42,040 nt of DNA from the IMG/VR virus record IMGVR_UViG_3300030102_005718, positions 1 through 42,040 of that record; one strand, written 5' to 3'. The notes below the pieces were generated by a model. It did no database searches and was not told the DNA's origin. It was given only the letters and a program-made list of their open reading frames with translations. Position numbers and translations under genes: made by a program. How positions within the stretch are numbered: position 1 is the first letter of the stretch; each line of letters opens with the position of its first letter. Shown piece by piece: positions 1 to 42,040 of the stretch. Source of the DNA: a virus.

Positions 1-201
1 ATCAGGATGGTGGTGGCAGGGAACAGCTCGCCATTGTTTTTGGTGAGCCAGTAAAGAGGCGTGGCGAAATCAGACTTGTTCTCGTCAAAGCCTCGTCCAC
101 CAGAGCAGCCAATCAGGGAGTCGATGACGACCAGGCTGGGCCTGATGCTTTCCATTAGGCGGATGAACTGGGCATAGCGCTGAAGCTGCCAGTCAGTCCT
201 G
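1..201. repeat. Left copy of imperfect terminal overlap
   Basis: These 201 bases match 41840-42040 without gaps. Ten positions differ: 57, 75, 81, 93, 96, 134, 142, 155, 156 and 177. Both copies encode the same part of the primase-helicase. Eight changes are silent and two alter a residue (Arg/Lys and Met/Val). An exact direct terminal repeat would be identical, so the simplest reading is a circular or circularly permuted genome assembled from two co-existing variants. Confidence 0.92.
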
Positions 202-1616
202 ATGAAGGTTTTATCTGTGATGGGGAAGTCAGCTTCGATGAGCTGTTCCTTCAGCTGAACTAAGGGCTGGTCACCATTGAGCAGAAGGACGGGGCCTTGG
301 CTCACTGGAACGTCAGCACCGCGAACGCGGAAAGGCTTGCCAGAGGCGATGTGCTTAGCGATTGCCCATGCTGCTGTGGATTTACCGTCACCACCAGCGC
401 CATATATCAGGATTACGGACGGGTGAGGCAGGACGTCGGGGATGAGATATTCGCGCTTGGTTTCTATCTGCATCAGCTCTTCGACGGTGACAGTATCGAC
501 TTTCTTTTCAAAGGCTATTTGATCAACAATGAGCTTTTCGAGCGCGGTCTGATCCCTGTAGCCAGCTTGTAAGGCAAGGCTATTCAGCTTGTAGTTGACC
601 TCAGCAGGGTTTTCGAGATCAAGGATTTTCTTGGCGCGTTTGATGACCTCATTGAAGTCAAGGGTGTGCTGACGGAAGTCCTGCACTTTCTTGTCTTCTG
701 CGTCTTTTACGATTTGGGCCACGGTTTCTGAAAACCTATGCCTTTCTGGATCCTCCCGGTCAGCTAACCAGATGAGGGTGCCGAGTCCAACGCCACCGCT
801 CTTGAAGGAGTACCAAGTCTCTTCGCAGGGATTGCCGTCTTCCCACTCTGAGGCGTAGTCAGGGTCTTCAGAAGACCAAGCAGACCAGAGCATCATGCCT
901 GCCTCTGTAGGCAGTGCAGAGTTAATGGCCATACCAATTTTGACCCATTGATCCCTAGACCCTTTGCCTTTGTTGGGGATAACACTGAGGCAGTCTTGGA
1001 TGATCTCGAAGACCTCTTCTTCAGTACGATCTGAGAAGTCTGGATCCCTTGTGACGAGGGTCTTTGGGGGCTTTTTCATTTCAGCCAACAACCAATCAGG
1101 CGCAACCGGAATGTCGTGGAGATTTCCATCTGCGTAAGTGTATTGGCCTGGCTCTGAGTGCTTCCCGCCAGGGTAAGCACCAAAAATTACACCTTGGCGC
1201 TTTGAGTTCCAGAGGATTTCGTAATCAGAATCACCAAGGCCGCGACCTTCTACCTGATTCCAGAGTTCTTTTGGAACGGTAAACAAAAACTTTGCAGCAT
1301 TGCGCTTAGTTGATGTAATTTTGGGGCCAATAAGTGTAGGCCCATATTTATCTTCAAGCTTGTCAAGACCAGCGTCAACGTCAAGGATGACGATGCCATT
1401 GCCACGGATGCCAGTGAAGACGCCAACAGCCTGAAGGTCAGGGTTTTTCTGGATCGCCAGGGCTACGTCAGCCGGGTTCATCTTGTGATCAAAGCTGGCC
1501 TCTAGAGGGTTTTTCCCAGTGGCAGCCTTGCCTGACTCCATTGGAGCGCCCTTGCGATATATCGGGGCATATACCAGCCCTTTTGGGAGCGCGTTGACAA
1601 ATTCTGTCAGCTTCAT
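1..1616 (-). CDS. Prim-Pol type primase / AAA helicase, N-terminal 538 residues (continues at 42040-41221)
   Basis: Replication protein that should prime and unwind phage DNA. It runs leftward from the ATG at 1616 off the contig edge. Residues about 1-180 look like a bifunctional primase-polymerase (Prim-Pol) domain with the acidic motif ILDVD at 77-81 and a glycine-rich VIFGAYPGGKH stretch at 143-153. Residues about 200-285 resemble the PriCT-2 primase C-terminal domain. A RecA/AAA_25-like ATPase follows, with Walker A GAGGDGKST at 406-414 and Walker B LVVIDS at 495-500. Joined to the other end of the window across the 201-base overlap, it gives 2,235 nt in one frame, or 744 residues. No Shine-Dalgarno precedes the ATG. 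The upstream neighbour is divergent. Confidence 0.92.
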   Translation of the reverse strand, partial: MKLTEFVNALPKGLVYAPIYRKGAPMESGKAATGKNPLEASFDHKMNPADVALAIQKNPDLQAVGVFTGIRGNGIVILDVDAGLDKLEDKYGPTLIGPKITSTKRNAAKFLFTVPKELWNQVEGRGLGDSDYEILWNSKRQGVIFGAYPGGKHSEPGQYTYADGNLHDIPVAPDWLLAEMKKPPKTLVTRDPDFSDRTEEEVFEIIQDCLSVIPNKGKGSRDQWVKIGMAINSALPTEAGMMLWSAWSSEDPDYASEWEDGNPCEETWYSFKSGGVGLGTLIWLADREDPERHRFSETVAQIVKDAEDKKVQDFRQHTLDFNEVIKRAKKILDLENPAEVNYKLNSLALQAGYRDQTALEKLIVDQIAFEKKVDTVTVEELMQIETKREYLIPDVLPHPSVILIYGAGGDGKSTAAWAIAKHIASGKPFRVRGADVPVSQGPVLLLNGDQPLVQLKEQLIEADFPITDKTFIRTDWQLQRYAQFIRLMESIRPSLVVIDSLIGCSGGRGFDENKSDFATPLYWLTKNNGELFPATTIL

Positions 1617-1646
1617 GTACTATTGGATCGGGGATTGTTGTTCATT

Positions 1647-1674
1647 TCCCCGGAGCTTGCTTTGACTCCGGGGA
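1647..1674. promoter_or_regulatory. 9-bp hairpin between divergent replication genes
   Basis: A perfect inverted repeat (stem TCCCCGGAG / CTCCGGGGA, 10-base loop) lies between the primase start at 1616 and the promoter at 1693. On the plus strand ATTTT follows it, but no upstream plus-strand gene would need a terminator here. For primase it falls in the 5' untranslated region. It could be an operator, an RNA attenuator or part of an origin. The inverted repeat is certain; its role is inferred. Confidence 0.5.
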
Positions 1675-1692
1675 TTTTCATCCTACCCCAAG

Positions 1693-1721
1693 TTGACAAG
1701 CTGGCAACGCTTGTGTATATT
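1693..1721 (+). promoter_or_regulatory. Strong sigma-70 promoter
   Basis: Consensus -35 TTGACA at 1693-1698, a 17-base spacer, and -10 TATATT at 1716-1721. Transcription should begin near 1728, about 40 bases before the ATG at 1766. It is the best promoter match seen in the window and suggests early expression by host RNA polymerase. Confidence 0.85.
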
Positions 1722-1765
1722 TCAGAAGCGTCATCGAGGTGGCGTGCATTTCTACACAAGCAACC

Positions 1766-2380
1766 ATGAAAGTCTCAGACGATTTAATCGAACAGTTTGA
1801 ACAAGAACAAAGCGGCGGTAATGCTTCTAAAAAAGAGCAGTATCTGCGGTACGGAGAAAAAACTTTTAACGAGGCAGAGTTTGCTCTGCTTGAGGCTGAC
1901 CCCCTTGAGTACTGGTACGTTTGGGGCAGGGCCGTTGGCGAAGGCCAAAAGGACAGGGTGTTCCGTTTTTTGGAACAGCCGACGATGAAAGAAGTTGAAC
2001 TTGAGCTTGGAGAAAATTTTACTCCTGGCACAAAATTTGAGTCAACCGAGGTCGAAGCTCCTAAAAAAGCTTTAGCGTGGCCTGTCTACAACTGGACAGA
2101 AAAAAAAGTACAGGTATTGGAGGCAATGCACAAATCAGTGATTAAAGAATTTTTGAAATATGGCTTAAACAGAAAATATGCTCGAAATCTTCTTAGCTGG
2201 GATTTTAAGATTTCAAGGGTTGTTACTGATCGCGTTCGTTACGATCTAATGATTGAACCTCGCGATGAGGAGCATAGTGAAGAAGAGATGGACACCGCTT
2301 GGAGCGCAGTGACTAAGAAAGATTTTGACCTGAATCGGTTGTTGGTCAACTCCGATGGCGATCCATTCAGCGCTGGTTGA
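1766..2380 (+). CDS. Early protein, possibly ssDNA-binding
   Basis: 204 residues, first gene after the strong promoter. I chose the ATG at 1766 over an in-frame GTG at 1739, because the GTG lies only about 11 bases after the predicted transcription start and adds residues of no obvious value. The N-terminal half is acidic and polar. Residues about 100-170 carry the pattern VYNWTEKKVQVLE, then SWDFKISR, then VRYDLMIEP, which resembles a beta-rich core of some phage single-strand-binding proteins. The C-terminus is acidic. The position beside the primase fits a replication role, but the family is not confirmed and the function is inference. Confidence 0.7.
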   Translation: MKVSDDLIEQFEQEQSGGNASKKEQYLRYGEKTFNEAEFALLEADPLEYWYVWGRAVGEGQKDRVFRFLEQPTMKEVELELGENFTPGTKFESTEVEAPKKALAWPVYNWTEKKVQVLEAMHKSVIKEFLKYGLNRKYARNLLSWDFKISRVVTDRVRYDLMIEPRDEEHSEEEMDTAWSAVTKKDFDLNRLLVNSDGDPFSAG

Positions 2381-2383
2381 TTT

Positions 2384-2785
2384 ATGAAGGATCTTACCGA
2401 GCCTTTAGAGGCCATTAGTAAGTCGATTGACTGGATCAGCGCGAACCTTCCCGAAACGGCGGATTTTCATGCAGATGGCATTGAAGCTGCTATCTGCAAT
2501 GGGTTTGCCAAGCTCGGCCCAGGCGCAGGAGGTCAATGGTTTGATAAAAGCCTTGAGAACATCGACACGAGCGTTGAAGGTGTTGAGGACCGTTTGATGG
2601 AGCTGAACGAACACATGGAAGGTGCGACCAAGTGGCTTCACGACATCAACATTTCTCTGCGTCTTTTAGCTCAGATGAAGGCTTATGAACTCAGTCGTTC
2701 AGGTGTTTCCATGCCGGACGCAAGAGGCACCATCACACAGCCGTTAGACCAAGACGGCAACAGCCCTTATTGGGGAGACCATTGA
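2384..2785 (+). CDS. Helical hypothetical protein
   Basis: 133 residues, starting 3 bases after the previous stop, so probably co-translated in the same early transcript. Much of it looks amphipathic and helical, with a possible coiled coil around residues 55-100 (regular Leu/Ile/Met spacing in the section from SLENI to LRLLAQM). No catalytic motif was found. It ends just before a strong terminator, closing the two-gene unit that starts at 1693. Function unknown. Confidence 0.75.
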   Translation: MKDLTEPLEAISKSIDWISANLPETADFHADGIEAAICNGFAKLGPGAGGQWFDKSLENIDTSVEGVEDRLMELNEHMEGATKWLHDINISLRLLAQMKAYELSRSGVSMPDARGTITQPLDQDGNSPYWGDH

Positions 2786-2794
2786 TGTTGGAGC

Positions 2795-2819
2795 GGGGGC
2801 CTTGCGCCCCCTTTTTTTT
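2795..2819 (+). terminator. Rho-independent terminator
   Basis: Stem GGGGGC / GCCCCC with a five-base loop (2801-2805), followed by eight T residues at 2812-2819. It ends the short early transcript before the exonuclease gene. Confidence 0.93.
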
Positions 2820-2860
2820 GGGGTTACATTAGTTTTGGGAAGGAGCGTCTAGCGCCATTT

Positions 2861-3694
2861 ATGACGATTACAGCTGATCCGCAGGACAAGCTTGCGTCCC
2901 TACGCAAATGGCGTTTAGAGCAGGACAACTCAGGCCCTTTTAGGGTCTATCGAGACGAACAAGGGCGAGTTTATTACTCTGTCACTCACATTTTGAAACA
3001 CACTGCTCCTCAATTACAGAAGGAGGCTTTGCAGCGTTGGGCTAAGAAACCTGGCAGTGAGTCGGAACGTCAGATTGCATGTGACAGAGGAACCCTTGTT
3101 CATGAGCACTGTGAGTATGTACTCAAGACCGCAGCCAAGCTGGCACGTCAAAGTGCCAACAAGAAAGGAGCGTGGAAGGTTTGGGATGATGGTTTGGCAC
3201 GTCCTCCAAAAGCCATCACCGCCTGGGCACTTAAGAAGTCGCTGGAGGGAGCGCCGGAGGTATCTTGGGCAGCCCGTAAGCACGCCAGAGGCATATGCGA
3301 TTGGATTGGCAGTGGATCAGTAACGGCTGTCCACGCCAGCGAGTTCAGCGTCAACCATTCAGACGGCTTCGCTGGAACGGCAGACGCTTTGATTGATACA
3401 CCGCTCGGTCTTACTTTGTTGGACTTCAAGACAACCAGCCGCGAAGCAGACAAACCTGAGCCATGGCTGGTGGATTACCAGGACCAGCTGGGAGCTTATA
3501 GCTTGGCATTACAAGAGATGTCTGGGATCAAGGTTGATGCTGGAGCGATTGTGATTGCGAAGCCAGACGGCAATGTCCAGCTAAGAATGCTGAGCGAGCT
3601 GGAGATGCGGGGATGCGAGTGCCGTTGGAGCGAGCGTAATGATCGTTATCAGGCGATGGTATCGATTGGAGCGATTAGTGAGTGGAGTGAATGA
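2861..3694 (+). CDS. PD-(D/E)XK (RecB/Cas4-like) exonuclease
   Basis: 277-residue nuclease of the RecB-like fold, probably acting in recombination, end processing or host DNA breakdown. Visible motifs: RGTLVHEHCE with His81 (motif I), GFAGTADALID at 169-179 with Asp175, LLDFKTT at 186-192 with the catalytic Asp188-Lys190 pair, and YQDQLGAYSLAL at 206-217 (QxxxY-like motif). This order is typical of phage exonucleases in this superfamily. The AAGGAG at about 2840 is too far from the ATG for normal use, and no other start is better. The stop overlaps the next start (ATGA). Confidence 0.9.
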   Translation: MTITADPQDKLASLRKWRLEQDNSGPFRVYRDEQGRVYYSVTHILKHTAPQLQKEALQRWAKKPGSESERQIACDRGTLVHEHCEYVLKTAAKLARQSANKKGAWKVWDDGLARPPKAITAWALKKSLEGAPEVSWAARKHARGICDWIGSGSVTAVHASEFSVNHSDGFAGTADALIDTPLGLTLLDFKTTSREADKPEPWLVDYQDQLGAYSLALQEMSGIKVDAGAIVIAKPDGNVQLRMLSELEMRGCECRWSERNDRYQAMVSIGAISEWSE

Positions 3695-3879
3695 CGAAAC
3701 CGTTTGAGGAAGTTTTAGATGATATATATCGAGTGCGATACAACATGTGTGTTGCTGCAAGCGAAGCAGGCGTCTCACCAGAGGAGATGAAACGCCTGTT
3801 CAGGGTATATATGTCTCAGCGTGTAATGCCTGTTGATGGCTGGCGCGGAGACGTAGAGATGTGCTGGCCTTGGGTTTAG
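3691..3879 (+). CDS. Small coupled protein
   Basis: 62 residues. The ATG overlaps the exonuclease stop by four bases, so translation is coupled and the protein may work with or regulate the nuclease. A central helix (SPEEMKRLFRVYM) resembles a short helix-turn-helix segment but is too small to assign. It ends convergently with the minus-strand gene at 3876, overlapping it by four bases. Function unknown. Confidence 0.75.
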   Translation: MTKPFEEVLDDIYRVRYNMCVAASEAGVSPEEMKRLFRVYMSQRVMPVDGWRGDVEMCWPWV

Positions 3880-4148
3880 GCAAGTTCCCACACGAAAGCG
3901 GCTTCATCCACTGGAGTCACTTCACAACCCAGGAACAACATACGTTCATCTGGTGTGGTGGTAATTAAGGCGCAATCAAACAGGTAAGCCAGAAACGGAT
4001 AGCTCACCTTCATCGGCGGTCTGTCCTCTTGCTCATGGCTTGGATCTAGTGGCGCGATGATTGCATTTCTCATCAGGGTCACGTTGGTGTCAAACCACTG
4101 TTCGACCATTTGCAGCTGCAAATACTGGCCTTGCGTCATCTGGGTCAT
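3876..4148 (-). CDS. Small hypothetical protein, last gene of the 5232-3876 operon
   Basis: 90 residues, starting at the ATG at 4148, which overlaps the upstream stop (ATGA). Soluble and mixed alpha/beta by inspection. The N-terminus (MTQMTQGQYLQLQMV) looks helical. No known motif. Strict coupling to four upstream genes suggests one shared early task. Function unknown. Confidence 0.75.
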   Translation of the reverse strand: MTQMTQGQYLQLQMVEQWFDTNVTLMRNAIIAPLDPSHEQEDRPPMKVSYPFLAYLFDCALITTTPDERMLFLGCEVTPVDEAAFVWELA

Positions 4149-4417
4149 GAGTGAGCCTCAATGTGCCGTTGGTGCGCCTGAGAGTGCATCTCAGCCAGGG
4201 TTGTGGGGGGTTCACCGCCGTGGTCATCCCATAGATATTGCGGTGTTGGATCGTAATCCAGCTCGTTTTCTAAGGAAGGGATGATTTCGCTCTCCAGGAG
4301 ATTAAGCATGGAGAATGTGGTGTGTTGATCCATCATGTGGCGTTTGTTTTCGCGTTCTGCGACACCTTTGAGGATGTCTAGAGCGTCTTTAATCTTTGAG
4401 TACTCATTCATGGTCAT
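4145..4417 (-). CDS. Small acidic helical protein
   Basis: 90 residues from the ATG at 4417, or 88 from a second in-frame ATG at 4411; both overlap the end of the upstream gene. Sequence runs further upstream in this frame are Cys/Trp-rich read-through of the neighbouring gene and were not used. Residues 1-50 look helical (KIKDALDILKGVAERENKR). A Pro/His-rich tail follows (ending HSQAHQRHIEAHS). No function can be assigned. Confidence 0.72.
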   Translation of the reverse strand: MTMNEYSKIKDALDILKGVAERENKRHMMDQHTTFSMLNLLESEIIPSLENELDYDPTPQYLWDDHGGEPPTTLAEMHSQAHQRHIEAHS

Positions 4418-4682
4418 GATTAGGAGTCCAGGAGAGGTCAGAGTTTTCGAGATAGGTGATGAGATGTTGCACTGGAGCGCCCAGTGGAGGATGCGGGCAG
4501 TCATCTCCAGGGATCTCCAGCACGGCACAGCATTCAGCAGGCCCCCACTCCTCAGGCTGTGCCAGGTGAGCAGGGTTATATATCGCCATGTGCTGTGGAA
4601 CGATTTCATCAACAACCGCCACGACGTCATAGGTGTCGTGGCTGGTTTTGACCATTGAGATTAGTTCGATGATTTCACTCAT
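4404..4682 (-). CDS. Small hypothetical protein with Cys pair
   Basis: 92 residues. The ATG at 4682 overlaps the stop of the upstream gene (ATGA). The sequence WGPAECCAVLEIPGDDCPHPP holds three Cys and a His that could bind metal, but no known finger pattern is satisfied. The tail is His/Asp-rich (NHDHE). Member of the coupled operon driven from 5251-5280. Function unknown. Confidence 0.75.
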   Translation of the reverse strand: MSEIIELISMVKTSHDTYDVVAVVDEIVPQHMAIYNPAHLAQPEEWGPAECCAVLEIPGDDCPHPPLGAPVQHLITYLENSDLSWTPNHDHE

Positions 4683-5008
4683 TTTGATTTGGTGTTGAGA
4701 ATGTCTAAGGCGTACTGATGTTGTTTTTCAGTGTCGCCTTCATTGACTGCCATCCGCATCAGAACGACCAGGACTTCAATTGCTTCTTCTTTGGCTGCCT
4801 GCTGTTTGGAACGGGTGGCAGTTTCCCATGATTCGTCATCGTTTTCTGCTGCTTGCTGGAAATAGCGATAGCCAGAAGATTCTGGAATGCCAAAATCAGA
4901 GGACAGAATCGAAACGATCTCTTTACGGTCAAGACCTTCTGAACGAAGGGATTTGATGCGCTGTAACGCGTCCTTTCGAATGCTTTGTTGCTCATTTTTA
5001 GAGGTCAT
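4679..5008 (-). CDS. Helix-turn-helix protein, possible TerS-like paralogue
   Basis: 109 residues. Residues 15-50 form a probable helix-turn-helix (IKSLRSEGLDRKEIVSIL, then SSGYRYFQQA). A helical domain with paired leucines follows (VLVVLMRMAVNEGDTEKQ). The layout of DNA-binding segment, Asp/Trp linker, and helix ending near YALDIL parallels the small terminase at 7730-8149, where ASQVLDSIG occupies the equivalent place. It may be a regulator or a relative of TerS. ATGA overlaps on both sides. Confidence 0.75.
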   Translation of the reverse strand: MTSKNEQQSIRKDALQRIKSLRSEGLDRKEIVSILSSDFGIPESSGYRYFQQAAENDDESWETATRSKQQAAKEEAIEVLVVLMRMAVNEGDTEKQHQYALDILNTKSK

Positions 5009-5232
5009 GATCCGACGTAATAGCAGCAGGTCCAGGAGGGGATGCCACGGTCTGCCAGGTTGGAATTGTAGAGATCAGCAGCGTCCTCAGCATCAGCGAG
5101 GGTTTCGTACTGCCAAACTATGTCAGTGGTGAGTTCAAACTGCCCTAAGGCGTTTTGAACGTCCATGGTGCAAAAAAGGTAGTGCATGGGGCTTTGGGGT
5201 TGTTGGAACGGATTCTCAGTGATAATTCTCAC
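5005..5232 (-). CDS. First gene of small-gene operon
   Basis: 75 residues from the GTG at 5232. The frame stays open to a TTG at 5280, but that TTG is the first three bases of a promoter -35 box, so a transcript from that promoter could not include it. GGAGAG and GGAGG lie just upstream of the GTG. An ATG at 5187 is a shorter alternative (60 residues). The product has two adjacent Cys near the end (WTCCYYVGS) and an acidic helix (LADAEDAADLYN). Function unknown. Confidence 0.7.
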   Translation of the reverse strand: MRIITENPFQQPQSPMHYLFCTMDVQNALGQFELTTDIVWQYETLADAEDAADLYNSNLADRGIPSWTCCYYVGS

Positions 5233-5250
5233 TGCCTCCGTCTCTCCCTG

Positions 5251-5280
5251 AATATATCCTATATATATGGGAACCGTCAA
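5251..5280 (-). promoter_or_regulatory. Sigma-70 promoter for the 5232-3876 operon
   Basis: On the minus strand: -35 TTGACG at 5280-5275, an 18-base spacer, and -10 TATATT at 5256-5251. Transcription should start near 5244, about a dozen bases before the GTG at 5232. The spacer is rich in alternating AT (CATATATATAGGA), which favours melting. Confidence 0.82.
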
Positions 5281-5315
5281 CTAGCTAAAATCAGCTCACA
5301 TCAGGGCTCAGCTCA

Positions 5316-5501
5316 ATGAAGCCAAACGCCAAAACGGAATTCATAAGTCCTGACGAGATGCAACTTCTCTTAGAGGCCTTGCAATGGTACCGCCAGGACT
5401 CAGAAGGCAGGAGGAATGCTGGACGCCTAACGTGGCTCCGTGAGAAGGTTGTCAGGGCCAAACTGCACGGCCACCACCTTGTCCCGTTCACGATTGACTG
5501 A
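5316..5501 (+). CDS. Small basic plus-strand protein
   Basis: 61 residues, starting at the ATG at 5316, in the gap between two minus-strand operons. The first part is acidic and helical (SPDEMQLLLEALQWYRQ), then Arg/Lys-rich (RLTWLREKVVRAKLHGHH). A possible -10 (TAAAAT, 5286-5291) lacks a clear -35. It is the only plus-strand gene between 3879 and 8200, so it is probably expressed separately. Function unknown. Confidence 0.65.
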   Translation: MKPNAKTEFISPDEMQLLLEALQWYRQDSEGRRNAGRLTWLREKVVRAKLHGHHLVPFTID

Positions 5502-5505
5502 CCAT

Positions 5506-5531
5506 AAAAAAAGCTCCCATTTCTGGGAGCT
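5506..5531 (-). terminator. Rho-independent terminator of minus-strand operon
   Basis: Perfect 8-bp stem AGCTCCCA / TGGGAGCT (5512-5519 with 5524-5531), four-base loop, followed on the minus strand by six T residues (A-run at 5506-5511). It sits right after the stop at 5536 and ends the operon that begins near 7600. The hairpin may also stop plus-strand transcripts after 5501, but no T-run follows it there. Confidence 0.92.
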
Positions 5532-5535
5532 AGGT

Positions 5536-5784
5536 TCATGAATCGAGAGTCAGAAAAAGAACAGAATTGATCGAAGGAAAATGAATAGTCATCGAGTGAC
5601 CGTAATCTTCTGTTTTATGTGGAACGGAAGTTAGGCCAAACGCTGCCTTAGCAGTTCGTACAATCCAGGGTCCAGAATAGTTTGCGTTAACCTTAAGGTC
5701 TTCGCGCTGAACCCAGCTGTAGTTAGCCTGTCCGCCGAACGTGTCTGTTAGTTCAGCAGACCATTTCATGATCTGTGTTCCCAT
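5536..5784 (-). CDS. Last gene of the 7534-5536 operon
   Basis: 82 residues from the ATG at 5784, two bases after the upstream stop. A second ATG at 5769 would give 77. Beta-rich by inspection, with aromatic residues spread evenly (NYSWVQREDLKVNANYSGPW), which could form a small barrel or sheet. Directly followed by the operon terminator. Function unknown. Confidence 0.72.
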   Translation of the reverse strand: MGTQIMKWSAELTDTFGGQANYSWVQREDLKVNANYSGPWIVRTAKAAFGLTSVPHKTEDYGHSMTIHFPSINSVLFLTLDS

Positions 5785-5786
5785 AA

Positions 5787-6131
5787 TTAGCAGCCGCAGG
5801 CGTTGAAGCTGTAAAAGTCCCTGACTGTCCACTCCCTGTCACGGGTTGGTGTGCTGATCATTGGAACGTGCCGCTTAGTGTAGAAAGGCTTAACGCCGCA
5901 AAATTGCAGCGCCAAAGCATTCAAACGGCTGAAGGTGGTACGGCTGAACCATCTACGATCTGGGCCGGCGTAAAACTCCATGCAACGATCGAAACGGTTC
6001 AGCGTTGCGATGTGGTTCCCATGGAGAAACACCATGGCGTGAGATCCTTTGATGCTCACGCTAGTGTTGTCTTTGCTCCAATCTTTATGGTTCCAGACGG
6101 CTGAAACCATTTCAGATTCAATTTTTCTCAT
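5787..6131 (-). CDS. Small beta-rich hypothetical protein
   Basis: 114 residues, ATG at 6131 inside the end of the upstream gene (14-base overlap); a TTG two codons earlier was not preferred. Contains SVSIKGSHAMVFLHGNHIATL, a compact beta-hairpin-like segment, and two Cys near the end (NACGC at the C-terminus). I have a vague memory of similar small proteins in other phages but cannot name the family. Function unknown. Confidence 0.72.
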   Translation of the reverse strand: MRKIESEMVSAVWNHKDWSKDNTSVSIKGSHAMVFLHGNHIATLNRFDRCMEFYAGPDRRWFSRTTFSRLNALALQFCGVKPFYTKRHVPMISTPTRDREWTVRDFYSFNACGC

Positions 6132-6267
6132 AGTCAAAATAAGCGTTGGGGAATTGTTCGGAGAGCTGATCTACTTTCAGATCAGCCTCCTCACGAGTCG
6201 CAGCAGTCGCCACGACCTTCTGACCTGAGATCTCATCCCAGGTCAGCATGATCACGGAGAATGTCAT
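6118..6267 (-). CDS. Very small coupled protein (49 aa)
   Basis: Short gene found by reading the gap. The ATG at 6267 overlaps the upstream stop at 6264 (ATGA) and the stop TGA is at 6118-6120. The product starts MTFSVIMLTWDEISGQ and ends FDYEKN: a beta-hairpin followed by a helix (TREEADLKVDQLSEQ). The pattern suggests a small folded domain. Placement within an unbroken chain of overlaps strongly supports expression. Function unknown. Confidence 0.72.
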   Translation of the reverse strand: MTFSVIMLTWDEISGQKVVATAATREEADLKVDQLSEQFPNAYFDYEKN

Positions 6268-6419
6268 TCCTGTTCGTAACAGTCGAACCATTCACCCTCT
6301 TTTCGGGTTGATGGATCTTTGCAGTGTGCCTGAGCTGCTTCAAGGCTTAAGCCCTGAAACATAACTCGATTGGCTTTGTTTAGGTGTGGTGCGTACCACC
6401 GAACGATGCAATAAGTCAC
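6264..6419 (-). CDS. Very small conserved-type protein (51 aa)
   Basis: GTG start at 6419 overlapping the upstream stop (GTGA); stop at 6264. The product contains RVMFQGLSLEEAQ-like sequence (actual: VMFQGLSLEAAQAHCKDP) and ends WFDCYEQE. I recognise this layout, with the conserved AQAHC..DP, an EGEWFD-type segment and an acidic end, from small proteins found in many unrelated phages. Their function is not established. This, together with the coupling, makes the gene credible despite its size. Confidence 0.8.
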   Translation of the reverse strand: MTYCIVRWYAPHLNKANRVMFQGLSLEAAQAHCKDPSTRKEGEWFDCYEQE

Positions 6420-6619
6420 GGGATAAAAAGATCGAAAGGACTGCGAGTAACTACAGAATCGGAGCCCGTAGGCTCCAACCTGTAGCGATAATCAGGGCGG
6501 ATGCGCTGGAGCTTCGCTAGGAAAGCCTCAGCGGCTGCCCGTGTCCTGGGGCGGCCAATAGTTAACCATCCCAATCCACCAGCGGCGGGAATTCCCCGCC
6601 ACACTTGCACGGTTGTCAT
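6416..6619 (-). CDS. Small Arg-rich protein
   Basis: 67 residues, ATG at 6619 overlapping the upstream stop (ATGA). Begins MTTVQVWRGIPAAGGLGW and has a helical Arg/Ala section (RTRAAAEAFLAKLQRIRP). Net positive, so nucleic-acid or protein binding is possible. No motif recognised. The next gene begins within its stop codon (GTGA). Confidence 0.7.
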   Translation of the reverse strand: MTTVQVWRGIPAAGGLGWLTIGRPRTRAAAEAFLAKLQRIRPDYRYRLEPTGSDSVVTRSPFDLFIP

Positions 6620-6819
6620 CGATTCACCATTGAAAGGATGACAGAATGGGCACGGTCTGCGACCGTCTCACACTCTGCGTCTGATCTTGTTTCGGAATTC
6701 ATCCGGCACAGGACGCAGAGACCTTCGTAGAGCTCCTCCTCATCGAAGACACCAGCATTGATTCGCTGGTGAACTTCGCTGATAACTCCACGGATCAAGT
6801 CTGCCTGGTTGATATTCAT
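6616..6819 (-). CDS. Small acidic helical protein with Cys pair
   Basis: 67 residues from the ATG at 6819, which overlaps the upstream stop by one base (TGATG). Residues 25-45 include EEELYEGLCVLCRMNSETR, with a CxxC-like pair (Cys-Val-Leu-Cys). The rest is helical. No family recognised. Coupled on both sides. Confidence 0.72.
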   Translation of the reverse strand: MNINQADLIRGVISEVHQRINAGVFDEEELYEGLCVLCRMNSETRSDAECETVADRAHSVILSMVNR

Positions 6820-6962
6820 CACCAACTCCGCAGAGTGTGAACAGTAACCGGCTGCGTCCCGCTGTTTTGAAGCGGGTCACTGGCCAGAGCATCAACGAAA
6901 GCTAGGGAAAAGCCCCCACCGACAATTAAGCCGGCGAGGACAGCGAGAAACGGGTTGTTCAT
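6819..6962 (-). CDS. Small membrane protein (47 aa)
   Basis: Short gene found in the gap between annotated neighbours: ATG at 6962 (overlapping the upstream stop as ATGA), stop at 6819-6821. One clear transmembrane helix, residues about 4-25 (FLAVLAGLIVGGGFSLAFVD), preceded by a short neutral N-terminus and followed by a polar tail. It probably sits in the host inner membrane. Within an early-type operon it might affect the host envelope or exclusion of other phages; that is speculation. Confidence 0.72.
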   Translation of the reverse strand: MNNPFLAVLAGLIVGGGFSLAFVDALASDPLQNSGTQPVTVHTLRSW

Positions 6963-7240
6963 GCTGCGGACTCCTTAGCTTTGCGGTTCTGACGTTCTTT
7001 GATAGCGTCAGCCACAGTGCTAGTTAGTTGCTCCAGCCACTGATCAGCGGTGGAGTCATCTTGTGCGCTGTAACGGAAGCTGGAGATGTAGCCACGGATG
7101 GCTTCTCTCAATTCTTCCTGACTCACATTCTCAAAACAGACTGACTCAGTCTCGTCTTTGATCTCAATTTGTCTGCCCCAAGTACCGAGATCAACCCGGC
7201 AGCCCTTGGCGTTGAACTTGCGTGTTGTTTGCAGTTGCAT
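6959..7240 (-). CDS. Small hypothetical protein
   Basis: 93 residues from the ATG at 7240 (product starts MQLQTTRKFNAKG). The frame is open to a GTG at 7309, but the ATG start gives a cleaner product. Beta-rich first half (CRVDLGTWGRQIEIKDETE), then a helical acidic second half ending in a Lys-rich tail (ERQNRKAKESAA). The stop overlaps the start of the small membrane protein. Function unknown. Confidence 0.75.
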   Translation of the reverse strand: MQLQTTRKFNAKGCRVDLGTWGRQIEIKDETESVCFENVSQEELREAIRGYISSFRYSAQDDSTADQWLEQLTSTVADAIKERQNRKAKESAA

Positions 7241-7416
7241 TGGTTTGCGCTTGATGGGGTTTGCTGTCTCTGCTGATAGCGAGCCCGCGAGAGAGCGGAC
7301 TGTCGCCACGGCTTGCCAGCTATGACCGGGTGGACCCGGGTTGCTGGCTTGCTGGAGCGTTCAGCTATCAGCTCCCTGCATTTCACGCGAGCGGGAGTCC
7401 CGAGGCTTTCACACAT
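7123..7416 (-). CDS. Possible overlapping basic protein (97-aa frame, 86 from this start)
   Basis: The ATG at 7416 overlaps the end of the 7409-7534 gene (ATGTGTGA), continuing the coupling pattern. The Arg/Lys/Cys-rich product (MCESLGTPARVKCRELIAER at the start) fills the gap to 7240, but its last 39 codons overlap the better-supported gene starting at 7240 in another frame. Either the real product is this long, or an ancestral gene was shifted. Compositional bias toward Arg, Ser and Gln makes a chance frame possible. Confidence 0.35.
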   Translation of the reverse strand: MCESLGTPARVKCRELIAERSSKPATRVHPVIAGKPWRQSALSRARYQQRQQTPSSANQCNCKQHASSTPRAAGLISVLGADKLRSKTRLSQSVLRM

Positions 7417-7534
7417 TGGCTTGCGCCAGGAGGCTGAAAGCTGCCTCATCTTTGAGACCCGGGAGAAGCCGGTTCTGTTTTTTCGGTCTCAGGTGGCGGA
7501 TGGTGCCTTCCCTGTTGTGAATATTGTAAGCCAT
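7409..7534 (-). CDS. First small gene of the 7534-5536 operon (41 aa)
   Basis: ATG at 7534, product MAYNIHNREGTIRHLRPKKQ and onward, ending LLAQANV. Basic middle part, helical end. It lies about 75 bases downstream of the candidate promoter at 7613-7641. Its stop overlaps the next start. No family recognised. Confidence 0.5.
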   Translation of the reverse strand: MAYNIHNREGTIRHLRPKKQNRLLPGLKDEAAFSLLAQANV

Positions 7535-7612
7535 TCCCCTAGCACTTAGCAGCATCAAGGCTACAGGTTGATGTATTAAATGTTCTCTCAATAAGGGGGG
7601 CAGTGTTGCGAA

Positions 7613-7641
7613 TTGTTAGTAGCATATGCTACGCGCCACAA
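7613..7641 (-). promoter_or_regulatory. Candidate promoter with palindromic operator in its spacer
   Basis: On the minus strand: -35-like TTGTGG at 7641-7636, a 17-base spacer, -10-like TAACAA at 7618-7613. The spacer holds a perfect 14-bp palindrome, GTAGCATATGCTAC (7619-7632), which is an ideal site for a dimeric repressor. It would drive the operon from 7534 leftward. The boxes are only moderate matches; the palindrome is exact. Confidence 0.5.
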
Positions 7642-7677
7642 CTTAAACATATATCCGCCAACTAGCACCCGTGTACT

Positions 7678-7705
7678 AAAAAAGCCCCAGCTGGCGGGCC
7701 GGGGC
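7678..7705 (-). terminator. Terminator after the small terminase gene
   Basis: On the minus strand: stem GCCCCGGC / GCTGGGGC (one G-T pair) with a six-base loop, then six T residues (A-run at 7678-7683). It ends the transcript of the minus-strand gene 7730-8149 and isolates it from the operon promoter just downstream. Confidence 0.88.
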
Positions 7706-7729
7706 AGGGGTTAAAAAGATACGTTTGTA

Positions 7730-8149
7730 CTAATCGTCTTTATCTTGAATTTTGATGGTCAGATCAGGCGCTTGGATGTTGACCACTTCAGTGGACTCAC
7801 CAATAACCCGTCCAATGGAGTCCAAAACCTGGCTTGCAGTTTGCAGCTGTCCCTTCTTGAGAGCCTGATGAAACAGCTTGGTCCGCATGTGCTGCAGTCT
7901 TGCCAGCATATTTTCCCGATCAGCCTGCCAGTCTTCATCAACCAGCTCTTTTACTTCGCGCCAATCGCGCCAAGCAGTCGCAATTCCAACTTGCTCTTTT
8001 TCTGCGTGGTCATAAACCAGTGCCCTAGCTGACAACCCATCCAACTGCCTTCGATACAACCTCCTAACCCTGTCTTCTTTGGCTTGCGTGGTGCGTGCGT
8101 CGTTGTCCACGTATGTTTCGACCGTTTTTTCGATAATAACCGCCCACAA
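7730..8149 (-). CDS. terS: Terminase small subunit
   Basis: 139 residues if the TTG at 8149 is used. A GTG at 8110 would give 126; no ATG exists near the N-terminus, so the start is uncertain. A helix-turn-helix region (RRQLDGLSARALVYDHAEK, then IATAWRDWREV) should bind packaging-site DNA. A helical oligomerisation part follows (ARLQHMRTKLFHQALKKGQ and ASQVLDSIGRVIGES), and a short beta/acidic tail (LTIKIQDKDD) should contact the portal or TerL. It is encoded on the strand opposite terL, head to head, which is unusual. It has its own terminator. Confidence 0.82.
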   Translation of the reverse strand: MWAVIIEKTVETYVDNDARTTQAKEDRVRRLYRRQLDGLSARALVYDHAEKEQVGIATAWRDWREVKELVDEDWQADRENMLARLQHMRTKLFHQALKKGQLQTASQVLDSIGRVIGESTEVVNIQAPDLTIKIQDKDD

Positions 8150-8199
8150 GCCCTATTTGCACGGGGGTAGGGGTTGAAAACCTCTGTATTGTGATAAGC

Positions 8200-9453
8200 A
8201 TGAGCCAAAAATCCGCACCAATAGAACTTCGCTGGGCGCAAGGCGAAGTATTTTCTTGCGATAAACGTTTTCGAGTCCTTGTTGCAGGCCGTCGTTTCGG
8301 CAAGTCCTACCTCGCCTGCGTTGAATTGCTGCGTGGAGCGATCAATCGTCCAGGCGAGACCTTTTTTTACTGCGCTCCGACGTACCGAATGGCCAAAGAC
8401 ATCGCTTGGCGTGTCTTGAAAAAGCTTGTTCCGAAGGTTTGGATCCATTCCAAGAACGAAACTGACCTTCGCATCGAGCTAATCAACGGTTCCACCATCG
8501 AATTAAAGGGAACCGAGAACGCAATGGCGCTACGTGGTCGCAGTTTGAGCGGCGTAGTCCTTGACGAAGCGGCCTTCATGGATTCGGACGTATGGTTTGA
8601 AGTAATCCGGCCTGCTTTAGCGGATAAAGAAGGCTGGGCGCTATTTATTTCGACACCTGACGGCACGGCTAGCTGGTTTTATGACTTGTGGTGCTATGTC
8701 GAAGAAGACCCAACAGCATTGTGGCAACGCTGGAGTTTTACAACGATTGATGGGGGTAACGTCAGCAAAACTGAAGTTGAAGCAGCCCGTGCCCAATTAG
8801 ATCAGCGTACATTCCGCCAAGAATTTGAAGCTAGCTTCGAGAACTTAAGCGGCTTGGTGGCCATTAGTTTTTCGGACGAGAACATATCGACAGATTCAAG
8901 GGATATTTCAATCCAGCCATTGCTGTTGGGGGTGGACTTCAACGTTGACCCAATGAGCGGGATTGTGGCAGTCAAGGACGGCACCAACTTGTACGTCTTC
9001 GACGAAATCATGCTTACAGGCGGGGCCACCACTTGGGATTTTGCCGAGGAGGTTACTCGTCGCTATGGCGTGGAGCGCAGGGTTATTGCGTGTCCTGACC
9101 CTACGGGCAGCGCTCGAAAAACAAGTGGTGTTGGGGTTACTGACCATGCAATTTTGCGAAAGAGTGGTTTTACGGTGCAATCACCGCGTGCGCCATGGAA
9201 GATCAGGGACAAGATCACAGCTGTTAATACGGGGTTACTAGATGCGACTGGCACTCGGCGGGTGCTGATCCATCCGCGTTGTAAGCAGTTGATCAAGTCA
9301 TTGCGAACATTGACTTACGCGCCAGGCACTGGCTTGCCCAATAAAAACTTGGGAGTAGACCATGCGTTTGATGCGTTTGGCTATTTGTGTTTACAGCAGT
9401 TCAACTTGGCTAAGCCTGAAACGCTTGGCACTACCAGTTACAGGCTTTACTGA
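8200..9453 (+). CDS. terL: Terminase large subunit
   Basis: 417 residues, DNA-packaging ATPase and nuclease docked on the portal. The ATG at 8200 is preferred over an in-frame GTG at 8191. Walker A AGRRFGKS at 29-36, Walker B VVLDEA at 119-124, coupling motif near FISTPDG (149-155). The RNase H-like nuclease has Asp246 in GVDFN, Asp300 in CPDPTG, and Asp387/Asp391 in DHAFDAFGYL. Length and motifs are those of the Terminase_6 type. First gene of the long late operon; no convincing promoter was seen directly upstream. Confidence 0.97.
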   Translation: MSQKSAPIELRWAQGEVFSCDKRFRVLVAGRRFGKSYLACVELLRGAINRPGETFFYCAPTYRMAKDIAWRVLKKLVPKVWIHSKNETDLRIELINGSTIELKGTENAMALRGRSLSGVVLDEAAFMDSDVWFEVIRPALADKEGWALFISTPDGTASWFYDLWCYVEEDPTALWQRWSFTTIDGGNVSKTEVEAARAQLDQRTFRQEFEASFENLSGLVAISFSDENISTDSRDISIQPLLLGVDFNVDPMSGIVAVKDGTNLYVFDEIMLTGGATTWDFAEEVTRRYGVERRVIACPDPTGSARKTSGVGVTDHAILRKSGFTVQSPRAPWKIRDKITAVNTGLLDATGTRRVLIHPRCKQLIKSLRTLTYAPGTGLPNKNLGVDHAFDAFGYLCLQQFNLAKPETLGTTSYRLY

Positions 9454-9484
9454 CGGGTTAGAATGCCAAAAATGATGTTTCCCG

Positions 9485-9586
9485 ATGGCCGATAAAAGGA
9501 GCAATGCAACCAAGCGCTGTGAAGGCTACATGAAGGCTGTTCGGAAGAACAAGGGCAAAAAGCAAGCTAGTAAGAAGAAAAAATAG
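9485..9586 (+). CDS. Tiny Lys-rich protein (33 aa)
   Basis: Reads MADKRSNATKRCEGYMKAV and onward, ending in a Lys run. AAGG-type bases lie nearby but no clear Shine-Dalgarno precedes it. Highly basic, like its neighbours, so it may coat or condense DNA or bind RNA. An even shorter frame (MPKMMFPDGR, 9463-9495) overlaps its start and is probably not a gene. Confidence 0.5.
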   Translation: MADKRSNATKRCEGYMKAVRKNKGKKQASKKKK

Positions 9587-9619
9587 TGGTTAGACTGGGT
9601 TGAGACTGCAATTTTTGTC

Positions 9620-9727
9620 ATGCCAAAAGGTCCAGGCACTTACGGCACGCAAAAAGGCCGCCCGCCCAAGAAAAAGAAGGGCATGAAGAAGGGCTCTAAA
9701 AAGATGCGCCACGGCCATGGCTGCTAG
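9620..9727 (+). CDS. Tiny Lys/Gly-rich protein (35 aa)
   Basis: Reads MPKGPGTYGTQKGRPPKKKK and ends KKMRHGHGC. Small basic proteins starting in this style are common between terminase and head genes in marine phages. It overlaps the next gene by 11 bases. A Cys and two His end the chain. Role unknown; DNA binding is plausible from charge alone. Confidence 0.6.
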   Translation: MPKGPGTYGTQKGRPPKKKKGMKKGSKKMRHGHGC

Positions 9728-9905
9728 AAACGAGCCAACCAATAAGGCTCTTTACGCCCGCGTCAAAGCCGCCGCCAAGCGTAAATTCGACGTTTATCCG
9801 AGTGCGTATGCAAATGCGTGGTTGGTGCGCGAATATAAGAAGCGTGGCGGCACTTATCGCAAGGTGAGCAATGGCGGAGCGAAAAAAGCCAAAAAAACCA
9901 AGTAG
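9717..9905 (+). CDS. Small basic protein (YPSAYANAWLVREYKKRGG family)
   Basis: 62 residues. Carries KRKFDVYPSAYANAWLVREY, a motif I recognise from small proteins of phages and large algal viruses, often found beside the type encoded by the next gene. Ends in a Lys/Ala tail. Function is not established in any family member I know. Overlaps its neighbours on both sides. Confidence 0.8.
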   Translation: MAARNEPTNKALYARVKAAAKRKFDVYPSAYANAWLVREYKKRGGTYRKVSNGGAKKAKKTK

Positions 9906-10164
9906 GAAAGGCCGTGGAGGCTTAGGCCGATGGTTTGACGAGAAATGGGTTGATGTAAAGACCGGGAAGCCTTGTGGTCGGTCTAAAGGGGAAGATCGTG
10001 ACTATCCAGCGTGTAGGCCGTCAAGGCGTGTGTCAGACAAGACGCCTAAAACAACAAAAGAGATGACACCAGCTGAAAAAGCTCGTTTTAAAAGAGAAAA
10101 GACTGGTTCAAAGAAGATTTCTTATCAACACAAGCGGCGTAAGGCCAAGAAAAAGAAGTCTTGA
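9871..10164 (+). CDS. Lys-rich conserved protein, probably DUF5872-like
   Basis: 97 residues, start ATG at 9871 within the previous gene. The opening half holds GLGRWFDEKWVDVKTGKPCG and the segment CRPSRRVSDKTPKT. Then comes TPAEKARFKREKTGSKKISY and a tail of Lys and Arg. This pattern matches, from memory, the domain of unknown function DUF5872 found in phages and giant viruses. It is very basic, so nucleic-acid association is likely. The domain name is from memory and unverified. Confidence 0.8.
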   Translation: MAERKKPKKPSRKGRGGLGRWFDEKWVDVKTGKPCGRSKGEDRDYPACRPSRRVSDKTPKTTKEMTPAEKARFKREKTGSKKISYQHKRRKAKKKKS

Positions 10165-10198
10165 GATGGTCTTTGCAATGCGAACGGTTAGACTGAGC

Positions 10199-10219
10199 GA
10201 CATAGACCCTTCCTATGTC
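10199..10219 (+). promoter_or_regulatory. Inverted repeat before the tail-tube-like gene
   Basis: Perfect 7-bp repeat GACATAG / CTATGTC with a seven-base loop, ending six bases before the ATG at 10225. As RNA it would fold over the usual ribosome-binding position; as DNA it could be an operator. No T-run follows, so it is not a terminator. Confidence 0.4.
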
Positions 10220-10224
10220 TAATT

Positions 10225-10647
10225 ATGGCCATCCTTCGCGGAGAGCAAGGTGCCGTTCAGTTTGACGCTGCTGGCTCTTCTAACGCCACCATCGTTGGCA
10301 CAAGAAGCTGGACGCTGAACATCACCAAGGAAACTCTGGACTGCACCGATCACGGTGATACGTTCAGAAATTACGTTGGCAGCATGATCAGCGGTTCTGG
10401 CACAGTTGAGCTGGTGTACGACCCAGATGCAACTGGCCAAGCTGCTTTTATTGAAGACGTAATTACTTCTGCAGACCCTGCAGACGCTACGTTCGAGTTG
10501 TTTACGACTGGGACAACCTCAGGCACTGATTCTGTTAGTTTTGCCGGAATCATTACCAGCATGGACATCGGCTCTACTGCTGGCGACCTAGTTGTTGCTA
10601 CCTGCAATTTCATCACTAGCGGCACCATCACGTCCAACCTTGAGTAA
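10225..10647 (+). CDS. Tail tube / major tail protein (probable)
   Basis: 140 residues, beta-rich. The section from TRSWTLNITKETLDCTDHGD through RNYVGSMISGSGTVEL matches the strand-loop-strand pattern of siphovirus tail tube proteins, where 'W.l.i..e..D.t..gd..r..v.g..s.sgt..' is typical. A second half with TSGTDSVSFAGIITSMDIG fits the same fold. It lies between the terminase and portal genes, well away from the other tail genes, which is an unusual order. It could alternatively be a head decoration protein. Confidence 0.72.
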   Translation: MAILRGEQGAVQFDAAGSSNATIVGTRSWTLNITKETLDCTDHGDTFRNYVGSMISGSGTVELVYDPDATGQAAFIEDVITSADPADATFELFTTGTTSGTDSVSFAGIITSMDIGSTAGDLVVATCNFITSGTITSNLE

Positions 10648-10657
10648 GGGTTGACCA

Positions 10658-10942
10658 TTGGCCAAAATCACTCGTGGCGGTCATACATTTGACGGCTACA
10701 ACAAACCGATCCGCACTCCTGGTCATTCCAGCGGGAAATCACACGCTGTTGTCATCAAAGACAACGGTAAAGATCGGTTGATTCGATTTGGCCAACAGGG
10801 TGCTAACACGGCAGGAAAGCCAAAAGCTGGCGAAAGCGAGGCGATGAAAAAGAAACGTGCTTCTTTCAAAAAGCGGCACGCAAAAAACATTGCCAAAGGC
10901 AAGACCAGTGCTGCTTATTGGGCCAACAAAGTAAAATGGTGA
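10658..10942 (+). CDS. Small basic conserved protein (DUF6321-like)
   Basis: 94 residues with a TTG start at 10658. An AGGG sequence nine bases upstream supports it and the product then begins MAKITRGGHTFDG. The segments LIRFGQQGANTAGKPKAG and RASFKKRHAKNIAKGK, then AAYWANKVKW, are a pattern I know from many marine phage proteins of unknown function, provisionally DUF6321. It ends just before the portal start. Role unknown; its placement suggests a head or packaging association. Confidence 0.8.
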   Translation: MAKITRGGHTFDGYNKPIRTPGHSSGKSHAVVIKDNGKDRLIRFGQQGANTAGKPKAGESEAMKKKRASFKKRHAKNIAKGKTSAAYWANKVKW

Positions 10943-10943
10943 C

Positions 10944-12395
10944 ATGACCTATTCACTCCCTGGCCTGGTAAAAACCCATTTAGTCAGCAGTTCCTATATG
11001 GGAAGTGTTGACAGCCCGTTTGTCAGAACACGGGCAGTAATCGACCAGATGAAGGGCTGGGAGATTATGAAGGCAGTCACGTCAGGGACTGATTATTTAC
11101 GTGCGAATAGCGAAACATTTTTGCCGCTTGAGCCACGCGAAGATTATTCAGCGTATTTAGCCCGTGTAAATCGCTCTGTATTTACGCCGTACACCCAGCG
11201 TTTAATCAGAGCAGCGACTGGCTTGATTCTGAGAAAGCCAATTAGCGTAGAAGGCGATCCGTATTGGACAGAAGTTTTCAATAAGGACGTTGATGGCTGT
11301 GGATCGGACATTGAGGAGTACGCCCGCAGGCTTTTAACTTGTGCTCTGACCTATGGCCACTGCCATACGCTTGTTGACTTCCCAGCGCCTTCTACGGCCC
11401 GTAGCTTGGCTGAAGAGCGTGCTCAAAATCGACGTCCTTATTGGATAGAGGTTGATCCAACCAACGTTTATGGATGGCGTTTAGACCGTGAGGCAAATTA
11501 CGGCAGCCTTGTCCAAGTTCGTATTGGAGAGAAGGCCGTCGTTCCAGACGGTGACTTTGGGGAAAAGTGTTATGACCAGATCCGTGTCATTGAGCCAGGC
11601 CGTTATCGGGTATTTAGGCAAGAGGAGCAAAAAAAAGAAATCCAAGGGCCATTCCCATACCCCGCTTCCTTCAATCAGTCCGACGCTACAGAAGAGTACG
11701 AGCTGGTTGATTCGGGTGATTTCTCGTTAAACGAGATCCCATTAGTCACGGTTTACGCCAACAAGACTGATGTTTTGACCAGCAGGCCACCGCTGCTTGA
11801 TATCGCTCATTTAAACCTGGCTCACTACCAGCGCCAAGCTGATTTGATTCATAGCCTCCATATCGCGAGCCAGCCGATGCTTGTTCTTGAAGGCTGGGAC
11901 GACCAGACTAAAGACATGGCGATCAGTGTTAATTATGCGATGGCAACACAGCCGGGAAACAAGGTCTATTACGTGGAACCGGCATCTAGCGCTTTTGAAG
12001 CGCAATCAGCGGAAATTCAAGAGTTACAGCAACAGATGGGTTCGCTAGGGATTAGCACGTTGGGCCAACAAAAATTTGTTGCTGAGTCTGCTGACGCTCG
12101 TCGTTTAGACCGTATTGATCAAAACTCGATGCTGGCGATGGTCTCAATGGACTTGGAATCTGGCCTGCAGAAAGCTTATGACTTTGCGGCTAGTTACTTA
12201 AATATTGAAGCACCTCGGGTCAAGATTAGTCGCGACTTTGACCTGCAACGCTTGATTGGGCAAGACATTGCGGCGATGGCTCAGCTCTTTGAAGGTCAAA
12301 TTATCGACCGCGAAGAGTTCCGAGATATGTTGGTGCAGGGAGAGATTCTGCCTAACTCGGCAGAAACGCCGCAAAGCGGTACAGTAGAGCAGTAA
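10944..12395 (+). CDS. Portal protein (DUF4055-like)
   Basis: 483 residues, forming the dodecameric channel through which DNA enters and leaves the head. The N-terminal half (VNRSVFTPYTQRLIRAATGL, then TYGHCHTLVDFP) resembles DUF4055 portal proteins. The C-terminal half has a long helix (SAEIQELQQQMGSLGISTLG) that would line the channel. Length is typical. It follows terL by a few small genes and precedes the scaffold and capsid, the standard order. Confidence 0.88.
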   Translation: MTYSLPGLVKTHLVSSSYMGSVDSPFVRTRAVIDQMKGWEIMKAVTSGTDYLRANSETFLPLEPREDYSAYLARVNRSVFTPYTQRLIRAATGLILRKPISVEGDPYWTEVFNKDVDGCGSDIEEYARRLLTCALTYGHCHTLVDFPAPSTARSLAEERAQNRRPYWIEVDPTNVYGWRLDREANYGSLVQVRIGEKAVVPDGDFGEKCYDQIRVIEPGRYRVFRQEEQKKEIQGPFPYPASFNQSDATEEYELVDSGDFSLNEIPLVTVYANKTDVLTSRPPLLDIAHLNLAHYQRQADLIHSLHIASQPMLVLEGWDDQTKDMAISVNYAMATQPGNKVYYVEPASSAFEAQSAEIQELQQQMGSLGISTLGQQKFVAESADARRLDRIDQNSMLAMVSMDLESGLQKAYDFAASYLNIEAPRVKISRDFDLQRLIGQDIAAMAQLFEGQIIDREEFRDMLVQGEILPNSAETPQSGTVEQ

Positions 12396-12403
12396 CGGCT
12401 TTT

Positions 12404-12417
12404 ATTCCCATGGGAAT
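12404..12417. promoter_or_regulatory. 14-bp perfect palindrome
   Basis: ATTCCCATGGGAAT lies 9 bases after the portal stop and contains the ATG of the possible 39-residue small gene. It could be a protein-binding site or an RNA stem controlling that start. The symmetry is exact; the function is unknown. Confidence 0.45.
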
Positions 12418-12460
12418 GCGTTTTGAAGAGATTAACCCTCCTAAAAATCAGGAGTGTCCA

Positions 12461-12529
12461 ATGCCTGAGCCCAAAAAGACAACTAAAAAGACAAAGCCTA
12501 GTAAAGTAGACGAGTCCACTAAATCCTAA
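12461..12529 (+). CDS. Tiny Lys-rich peptide (22 aa, or 39 aa from 12410)
   Basis: Reads MPEPKKTTKKTKPSKVDEST and ends KS. AGGAG lies seven bases before the ATG, one of the few good Shine-Dalgarno sites in this genome. The frame is also open upstream from an ATG at 12410, giving 39 residues. Position between portal and scaffold suggests a minor head role. Translation is plausible, function unknown. Confidence 0.5.
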   Translation: MPEPKKTTKKTKPSKVDESTKS

Positions 12530-12531
12530 TA

Positions 12532-13239
12532 ATGGAAGAACAAGTCATCCAGGAGACGCCCGTGGCGTCCTCTGAGCAGCCCGTGGCTGAGACTGAAGCT
12601 ACCCAAAAAGTTGATACATCTGCTTACGAGCAGCAAATTCAAGCGCTGCAAAAGCGTGCTGCTGAGGCGGAGGAAAAGTTTCAAGGCATCAAAGGCAAGC
12701 TTGACGACGTCTACAAAAAACAAGACGATCAACGCCGTCAAAACCTTGAAGAGCAAGGTCAGTGGCAGCCTCTTTGGGAAGAAGCCAACAAGTCCGGCAT
12801 TGAAAAAGACAAACGCATTGCTGAGTTAGAACAGCAACTGCAAGATTTGCAGGCTTCTAACGAAACAGCAGCGATGAAAAACGCTGCACTCTCAGCAATC
12901 AATCAAGCTGGTGCAATTAACTCGGATCAAATGCTCCAGTTAATTCAAGGCAATCTCAAAAAAGCTGAGGACGGCACTGTCAAAGTTTTAGACGGGGGCA
13001 TTGAGCAAGACATCAGTGTCTACCTTGCCAAGCTTAAAAACCCTGGTTCTTCTTACGAGCACCACTTCAAACCAAGCGCTCAAGCTGGGATGGGCGCAAA
13101 GCCAAATACATCAACAGCTAGCGCTGCAGGCATCGCTAATCCTTATTTAGACGCGACATCAAACCTGACTCAGCGTATGATGTTAGAGAATACCGACCCT
13201 GATCTTGCAGCCGTGCTCAAGAGAGAGGCAGGTAAGTAG
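12532..13239 (+). CDS. Capsid scaffolding protein
   Basis: 235 residues. Acidic disordered N-terminus, then a long coiled coil (about residues 30-115, with AYEQQIQALQKRAAEAEEKF and IAELEQQLQDLQ), then a C-terminal part ending LENTDPDLAAVLKREAGK. This architecture, directly before the capsid gene, is that of a scaffold that guides shell assembly and leaves before maturation. No protease motif is present, so it is not fused to a maturation protease. Confidence 0.88.
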   Translation: MEEQVIQETPVASSEQPVAETEATQKVDTSAYEQQIQALQKRAAEAEEKFQGIKGKLDDVYKKQDDQRRQNLEEQGQWQPLWEEANKSGIEKDKRIAELEQQLQDLQASNETAAMKNAALSAINQAGAINSDQMLQLIQGNLKKAEDGTVKVLDGGIEQDISVYLAKLKNPGSSYEHHFKPSAQAGMGAKPNTSTASAAGIANPYLDATSNLTQRMMLENTDPDLAAVLKREAGK

Positions 13240-13301
13240 TCCCCGTGGGACATCTACAAGTCCGTGGCTTGTAAACCGCAAACCTTACTCCTGAATAAGA
13301 A

Positions 13302-14381
13302 ATGGCTGCTCCATTTCAGAATTATTCCGGCGGTGTCCTACTCGCGGACATCGTAAAAAGGAATAATCTCAGCACTTACGTGTCTGAGGCAATCAAAGAG
13401 CGCAGCTTGTTTATCAAGTCTGGCGCTGTTGTTCGTAACGCTCTTCTCGACTCTCGTGAAGGCGGTACACGCATTCAAGTCCCTGAGTTCAATCCAATCG
13501 CGCCAACAGAAGAAATTCTGGACGGTACAGCGACATGGGGAACTGGCGGCGCTGGTTACCTGACCCCTCAAAAAATCGGGACTGGCACCCAAATCGCCAC
13601 TATCTGCCATCGCGCATTTGCGTATGCAGTAGATGATCTGGCGGTTCTGGCAGCTGGTGAAGATCCGATGCTTCACATCCGCAACCAGCTTGCAGACGCA
13701 ATCAACAAGCTGAACAGCGCTCGTCTGTTCTCTCAGCTTGCTGGTTTGTTTGGCAGCGCTCTTTCTGCCAACGCCCTGGACAAGGGTGTTGCAGCCGCTT
13801 CTGGTGGCGCTGAGGCTAACTTCCTGACTGCTTCAACAGTCGCAGAAGCTCGCGCCAAACTCGGTGAGCGTGGTGATGAGCTGGACACCCTTGTTGTCCA
13901 CCCTTCTGTTGGCTTCTACCTGTATCAGGTTGGTCTGCTGACCTTCTCCACTTCAGCACTGTCTACTGGCGGTGCCGTGACCTGGGGTGGCGGCGGCGTT
14001 GGTGTTGGCGCTCGCTCTATTGGCGAGTTTGCTGGCATGAACGTGATCATGGACCCTGCAGTTAATACTGTGGCTCCTGGCACTGGCGGCCATCAGCGTG
14101 AGTTCTATTGCTATCTGACCAAGTCAGGAACCATCCTGGAAGGCCAGCAGCAAGAGCTTCGCATCGAAGCAGACAGAAACGTGCTCTCCAAGCAGGACGT
14201 CCTTTCTGTTGATTACCACTCTGCCTATCACGTAATGGGCACCAAGTGGGGTTCTGCTTCGGACAACCCGACCAACGCCAACCTGGCAACCTCTGGCAAC
14301 TGGGCTGCTACCTATGACATCGATCTGATCCCTATGGTTCAGGTCACTGTCAACAGCCCGCTGGATACCAGCACCATCTGA
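13302..14381 (+). CDS. Major capsid protein
   Basis: 359 residues. Starts MAAPFQNYSGGVLLADIVKR. The section with GTRIQVPEFNPI, the long helical stretch with AVDDLAVLAAGEDPMLHIR, and the glycine-rich loop GGGGVGVGARSIGEFAG fit an HK97-fold shell protein. It follows the scaffold and is followed by its own terminator. A weak inverted repeat (TACAAG / CTTGTA, 13255-13273) lies in its leader; no Shine-Dalgarno is visible. Confidence 0.92.
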   Translation: MAAPFQNYSGGVLLADIVKRNNLSTYVSEAIKERSLFIKSGAVVRNALLDSREGGTRIQVPEFNPIAPTEEILDGTATWGTGGAGYLTPQKIGTGTQIATICHRAFAYAVDDLAVLAAGEDPMLHIRNQLADAINKLNSARLFSQLAGLFGSALSANALDKGVAAASGGAEANFLTASTVAEARAKLGERGDELDTLVVHPSVGFYLYQVGLLTFSTSALSTGGAVTWGGGGVGVGARSIGEFAGMNVIMDPAVNTVAPGTGGHQREFYCYLTKSGTILEGQQQELRIEADRNVLSKQDVLSVDYHSAYHVMGTKWGSASDNPTNANLATSGNWAATYDIDLIPMVQVTVNSPLDTSTI

Positions 14382-14397
14382 TCTTGATCAGAGCAAA

Positions 14398-14431
14398 GGC
14401 CCTACCATTAGGTGGGGCCACCTTCTTTTTT
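14398..14431 (+). terminator. Terminator / attenuator after the capsid gene
   Basis: Nine-pair stem GGCCCTACC / GGTGGGGCC (one G-T pair), loop ATTA, and a T-rich tail with seven T residues at 14425-14431. It lies inside the late operon right after the capsid gene, so it probably acts as a partial terminator that keeps capsid mRNA more abundant than that of the connector and tail genes. Confidence 0.85.
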
Positions 14432-14435
14432 AACT

Positions 14436-14966
14436 ATGGCTGCCACGATTAACGCCACTCTCAGCAGCGCGTCAGCCAATAGCTACGTGACACTGGCTGA
14501 AGCCAACGCTTATTTTGAGACCGTCCCAAAAAGCACCAACTGGGACAACAAGCCTGACGACAGCAAAAATCGTGCATTGATTTCAGCTACGCGCTGGATT
14601 GATACGTTTCAGTTTTATGGGGATCGCTGCGATAACTCGCAAGCTCTTAATTGGCCTAGAAACAACTACCACGTTGATCGAGTAGAGCTTTCTTGCAGCA
14701 CTATCCCAAATGACATTAAATACGCTACATACGAGTTAGCTAACGCACTGGCTAATGACACGGACGCGATTACAGGGTCTACCGGCGATACGGGGCTATA
14801 CGAGCAGGTCAAGCTCGGTGAGCTGGAAGTTAAGTACAACACTTCTAGCCAGGCTACGGGGCAGGTCAACAATGTTTTTGATGTTTACCCTTGGCTCCAG
14901 TCTTATCTTGGTGCTTATTGCTCTGGTGGGAGCGGAAGTTACCAAATTCGTACCGTGAGGGGTTGA
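14436..14966 (+). CDS. Head-tail adaptor protein (DnaT-like family)
   Basis: 176 residues, ATG at 14436 just after the terminator; upstream in-frame codons run through the terminator stem and were discarded. Contains ANSYVTLAEANAYFETV, then LISATRWIDTFQF, QALNWPRNNYHVD and IKYATYELANALAND. This pattern is known from phage head-tail connectors often labelled DnaT-like ssDNA binding. It should bind the portal face and build the neck. Confidence 0.8.
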   Translation: MAATINATLSSASANSYVTLAEANAYFETVPKSTNWDNKPDDSKNRALISATRWIDTFQFYGDRCDNSQALNWPRNNYHVDRVELSCSTIPNDIKYATYELANALANDTDAITGSTGDTGLYEQVKLGELEVKYNTSSQATGQVNNVFDVYPWLQSYLGAYCSGGSGSYQIRTVRG

Positions 14967-14967
14967 G

Positions 14968-15387
14968 ATGGCTGGCCAGTTAGACAGTTTGTTTAGGAGT
15001 GTCGCAAGCACTATAGTCAAAGACCTTGGCGCAGCTTTAGACACAACTATCACTTATACTTGCAAAAAAAATCCAACGTACAATGTTGAGACTGGCGATC
15101 TAACAACTTCTGATCAAATTTATTCTGGCTTAAATGTTCCCATTGAATTTATTGATTCTGAGGAAAGAGAAAGCTCTGAACAGCGAAGAGCAAAGCTGTA
15201 TTTGGCTCCGGGCATGATTGGCGACTCTCAGCCTACGTTTGAAGATACGGTTTCGCTGGAATATGGAGGCACAGCATCAGTAGGCAGATCTACGTTTTTT
15301 GGCGCTGGCCGTGAAGGGCAAATCGTTGATATTCGCACGTATAGAGGCGGACAAGAGTATTTGTATATTCTTGAGGTGGTGTTCTAA
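14968..15387 (+). CDS. Head closure (stopper) protein, probable
   Basis: 139 residues, one base after the adaptor stop. Beta-rich, with a middle segment SLEYGGTASVGRSTFF and end RTYRGGQEYLYILEVVF. Size and position between the adaptor and an HK97 gp10-like protein suit a head-closure protein that holds DNA in the filled head. Assignment rests mainly on gene order. Confidence 0.65.
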   Translation: MAGQLDSLFRSVASTIVKDLGAALDTTITYTCKKNPTYNVETGDLTTSDQIYSGLNVPIEFIDSEERESSEQRRAKLYLAPGMIGDSQPTFEDTVSLEYGGTASVGRSTFFGAGREGQIVDIRTYRGGQEYLYILEVVF

Positions 15388-15860
15388 TGGCAAAGGGCGG
15401 CATTGGTCAGATTGTGACTGACCTTGAGCAGCAGCTCAATAGAGATTTCAATGCTTTGATTGGCCTTACTGTTGAAGGTCTATCTTCTAAGATAAGCCCA
15501 GTAGATACAGGATTTTTTGCGTCTAGCTGGAAGGCATCTACGCAAAGGCCGCAGGCAAAGGATAAAAAAACCGAGCCTTGGTCAAAATATGATAAAGGTT
15601 CGAACAAAGGAACTATTCAGCCGCGTTATCCAATCCCTGCGTTCAACTACAAAAGGCAGCCGACTGTATATGTTGGTAATACCGCTGAATATGCTTTGCA
15701 GGCTCTTGCTTCGCCTAAATCAAAGGTTGCTTTGTTCGTACAGGGCGAAATGAGAGATTTGGTTAGCGGCACATTCCAAGAAAAAAGGGCCGGTAGGATT
15801 TTTGCTCAAACTGGCCAGCGCTCAGTCGCACCTATTAATTATGAACAACTTGGTGGTTAA
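15387..15860 (+). CDS. Tail completion protein, HK97 gp10-like
   Basis: 157 residues, ATG overlapping the previous stop (TAATG). The segment SSKISPVDTGFFASSWKAST is the hallmark of HK97 gp10-like proteins ('PvdTG.l..S.'). It is followed by a loop and the conserved-type VYVGNTAEYA. It joins the neck to the tail. Confidence 0.82.
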   Translation: MAKGGIGQIVTDLEQQLNRDFNALIGLTVEGLSSKISPVDTGFFASSWKASTQRPQAKDKKTEPWSKYDKGSNKGTIQPRYPIPAFNYKRQPTVYVGNTAEYALQALASPKSKVALFVQGEMRDLVSGTFQEKRAGRIFAQTGQRSVAPINYEQLGG

Positions 15861-15863
15861 GCT

Positions 15864-16292
15864 ATGACTCTTGTAAATGCTCGCGCTGCTTTTGAAAAAG
15901 CTGTGACTGACGCGGTTGCGGCAGCTGATTCAAGCGTTTCGATGGTGTATGACAACGTTCGTTTTACAACGCCTGGCAAGACTAAAAAATACGTTGTGAT
16001 GAGCGTCAACTTCAACCGTTCAACGTTGCAAAATCAAGGTGCTGCGTCTGACTATTACAGTGGTGTGATTCAGTGCAACGTTTACGTCCCAAAATCAGGT
16101 GGAACGGCTGCGCTGTCTGCGATTAGCGAATCTGTTATTGATGGCTTGACCTCAGTAAACGCTGCTGGCTATACAGACACGTTTAGCGTTTCTCCAAGGG
16201 TTATGGATATCACAGGGCCAAGCCCTGTTGAACTAGAGGACAGAGCGCATTTCCTGGGTCTTATTTCTTGTCAATTTACTGCAGTCGTGTAG
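15864..16292 (+). CDS. Tail terminator protein
   Basis: 142 residues. N-terminal helix (ARAAFEKAVTDAVAAAD), then strands (KYVVMSVNFNRSTL, YYSGVIQCNVYVP) and a C-terminal strand (HFLGLISCQFTAVV). This matches gpU/DUF4128-type tail terminators that cap the tail tube and set its end. Correct place before the tail chaperone genes. Confidence 0.78.
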   Translation: MTLVNARAAFEKAVTDAVAAADSSVSMVYDNVRFTTPGKTKKYVVMSVNFNRSTLQNQGAASDYYSGVIQCNVYVPKSGGTAALSAISESVIDGLTSVNAAGYTDTFSVSPRVMDITGPSPVELEDRAHFLGLISCQFTAVV

Positions 16293-16318
16293 TATATTGA
16301 TCGAAACGATATTGATTT

Positions 16319-16672
16319 ATGCGTGCCAGCGAACTGCTTCGGAATAAGTTTGGCGTTAGCCAGCTTTATAAGTACGAAGTCAAGGAAGGCGACGAGGTAG
16401 TGCTTGAGGTGTTTTGGCACCCGCTCACCATTGAAGAACGCGAATCGATTCAAACAAAAATTGACGCCAATGAAAGCAAGGATTTTGCTTTGGGTTTGAT
16501 GATTGAAAAAGCGCTGGACGAAGACGGTCGGCGTATGTTCCAGGATGGAGAGGTGGCCATTCTGAGAAGGACTGTAGCCGCTTCTATCCTCCAAGAAATT
16601 CAGCTTGCCATGTTGAACTCTGGAACGGAACACAAGGTGGAGGAAGCGAAAGCAGACCTCAAAAGCAAGTAA
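16319..16672 (+). CDS. Tail assembly chaperone (gpG-like)
   Basis: 117 residues. Starts MRASELLRNKFGVSQLYKY; the middle (FWHPLTIEERESIQTK) and the helical C-terminus with RTVAASILQEIQLAMLN are typical of gpG-type chaperones. These coat the tape measure protein during tail building and are absent from the finished particle. The stop is at 16670. The continuing frame beginning at 16665 is expected to be added by ribosomal frameshifting. Confidence 0.85.
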   Translation: MRASELLRNKFGVSQLYKYEVKEGDEVVLEVFWHPLTIEERESIQTKIDANESKDFALGLMIEKALDEDGRRMFQDGEVAILRRTVAASILQEIQLAMLNSGTEHKVEEAKADLKSK

Positions 16673-16859
16673 GGACTGGTATTTTATTTTCTTCTTGGCA
16701 AAGGAGCTGGGCATGACGGTTGCTCAGCTTTCGCGTGATTTGACGCAAGAAGAGCTGGTCGGCTGGGCTGCTTACTTCGAGCTGCATAACGAGCAGCAGG
16801 AGAAGGCAATCCAGAACGCTAAAGCAGGTAGAGGGGCGCGAACGATGGGTGGGCGGTAG
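16665..16859 (+). CDS. T-domain extension made by ribosomal frameshift
   Basis: 64 codons in the +1 (equivalently -2) frame relative to the upstream gene, open from 16617 to the TAG at 16857. Product segment WYFIFFLAKELGMTVAQLSR, then LTQEELVGWAAYFELH and a Gly/Arg end, is the classic gpT extension. No good independent start precedes it. A run CTC AAA AGC at 16658-16666 would let tRNA-Lys slip forward one base on AAAA with perfect re-pairing. Lambda uses -1 instead, so this site differs. Confidence 0.78.
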   Translation, partial: ASKDWYFIFFLAKELGMTVAQLSRDLTQEELVGWAAYFELHNEQQEKAIQNAKAGRGARTMGGR

Positions 16860-16889
16860 ACTGGAGCACAAGGCTCTACGTGTTTCGCT

Positions 16890-19709
16890 GTGGCTAACTA
16901 CAACGTAGATATTGAATTTGCGATTAAAGGCCAGCGCAGTTTAAATCAAGTAAGAAATTCGCTTTCGCAAATAAATCAATTAACTCAAAATTTAAAGCCT
17001 TTAAATTTACTTGCACCAGGAGGTGGAACATTAAAGGCCCAAAAGCTAGCCGATCAAATTAGGCAGGCGATGAAGCCGCTTAAAGATTTTGCAAGAGAGG
17101 CCCAAAACGGTACTAAGCAGTATTCAAATACTTTGGCGGGAGCTACTTCTCAGGCCCGAACATTTGAAACGGTTTTAAAAAATGTCAAAGTTGCTGCTGG
17201 GGGTTACTCAAGACAGGTTTCAGAGGTCAAAGGATTTGCAGATGCTTTCGCTCAGGCTAGTGCCCAAGCAGAGCGCCTTAATAGGAACTTAGACAGGCTA
17301 AAGCAAGATGCTTTGCAAAAAGCAGGGCTTCCTATCGGCCCAACATCACAGCTTGGGACACTTGAAGCTGATCTAGGGAGAATAGAGTTTGAAAAAAGGA
17401 AAAGAGAGCAATACAGGCGTCCTATAGGCCCGGCACGTCCAGAAAGTAAACCGCGCCGGAGCGGGGGTAGATTTTTACAAAGCAGTCTTGCCCAAAACTT
17501 AGCTCTTGGCGGCGGTTTCCCGCTGTTGTTTGGCGGTGGAGCCGGCTCAATTTTAGGTGGCTTGGCAGGTAGCGCAGGCGGCTTTGGCGGTCAAATTCTT
17601 GGCAGTGCTCTTGGCCAGCAAATTGATAAACTGGCTGAAAGCTCTATAAGAACAGGGCGAGCGCTTAATAACGCAACCGATCAACTAGACGAACTTGTTA
17701 ATTCACTAGGCGCACTAGGATCAAAACTTTCTACAGACTTAAGTGTACTTCAAAGTTTAGGACTAGGGAGTGTTGCTGGAGCGGCGGGGGTTGAGGCATT
17801 TAATGTTTCCGTAGGTGCGGGCAGAGCAAAAGCACTTAAAGATGTAGGCAAAGCTTCTCAGGAGTTTGAAAACGGTATAGCAAAATTAGGCACAGCTATA
17901 AATGGGCTTGTTGCTGGCCCTTGGGCAGCACTTTTACGTGGTGTAGGCAATTTGGCGGCGTCTATATCTGGTATAAAATCTCAAGATGAGCTAGAAAGCA
18001 GATTAACTGAATTAAGATCAGATCTTGCATCTGTGCCAACCGGTAGAACCGGTAGAAAAGGTGCTTCTGACAACAGGACAAGAAATAGAATAGCGCTAGA
18101 AATACTTAGGCTTGAAGAACAATTAGGTGTAGTTACTGCAGAAAATTTAGACACAAACCAACTAATAACAGACGAAATAAACAGACAGGTAGCAGCAGCT
18201 GAGCAGGTTACAGCTGCTGTTGAGGGAGAGCTTACAAATAGAAGAGACGTTCAAGCAGCTGTGCAAGGTCAAGTGGCTGTGCTAAAAGCCACCAACGAGC
18301 TGAAAAAAATACAATTAAATCTAGACAATGAGAGCAATGAAGCAAAAAGAAAGCAGCTGGAACTTGACAAAAAGTTAGCTGAGGAAGCTAAAAAACAAGC
18401 TGAAGCAGCAAAAAGAAATGCAGTAGAGCAGGCACGTCGTCAAATTGAGCGGGATGAACTGTCAGCTAAATCTCGTGACTCTAAAGCTGTTGCAAGTATG
18501 CTTGGTTTACAAAGAGATTTTGACAAAGTCCAAAAGGGCACACTAGCCTCTCAAGAAAGAGGATTAATTTTATATATAAATCAAAGAGATATACAAAGAA
18601 AAATTCTTATTGACCAACAAGAACTTGAACAAAAATACGTATTAGAAGCCAAACTTAAAGAAAAATTACTTGAAGCGCAGGAAAAAGAGCTTCAGTTATT
18701 CGACAAAAAAACTAATCTGCAAATAGATATAAACGAAGCTGCTAATTTTGAAAGAAACGATCGTCAAAAGGCTGTTGAGCAAGCGAGAACCCTATTAACT
18801 CTAGAAGCAGAAATAAATGCAGAAAGATCAAAACGAGCTACCGATCCAGAGTATATGCTGAGTTTCGCCGCAGCGGGACTTGGATTTTTCTCTCAAAGTG
18901 CAAAACTTGAAGCCGATCAAATAGCAGATCGTACAGCTCAACTAGCAACGTACGACGAGCAGCTGGCAAGCTTAAAGCAGCGTTTGGCTGACGCTAACGA
19001 AGTTGGCTCTGGTGCAAGTGGAGACCTTAAATTTAATTTAGGCCAGGATATAAAACAGCTTGAAATTGCACGCGACAATTTTGAGCGTCTACAGCCTGAA
19101 ATCGACGAAGCAGCGCTGGCACAGGCACGATTTAACGACGCGCTTGCAATAACGACACCGCTAACAGACTCACTGTTTAGCAGTCTTGTAGCCGTTGTTG
19201 ATGGAACGAAGACGGCAGAGGAAGCCTTCGCTGATTTCTTGAGGAATATTTCAGACTTGCTGTTGCAGACAGCGCAACAGATGATTGCCCAATACATTGC
19301 TTTGGGCATTGCGCGTCAGTTCGCCGGCATCCCTGGAGGCTACGGCCTGCCAGGGGGCGGGATGTCTTTTGGTGGTTCAGGCGCTGCTCCTGCAGGATTA
19401 AACACTTCCAACCTGACAGGTTTCTTTAATCCAAGTGCATTTACAGGCAGAGCTAATGGCGGCTCAGTTTCTGGCGGCCAGCCTTACTTGGTTGGAGAGC
19501 GTGGTCCTGAGCTGTTCGTTCCAGGGGCTCAAGGCAACATTGTCCCGAACAGTGCGATGGGAGGCGTAAACGTAGGTACGATCAACATATCCGTTGAGAA
19601 CACCGGAGAGCAGTTGTCACCGCGAGCCCAAAAGCAGTTGGCAGGCCAGGTCAAAGGCATTGTTCTTGGTACGCTTGCTAATGAAAGACGCAGCGGAGGG
19701 ATCTTGTAG
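16890..19709 (+). CDS. Tape measure protein
   Basis: 939 residues, GTG start at 16890. It sets tail length and passes through the tail to help DNA entry. Helical N-terminus (LNQVRNSLSQINQLTQNL), a glycine-rich hydrophobic segment around residues 205-250 (LALGGGFPLLFGGGAG), long coiled coils from about 390 to 700, and a lambda-like C-terminus with GGSVSGGQPYLVGERGPELF. At roughly 1.5 angstrom per residue the tail would be about 140 nm. The gene is clearly A-rich compared with its neighbours. Confidence 0.93.
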   Translation: MANYNVDIEFAIKGQRSLNQVRNSLSQINQLTQNLKPLNLLAPGGGTLKAQKLADQIRQAMKPLKDFAREAQNGTKQYSNTLAGATSQARTFETVLKNVKVAAGGYSRQVSEVKGFADAFAQASAQAERLNRNLDRLKQDALQKAGLPIGPTSQLGTLEADLGRIEFEKRKREQYRRPIGPARPESKPRRSGGRFLQSSLAQNLALGGGFPLLFGGGAGSILGGLAGSAGGFGGQILGSALGQQIDKLAESSIRTGRALNNATDQLDELVNSLGALGSKLSTDLSVLQSLGLGSVAGAAGVEAFNVSVGAGRAKALKDVGKASQEFENGIAKLGTAINGLVAGPWAALLRGVGNLAASISGIKSQDELESRLTELRSDLASVPTGRTGRKGASDNRTRNRIALEILRLEEQLGVVTAENLDTNQLITDEINRQVAAAEQVTAAVEGELTNRRDVQAAVQGQVAVLKATNELKKIQLNLDNESNEAKRKQLELDKKLAEEAKKQAEAAKRNAVEQARRQIERDELSAKSRDSKAVASMLGLQRDFDKVQKGTLASQERGLILYINQRDIQRKILIDQQELEQKYVLEAKLKEKLLEAQEKELQLFDKKTNLQIDINEAANFERNDRQKAVEQARTLLTLEAEINAERSKRATDPEYMLSFAAAGLGFFSQSAKLEADQIADRTAQLATYDEQLASLKQRLADANEVGSGASGDLKFNLGQDIKQLEIARDNFERLQPEIDEAALAQARFNDALAITTPLTDSLFSSLVAVVDGTKTAEEAFADFLRNISDLLLQTAQQMIAQYIALGIARQFAGIPGGYGLPGGGMSFGGSGAAPAGLNTSNLTGFFNPSAFTGRANGGSVSGGQPYLVGERGPELFVPGAQGNIVPNSAMGGVNVGTINISVENTGEQLSPRAQKQLAGQVKGIVLGTLANERRSGGIL

Positions 19710-20230
19710 TGACCTATATCGCCTTTAATGACATACCGCTATCTCCGTCTTTGACTCAAAAGCGTTCACAGCGCGTCCAGCGGGCACAGTTTGGGGATGG
19801 TTACAGCCAGGTTTTAACTGATGGGCTTAACGCTGAGCAAGAGACTTGGGACTGTCAAACCATTCCTTTGACGTTTGCAGAAATTAATTCTCTAGAAAGT
19901 TTTCTGCTAGAACAAAAAGGCCAGCCAATTGCCTGGACTCCTCCTTACAACACTAAAACATTTTCAAAGCCTTTTTCTAGTGGAGTTTTGCGTCTTGGAT
20001 ACACAAACATAAGCTCTTTAGTGTTGACTGGATACACCCGGCCATCGAACTATACGGCTAATTTATTGACAGGCCTGCTTGAGTCTGTTGACATTCCAAA
20101 TGGCACAAACATCCCAATAACTTTGACTTTGGCTGCGAAAAACTTTTTGCTTGCAGAAGGCTGGCAAATTACTACGATTGATTCTGCTTATGCTGTTTTG
20201 TCGTTTTCTTTGGTGAGGGTTTATATATGA
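19709..20230 (+). CDS. Minor tail protein, lambda gpM-like
   Basis: 173 residues, GTG start overlapping the tape measure stop (TAGTG). Contains RVQRAQFGDGYSQVLTDGLN and the segment ETWDCQTIPLTFAEI, which are typical of gpM and related distal tail proteins. Beta-rich throughout. Works at the tail tip with the L, K, I and J products. Confidence 0.85.
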   Translation: MTYIAFNDIPLSPSLTQKRSQRVQRAQFGDGYSQVLTDGLNAEQETWDCQTIPLTFAEINSLESFLLEQKGQPIAWTPPYNTKTFSKPFSSGVLRLGYTNISSLVLTGYTRPSNYTANLLTGLLESVDIPNGTNIPITLTLAAKNFLLAEGWQITTIDSAYAVLSFSLVRVYI

Positions 20231-20934
20231 CTCAGGCTCCTCCAAACGCTGAAACTTTTAAGACTGAGCTGCCTCAGGTAATTGATTTATTCACGCTTGA
20301 TATTTCGCCAATTTTGCCGCCAGCTTCTTCAGATCAAAGTATTTACAGGTTTGCAAACTGGTCTCAGGTGAATGGGCAAGACGTTGTTTACAAGACAAAC
20401 ACCTATACAGCTCTTCCGCTAGAAGCAGACGGATTTGAGCTAAACACTTCAGGTCAGCTTGCGCGGCCAACATTGAATTTTGCGAATGTAGGGCTTGGCA
20501 TTACTGCTTTAACTAACACTTATGATGATTTGGTAGGCGCTACGGTTCAACGCATCAGGACTTTGTCTACCTACTTGGATGGTGAGCCAGACGCAGACCC
20601 CAATGCTTTTTGGGGGCCTGATGAGTGGGTCGTTGAGCAAAAAAGCAATGAAACCAAGCTTGTGGTGTCTTTCCAGCTAGCAATACCTTTTGACCTTGAG
20701 GGCAGAGCCTTGCCTGGCAGAAGATTGCTCAGAGAGCAGTGTCAGTGGATTTATAAAAGCGATATTGGCTGTGGCTATTCAGGTAGCCCTTTCTTTGATG
20801 CAAATGATCGGCCAGTGTCTTTCCCGGAACAAGACGTTTGCGGCAAGCGTTTGACAAGTTGCAAGCTACGATTTGGCAATACCTCAAGGCTGCCTTTTGG
20901 CGGCTTCCCTGGACTAACCGATTCAGTGGGCTGA
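20227..20934 (+). CDS. Minor tail protein, lambda gpL-like (Fe-S type)
   Basis: 235 residues, ATG overlapping the previous stop (ATGA). The C-terminal domain has four spaced cysteines, Cys172 (REQCQW), Cys182 (IGCGYSG), Cys205 (DVCGKRL) and Cys212 (SCKLRFGN). This is the arrangement by which lambda gpL binds a [4Fe-4S] cluster. It forms part of the tail tip hub. Confidence 0.9.
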   Translation: MTQAPPNAETFKTELPQVIDLFTLDISPILPPASSDQSIYRFANWSQVNGQDVVYKTNTYTALPLEADGFELNTSGQLARPTLNFANVGLGITALTNTYDDLVGATVQRIRTLSTYLDGEPDADPNAFWGPDEWVVEQKSNETKLVVSFQLAIPFDLEGRALPGRRLLREQCQWIYKSDIGCGYSGSPFFDANDRPVSFPEQDVCGKRLTSCKLRFGNTSRLPFGGFPGLTDSVG

Positions 20935-20936
20935 TC

Positions 20937-21659
20937 ATGCTTTCTTCTTTTGCGAATCCAACCAATAGCAGCCAGCAATCCAAGATTCGCCAGTGCTCAG
21001 AGGCCGCGCATCCAGCAGAAGCCTGTGGGTTCATTCTGAAAAATGAACAGGTTGTTGAATGCACCAACATTTCAACAGAACAAAATTCTTTCAAGATAAG
21101 CGCTGAAGAAACAGCTCTTTACCTGGACGACGCAAAAGCTTCTTGGCATAGCCACGCCGATTACGCAACGGTAAGTTTTGCCGATATTAATGCGTCAAAA
21201 GCATTGAATTTGCCATATGCAGTTTTTAATTGTGCAGGTACGGAGCATTTTTATTTTGATCCAAGCCAAGGGGCGGGCTTGCTTGGCCGACCATGGCTTT
21301 ATGGAGGGTACGATTGTTATTCAGCAGTGCGAGATTGGTATAGCCAAGAGATGGGTGTTGAGATGAAAGATTATGAGCGTTTATATGAGGGAGAATGGAC
21401 TCAAAGAGGGTTTACACACTTCGAGGATAATTTTAAGGCCGAAGGGTTTACCAGAATCCCGCCTCATTGGCCTTTGGAACGGGGGGACGTTTTATTAATG
21501 AAAATCAAAAATGACCATGTCTGCAATCATGTTGCAGTGATAGAAGACCCAGATGCCAACCAGATTTATCAGCATTTGGTCGATCGCGAATCAGGGATTA
21601 TGACTTTTGGCAGTTATTTCCGCGATAATACGACCATGGCCGTTCGCCGTATTGCTTAA
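20937..21659 (+). CDS. Tail tip peptidase, lambda gpK-like (JAB + NlpC/P60)
   Basis: 240 residues from the ATG at 20937. An upstream in-frame start at 20838 lies deep in the L gene and was rejected. N-terminal JAB/MPN metalloprotease: Glu28 (AEACGF), His71 and His73 (WHSHAD), Ser80 and Asp83. C-terminal NlpC/P60 cysteine peptidase: Cys127 (YDCYSAV) and His198 (CNHVAVIED). The second domain should cut peptidoglycan cross-bridges during entry; the first probably processes tail proteins. Confidence 0.92.
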   Translation: MLSSFANPTNSSQQSKIRQCSEAAHPAEACGFILKNEQVVECTNISTEQNSFKISAEETALYLDDAKASWHSHADYATVSFADINASKALNLPYAVFNCAGTEHFYFDPSQGAGLLGRPWLYGGYDCYSAVRDWYSQEMGVEMKDYERLYEGEWTQRGFTHFEDNFKAEGFTRIPPHWPLERGDVLLMKIKNDHVCNHVAVIEDPDANQIYQHLVDRESGIMTFGSYFRDNTTMAVRRIA

Positions 21660-22318
21660 TGGTTACGATCCGATTTGTGGGAGAAGCTGGACGAAGGTTT
21701 GGTCGCAGGTTCCAGCTGGCTATTAAGACGCCAGCAGAGGCGTTACGGGCGTTGATGCTTCAAATTCCTGGCCTGCGTGAGTATTTGCTTCAGTCAGGCG
21801 AGCGAGGCATCAATTGGAAGGTCATTACCGATTACTCGCCAGGGGGCATCGAAGAAGAGCAATTGCTATGGCCTGTCAGCAAACGGCTAGTGCTTGCACC
21901 AGTGCCCGTGGGCCGTGGTGCGGTGGGCAGGATCATTGCTGGGGTGGCATTAGTTGCTGCTGCGATTGTGTTTGCCCCGGCTGGAGCTGGATTTTTGGGC
22001 TTAGGCTCTGGTCTAGCTGGGGGCTTTTTGGGTGCAACAGGCTCAGCGATTGTTGGAACGATTGGCGTTTCTTTGCTGTTTGGCGGCGTTGCTGAGCTTC
22101 TGACGCCTACTCCAAAGCTCCCATCGGTAAAGGGGAATAGCTTTGGCGGAGCTTCTACTTCAGGCCGCAGTTTAGAAGAGCAATTAAATTCTTTTACCTT
22201 TGACAAGTCAAACGCCAATACCGTTCAAGGCGAGTGCGTGCCTGTCCTATATGGCGAACGTATCATTGGTGCATTGCCTGTCCTCTCGTTTGGACTTGAA
22301 CTTCAAAACTTCTTGTGA
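21659..22318 (+). CDS. Tail assembly protein, lambda gpI-like
   Basis: 219 residues, start overlapping the previous stop (TAATG). The N-terminal part (FVGEAGRRFGRRFQLAIKTP) resembles a ubiquitin-like fold. A long Gly/Ala hydrophobic section follows (residues about 95-150, IIAGVALVAAAIVFAPAGAG), and then GGASTSGRSLEEQLNSF and LYGERIIGALPV. Both features are standard for gpI, needed at the tail tip and possibly ejected. Confidence 0.88.
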   Translation: MVTIRFVGEAGRRFGRRFQLAIKTPAEALRALMLQIPGLREYLLQSGERGINWKVITDYSPGGIEEEQLLWPVSKRLVLAPVPVGRGAVGRIIAGVALVAAAIVFAPAGAGFLGLGSGLAGGFLGATGSAIVGTIGVSLLFGGVAELLTPTPKLPSVKGNSFGGASTSGRSLEEQLNSFTFDKSNANTVQGECVPVLYGERIIGALPVLSFGLELQNFL

Positions 22319-25300
22319 TGGACAGTAAAACTCAAGCAACAGAAGTAGAGGTCAGTGGCGCTGGCGGTGGAGGCGGAGGTCGATCGAGGCCACAAACCAC
22401 TGTCGTCAATCAGACAATTATCCAAGCTCCTGAGGCACGCCAGCCGGTAGAAGCAGCCAATAATCTTTTCTCAGTTGCATTCGCTAAGACCGTATATGCC
22501 CTATCGGAGGGTGAGGTAGAGGGGTTCCCAAATGGAATCGAAAAAGATGTATACCTTGATGGCGTCCCAATTCGCAACCCGGACGGCTCTAAAAATTTCG
22601 AGGGATTTACGCTTGATTCTCGCGACGGTGACGATGCAACTCAAACGCCAATCCCAGGATTTAGCCAAGTTGAAAATGCAGTTGGGGTCAATGTTCCGAT
22701 TACTCGGGCCACTGGAGCAATTACTAGATCAATAACAGACACAGACATTGAAAGAGCTAGAGTCATAATTTCACACCCCGCGCTTCAAAGGCAGAATCGA
22801 GATAACGGTGACATCAAAGGCACTTCTGTCTCTTACAGGATTGAAGTTAATTCAAATGGTGGAGCGTATACAACTGTTTCCCAGCCAACTGTTTCGGGTA
22901 AATCAAACAGTGAATTTCAAAGGGCTTATGAATTTAACCTCCCAGGCACAGGCCCTTGGAATATCAGAGTCAGCAGATTAACTGCCGATAGCACATCTAG
23001 TTTTATCGCAAATAGCATTACTTGGCAAAGCTATGTTGAAATTATTGACGAAAAACTTGCTTATCCAAATACGGCTTGTGTCGCAATAAAGATTGACGCT
23101 AGGCAGTTTAATACTATCCCAGATTTATCTGTAAAGCTTAGAGGGAAACGGGTTCAAGTACCTACAAATTACAATACCACCACTCGGACGTACAGCGGCC
23201 TTTGGGACGGGACGTTCAAAATGGCGTGGACTGATAATCCTGCTTGGATTTTTAGAGATATTGTCATAAACCCAAGGTTTGGGGCAAGGCGGTATGTCAA
23301 GTCAATCACTATTGACCCTTGGTATCTTTACACAGTTAGCCAGTATTGTGATGAACTTGTTCCTAATGGAGCGGGCGGCACAGAACCTAGATTTACTTGC
23401 AATGTCTACCTTCAGAACCCAGGCAGTGTTTACGGCGTATTAAATGCTTTAGCCTCTTGTTTCCGTGGATTAATTTATTACAGCGAAGGCGAACTTTACG
23501 TCACGCAGGATCGTCTTGAAGATCCAGTCCAGTTGTTTAGCGAAGCAAATGTTATTCAAGAAGTTGCAGAAGACGGTCGGGTAGCTTCTCCTTGCTTTAG
23601 CTACACAGGCTCAGCTCTTTCGGCGCGTAAAACTGTTGTTCTCGCCAACTGGGACGACCCAAATCAGGCTTACAGTGCGGTTACTGAATATCAACAAGAT
23701 GATGAGTTGTTAGACAAACTTGGCTATAACCCTGTTGATCTTCGTTTAATTGGAGTTACTTCTCGCGGACAGGCTTTAAGGGCAGCAAAGCATACATTGT
23801 TTAGTGACAGGTACGAAACAGAAAAAGTAAGTTTTCGGATAGGAGCTGAAGGCTTGGCCGCTGGTGTCGGAGAAGTTATAAAAATTGCTGATCCGTTAAA
23901 ACAAGGACAGCGCTTAGGCGGAAGGATTAAAGAGATCGATGGGAACGTGGTGACCCTTGACGCTGTCCTTAATTTAGTAGTTGGAGTTAACTATACTTTG
24001 ACGATTGTTTTGCCTGACGGCGAAACAGTCACTAACGGCGACGGCTCAACTAGCCATAGGCCAAAGTTGCACGTTTTTAATGTAAACAAAGCTTCTGAAG
24101 TAAACCAAGAAACTCAAGATATAAGGATTGAAAGGCAAGCTACGACAGACGACTTGCTAGCCCAAGACGGCGACAATTTGGTGGCAACTATTGCCACTAC
24201 CGTTGGCCTGAACACTAGGGTAGAGCTGGACACAATGGTAATGTCCCAGAATGGGGCGCTATGGGTGCTTGAGTGGAGCGAGTTACAAGCCGCCACTTAT
24301 AAGATTGTTTCAATTGCAGAAACTGAGCCTCTTATTTATCAAGTTGAAGCGATTCAGTATAACTCCAGTAAGTATGGATTTGTTGACAATGATTTACCCG
24401 TAGCAATCCCCAAGGATCGCTTTCAAGTTAGAACTCCTGTGCCGCCAACCGATCTTGACGCTGACCTGGAGTATTCAAACGGCCAAGTTTCAATCAAGGC
24501 ATCTTGGAGGGCTCCTCAATTCAATAATTCAATTGATCTGCTTGTAAGGGGTTATCGCTATCAGTGGAGAGAAGATGGTGATACAGATTGGCGCGATGTT
24601 GTCTCTGTTCAAAGCACGACTGTTGAGATACCTTTGCAAAATCATGTGTTTGGCAATACTTATCAACTAAGAGTCGCGACAGTAAATCGTCTAGGCAGCC
24701 AGTCGGAATGGTCCGTCTATGACGTTGATCCCTTGCCTGCTATTCCCGACTTGAGCGATCCAGCCTTTGGGGCCACCCTTACGCACCAGAATCAACCTGA
24801 CGGCACTCAGCTTTTAATCGTTGACCCTGGTACGGCTCCGATCCCAGAAAGGATTACAGGCTATAAGTGTTGGGTCAGCCCTAGAACCTTGGTTTCTGGG
24901 GAGATTCCTGGAGTTAAGCAGCCAGTCAATGAGCACAGTCAGGAGTGGTACTTCTTGGCAGAAATCCCTCTCACTGGGTATTACACGCAAGGCTTTCACG
25001 CTCCAGACACTTACGACGTAAGGGTTAATTTCACTAGCGCAATCTTTGGAGAAGAGCCTACAGATTACATATTTGACGTTGTGGAGCGGGCTGAAATCGT
25101 GCCTCCGACTCCCAGCAACTTTAGTGTTGTAGAAAACCAAAACAGAAGCGGTAAGCGGTTTAGTTGGCTGCTTCCCACTACTGACTACGGCAGCTGGGAT
25201 CAAAACATAGTTTCAGACATAGATGGCTATGAAGTTAAATATAAAAAAGGTGCTCTTGCCCTAAACTCTGTATCTTTTGATGTAGCGACAGATCTTGTCG

Positions 25301-26457
25301 GCATTAGGACTGCAACAGTTATTGGAACTCAGCTAAACCAGCACTTACTGCAAAAAGGAGATGAAATTGTTTTTGCTGCTTCTAGCGGCTCTTTGCCTAC
25401 TGGCGTGGTCGCAGGCACTACTTACTTTGTTGCCGAAGATGGGTTTACTAGCACTACATTCAAAATTGCCGCCACTAGCGGTGGCGCAGCTATTAACTTC
25501 ACTGGCACAGCCACTGGTGTTTACAACGTATCAGCTCCAGACGCATTAAAAACACGCCTAGACACGCAAGCCACTTGGGGCGCTGGTCTTGAGCTGCGCT
25601 CTGGGGGATTGCCGCCGAAGCAGCAGTGGTTCGAGACATCTTTGTTTGACGTTGATCAATACGTTGTGATGGTTAAAGCCATAGACGCAACCAAGTGGTC
25701 TTCGGACGTGCCAGCCTTTGTCTTGGTGAACATTGGTGCGCCGCCTATCAGCAATGCAGTTCAGTCAATCAATGCTAAGAATCCGCCAAGCAATAACTGG
25801 CCAGGGAATTATCAAAACTGTTCCGTGGTTGGAGGAAGCCTAGTCCAAACCGATGCTGAGCTAGACAGCATTTTTACTTGGAATTTTGACAACAACAATT
25901 TAGAGAGCGCTTTACTGTTCAGCACTACCTCAACAGCCACTTATTCTCATTCCTTGGTTGCTTTGACAGGGCAAGCGCTTGAGTTGACGAAGGAAGATGA
26001 CTCTTTTCTGTTGAAAGAGGATGGCGACAACATAGTTGCTGAGCAGCGTTTTTACAGCCCAACAGAGCTTGCAGAGGGTGGAATTGTGCATCCGTACGCC
26101 CCTTATGAAATATTGCTAGGAGACGTTTATAGGGTTGAGACTTTGTTTAAGAGCCCAGACGGTGGGATCACGGCAGGCAATATCAGTGCTTTGACAGCGC
26201 AGTTGGATTACCCAGACGTAGTCGAGAAGCAAAACGATGTCGCCATCTCTTCTGCTGGATCGACAGTTTCCTTGGTTAAGACCTTTAGATCGGTTGAAAG
26301 CGTTTCTATTACAGCTTTGCAAACTGGCAACCCCCCTTCAACGGCGGTAACAGCGGTGGTGACGGCCAAAACCACAAGTTCAGTTACGATTAAGTGTCTG
26401 AACTCCGCTGGCACCGGAGTTAACGGCCTTGTTGACATCACTGTGATTGGTTACTAA
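22318..26457 (+). CDS. Tail tip host-specificity protein, lambda gpJ-like
   Basis: 1,379 residues from the ATG at 22318, which overlaps the gpI stop (TGATG); a GTG one codon earlier is possible. The N-terminus has a Gly stretch and LFSVAFAKTVYALSEGEVEG, typical of gpJ. The central baseplate-hub-like region is followed by at least one fibronectin type III domain (about 708-800). An inserted module at about 981-1074, with GTTYFVAEDGFTSTTFKIAA, also occurs in the 28742 spike. The C-terminal domain (about 1150-1379) is likely to contact the host receptor or carry adhesins. Confidence 0.92.
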   Translation: MDSKTQATEVEVSGAGGGGGGRSRPQTTVVNQTIIQAPEARQPVEAANNLFSVAFAKTVYALSEGEVEGFPNGIEKDVYLDGVPIRNPDGSKNFEGFTLDSRDGDDATQTPIPGFSQVENAVGVNVPITRATGAITRSITDTDIERARVIISHPALQRQNRDNGDIKGTSVSYRIEVNSNGGAYTTVSQPTVSGKSNSEFQRAYEFNLPGTGPWNIRVSRLTADSTSSFIANSITWQSYVEIIDEKLAYPNTACVAIKIDARQFNTIPDLSVKLRGKRVQVPTNYNTTTRTYSGLWDGTFKMAWTDNPAWIFRDIVINPRFGARRYVKSITIDPWYLYTVSQYCDELVPNGAGGTEPRFTCNVYLQNPGSVYGVLNALASCFRGLIYYSEGELYVTQDRLEDPVQLFSEANVIQEVAEDGRVASPCFSYTGSALSARKTVVLANWDDPNQAYSAVTEYQQDDELLDKLGYNPVDLRLIGVTSRGQALRAAKHTLFSDRYETEKVSFRIGAEGLAAGVGEVIKIADPLKQGQRLGGRIKEIDGNVVTLDAVLNLVVGVNYTLTIVLPDGETVTNGDGSTSHRPKLHVFNVNKASEVNQETQDIRIERQATTDDLLAQDGDNLVATIATTVGLNTRVELDTMVMSQNGALWVLEWSELQAATYKIVSIAETEPLIYQVEAIQYNSSKYGFVDNDLPVAIPKDRFQVRTPVPPTDLDADLEYSNGQVSIKASWRAPQFNNSIDLLVRGYRYQWREDGDTDWRDVVSVQSTTVEIPLQNHVFGNTYQLRVATVNRLGSQSEWSVYDVDPLPAIPDLSDPAFGATLTHQNQPDGTQLLIVDPGTAPIPERITGYKCWVSPRTLVSGEIPGVKQPVNEHSQEWYFLAEIPLTGYYTQGFHAPDTYDVRVNFTSAIFGEEPTDYIFDVVERAEIVPPTPSNFSVVENQNRSGKRFSWLLPTTDYGSWDQNIVSDIDGYEVKYKKGALALNSVSFDVATDLVGIRTATVIGTQLNQHLLQKGDEIVFAASSGSLPTGVVAGTTYFVAEDGFTSTTFKIAATSGGAAINFTGTATGVYNVSAPDALKTRLDTQATWGAGLELRSGGLPPKQQWFETSLFDVDQYVVMVKAIDATKWSSDVPAFVLVNIGAPPISNAVQSINAKNPPSNNWPGNYQNCSVVGGSLVQTDAELDSIFTWNFDNNNLESALLFSTTSTATYSHSLVALTGQALELTKEDDSFLLKEDGDNIVAEQRFYSPTELAEGGIVHPYAPYEILLGDVYRVETLFKSPDGGITAGNISALTAQLDYPDVVEKQNDVAISSAGSTVSLVKTFRSVESVSITALQTGNPPSTAVTAVVTAKTTSSVTIKCLNSAGTGVNGLVDITVIGY

Positions 26458-27671
26458 TGGCTGACGCACGAATTTCTGAGTTGCCAGCAGCAACAACGCT
26501 GGCCAGCACTGACATCATCCCGTTTACAAGCATCAGTGCGAGCGAGACGCGAAAAATCACGGCAAACAACCTTGGGATTGCCCTCACGACGCTTGGGCTG
26601 TCAGTTGGGACGTCAACGCCTTCCACCCCATACATCGGTCAGCTGTGGGTCAATACATCTACAAACCCGCCTAAGATTTTTGCTTATAACGGTGCAACTT
26701 TTGTAGAGGTCAGTTTTCATCCTGCAGATGTAGGTGCTAGCGCAGGAAGTATTGCGACAAACCCTGGCGCGACTGCTCCAACAAATAATGCCTTGGGTCA
26801 GCTGTGGCTTGATACAAGCCAAACGCCTGACGAGCTAAAAGTTTTTGACGGTTCGGGATTTGTTCGTGTTGACCCTCAAGGACTTACTCAAACTGATGCT
26901 GATTTGCGTTATGTGCAGATAACGAACCTTAATTTAAACTTTTTGCCGTTGACTGGTGGGACGCTAACAGGCGATTTAACGCTAAATGGTAACCCCACTA
27001 CAAACAATATGGCCTCCAACAAGGCCTATGTAGACTCTCAAATCAGCTCAATCCCAGCAGCTACAGACTTAACCCCCGCTGGAACGATTATTTACTCTGC
27101 TAGAACGACTGCGCCTCCTGGATACATCAAGGCGAATGGAGCCGCTGTAAGCAGGACAACATTTGCGGATCTATTCGCAGCAATTGGCACAAATTTTGGG
27201 AATGGGAATGGCAGCACGACTTTCAACGTGCCTGATTTACGTGGTGAATTTATTAGAGGTGTAAGCGACGGTCGAAGTCTTGACGCTGGTCGGGCATTTG
27301 GCAGCGTTCAAGGCTCAGCTTTTGGGCAACACAATCACGGCCTCTCAGGTAGCGTATCGTCGAGCAGCGCAGGCAGCCACGGCCACTCAGGGGGCACGGG
27401 CGGCGGTGGTAGCCACGCCCACAGCAAAGGCTCAACCATCAACAACCTTGGTTCAGGCGATGGTTTTACGGCGTTTGGCACGGACGATGACGGCGGAACG
27501 GTTAACAGCGGCAACACTGGCAGTGGTGGTGGTCACAGCCACTCAATAAGCCTTAATGCCGCAGGTAGCCATAGCCATGGAATTACAAACACGCTGTCAA
27601 TTGACAACACTGGAAACGCAACTGAAACTCGACCACGCAATATCGCGTTGCTGGCCTGTATCAAGACTTGA
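26457..27671 (+). CDS. Tail fibre with collar domain and HxH tip
   Basis: 404 residues, start overlapping the J stop (TAATG). The N-terminal module (ADARISELPAATTLASTDII) is shared with two later genes. A phage collar domain sits at about 205-275 (PPGYIKANGAAVSRTTFADL and TTFNVPDLRGEFIRG). The tip, about 290-380, is Gly/Ser-rich with repeated HxH units: HNH, SHGH, SHAH, GHSH, SHSH. In T4 gp37 such units bind iron in a trimeric needle that touches the receptor, and the same is likely here. Confidence 0.88.
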   Translation: MADARISELPAATTLASTDIIPFTSISASETRKITANNLGIALTTLGLSVGTSTPSTPYIGQLWVNTSTNPPKIFAYNGATFVEVSFHPADVGASAGSIATNPGATAPTNNALGQLWLDTSQTPDELKVFDGSGFVRVDPQGLTQTDADLRYVQITNLNLNFLPLTGGTLTGDLTLNGNPTTNNMASNKAYVDSQISSIPAATDLTPAGTIIYSARTTAPPGYIKANGAAVSRTTFADLFAAIGTNFGNGNGSTTFNVPDLRGEFIRGVSDGRSLDAGRAFGSVQGSAFGQHNHGLSGSVSSSSAGSHGHSGGTGGGGSHAHSKGSTINNLGSGDGFTAFGTDDDGGTVNSGNTGSGGGHSHSISLNAAGSHSHGITNTLSIDNTGNATETRPRNIALLACIKT

Positions 27672-27707
27672 TCAGGGCCTAAAATTCAACTACTGAGCGG
27701 CTAAGCC

Positions 27708-28097
27708 ATGGCTGACATTAAAATCACAGACTTGGCGGCTTACACAGCGCCAACCAGTACAGACGTTATCCCTGCTGTTGATGTAGGCAATAACATCACC
27801 AAAAAGGTCACGATTTCTGACCTGATGAAAAATGCCGCCACTGGGTCGGCTACAAACCCAGGCATTTCTTTTGATGGTGATATTAATACTGGACTATTCC
27901 AGCCCGGTGGCGATCAGATCGGCATTGCTACAAACGGCGTTGAGGCAATGCGAATTGAGAGTGATGGCGCGGTTGATTTCTCGGGCGACATCACCTGCAC
28001 AGATAACTCCAAAGGTTTAGTCCTTAAATCTCCTAACGGAACATCCTTCCGCCTCTCCGTCGCTAATGACGGAACCCTTTCTGCAACATCTATCTGA
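27708..28097 (+). CDS. Small fibre protein with shared N-terminal module
   Basis: 129 residues. The first 45 residues (MADIKITDLAAYTAPTSTDV onward, then TKKVTISDLM) match in pattern the N-terminal modules of the genes at 26457 and 28742. The rest (PGISFDGDINTGLFQPGGDQ, then AMRIESDGAVDFSGDI) is a pattern common in cyanophage fibre proteins. Probably an attachment or linker subunit of the fibre complex. Confidence 0.8.
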   Translation: MADIKITDLAAYTAPTSTDVIPAVDVGNNITKKVTISDLMKNAATGSATNPGISFDGDINTGLFQPGGDQIGIATNGVEAMRIESDGAVDFSGDITCTDNSKGLVLKSPNGTSFRLSVANDGTLSATSI

Positions 28098-28169
28098 GCC
28101 GTGGGTGCAGCTGGCATCTGGGCAGACAAAGTGATCGCGGGCTATAAAGCCTCTATTGGGTAAAACCTG

Positions 28170-28355
28170 ATGAAACGGCCAGACCCCATGATCCCTGCGC
28201 TCCCTGGGGCGCAAGACCAAGAGGCGATGAGGAATCGTCAAGCGTGGCTGCAAGCTCTATATAAATACGAAGGCCGCCAAGACCCAAGCCACCCAATGCA
28301 CGGCCTTTATACGGGTTTATTCGCAGCGCATCGTAGCTTGACTAGCACTGACTAG
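28170..28355 (+). CDS. Small hypothetical protein
   Basis: 61 residues, ATG at 28170. Contains AMRNRQAWLQALYKYEGRQD and the end HGLYTGLFAAHRSLTSTD: soluble, helical, weakly basic. It lies between fibre genes and may be a small assembly factor. No family is certain. Confidence 0.65.
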   Translation: MKRPDPMIPALPGAQDQEAMRNRQAWLQALYKYEGRQDPSHPMHGLYTGLFAAHRSLTSTD

Positions 28356-28406
28356 CCCTTACCTTTTAGATGGTTGGCTGTAGTATGTGGATAGTTGGTG
28401 AGGATG

Positions 28407-28745
28407 ATGAGCGTTTCTCCTGGCCTTTACAATTTTGTCGTTCAACGCCGTGCGGACTTTTCGCTAGCGCTTGAGTTCAAGGACGGTAACGACTCGCCTG
28501 TCAACTTGCTTGGCTCAACAGTATCGGCGCAAGCGTGGGACGAGCCAAGATCTACAAAGTATGCGGACTTTGCTGTGACTTATACAGACCGTGTAAACGG
28601 TTTAGTCACGATTTCTTTAACTGATGTGCAAACGACTTTATTCCCAGACCGTTTGTATTATGACGTTTTAGTTGAATCTGCAGGAGGACTGAAAGACTAC
28701 TACTTAGAAGGACAAATTAGTGTCTCGCAAGGTTACACAGCATGA
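28407..28745 (+). CDS. Small beta-sandwich tail protein (BppU-like, tentative)
   Basis: 112 residues from the ATG at 28407, with GGTGAGG just upstream; an ATG one codon earlier is also possible. The pattern FVVQRRADFSLALEFKDGND, then VSAQAWDE and VTISLTDVQTTLF, resembles an immunoglobulin-like domain such as that of baseplate upper proteins. Its stop overlaps the next start (ATGA), which suggests joint assembly with the spike. Confidence 0.7.
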   Translation: MSVSPGLYNFVVQRRADFSLALEFKDGNDSPVNLLGSTVSAQAWDEPRSTKYADFAVTYTDRVNGLVTISLTDVQTTLFPDRLYYDVLVESAGGLKDYYLEGQISVSQGYTA

Positions 28746-31096
28746 CCATCGTCAACGTCAGTAACCCAATCACCAAGGTTACGGTAAATGGAACGACTTC
28801 TGTCGTTACTGCGATAACAGCAGGGCCACAGGGGCCATTTGCTGACATTGTCGATCTTGACGCCTACACAACCCCGACAAGTGCGGATCTTCTGCAAGTT
28901 GTTGAGGCAGCCAGCGGAGCATCTAAAAAGGTCACGCTTGAGGATCTACTGCAAAAGCGAGCACGCGATAGCCGCAGAATTTATCTCAGCAAGGATGTAA
29001 AGGCCAGCGACTCAAACAACGGCACTTCGCCTGAAGAACCTTTAACAACATTTGCCGCAGCAATAGCAGCAGCAGAGCCAGGCGACGTAATTGAAGTCGC
29101 TCCAGGCACCTACACAGAGACATCGCTACCGCTGAGGGTGCCGCGTGATGTTGGAATTTTTGCCAAGTCGCTTCGTCAAGTAAAGATCCAACCGGCCTCC
29201 GGCCAGGAAATGAATGGATTTTTCAAAGTTGATTCCGGCTTTTGGGTTTGGGGGCTTGAGTTTGCCGGTCATCAAGCCGATTTGGTGAATGGTCAACAGT
29301 CATGGGCTATCAGTTTTGATGAGCAGGCCGACAACACAGCGGCGCCGCTAAATGCCAGCGGCCTTGGTGCATTTATCCTCAAATCTCCTTACGTCCAGAA
29401 CTGTTCGAGCATCACTGCAGAGGATGATGCAGGCAACGCTGGATCTGTTTCAACTGGAGATACGGGTGGCGGAATTGAAGTTGATGGCGCGAAATGTGCG
29501 CCCAATTCGCCTATTAGGTCCATGGTCGTGGACTCATATACGCAGGTGAATTTAGGGGGGCCAGGATGTCATGTAACACACGATGGTTACGCCCAGTTAG
29601 TATCATTTTTTGGGACTTTTTGCACGTTTCATGTTAAAGCAGATCATGGTGGTCAAGCGAACCTAAGTGGCGGTGGAACGACTGACTTTGGTGACCAAGG
29701 ATTAGTCGCAGATGGTTTTAGTTTGCACCCCAATTTTACGGGGTCGGCGCGTATTGCAGCGTTTGGTGCGGACAGGGCAGAGGCTGCAATCACGATCAAT
29801 GCGAGCACTGACACTTTTACAACTTCGAGCGCACATCAATTAGCTGCCAACGATCAGATTACTCTTACGGCTACCGAAGGGACTTTACCGAGTGGGATTG
29901 ACGCTTCCACGACATACTTTGTGCTTTCCTCTGGGCTGACTTCAACTGAGTTCAAGGTCAGCACAACGCAAGGCGGCAGCCCGGTGAACATCACAGGGGC
30001 AACATCTGGCGCTTATCAATTTGTCAGGCAAGGCGAACTCACTGTTGATGTCGTAAGCCTTACTGCCAACCGAATTGGATCACTGTCGCGGCCTAATCCG
30101 GGCCAGCTGATGTTCCCTAGAGCCACTTTCCCCACAGCTGGTGAACTGGGGTCAGCTGGCAACGCCGTCAGTGTCACCGCCGGGTCTGGAGGCGAGTTTA
30201 CGGTCACTATTGATTCGTTTTCGTATGCCCATCACTACGCCACAGGTGGAACAGTCACAGTTGGCGGGACCGCTTACAACATCGCATCAGCAAGTTACGA
30301 ACATACGACAGGTGTTCTGACCCTTACGGCAACTGGTTACACGCCAACCAATGGCGATTCTGCTGTACTTTCAGGGCTTGAATTTATCTGTCCGTCTGTT
30401 GGTGCGTACATCATCACAGGCAGTGTCCCGATTGATGCAAGCGGCAATGTCGTCGCAGCTGACAGCGGAAGCCTTGCGGGTTATCGACTCAACTTTTTTA
30501 ACACCGTCAATGGTGGCTTAAGAGCACCTATTGCGGTTGGGCAGACCCTTGACTTTAGGTTGCGTTCTCAAATTTCTTGCGCCCTCCACACTATGGAGTA
30601 TGTAGGAGCGGGAACCAATTACAACGCTTTGCCGTGGAATGGAGGCGTACCGATTCCTGCAAATCAGCGCGTTGAAATTAACAACGGACGTGTATATGGA
30701 GCGACTATTAATGAGGTCGGAGATTTTGAAATTGGGGGCAACACTTTTAGCATTGATGGCACAACAGGCGAAGCCACAATCAACACCAGTCAATTTAATG
30801 TCTCTGGACTGAATTTCATCGGTCCTTTTTCTCGTAATGGCGGCTTTTCGACTGTTGGCGTTCAGCTCAAAGAGGTCAGCAACAACACGTCGTTAATCGC
30901 ATCCACGGGCGGGTCTGACGGCAACACCGTGCCAACCCAAAACGCAGTGAAAACCTATCTGGACAATAATTACGATCAGATCGACAAAACCGGGATCGTC
31001 AACAACTCTGTGGTTTACTACGACTCCAGCTCTGCTACATTTAAGGCAAATGCTACCTGGACGATCCAGACAATCGTCAACGGCGGAGACTTCTAA
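28742..31096 (+). CDS. Tail spike with pectin-lyase-like beta-helix
   Basis: 784 residues. N-terminal attachment module at about 30-75 (ADIVDLDAYTTPTSADLL, KKVTLEDLL). A right-handed beta-helix follows, signalled by EEPLTTFAAAIAAAEPGDVI and SPYVQNCSSITAEDDAG, with GPGCHVTHDGYAQLVSFFGT. I recognise the latter from T4-like cyanophage structural proteins. An inserted module at about 348-431 (TTYFVLSSGLTSTEFKVSTT) also occurs in gpJ. Likely binds or cuts host surface polysaccharide. Confidence 0.87.
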   Translation: MTIVNVSNPITKVTVNGTTSVVTAITAGPQGPFADIVDLDAYTTPTSADLLQVVEAASGASKKVTLEDLLQKRARDSRRIYLSKDVKASDSNNGTSPEEPLTTFAAAIAAAEPGDVIEVAPGTYTETSLPLRVPRDVGIFAKSLRQVKIQPASGQEMNGFFKVDSGFWVWGLEFAGHQADLVNGQQSWAISFDEQADNTAAPLNASGLGAFILKSPYVQNCSSITAEDDAGNAGSVSTGDTGGGIEVDGAKCAPNSPIRSMVVDSYTQVNLGGPGCHVTHDGYAQLVSFFGTFCTFHVKADHGGQANLSGGGTTDFGDQGLVADGFSLHPNFTGSARIAAFGADRAEAAITINASTDTFTTSSAHQLAANDQITLTATEGTLPSGIDASTTYFVLSSGLTSTEFKVSTTQGGSPVNITGATSGAYQFVRQGELTVDVVSLTANRIGSLSRPNPGQLMFPRATFPTAGELGSAGNAVSVTAGSGGEFTVTIDSFSYAHHYATGGTVTVGGTAYNIASASYEHTTGVLTLTATGYTPTNGDSAVLSGLEFICPSVGAYIITGSVPIDASGNVVAADSGSLAGYRLNFFNTVNGGLRAPIAVGQTLDFRLRSQISCALHTMEYVGAGTNYNALPWNGGVPIPANQRVEINNGRVYGATINEVGDFEIGGNTFSIDGTTGEATINTSQFNVSGLNFIGPFSRNGGFSTVGVQLKEVSNNTSLIASTGGSDGNTVPTQNAVKTYLDNNYDQIDKTGIVNNSVVYYDSSSATFKANATWTIQTIVNGGDF

Positions 31097-31099
31097 AAG

Positions 31100-32167
31100 A
31101 TGGCCAACACCCTCAGGATCAAGCGCAGAGCAGCGTCAGGGGCCGCAGGGGCGCCGTCATCCTTGGCAGCGGCTGAAATTGCTTTTAACGAAAATTCGGC
31201 CACTAGGACGCTGTTCTATGGGCTAGGTGATGACGGGAGCGGATCTGCCAATAGCATTATCGCGATCGGCGGTGATGGTGCTTTTGCAACGCTGACAACC
31301 GCGCAAACCCTTTCAGGGGACAAAACCTTTACGGGCACGGTTGACCTGAGTTCAGCCACACTTAGTGGCAACACAACTTTTTCAAACGATTTAACAGTTA
31401 CAGGCTCGCTTACCGTCAACGGCAGCACCACAACAATTGACAGTACAACTGTCACTTCAGAAGATAAAAACATTGAGCTGGGCAAGGTAAGCACTCCTAC
31501 AGACTCAACGGCTGATGGTGGTGGAATCACCCTTTTAGGTTCTACAAATCACACGATTACCTGGACGAACTCAACCGACAGCTGGGATTTTTCAGAGCAC
31601 ATCAGCATTGCCTCTGGGAAGGAGTACAAGATTGCAGGGACTAGCGTTCTTTCAGCGTCAACCCTTGGCAGTGGCGTAACAGGGTCAAGCCTCACAAGTG
31701 TTGGAACGATTAGTACTGGTACTTGGCAGGGCTCAACAATTGGGAGAGCCTACGGGGGGACAGGCCTTACAGCCGCCCCATCGAACGGCCAGTTGTTGAT
31801 CGGCAATGGAAGCGGCTACGCGCTTTCGACTCTTACTGCTGGCACCAACGTCACAATCACTGAAGGCAGTGGTTCGATCACGATTGCTGCAGCATCTCCG
31901 ACTGCTGGCAATGGACTTGACGTAAGCGGAACTGAGCTAAGCCTTGATTTAAAAGCAAACGGCGGTTGCGTAATTGAGTCAACTGAGCTTGCAATTGATT
32001 TAGGCGCTAGTTCAATTACTGGAACTCTTGCTGTGGGCGATGGTGGTACGGGCGCAACGAGTTTGCCTAACGGGCTTGTAAAAGCCAACGGCAGTGCTTT
32101 CTCTGCTGCTGTTGATGAGACTGATTTTCTCAGCCCTAACGCAGTGATTGACGGTGGAACTTATTAA
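31100..32167 (+). CDS. Cyanophage-type tail fibre protein
   Basis: 355 residues. The repeated Thr/Ser-rich beta pattern (DLTVTGSLTVNGSTTTID, then EDKNIELGKV, WTNSTDSWDFSEHISIAS) is characteristic of structural proteins of T4-like cyanophages. The end (GDGGTGATSLPNGLVKANGS) matches a trimeric fibre. The last residues (FLSPNAVIDGGTY) resemble the end of the 28742 spike (VNGGDF). Forms part of the adhesion apparatus. Confidence 0.83.
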   Translation: MANTLRIKRRAASGAAGAPSSLAAAEIAFNENSATRTLFYGLGDDGSGSANSIIAIGGDGAFATLTTAQTLSGDKTFTGTVDLSSATLSGNTTFSNDLTVTGSLTVNGSTTTIDSTTVTSEDKNIELGKVSTPTDSTADGGGITLLGSTNHTITWTNSTDSWDFSEHISIASGKEYKIAGTSVLSASTLGSGVTGSSLTSVGTISTGTWQGSTIGRAYGGTGLTAAPSNGQLLIGNGSGYALSTLTAGTNVTITEGSGSITIAAASPTAGNGLDVSGTELSLDLKANGGCVIESTELAIDLGASSITGTLAVGDGGTGATSLPNGLVKANGSAFSAAVDETDFLSPNAVIDGGTY

Positions 32168-32169
32168 AA

Positions 32170-33651
32170 ATGGCAAACACGATCAAGCTAAAGCGCGGTT
32201 CTGGATCTAATCCAACCGCGAGTGATCTAACACAGGGTGAAATCGCTGTCAGGACAGACACCGGGAAACTGTTCACCAAAAAAGATGACAACAGCGTTGT
32301 CGAAATCAGCGGGTCTGGTGGCGGTGGTGCGGTTGACAGCGTCAACAGTCAAACCGGCACGGTGGTTTTAGACGCTGATGACATTTCAGACGCCTCAACA
32401 ACTAACAAGTTCACAACTTCATCAGACATAAGTAAGCTCGCAGGCATTGAATCCAATGCAACAGCGGATCAAACTGCAACTGAAATTAAAACTGCTTACG
32501 AGTCAAACAGTGACACGAACGCATTCACAGACGCCGAAAAGACGAAACTTTCGGGAATCGCGAGCAATGCAACTGTCTACAACGACGCAGCCGTTGACAC
32601 CCACCTAAACACCAGCACGGCATCATCTGGCGAAGTGCTGAGCTACAACGGCAGCGATTACGATTGGGTGGCTCAATCATCAGGCGGCAGCACTGATTTA
32701 AGCTACACAGACGCAACGCGGGTCATCGCTAGCAGCACTGGCACAGACGCCACCCTGCCTTTGATGAGCAGCGGAAATGCTGGCCTTGTCCCTGCTAGCG
32801 GTGGTGGTACGACTAGCTTTTTGCGGGCGGACGGTCAATTTACGGCTATTGCGGCCAGCAACCCAGTTGCTCTGAAATTGCCGATCGCGGCATCTGCAAC
32901 CCTGCCAAATACCAACACAGAAGGCCAGGTTTCCAACCTATTTAACACTTCTGCTGTTTTCAATTCATCCAACTCAGCAAGTTGGTCGTTTGACGCTTCT
33001 TCGATCACAATCCCTGAAGATGGTATTTATTGCGTTTCGATAAATGTGCAGGTTACTTCGACAGGACAAAGAGCGCAAAACTATTTCGGCTTTGCCGTTG
33101 ACGGCACAGCACAGCAGGGCAGGTCGTCACACGCTTATGTAAGAAATTCATCTTCAATTAACGATGCAGGTTGCACACTTACGGAGCTTTTAGATCTAGA
33201 CGCTGGTGACGTGCTAACTGTGATTGGCAGGTCTGAAGGTTCAATTACTACTTCCAGGACTACAGACCCAGTTACCCCTGGATCAATCGAAATTCACAAG
33301 GTAAGCAATACGCAAGGGCCACAGGGGGCACAAGGGGCTGATGGCCCAAGCGATATACCGCAAAACAGTCAAACTAGCGCTTACACATTGGTGGCAGGGG
33401 ATAATGGCAAGCATATAAATACAACTTCCGGCGGAGTTACCGTACCCAGCGGTGTATTTAGTGCAGGCAATATTGTTTCAATCTTCAACGATAGTTCGAG
33501 CGACCAAACAATTACTCAAGCGAGTGGCGTCACTTTGAGGCTTGCGGGTGGTTCTAGTACGGGGAACCGCACCTTGGCGCAATATGGCTTATGCAGTGTT
33601 TTATGTGTGGGCTCAAATGAATTTGTAATTAGTGGTGCAGGTTTAACTTAA
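32170..33651 (+). CDS. Tail fibre with C1q-like and collagen-like parts
   Basis: 493 residues. N-terminus IKLKRGSGSNPTASDLTQGE, a common fibre start that is also echoed at 31100 (MANTLRIKRRA). Middle: SDISKLAGIESNATADQTAT. Around 265-380 lies a C1q/TNF-like jelly roll (WSFDASSITIPEDGIYCVSI). A short collagen-like triplet run GPQGAQGADGP follows, then a beta-rich C-terminal head. Likely a receptor-binding fibre. Confidence 0.83.
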   Translation: MANTIKLKRGSGSNPTASDLTQGEIAVRTDTGKLFTKKDDNSVVEISGSGGGGAVDSVNSQTGTVVLDADDISDASTTNKFTTSSDISKLAGIESNATADQTATEIKTAYESNSDTNAFTDAEKTKLSGIASNATVYNDAAVDTHLNTSTASSGEVLSYNGSDYDWVAQSSGGSTDLSYTDATRVIASSTGTDATLPLMSSGNAGLVPASGGGTTSFLRADGQFTAIAASNPVALKLPIAASATLPNTNTEGQVSNLFNTSAVFNSSNSASWSFDASSITIPEDGIYCVSINVQVTSTGQRAQNYFGFAVDGTAQQGRSSHAYVRNSSSINDAGCTLTELLDLDAGDVLTVIGRSEGSITTSRTTDPVTPGSIEIHKVSNTQGPQGAQGADGPSDIPQNSQTSAYTLVAGDNGKHINTTSGGVTVPSGVFSAGNIVSIFNDSSSDQTITQASGVTLRLAGGSSTGNRTLAQYGLCSVLCVGSNEFVISGAGLT

Positions 33652-34370
33652 TGGGCATACATCAAGCCTTGATTGCTGGTTATCCCCTAACCGTTTCTTC
33701 AAACCCAACATGGAGTTTAGTTGATAGCGATTTTGCTACAGGCGCTAGCTCTAGCACAAGCGTCAGCAATGTTCAAACTGGTGATTTTATCTTTTTTACT
33801 CAATCAACGGATTTTGAGCTTTCAATCTCCCCGCCTACTGGGTTTACGCAAATTTTTGAAGAGACTGATGATAATCCGTCTTTTAACGAGTCTTTCCGCG
33901 TAGCAACCACCAACGAGGGCACAGTGAACGTCACTGCTGACAGTGAATCTGAAGCTTCAGGTTTGATGGTATTTAGATGTTCAACGAGCGCAACAACGCT
34001 GCAGCCGACTACAGGCACAGGAAGCGCGAGTGGACGCGCGGAAGCAGGATCAGGCAGCCCGTCAGTGCCATCATCCAATACTGACAACAACGGAACGGCT
34101 GAAGCATTTTCGCTTTGCGTGTCGAGTGCTTACATCGACGACGACATAATTACATCATGCACAGCGCCTACAGGGCTGACCCTTGCGGGGTTTGCAGGCG
34201 GCGCCAGAGCCGGGTTTTTCGGAAGCACATTGAATAGCTCGCTAATGGTCGGCTATGCAGTTGTTGCTAGTGCTGGCACAACCTCCCCGCCTGGAGCGGG
34301 CAATAGCTGGACGACAAACAGTAATGGAGATTCTTGGCGATCAACTGCTTGGTATATCAGACCCAGTTAA
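33651..34370 (+). CDS. Beta-rich adhesion or fibre-tip protein
   Basis: 239 residues, start overlapping the fibre stop (TAATG). Contains PPTGFTQIFEETDDNP, then VTADSESEASGLMVFRC and SGRAEAGSGSPSVPSS, ending SWRSTAWYIRPS: a jelly-roll-like pattern seen in fibre-associated proteins of environmental phages. Coupling to the fibre gene suggests a tip or chaperone. No exact family. Confidence 0.75.
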   Translation: MGIHQALIAGYPLTVSSNPTWSLVDSDFATGASSSTSVSNVQTGDFIFFTQSTDFELSISPPTGFTQIFEETDDNPSFNESFRVATTNEGTVNVTADSESEASGLMVFRCSTSATTLQPTTGTGSASGRAEAGSGSPSVPSSNTDNNGTAEAFSLCVSSAYIDDDIITSCTAPTGLTLAGFAGGARAGFFGSTLNSSLMVGYAVVASAGTTSPPGAGNSWTTNSNGDSWRSTAWYIRPS

Positions 34371-34437
34371 TAAAACGTCCGTAGCTGAGCCAAGCTAACG
34401 TCTGCGTTTACACTGTCCTTCAGAGCTAAAAATTTTC

Positions 34438-34620
34438 ATGGCTAAGGTGTTTTTTCTGGCGCTGTTGGGCATTGCCTTGAGCCCTGCTGCTCTGTCCCAC
34501 CACAAGTATTTGCAAGCTCAACAAGATGCCATAACAGAAAATGGACACCTTACTACTACCCAAGAGCCAGAAAGCAAGTACGGTAGTCACGGAAAAAACG
34601 TACCCCACGTTCACCAATGA
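34438..34620 (+). CDS. Small exported His-rich protein
   Basis: 60 residues. A classical signal peptide (MAKVFFLALLGIALSPAALS) is followed by a short polar, His-containing chain (HHKYLQAQQDAI and the end HGKNVPHVHQ). It should be exported to the periplasm. Its stop overlaps the next gene (ATGA). The His clusters could bind a metal. Function unknown. Confidence 0.75.
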   Translation: MAKVFFLALLGIALSPAALSHHKYLQAQQDAITENGHLTTTQEPESKYGSHGKNVPHVHQ

Positions 34621-34979
34621 TCAAAAAAATTGTTTTTGGTGCAGCCGCTGGCGCACTTGCCTTGGCTCCCCTCTCTGCAGCAAAGGCTGATGGTTTTTAC
34701 CTGAACCCTGAGTGGAATGGCGCTTGGAGCGGTTCAACCTTTGGCGGCGCTGTCATGGATGCTGGCATCGGCTGGGAAAAAGGTGCCTTCTACATCCAGG
34801 GCGGACCTAGCTGGTTACAGCCACAAGGCGGAGACGTAGAGCTGGGTTTCTCTGCCAAGACTGGTGTTAGTGCTCCTGTATCTGATTCAATTGACGTTTA
34901 TGGCGAGGTTTCGTTCGCCAAATACGAAAACATTGATGCAGGTTATGGCCTGAAGCTTGGCGGCAAAGTCAAGTTCTGA
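34617..34979 (+). CDS. Small outer-membrane beta-barrel-like protein
   Basis: 120 residues. Signal peptide (about 1-24, cut near AKADG), then alternating strands (FYLNPEWNGAWSGSTFGGAV, GAFYIQGGPSWLQP, VYGEVSFAKYENI) and a final LGGKVKF ending in Phe, the usual signal for outer-membrane barrel insertion. Probably an 8-strand porin-like barrel placed in the host envelope. It may alter surface receptors or superinfection, which is inference. A terminator follows. Confidence 0.82.
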   Translation: MIKKIVFGAAAGALALAPLSAAKADGFYLNPEWNGAWSGSTFGGAVMDAGIGWEKGAFYIQGGPSWLQPQGGDVELGFSAKTGVSAPVSDSIDVYGEVSFAKYENIDAGYGLKLGGKVKF

Positions 34980-35014
34980 TTACACTTCAACCGCGGGCCT
35001 GAACACACCCGCAG

Positions 35015-35059
35015 CCTCCCGGTGGGACTCACTCCTCACACCAAGCCGGGAGGTTTTTT
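35015..35059 (+). terminator. Rho-independent terminator
   Basis: Stem CCTCCCGG (35015-35022) with CCGGGAGG (35046-35053), a 23-base loop, then six T residues at 35054-35059 and more T-rich sequence. It follows the beta-barrel gene and probably ends much of the late transcript, leaving the two downstream genes at lower level. Confidence 0.85.
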
Positions 35060-35075
35060 CTTTCACTTTTTAGCT

Positions 35076-35315
35076 ATGCAAGGAATTTTCAACCTGCTTG
35101 GCACTGTTGGATTTGTTTTAGCTGCTGCCAACGCTGCGCTCATTGGCGTTGCAGTAGTCAAAGGCCCAGAGATCATTGAAGAGAACTTGGACAAGATCCA
35201 AGCGCTAATGATCGAAAAGATGTACGAGAGCATGGACGGCGCAGCTGCTGAGGTCGTTCCAGGCGAAGTGAAAAAGCTGGTGCCTGGTGTAACTGGACCT
35301 GCCATTCCGTTCTAG
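35076..35315 (+). CDS. Small membrane protein
   Basis: 79 residues from the ATG at 35076, since the in-frame codons upstream overlap the terminator. A transmembrane helix (FNLLGTVGFVLAAANAALIG) is followed by an amphipathic acidic helix (IIEENLDKIQALMIEKMYES). Similar small proteins occur beside structural genes in T4-like cyanophages. Role unknown, possibly in the virion or lysis. Confidence 0.72.
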   Translation: MQGIFNLLGTVGFVLAAANAALIGVAVVKGPEIIEENLDKIQALMIEKMYESMDGAAAEVVPGEVKKLVPGVTGPAIPF

Positions 35316-35932
35316 TGCCTGAAATTCGCACTATTGGGATCAGCCCAATTCGCCCTTGGAGCGCACAGCCGACCTTGTCGGTGCCCAATGCTCCTCCAGT
35401 GACGGTAAATATTGGCGTGCCAATTATTGACCTACCGGCTTTCGATCCGTTGGATTACAGGGGGGAAGAGGTCGTTATAGACCCTGAGCCTGTTTTGCCC
35501 AGGCCAGAGCCGACTACGCCTCCAGCACCAAAAGTTCCACCTCCAGCTGCGTTTAAGCTTCCCAAGGCGGCTGTTGATCAAGACCCAAGGTGCCCTCCGC
35601 TTAGAGCGAAAGAGGTCGGAACGCTTGTCCAAAATGGTGAAAAAAGAATTTCGGGCTATGAGATCCAAGACGGAAAGTGCGTCGTCTTGTTTGAAGAGAT
35701 TCCATTGCCTGAGCAAGTTATAGCAGCAATACCAACAATCCCGCAGGTCACGACGGTAGGGGTGTCCGCCGTGATTGGCGTTGGAGCGGGGATGTGTACG
35801 CCTGCGTTGCTGCGGATTGTCAAGCCAACGATCAAAAATATCGTTAAAAAGATCCAGGCCGTGGAGGGTAAGACCTTTAAGCGCCTGAGCGTGTTTGAGC
35901 GGCGGAAGGCACAGCGGTCGGCACGGGAATAG
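35315..35932 (+). CDS. Pro-rich cyanophage structural-type protein
   Basis: 205 residues, GTG start overlapping the previous stop (TAGTG). The opening (RTIGISPIRPWSAQPTLS, then APPVTVNIGVPIIDLPAF) is a motif I know from structural proteins of T4-like cyanophages. A Pro-rich linker (PRPEPTTPPAPKVPPPAA), a hydrophobic segment (VTTVGVSAVIGVGAGM) and a basic tail follow. It overlaps the convergent gene at 35877 by 56 bases. Confidence 0.78.
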   Translation: MPEIRTIGISPIRPWSAQPTLSVPNAPPVTVNIGVPIIDLPAFDPLDYRGEEVVIDPEPVLPRPEPTTPPAPKVPPPAAFKLPKAAVDQDPRCPPLRAKEVGTLVQNGEKRISGYEIQDGKCVVLFEEIPLPEQVIAAIPTIPQVTTVGVSAVIGVGAGMCTPALLRIVKPTIKNIVKKIQAVEGKTFKRLSVFERRKAQRSARE

Positions 35933-36707
35933 CGTGACGGTGTGGCAATACCTGCCCAGGCTTGGGTTTAATTACAACGTCAGCGCATACAGCAAAGTAT
36001 GGGGATTTAGGGTGAAACTCGATCCCTTTGAGTTTCAGCTCACCACAGTTTTTGAGGCGAGCTATTTCGTATTCAAGCCGTTTGGTTTCGATCGCTTGAT
36101 TTTGCATACGGATATTTGAGTCCACCATCGCTTTACAGCGCTCTTGGAGACCACCGTCTAAGGGGATTGTGGCTTGGATCGACAAACCTCCAGACCAATT
36201 ATGAGAGTCTTTTTGACCTGTCCGGGAAGGCATGGTGTATAAGATTTTTCCTGGGTTATCGAGTAACCCATCACCATCAATATCAGAAAGATCATATACA
36301 TTGTCAAAAACTGTACCCACATACGGAAGTTGCCAGCTCTTTGATCTGTTGACATAAGGGGTGACTGTAAGTGTTGGGCCTTGGCAGCTGACCCCATTGG
36401 AGTAGTTGTTATTGAACGCAGCGCTTGGAGCGATCATGACTGCCTGATTGGTGACGCTACCAGAGCTTGTTGCGCTTGGAGCGGCAGTGGCTGACACGCC
36501 TCCAATTGTTTCTGCGTTAACTGGAGAAGCTAGAGCTATTGGGAGAAGGTAGAGATAGTGTCTGTAATTTGCTGCACCTCTTGGACTCTTTGGATGGTGG
36601 TGACGTTGCTTAAACCTGGGTTTTTCAGCACCTCCAGGAACTGAAACGCTTCTCCTGGCCGAACAATTGTCCAGTTTGGCTTGTTCTTGGCGTCTAAACC
36701 TGTCCAT
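35877..36707 (-). CDS. Exported cyanophage-type protein with no normal start near its signal peptide
   Basis: The frame is open for 276 codons from the ATG at 36707, but the recognisable protein begins near 36569 with a signal peptide (HYLYLLPIALASPVNA), then SATSSGSVTNQAVMIAP, SCQGPTLTVTPYV, PLDGGLQERCKAM and EYEIARLKNCGELKLKGIEF. I recognise that pattern from T4-like cyanophages. No ATG, GTG or TTG lies in frame between the upstream gene's end and the signal peptide. The 36707 start would give about 50 unrelated basic residues and a 172-base overlap. Frameshift, rare start or internal mutation are all possible. Confidence 0.8.
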   Translation of the reverse strand: MDRFRRQEQAKLDNCSARRSVSVPGGAEKPRFKQRHHHPKSPRGAANYRHYLYLLPIALASPVNAETIGGVSATAAPSATSSGSVTNQAVMIAPSAAFNNNYSNGVSCQGPTLTVTPYVNRSKSWQLPYVGTVFDNVYDLSDIDGDGLLDNPGKILYTMPSRTGQKDSHNWSGGLSIQATIPLDGGLQERCKAMVDSNIRMQNQAIETKRLEYEIARLKNCGELKLKGIEFHPKSPYFAVCADVVIKPKPGQVLPHRHAIPVPTAVPSAAQTRSGA

Positions 36708-36961
36708 GAATTTAAGCTTGTTGAGCCCGGAGAGAGGGATTTGCCGTCATGTTGGATATTTGTCCCAGAAACTGAGTATTCCCAGCCAGTGTTGTAGGAC
36801 TCAGAAACAATAGTTTCTGTGACCTTGCTTGTCGTTTCAGTTCTACTGGTCAAGCTACCAGTCGTGAAATTAGGGACAACAGGCACCCCTGCAGCCTGCT
36901 TGGCAAAGGTGAACCCCTCACCAAGCAAGGCCATGAGAATTAAGAAGGCAAGGCGCATCAA
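36536..36961 (-). CDS. Exported cyanophage-type protein
   Basis: 141 residues, or 140 from the second Met. Signal peptide (MRLAFLILMALLGEGFTFA), then VPNFTTGSLTSRTETTSKV, YSVSGTNIQHDGKS and the end with VQQITDTISTFSQ. I know close patterns from the same block in T4-like cyanophages. Start overlaps the upstream stop. Probably periplasmic or surface; function unknown. Confidence 0.82.
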   Translation of the reverse strand: MMRLAFLILMALLGEGFTFAKQAAGVPVVPNFTTGSLTSRTETTSKVTETIVSESYNTGWEYSVSGTNIQHDGKSLSPGSTSLNSWTGLDAKNKPNWTIVRPGEAFQFLEVLKNPGLSNVTTIQRVQEVQQITDTISTFSQ

Positions 36962-37446
36962 TCGATTGAAAGCTCAGTGACAAATTGACCAATTGCCAAT
37001 GTGTTGCCTCCTCCGGCCTCAACAGTCATCAAACCTGCTGGTGAGATTGTTCCTGCCAGGTCTCCTGCTGTTCCTGCTGTAGTGGATTGCAGGCTGCCAA
37101 AATTTGGTGTTTCGCCTGTTGTAACTGCAGTTGTCGGAACAACGTCTGCTTGTGTATATGACTGGCTGAAGCTAAATGCGTTGCCAGATGTGTCCTGCGT
37201 CACAGCGATGTTGCCTGGGTCGTATATCCCGTCAGTAATAGATCCGGTTGAGATTGTTCCTGCTGTTGTGCCATCGGTGGTTGAAACGCCTGAACCAGAC
37301 ATTGAAAAGCTGCTGCCAATGCGTTCTGCAGTTGTCATCGCTCCACCGACCTGCAATTGGATAGAGCTTTGGATGCGATGGGTGAGGTCAGCTTTTGCTG
37401 CTGGCGCGAGCGCAAAAAACGCAGCTAAAAGGATGAAGCGTTTCAT
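36958..37446 (-). CDS. Exported cyanophage-type protein
   Basis: 162 residues. Signal peptide MKRFILLAAFFALAPAAKAD, then beta-rich Thr/Ser/Gly repeats (HRIQSSIQLQVGGAMTTAE, FSFSQSYTQADVVPTT, GTAGDLAGTISPAGLMTV), ending VTELSID. This is the first of three exported proteins in a row. The same order and patterns occur, from memory, in T4-like cyanophages, where they are called virion or hypothetical proteins. Start overlaps the upstream stop (ATGA). Confidence 0.83.
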   Translation of the reverse strand: MKRFILLAAFFALAPAAKADLTHRIQSSIQLQVGGAMTTAERIGSSFSMSGSGVSTTDGTTAGTISTGSITDGIYDPGNIAVTQDTSGNAFSFSQSYTQADVVPTTAVTTGETPNFGSLQSTTAGTAGDLAGTISPAGLMTVEAGGGNTLAIGQFVTELSID

Positions 37447-37709
37447 TTGATGGCAGTCGTACCGTTACCTGGCATTTTAGGTGGCTGCTTCTTTTGTTGG
37501 CCATTTGCTTTGCGTTCGATGCCAAAACTCGCCATGGCTCCAGTGAGCAAAGAAGCCACGAAAGTATTATCCATTTTCATCTGAGGGAAAATACCTAGAT
37601 AAGAGACTGTTAACAGCGTCGCAGACCAAAACAAGACAGCGCATTTGACGATATCCGCAATTGATACTCCCTCTTTTTCGTGTTCTTGATTTTCTTGTGT
37701 TTCTGGCAT
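37443..37709 (-). CDS. Small membrane protein, holin candidate
   Basis: 88 residues from the ATG at 37709; the longer frame upstream overlaps the divergent gene at 37736. An acidic N-terminus (PETQENQEHEKEG) is followed by two hydrophobic segments (CAVLFWSATLLTVSYLGIF and TFVASLLTGAMASFGI) and a basic tail (ERKANGQQKKQPPK). Two short membrane segments and a charged tail fit a small holin, but it is coupled to exported-protein genes rather than to a lysin. Confidence 0.75.
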   Translation of the reverse strand: MPETQENQEHEKEGVSIADIVKCAVLFWSATLLTVSYLGIFPQMKMDNTFVASLLTGAMASFGIERKANGQQKKQPPKMPGNGTTAIK

Positions 37710-37735
37710 GATGTGATGAGTGCTGAGGTCGAGGC

Positions 37736-37987
37736 ATGATTGAAATATGGGCCGCCGCCGCTGGTGCGTCAATCACTGTTGCTGGTCTCGGCATCACCGG
37801 GCTAAAACAGCAAGGACAGCAAGGAAGAGATTCATTGATAAGGCTGACAACTGCTGTTGAGGGTTTGAGCAGGCAGCTCGACGTGCTTCACACTGACATC
37901 CGCAGCAGGGACCAAGAAGTGTTCGCAAGGCTGTCAGAGCTTGAACAGGCAGTTGCAAGGCTTGAGGGACATAGCAATCGCAACTAG
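37736..37987 (+). CDS. Membrane-anchored coiled-coil protein
   Basis: 83 residues. N-terminal membrane helix (IWAAAAGASITVAGLGIT), then a heptad-patterned coiled coil (RLTTAVEGLSRQLDVLHTDI onward to LEQAVARLEGH). Small proteins of this layout are frequent near lysis-type genes in cyanophages and could act as spanin- or holin-like partners. Divergent from the 37443-37709 gene, with starts 26 bases apart. Confidence 0.78.
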   Translation: MIEIWAAAAGASITVAGLGITGLKQQGQQGRDSLIRLTTAVEGLSRQLDVLHTDIRSRDQEVFARLSELEQAVARLEGHSNRN

Positions 37988-38011
37988 ACTTTTAATAGTT
38001 GATCTAGCCCA

Positions 38012-38182
38012 ATGTTCCTGATCCTCAAACCAATTCTTTTTCGGTTTTTGCGTTCAGAGAGTTTGAAGCGTTTGATTGTGGATTTGGTCAAAGCGTATGC
38101 AAAGCGCTCTGATAACACTGTTGATGATTCTGTCGCAGCATTTTTAGAAGCTAATCTCTTCCCTCCCAGAAGAGTTAGTTGA
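38012..38182 (+). CDS. Small helical protein (56 aa)
   Basis: A short gene found by reading the gap: ATG at 38012, stop at 38180-38182. Reads MFLILKPILFRFLRSESLKR, then DNTVDDSVAAFLEANLF. Hydrophobic amphipathic first half, acidic helical second half. Its stop shares a base with the next start (TGATG). Likely membrane-associated; function unknown. Confidence 0.72.
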   Translation: MFLILKPILFRFLRSESLKRLIVDLVKAYAKRSDNTVDDSVAAFLEANLFPPRRVS

Positions 38183-38328
38183 TGGTTCGCAAGCGCGTCA
38201 TTTTTGCAATTTTGCTTGGGATGATGACGATCCTTTCAGCCATGATGCTCTCTGGGGCTGGCTTGGTTTATTACACAGGTTTTCTTGATGGCAGCAAGGG
38301 CTGTGACACGGCAGGATTGACGCGATGA
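38182..38328 (+). CDS. Small membrane protein (48 aa), lysis candidate
   Basis: A short gene found in the gap: ATG at 38182, stop at 38326-38328. A positive N-terminus (MVRKRVIFAILLGMMTIL) leads into one membrane helix with several Met, then a short polar tail (GFLDGSKGCDTAGLTR). It overlaps both neighbours (TGATG and ATGA) and lies directly before the peptidase, so it is a good candidate for a holin or signal-anchor lysis helper. Confidence 0.72.
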   Translation: MVRKRVIFAILLGMMTILSAMMLSGAGLVYYTGFLDGSKGCDTAGLTR

Positions 38329-39056
38329 CGCCTCGCTTAAAAAACCTGATGGCCCTTGCGTTGCTTCCGTTTTTTGAGTTTTTCCGTGGGACGCCCCATC
38401 AGGCAGCAGCTATTAAAGAGCTAGAGGATTCTTTGCCAGAAGAGTTGTTAGCTGAAGATGCGGCTTGGTTTGAAGCTTGGAAGACAAGCGGCATCGCACA
38501 AAAAGCAATTGTGCCCTATGTTCATCAACTGGATTTCAGATACAAGGGCTATCGAAGATGCTTAGACGCATCAGCGGCAATGCTGGCTCTTATGTACGGC
38601 AAGGTGAAAAGCGCCGAAGAGTATGGGGAGGTACGGAAAAGATTTGGAGACACGATCGACGTGTCGGCCCAAGTAAGGACTCTGAGAGAGCTTGGTCTAC
38701 ACGCTCAATTCAGAAATGATGCTGATGGAGCGTTGGTTGAGGCAGAGATTGCAAGTGGCCGACCAGTTCTGGTGGGGTGGCTGCATAAAGGCAATATGCT
38801 TCGAGGCGAGCCTCCGGTTTGCAGTCAGATCACCTGCGGGCATTGGGGCGTCATTGTCGGCTTCGAGGGGACGGAATCAACAGGCGATGCTCATTGGGTG
38901 ATGCACGACCCAATGGGGGCTCCTGACATTGAGAGAGGAGGGCACCCAAGCCGTTACAACGGCAAAAACGTAAGAGTGCCGCGTAAACCATTTGACTTGC
39001 GTTGGCAGGTTGAAGGGCCTAGCAGCGGTTGGGTGATCCTTGTCGATGACGAATAG
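38325..39056 (+). CDS. C39-like cysteine peptidase, candidate endolysin
   Basis: 243 residues. Hydrophobic start (KNLMALALLPFFEFF) that could anchor or export it. A papain-like C39 fold is indicated by Gln68 (VHQLDF), Cys79 (RRCLDAS), His173 (CGHWGVIVGF) and Asp195 (MHDPMG). I recognise close relatives in T4-like cyanophages, where they are linked to lysis. Start overlaps the 48-residue membrane protein. Whether it cuts peptidoglycan or protein is not shown by sequence. Confidence 0.87.
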   Translation: MTPRLKNLMALALLPFFEFFRGTPHQAAAIKELEDSLPEELLAEDAAWFEAWKTSGIAQKAIVPYVHQLDFRYKGYRRCLDASAAMLALMYGKVKSAEEYGEVRKRFGDTIDVSAQVRTLRELGLHAQFRNDADGALVEAEIASGRPVLVGWLHKGNMLRGEPPVCSQITCGHWGVIVGFEGTESTGDAHWVMHDPMGAPDIERGGHPSRYNGKNVRVPRKPFDLRWQVEGPSSGWVILVDDE

Positions 39057-39058
39057 TT

Positions 39059-39112
39059 GGGGCGTTACGCATGGCTCACGCACCATGAGCTAATTAGCAG
39101 GCCGGACGCCCC
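39059..39112 (+). other. Stem structure after the peptidase gene
   Basis: The 118 bases from 39057 to 39174 hold no convincing gene. An outer stem GGGGCGT / ACGCCCC (39059-39065 with 39106-39112) encloses an inner hairpin GCTCA / TGAGC (39074-39078 with 39086-39090). No T-run follows, so it is not an ordinary terminator. It may stabilise the peptidase mRNA or control the next gene. Confidence 0.4.
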
Positions 39113-39174
39113 TGCAAGCCTGACTGACCTGCCACTGAAGGTAGGAAGCCACAGATTACACACCATTTACAGCG

Positions 39175-39414
39175 ATGCCAGCTTCAAAAGAGTTCAAGCG
39201 GTCAAATTGTTTGATTGTCCGTTACCGCCACCCGCGCGAAGGCCCCCCTAGCTATTTGGTCTGGGAAAAGGACAAGAGCTATATATGTTTGACGCGAGAA
39301 GAGCTGCTAAAGGCTGTGAAATGGCCTAAGTACACCAGCACTGGTGCTGCGTTGCGCCAATGGATCGAAGAAGTTGAGGTGGATATACCGCCAGACCCAG
39401 AGCCAGTGCAATGA
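39175..39414 (+). CDS. Small hypothetical protein
   Basis: 79 residues, ATG at 39175. Contains SNCLIVRYRHPREGPPSYLV, then WEKDKSYICLTREELLKAV and GAALRQWIEEVEVDIPP. A small mixed alpha/beta domain with an acidic Pro-rich end. Its stop overlaps the next start (ATGA). Function unknown. Confidence 0.72.
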   Translation: MPASKEFKRSNCLIVRYRHPREGPPSYLVWEKDKSYICLTREELLKAVKWPKYTSTGAALRQWIEEVEVDIPPDPEPVQ

Positions 39415-39641
39415 ACTTGTATTGGGCCTGGTCATATCTAGTTGCATTTTGGACGACTGTGGTCATGTCTTGTATCCAACCTGCGAACTGGAGTTACTGT
39501 TGGCCGCCTGACTGGCTAATTCATGGGGTACATGATTACATGCGTTCAAGGGCTCCTTACTCCGAGGAGCGCAACATATTGCAATCTTTGGAGCGAACTA
39601 ATGGGCTGGGCGGACTGGATGGTGGTCAAGCAAACCCTTGA
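39411..39641 (+). CDS. Small Trp-rich membrane protein
   Basis: 76 residues. The opening NLYWAWSYLVAFWTTVVM is a Trp-rich membrane helix, possibly an uncleaved anchor. It is followed by CIQPANWSYCWPPDWLIHGV with two Cys and several Trp. The end overlaps the next gene by 41 bases. Coupled to its upstream neighbour. Function unknown. Confidence 0.68.
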   Translation: MNLYWAWSYLVAFWTTVVMSCIQPANWSYCWPPDWLIHGVHDYMRSRAPYSEERNILQSLERTNGLGGLDGGQANP

Positions 39642-39813
39642 AGAAGAGCTGGACCTGGAGCGTCAAATCCGAAGCATCAGCTCTAGCGAAGATCTCCACG
39701 CGCTCCAGCAGCTGTGCGGTGCATTGACCAGGCAAAACTGGCACTATTCAAAGCTCCTTAAGCAGGCTGTGGGGCGTGTGGCTGAGCTGGATGTGAAAAG
39801 TATTTGTGATTAA
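39601..39813 (+). CDS. Helical cyanophage-type protein
   Basis: 70 residues from the ATG at 39601; the longer frame from 39523 is upstream overlap. Reads MGWADWMVVKQTLEEELDLE, then LQQLCGALTRQNWHYSKLLK and AVGRVAELDV. I recognise this small helical protein type from other marine cyanophages, function unknown. Its end overlaps the convergent minus-strand gene by four bases. Confidence 0.75.
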   Translation: MGWADWMVVKQTLEEELDLERQIRSISSSEDLHALQQLCGALTRQNWHYSKLLKQAVGRVAELDVKSICD

Positions 39814-40073
39814 TCAGATTTGGGCCTTAGCTTTCTCTGCAAGGCGCGGCCCTCAACACGGGCTTGAATAGCGTCTTGCCATTTGAGTGCGTCTTTAATT
39901 TCTGCCTCCTCATATTCTTCAGGATATTTGCCTTTGAGGTAGTCATAGATTATTTGACGCATCCAAGCGGAAGGTTTTGCTCCTTCGTCTTCTGCTTCTT
40001 GCAGGAAGAGCTTGCCACGGTATGGGCCAAGTAGGACTTGGACATAAACGCGGTAGCCGTGGGTATTGCCCAT
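39810..40073 (-). CDS. Ribbon-helix-helix-like regulator
   Basis: 87 residues, ATG at 40073. A strand (YRVYVQVLLGPYRGKLF) followed by two helices (LQEAEDEGAKPSAWMRQI, IYDYLKGKYPEEYEEAEI) resembles the Arc/CopG DNA-binding fold. A charged tail follows. The start codon is flanked by the inverted repeat at 40074-40092, so self-regulation is likely. Last gene of the minus-strand run from the primase. Confidence 0.68.
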   Translation of the reverse strand: MGNTHGYRVYVQVLLGPYRGKLFLQEAEDEGAKPSAWMRQIIYDYLKGKYPEEYEEAEIKDALKWQDAIQARVEGRALQRKLRPKSD

Positions 40074-40092
40074 GTGTAGTCTTGTACTACAC
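40074..40092. promoter_or_regulatory. Operator-like inverted repeat
   Basis: GTGTAGT-CTTGT-ACTACAC, a perfect 7-bp inverted repeat touching the ATG of the regulator at 40073. A TTGACA lies upstream at 40120-40115 but has no matching -10 at normal distance. A regulator bound here would block transcription or translation of its own gene. Confidence 0.6.
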
Positions 40093-40097
40093 GAAGG

Positions 40098-40307
40098 TTA
40101 CCACAATATAGAGCTGTCAACGTTCTTCTTCCAAGAAGTCGCCTGCTGTTGGCGCGAATAAGCGCGTTGTCTTTTAGAGCCAGCTCTAACTTCTCTGGCT
40201 CCTTCTAAAAACATTGCAGCTCTTTGCAGATCAGCGGTCGTTGCCAGCTTGATGGCTTCGTTTAGCCGCTCCAAAATCAGCTGTCTTCCGGTCTTGGGCT
40301 GCTGCAT
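40098..40307 (-). CDS. Small basic helical protein
   Basis: 69 residues, ATG at 40307 within the upstream gene (77-base overlap). First half helical (GRQLILERLNEAIKLATTAD, then LQRAAMFLEGAREV), second half Arg/Gln/Lys-rich (GSKRQRAYSRQQQ). May bind nucleic acid. Function unknown. Confidence 0.65.
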   Translation of the reverse strand: MQQPKTGRQLILERLNEAIKLATTADLQRAAMFLEGAREVRAGSKRQRAYSRQQQATSWKKNVDSSILW

Positions 40308-40410
40308 AGTCCATTGCCCCAGGAAGGGTTTGGTGGAACGTTATCTGATGCGAGGCTTCAACAACAGCCCATGCGTTGGACTGTCTATAGATTTTGAAGA
40401 GGTTAGCCAT
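40231..40410 (-). CDS. Small hypothetical protein
   Basis: 59 residues, ATG at 40410 inside the end of the upstream gene (8-base overlap). The pattern ANLFKIYRQSNAWAVVEASH, then QITFHQTLPGAMDYA, is a beta-hairpin plus helix of a sort common in cyanophages. The charged C-terminus overlaps the next gene. Function unknown. Confidence 0.65.
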   Translation of the reverse strand: MANLFKIYRQSNAWAVVEASHQITFHQTLPGAMDYAAAQDRKTADFGAAKRSHQAGNDR

Positions 40411-40666
40411 GAGTCTGTTCAATTAATTTTTCAATACTTGGAAAATTAGAAAAAGGCTCGCAAGTCATAAGGCTTACGTCAACGCCATGCTGTAAGGCAA
40501 TAGCAACTTCTGTCTCAAGGTAGAAAAGATCATTTTCGTAAATGACCTGCTCTACGTTGAGGACCTTGTCGTTATCATCATATGACGTATAGCGAGTAAT
40601 CGCTAGCGGCATAAGGTCGTCGCTCTCGGTGACGTGAACGAAGTAGAAATTAGTTTTTTTGGTCAC
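40403..40666 (-). CDS. Small hypothetical protein
   Basis: 87 residues from the GTG at 40666, overlapping the regulator gene by 17 bases. The frame is open further upstream only through that gene. The product (VTKKTNFYFVHVTESDDLMP, then YLETEVAIALQHGVDVSLM) looks like a small folded acidic domain. Function unknown. Confidence 0.6.
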   Translation of the reverse strand: MTKKTNFYFVHVTESDDLMPLAITRYTSYDDNDKVLNVEQVIYENDLFYLETEVAIALQHGVDVSLMTCEPFSNFPSIEKLIEQTHG

Positions 40667-40934
40667 GTTGGGTAAGTTTTTGGAACTCGATAAGCACTGC
40701 CGCGACAAGGACTTCAGCCTGTATGCGATCAAGATTAGAGTGATGGCGGCGACGAATTTTTGCAACAGTTTGGTGAAAATCATAAGTAGTGATTGCCTTT
40801 GGAAGCTCAAGGGATTGTCCCTTTGAAAGCAGCCGATCGCGAATCAGCTCTGAGCGCTGCTTGCCAGCTTGTTTTGCTTCAAGATCCAAGCGTTTGACTT
40901 GTTCCTCTGGCAGGAAAGTTGAAACTCTTCTCAT
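40650..40934 (-). CDS. Ribbon-helix-helix regulator
   Basis: 94 residues, ATG at 40934 (a TTG two codons earlier was not preferred). N-terminal 40 residues MRRVSTFLPEEQVKRLDLEA, then GKQRSELIRDRLLSKGQ, are a good Arc/CopG fold: a DNA-contacting strand followed by two helices. The C-terminal part is helical and may form tetramers. Two TGTAG half-sites lie just upstream of the gene (40956-40977), like those at the other regulator. Confidence 0.78.
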   Translation of the reverse strand: MRRVSTFLPEEQVKRLDLEAKQAGKQRSELIRDRLLSKGQSLELPKAITTYDFHQTVAKIRRRHHSNLDRIQAEVLVAAVLIEFQKLTQRDQKN

Positions 40935-40980
40935 GGTCAATTAGTCGAATAGCAATGTAGACGGGGCAAAGTGTAGCAGG

Positions 40981-41172
40981 TCATTTAGGTTTTTTCTTGG
41001 CCTTGCCTTTGGCAGGTTTGACCTTGCGAGATGGCTTTTTATATGGGCGCTCCAAAAAGCTTGCCACTGTCTCTTGATAGCCAGGCGCGTCTGGTACGCC
41101 GCCTTTCCTAAGGATTTCAGTCCAGTTCATGCCTCGCGCGTATAGATGTAAAAACTGTCCCCGATCGCTCAA
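40981..41172 (-). CDS. Small basic protein
   Basis: 63 residues from a TTG at 41172; an ATG at 41130 would give 49. Contains LYARGMNWTEILRKGGVPDA, then GYQETVASFLERPYKKPSRK and a Lys-rich tail. The first helices with a central turn could be a short DNA-binding unit. It follows the primase-helicase by 48 bases on the same strand. Function unknown. Confidence 0.65.
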   Translation of the reverse strand: MSDRGQFLHLYARGMNWTEILRKGGVPDAPGYQETVASFLERPYKKPSRKVKPAKGKAKKKPK

Positions 41173-41220
41173 ATCCTAAGCGTGCCAAGGGATGTGCTTG
41201 GGGACAGGGGGTAGGGACAA

Positions 41221-42040
41221 TTAGAGTTGTCCCCGTTCTTCGTCGGTGAGTTCAATCTCAACCGCTCCATCCATCAGAGGGGGACAGAGGGGCGTGTCCC
41301 CCACCTCTTGTCCCGTACCAAAAGCTGCACTACCACTGGTATCCGTACCAAAGGGGACAGCCTTCCTACCCTCTCCACACGCGAGAACAGCAAGATAGTG
41401 TTTGGAACGAGAACCTTCTGGGACGTCCGAGACAATCAGGTTTCGGTCTTCTAGGCGTTGGAGCGCTTTCTTGATTGCGGAGGCAGTGCCTGACACAAGG
41501 GAGTCACAGACCAGATCGTTTTTGGTGCGTGTCTCTGGGTAGGCAATCCGCAGTCTGCTGAGGACACGACCAAGAACTGAGGAGGGTGTGGTGTCGTCTG
41601 GATCGACCTCGGGCGTGAAGTCGGCAATGTAGAAATCGAGGTCTTGGTTCTGGCCAAGCACCAGATGCGTCCCAGAGCGTCCAGAACGGCTTTTCTCGAT
41701 TTCGATGAGGCGTTCATGGCTCTGAAGCTTTGGACCCTTGTCCTGGGGGTCTGTGCGCTTGAGAGACCACGTTTCGTCTACAGCATCACGGATGGCTGAG
41801 GTGCCACGGAAGCCACCGTTCTTGTTGGCGTGGTGAATAATCAGGATGGTGGTGGCAGGGAACAGCTCGCCATTGTTTTTGGTGAGCCAGTAAAGGGGCG
41901 TGGCGAAATCAGATTTGTTTTCGTCAAAGCCCCGCCCACCAGAGCAGCCAATCAGGGAGTCGATGACGACCAAGCTGGGCTTGATGCTTTCCACCAGGCG
42001 GATGAACTGGGCATAACGCTGAAGCTGCCAGTCAGTCCTG
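41221..42040 (-). CDS. Prim-Pol type primase / AAA helicase, C-terminal part
   Basis: The right-hand piece of the gene that starts at 1616. Runs from the contig edge to the stop at 41221. It repeats the Walker B segment (LVVIDSL) and continues with a sensor-like strand (TTILIIHHANKNGGFRGTSA), SLKRTDPQDKGP, and a C-terminal winged-helix-like region (AIKKALQRLEDRNLIVSDVP) that may bind DNA. An acidic end follows (IELTDEERGQL). It is in the same frame as the left piece across the overlap. Confidence 0.92.
   Translation of the reverse strand, partial: RTDWQLQRYAQFIRLVESIKPSLVVIDSLIGCSGGRGFDENKSDFATPLYWLTKNNGELFPATTILIIHHANKNGGFRGTSAIRDAVDETWSLKRTDPQDKGPKLQSHERLIEIEKSRSGRSGTHLVLGQNQDLDFYIADFTPEVDPDDTTPSSVLGRVLSRLRIAYPETRTKNDLVCDSLVSGTASAIKKALQRLEDRNLIVSDVPEGSRSKHYLAVLACGEGRKAVPFGTDTSGSAAFGTGQEVGDTPLCPPLMDGAVEIELTDEERGQL
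41840..42040. repeat. Right copy of imperfect terminal overlap
   Basis: Matches 1-201 with 10 substitutions and no gaps. Removing one copy leaves a 41,839-bp circle. See the left copy for the variant positions. Confidence 0.92.

Follow-up and report, generated by a model that had tools for sequence, protein, structure and literature searches.

The stretch of marine viral DNA analysed here (the window: all 42,040 bases of IMG/VR record IMGVR_UViG_3300030102_005718) carries, between positions 34617 and 37772, what appears from its sequence to be an envelope cassette that is old, host-specific and typical of marine picocyanophages, here in its siphovirus form. From cyanomyoviruses the cassette is already known (Sullivan et al. 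2010, PMC3037559). The phages that carry it are unrelated in tail, capsid and replication system, yet keep one set of six envelope genes, a nested pair among them; and since, in the phage collection, the set is kept by unrelated phages of marine picocyanobacteria and by no others, its retention points to a peculiar host-envelope problem that each of them must solve. A first-pass annotation had proposed that the proteins at 35076-37446 are shared with T4-like cyanophages, and this is borne out across the whole of 34617-37772, where homology, family assignment and gene order agree.

The window encodes TerL, a portal protein, an SPP1-type capsid protein, a tape measure protein, tail-tip proteins of the lambda type and the central fibre J, and its virus is a cyanosiphovirus with an SPP1-type capsid and a lambda-type tail that includes J. 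The capsid protein matches an unnamed marine single-cell virus at 75% and the cyanosiphoviruses S-2L and KBS-S-2A at 34%. The first and last 201 bases match each other at 95%, so that the window is probably a near-complete genome. A nucleotide search of its right half against phages gave no match, and the sheath family was not found in 12 records of window relatives, a result that is uninformative for fragments.

The first cassette gene, OMP417 (34617..34979, plus strand; phrog_417), encodes a predicted exported, small, beta-barrel-like protein that matches PF24653 Phage_OMP over its full length (residues 1-120; 89.1 bits against a cut-off of 27). It is followed by the order 568-570><848-650-564-721. 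The 79-residue p568 (35076..35315, plus; phrog_568) has one N-terminal membrane segment. Databases label it “plasmid stability”; it gave no Pfam match and no NCBIfam match near cut-off, and no partition or toxin-antitoxin domain was recognised in it. Its neighbor p570 (35315..35932, plus; phrog_570, T4-GC 234) is proline-rich with a C-terminal membrane segment and a basic tail, and its 3' end overlaps convergently with p848 (35877..36707, minus; phrog_848, T4-GC 235), a predicted exported protein whose four invariant cysteines are in keeping with an oxidising compartment. Next come p650 (36536..36961, minus; phrog_650, T4-GC 236), predicted to be exported and beta-rich, and its distant relative p564 (36958..37446, minus; phrog_564, T4-GC 237, “OMP1”), likewise a predicted exported protein. 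The last gene, p721 (37443..37709, minus; PF20048 DUF6450, phrog_721, T4-GC 218), may begin at 37772 (TTG) and carries a strong hydrophobic segment and a weaker one, a holin-like layout; against the two TM segments of a small class II holin, 59 of 71 window-clade sequences show two hydrophobic peaks, the second of them weak, and p721 is a putative holin. Cleavage-like AxA export signals in OMP417, p564, p650 and p848, together with the membrane segments of p568, p570 and p721, fit the host-envelope role suggested in the first-pass annotation; the use in lysis that it also proposed enters as part of the best explanation set out below. AlphaFold models of p848 and p650 were poor (pLDDT 52 and 62), and Foldseek found no significant fold match for them (E not <0.085); a loose likeness of these low-confidence models to ring or pore strands was set aside. 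Sequence searches against solved structures found nothing, and a literature search found no paper by name for PF19847, PF20048, PF24653 or the T4-GC numbers.

The genes p650 and p848 are nested. Over 169 nt (36539..36707, minus) the first ~56 codons of p848 lie out of frame inside p650, and the corresponding overlap measures 166 nt in syn9, P-SSM3, P-RSM1 and S-RIM2, 178 in P-HM2 and 139 in MED4-117. All 257 of 257 sequences have this p848 frame open, whereas synonymous shuffling gives an expectation of 2-4% for each sequence; the test favours real translation over the idea that the p848 N-terminus is an annotation artefact. Third-codon-position variability nonetheless remains high in the overlap, which implies loose constraint on the N-terminus of p848, whose assigned start codon is provisional.

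Protein searches of annotated phages (threshold 1e-5 for p848; families assigned by PHROG and Pfam) matched 423 phage records for p848, 356 for p564, 300 for p570, 447 for OMP417 (Phage_OMP) and 438 for p721, and the organism names among the matches are marine picocyanophages or unnamed marine or uncultured phages, nothing else. Genome hits in bins labelled Formosa, Nonlabens, Euryarchaeota and similar were judged from their cassette layout to be misbinned cyanophage contigs. Best matches are not confined to siphoviruses: for p848 they belong to T4-like Kyanoviridae, whose proteins are about 50% identical over 95-100%, and for p564 identity reaches up to 64%. In T4-like isolates 564-650-848 is convergent with 570, after which come 568 and 721, and the window's gene order and convergent, overlapping layout equal those of QB2, SynMITS9220M01, P-SSM7, P-SSM2, syn9, P-RSM1 and S-RIM2. 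Among siphoviruses, about 75 related contigs (p848 at 54-82%) keep OMP417-568-570><848-650-564-721<>37736-2738-C39 over as much of the block as each of them covers, and isolate MED4-117 with 80 related contigs has 721-564-650-848><570-568. The T7-like cyanophages (P-SSP7, 9515-10a, S-SBP1, uvMED fosmids and 80 contigs) carry 570-721-650-848, with 2738 before or after; all of these genes share a single strand and fill the interval from tail fibre to TerS. Their “hypothetical” genes PSSP7_042-046 resemble the window in 570-721-650-848-2738 content and in the nested overlap; unlike the window, they have no 564 at the locus in the loci examined and no 568 family match. An unclassified lineage with a family-A polymerase (polA), here called set X, carries the full cassette together with T4-GC219; its placement among T4-like phages was rejected on the strength of this polymerase and a lambda-type exonuclease. 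Many contigs are fragments, so the absence of a gene is weak evidence. Gene order is thus conserved across cyanomyo-, podo- and siphoviruses, the podoviruses holding a partial set, and the earlier proposal of one block common to phages of different tail architecture on the same hosts can be extended to the T7-like group.

In cyanomyoviruses the cassette was reported in 15 of 16 cases as T4-GCs 218, 219, 234, 235 and 237 plus a “plasmid stability” gene, and was termed mobile; S-PM2 was reported to be without it (PMC3037559). The window shares with it 721 (218), 570 (234), 848 (235), 650 (236), 564 (237) and the “plasmid stability” gene 568, as well as the 564-650-848><570 order and the nested 650/848 overlap. 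It differs in its siphovirus carrier, in the position of p721, which has moved ahead of 564-650-848 in their operon, in the addition of OMP417 in front and in the attached lysis set. T4-GC219 (phrog_605), found in myoviruses and set X, had no match in the window or in the siphovirus and podovirus groups, and the window cassette is therefore best described as a variant of the T4-GC 218-237 cassette.

How the cassette came to be so widely distributed can be approached from the trees. In the tree of p848, the most conserved gene, a single branch sets off each of four groups, namely siphovirus clade A (support 96/92), siphovirus clade B (100/100), podoviruses (100/100) and set X (99/97), and the T4-like sequences are split by other groups; with p848 clades following lineages in this way, spread of the cassette between families is old. 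The p564 tree, in contrast, puts clade A in two places, one of them beside set X and two T4-like phages, and monophyly of clade A is rejected (p-AU 0.0006), a somewhat post hoc test in that allele classes had been seen by identity beforehand. Thus p564 has crossed lineages, and exchange is demonstrated for p564 alone. A cassette that is mobile at present, with its “plasmid stability” protein as the agent of movement (Sullivan 2010), would explain both this exchange and the variable position among T4-like genomes (PMC3037559). It is hard to reconcile, however, with p568 being a single-membrane-segment protein for which no plasmid-stability domain is supported, with the clade-specific p848, with an order that is fixed in the siphovirus clade and with podoviruses in which p568 has no family match; weakened in this way, it is the least probable of the readings we considered, and a very improbable one. 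The first-pass idea of movement across families consequently survives as exchange of p564 and fails as current movement. This corrects both the picture of a mobile cassette that carries a plasmid stability gene and that of a recent passage from family to family. Within the window's siphovirus clade p564 falls into two allele lineages, and OMP417 into two divergent allele classes among related siphoviruses; such classes would also fit exposed proteins under pressure from hosts or rivals. The identity comparison shows large gaps between relatives for OMP417, 568 and 2738, too.

The flanks of the cassette had been assigned to the same cyanomyovirus-like block, from a fibre at 31100 to a peptidase end at 39813. 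On the right, this is upheld for p721 along with the rest of the cassette, but only in part for 37736-39813, most of which has no special tie to cyanomyoviruses and which on sequence grounds we take to be a cyanosiphovirus lysis set. It starts with 37736..37987 (plus), an ORF of 83 residues with an N-terminal hydrophobic segment and a heptad-like tail, holin-like and with a homologue in S-CBS1. There follow a small, basic phrog_2738 protein (38012..38182, plus), which occurs beside the cassette in T7-like cyanophages too, and a C39-like peptidase (38325..39056, plus; PF13529, phrog_10051), the probable endolysin, which exceeds the PF13529 cut-off narrowly (24.6 bits against 24) and has Q68, C79, H173 and D195 all present. 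In the C39 homologues of set X the C and H are lost. Three small plus-strand ORFs (39175-39414, 39411-39641 and 39523-39813) lie 3' of the peptidase in many related contigs. The lysis region of siphovirus S-CBS1 is like that of the window in that homologues of 37736, C39 and 39523 stand in identical order; unlike the window, the S-CBS1 stretch examined has no 564, 650, 848 or 570 matches. The peptidase is 44-45% identical to those of S-EIVl and S-CBS1, 37% to that of podovirus S-CBP2 and 31% to that of T4-like S-PM2, and it was rejected as a cyanomyovirus gene, being nearer to sipho- and podovirus homologues than to myovirus ones. The S-CBS1 order and these similarities together indicate that a cassette of pan-cyanophage distribution here abuts a lysis set of siphovirus type. 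On the left, the fibre (31100..32167, plus) lies outside the cassette and is not shared with cyanomyoviruses as supposed: its best and longest match is siphovirus S-CBS2 (61% over 52%), T4-like phages cover just 13-25% of its length, and the related contigs in which it turned up number only 13, with many truncated ones among them. It is a mosaic gene and not a cassette member.

What the cassette does may be read from these neighbors and from the predicted topology of its products. We propose that p721, p568 and p570 would sit in the inner membrane and that p848, p650, p564 and the OMP would be exported to the periplasm or outer membrane, the proteins together forming a trans-envelope complex. 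At lysis, p721 and the 37736 product could act as holin, C39 would then cut peptidoglycan, and the complex would subsequently disrupt the outer membrane in place of Rz/Rz1-type spanins. Such an envelope set, acting on the outer membrane at lysis, ranks first among the uses considered, although we advance it tentatively, at a little under even confidence. In T7 the gene order is fibre, 17.5 holin, 18 TerS, 18.5/18.7 spanins and 19 TerL, and the T7-like cyanophage cassette occupies the fibre-TerS interval, T7's holin site, with the T7 spanins just past TerS. The lysis reading is further favoured because the neighbors of the window cassette include a holin-like ORF and a C39 endolysin that has its catalytic residues, because the siphovirus B cassette adjoins 2738 and 39523 homologues, and because most relatives encode a p721 with two hydrophobic segments. 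It also draws on the lack of a credible lipobox ORF in the window, in a scan that recovers T7 18.7 and lambda Rz1, and on a published survey that names, among 91, 20 spanin-less phages infecting Prochlorococcus or Synechococcus (PMC6139136). For such phages the cassette is a concrete candidate for the missing function, and its carriers are cultured in three morphologies.

The likeness to spanins (Rz/Rz1, T7 18.5/18.7, the u-spanin gp11 of T1) is one of working principle only: overlapping genes, inner-membrane and exported partners, a proline-rich part and a place beside lysis genes. The cassette differs in having no lipoprotein signal, no sequence similarity and more components. Accordingly, the window has neither the lipobox-bearing o-spanin of a two-component (Rz/Rz1 type) system nor a unimolecular spanin with N-terminal lipobox and C-terminal TMD, p570 having the C-terminal TMD alone. 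The wider proposition, that a lipoprotein-free spanin replacement is common to T4-like, T7-like and siphovirus cyanophages and chromosomal in a few freshwater picocyanobacteria, is more doubtful. Against the lysis reading it also counts that the OMP and p564 allele classes would suit exposed proteins, that spanin absence may mean that no spanin is needed (PMC6139136) and that S-PM2 lyses though reported without the cassette (PMC3037559).

The same neighborhood could perceivably be read otherwise. In podoviruses, the window clade and S-SSM7 the cassette adjoins fibre or baseplate genes, as might be expected of a virion or adsorption component located near the tail fibres. However, signal peptides would be unexpected in cytoplasmically assembled virion parts, the tails of the carriers are unrelated, and T4-GC 234-237 are still “hypothetical” in the records examined despite proteomics of S-SM1, S-PM2 and Syn9; we consider this reading quite improbable and rank it after the transport role discussed below.

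The usual neighbors of the cassette in T4-like phages are regA/hsp20 or psbA and not known lysis genes, and this, too, counts against a lysis function. The position of the cassette there near replication genes instead suits the main rival, surface remodelling or superinfection exclusion, whereby the exported proteins and the OMP would alter the outer membrane of the infected cell and block adsorption or injection by rival phages. Exported beta-rich proteins and an OMP with sharply different allele classes would be expected under such a scheme; the fibre-TerS site in T7-like phages and the place beside the lysis set in the window would not, and searches of PHROGs, Pfam and NCBIfam showed no relationship to Imm, Sp or any further exclusion protein. 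We regard surface remodelling as unlikely, yet worth keeping in view. A third use, ranked after it and distinctly less probable, is that OMP, 848, 650 and 564 let phosphate or inorganic carbon into the infected cell, through a pore or by another uptake route: several T4-like phages have the cassette near pstS, psbA or hli, but no transport gene adjoins it in sipho- or podoviruses and it is present also in phages with few metabolic genes.

Chromosomal copies bear on all three uses. A profile scan of bacterial genomes found p564-p650-p848 in three freshwater picocyanobacterial assemblies, adjoining genes read from their translations as ndh genes, gltA and hrcA. At two of the three loci a proline-rich gene converges on p848, and its C-terminal 54 residues match p570 (E 1.6e-4, probability 51%), so that it is probably a p570 homologue; 721 and 568 had no match in the chromosomal stretches. 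Retention of 564-650-848 and a probable 570 in a chromosome is odd for a lethal device and argues against the lysis reading, even though 721 and 568 were not found there; for surface remodelling, in contrast, such copies could protect the cell. They come after a gene for a bestrophin-like membrane protein (weak Pfam matches, below cut-off), which would suit the transport role, but the link is confined to three related genomes. Such loci are rare, occurring in 3 of the 42 genomes of one genus, in 3 of 399 from an order sample and in 1 of 386 from a phylum sample, too rare to fix a direction; a host origin of the cassette was thus not upheld, capture by a host from a phage being no less likely. 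The p650 copies of these freshwater hosts exceed the cut-off for PF19847 DUF6322.

The genes for the exported cassette proteins p564, p650 and p848 are also found in three freshwater picocyanobacterial assemblies, on contigs that carry core host genes as well (L302, 305-2034; L303, 159-2834; L304, 10334-12757), and the proline-rich p570 is probably present in two of the three. Upstream of this chromosomal locus lie genes for a bestrophin-like protein and a small exported protein. Cyanophage-like cassettes also occur within genomes labelled Nonlabens, Formosa, Euryarchaeota, Lewinella, Chloroflexota and others (L276-L281 and L283); the cassette-bearing contigs under such labels are probably misbinned or contaminating phage contigs.

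Among otherwise similar siphoviruses, the small beta-barrel-like protein OMP417 (window 34617-34979, + strand) and its relatives share either 67-92% or 38-50% identity, as if whole alleles had been exchanged. The database label "plasmid stability" of phrog_568 proteins, a source feeding a mobility hypothesis in the literature, has no domain support for the window member p568 (35076-35315).

The catalytic cysteine and histidine are no longer present in the homologues of the C39-like peptidase from L279 and from the unclassified cassette-bearing phages with a family-A polymerase (L085, L107); these homologues are probably non-enzymatic. In S-PM2, from which the cassette was reported absent (Sullivan 2010), a C39 homologue adjoins a putative lysin (L008, 6001-6696).

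Positions 1-201 and 41840-42040 of the window form an imperfect terminal repeat (201 bases at each end, 95% identity), which suggests that the genome is nearly complete and that its assembly drew on a mixed population.
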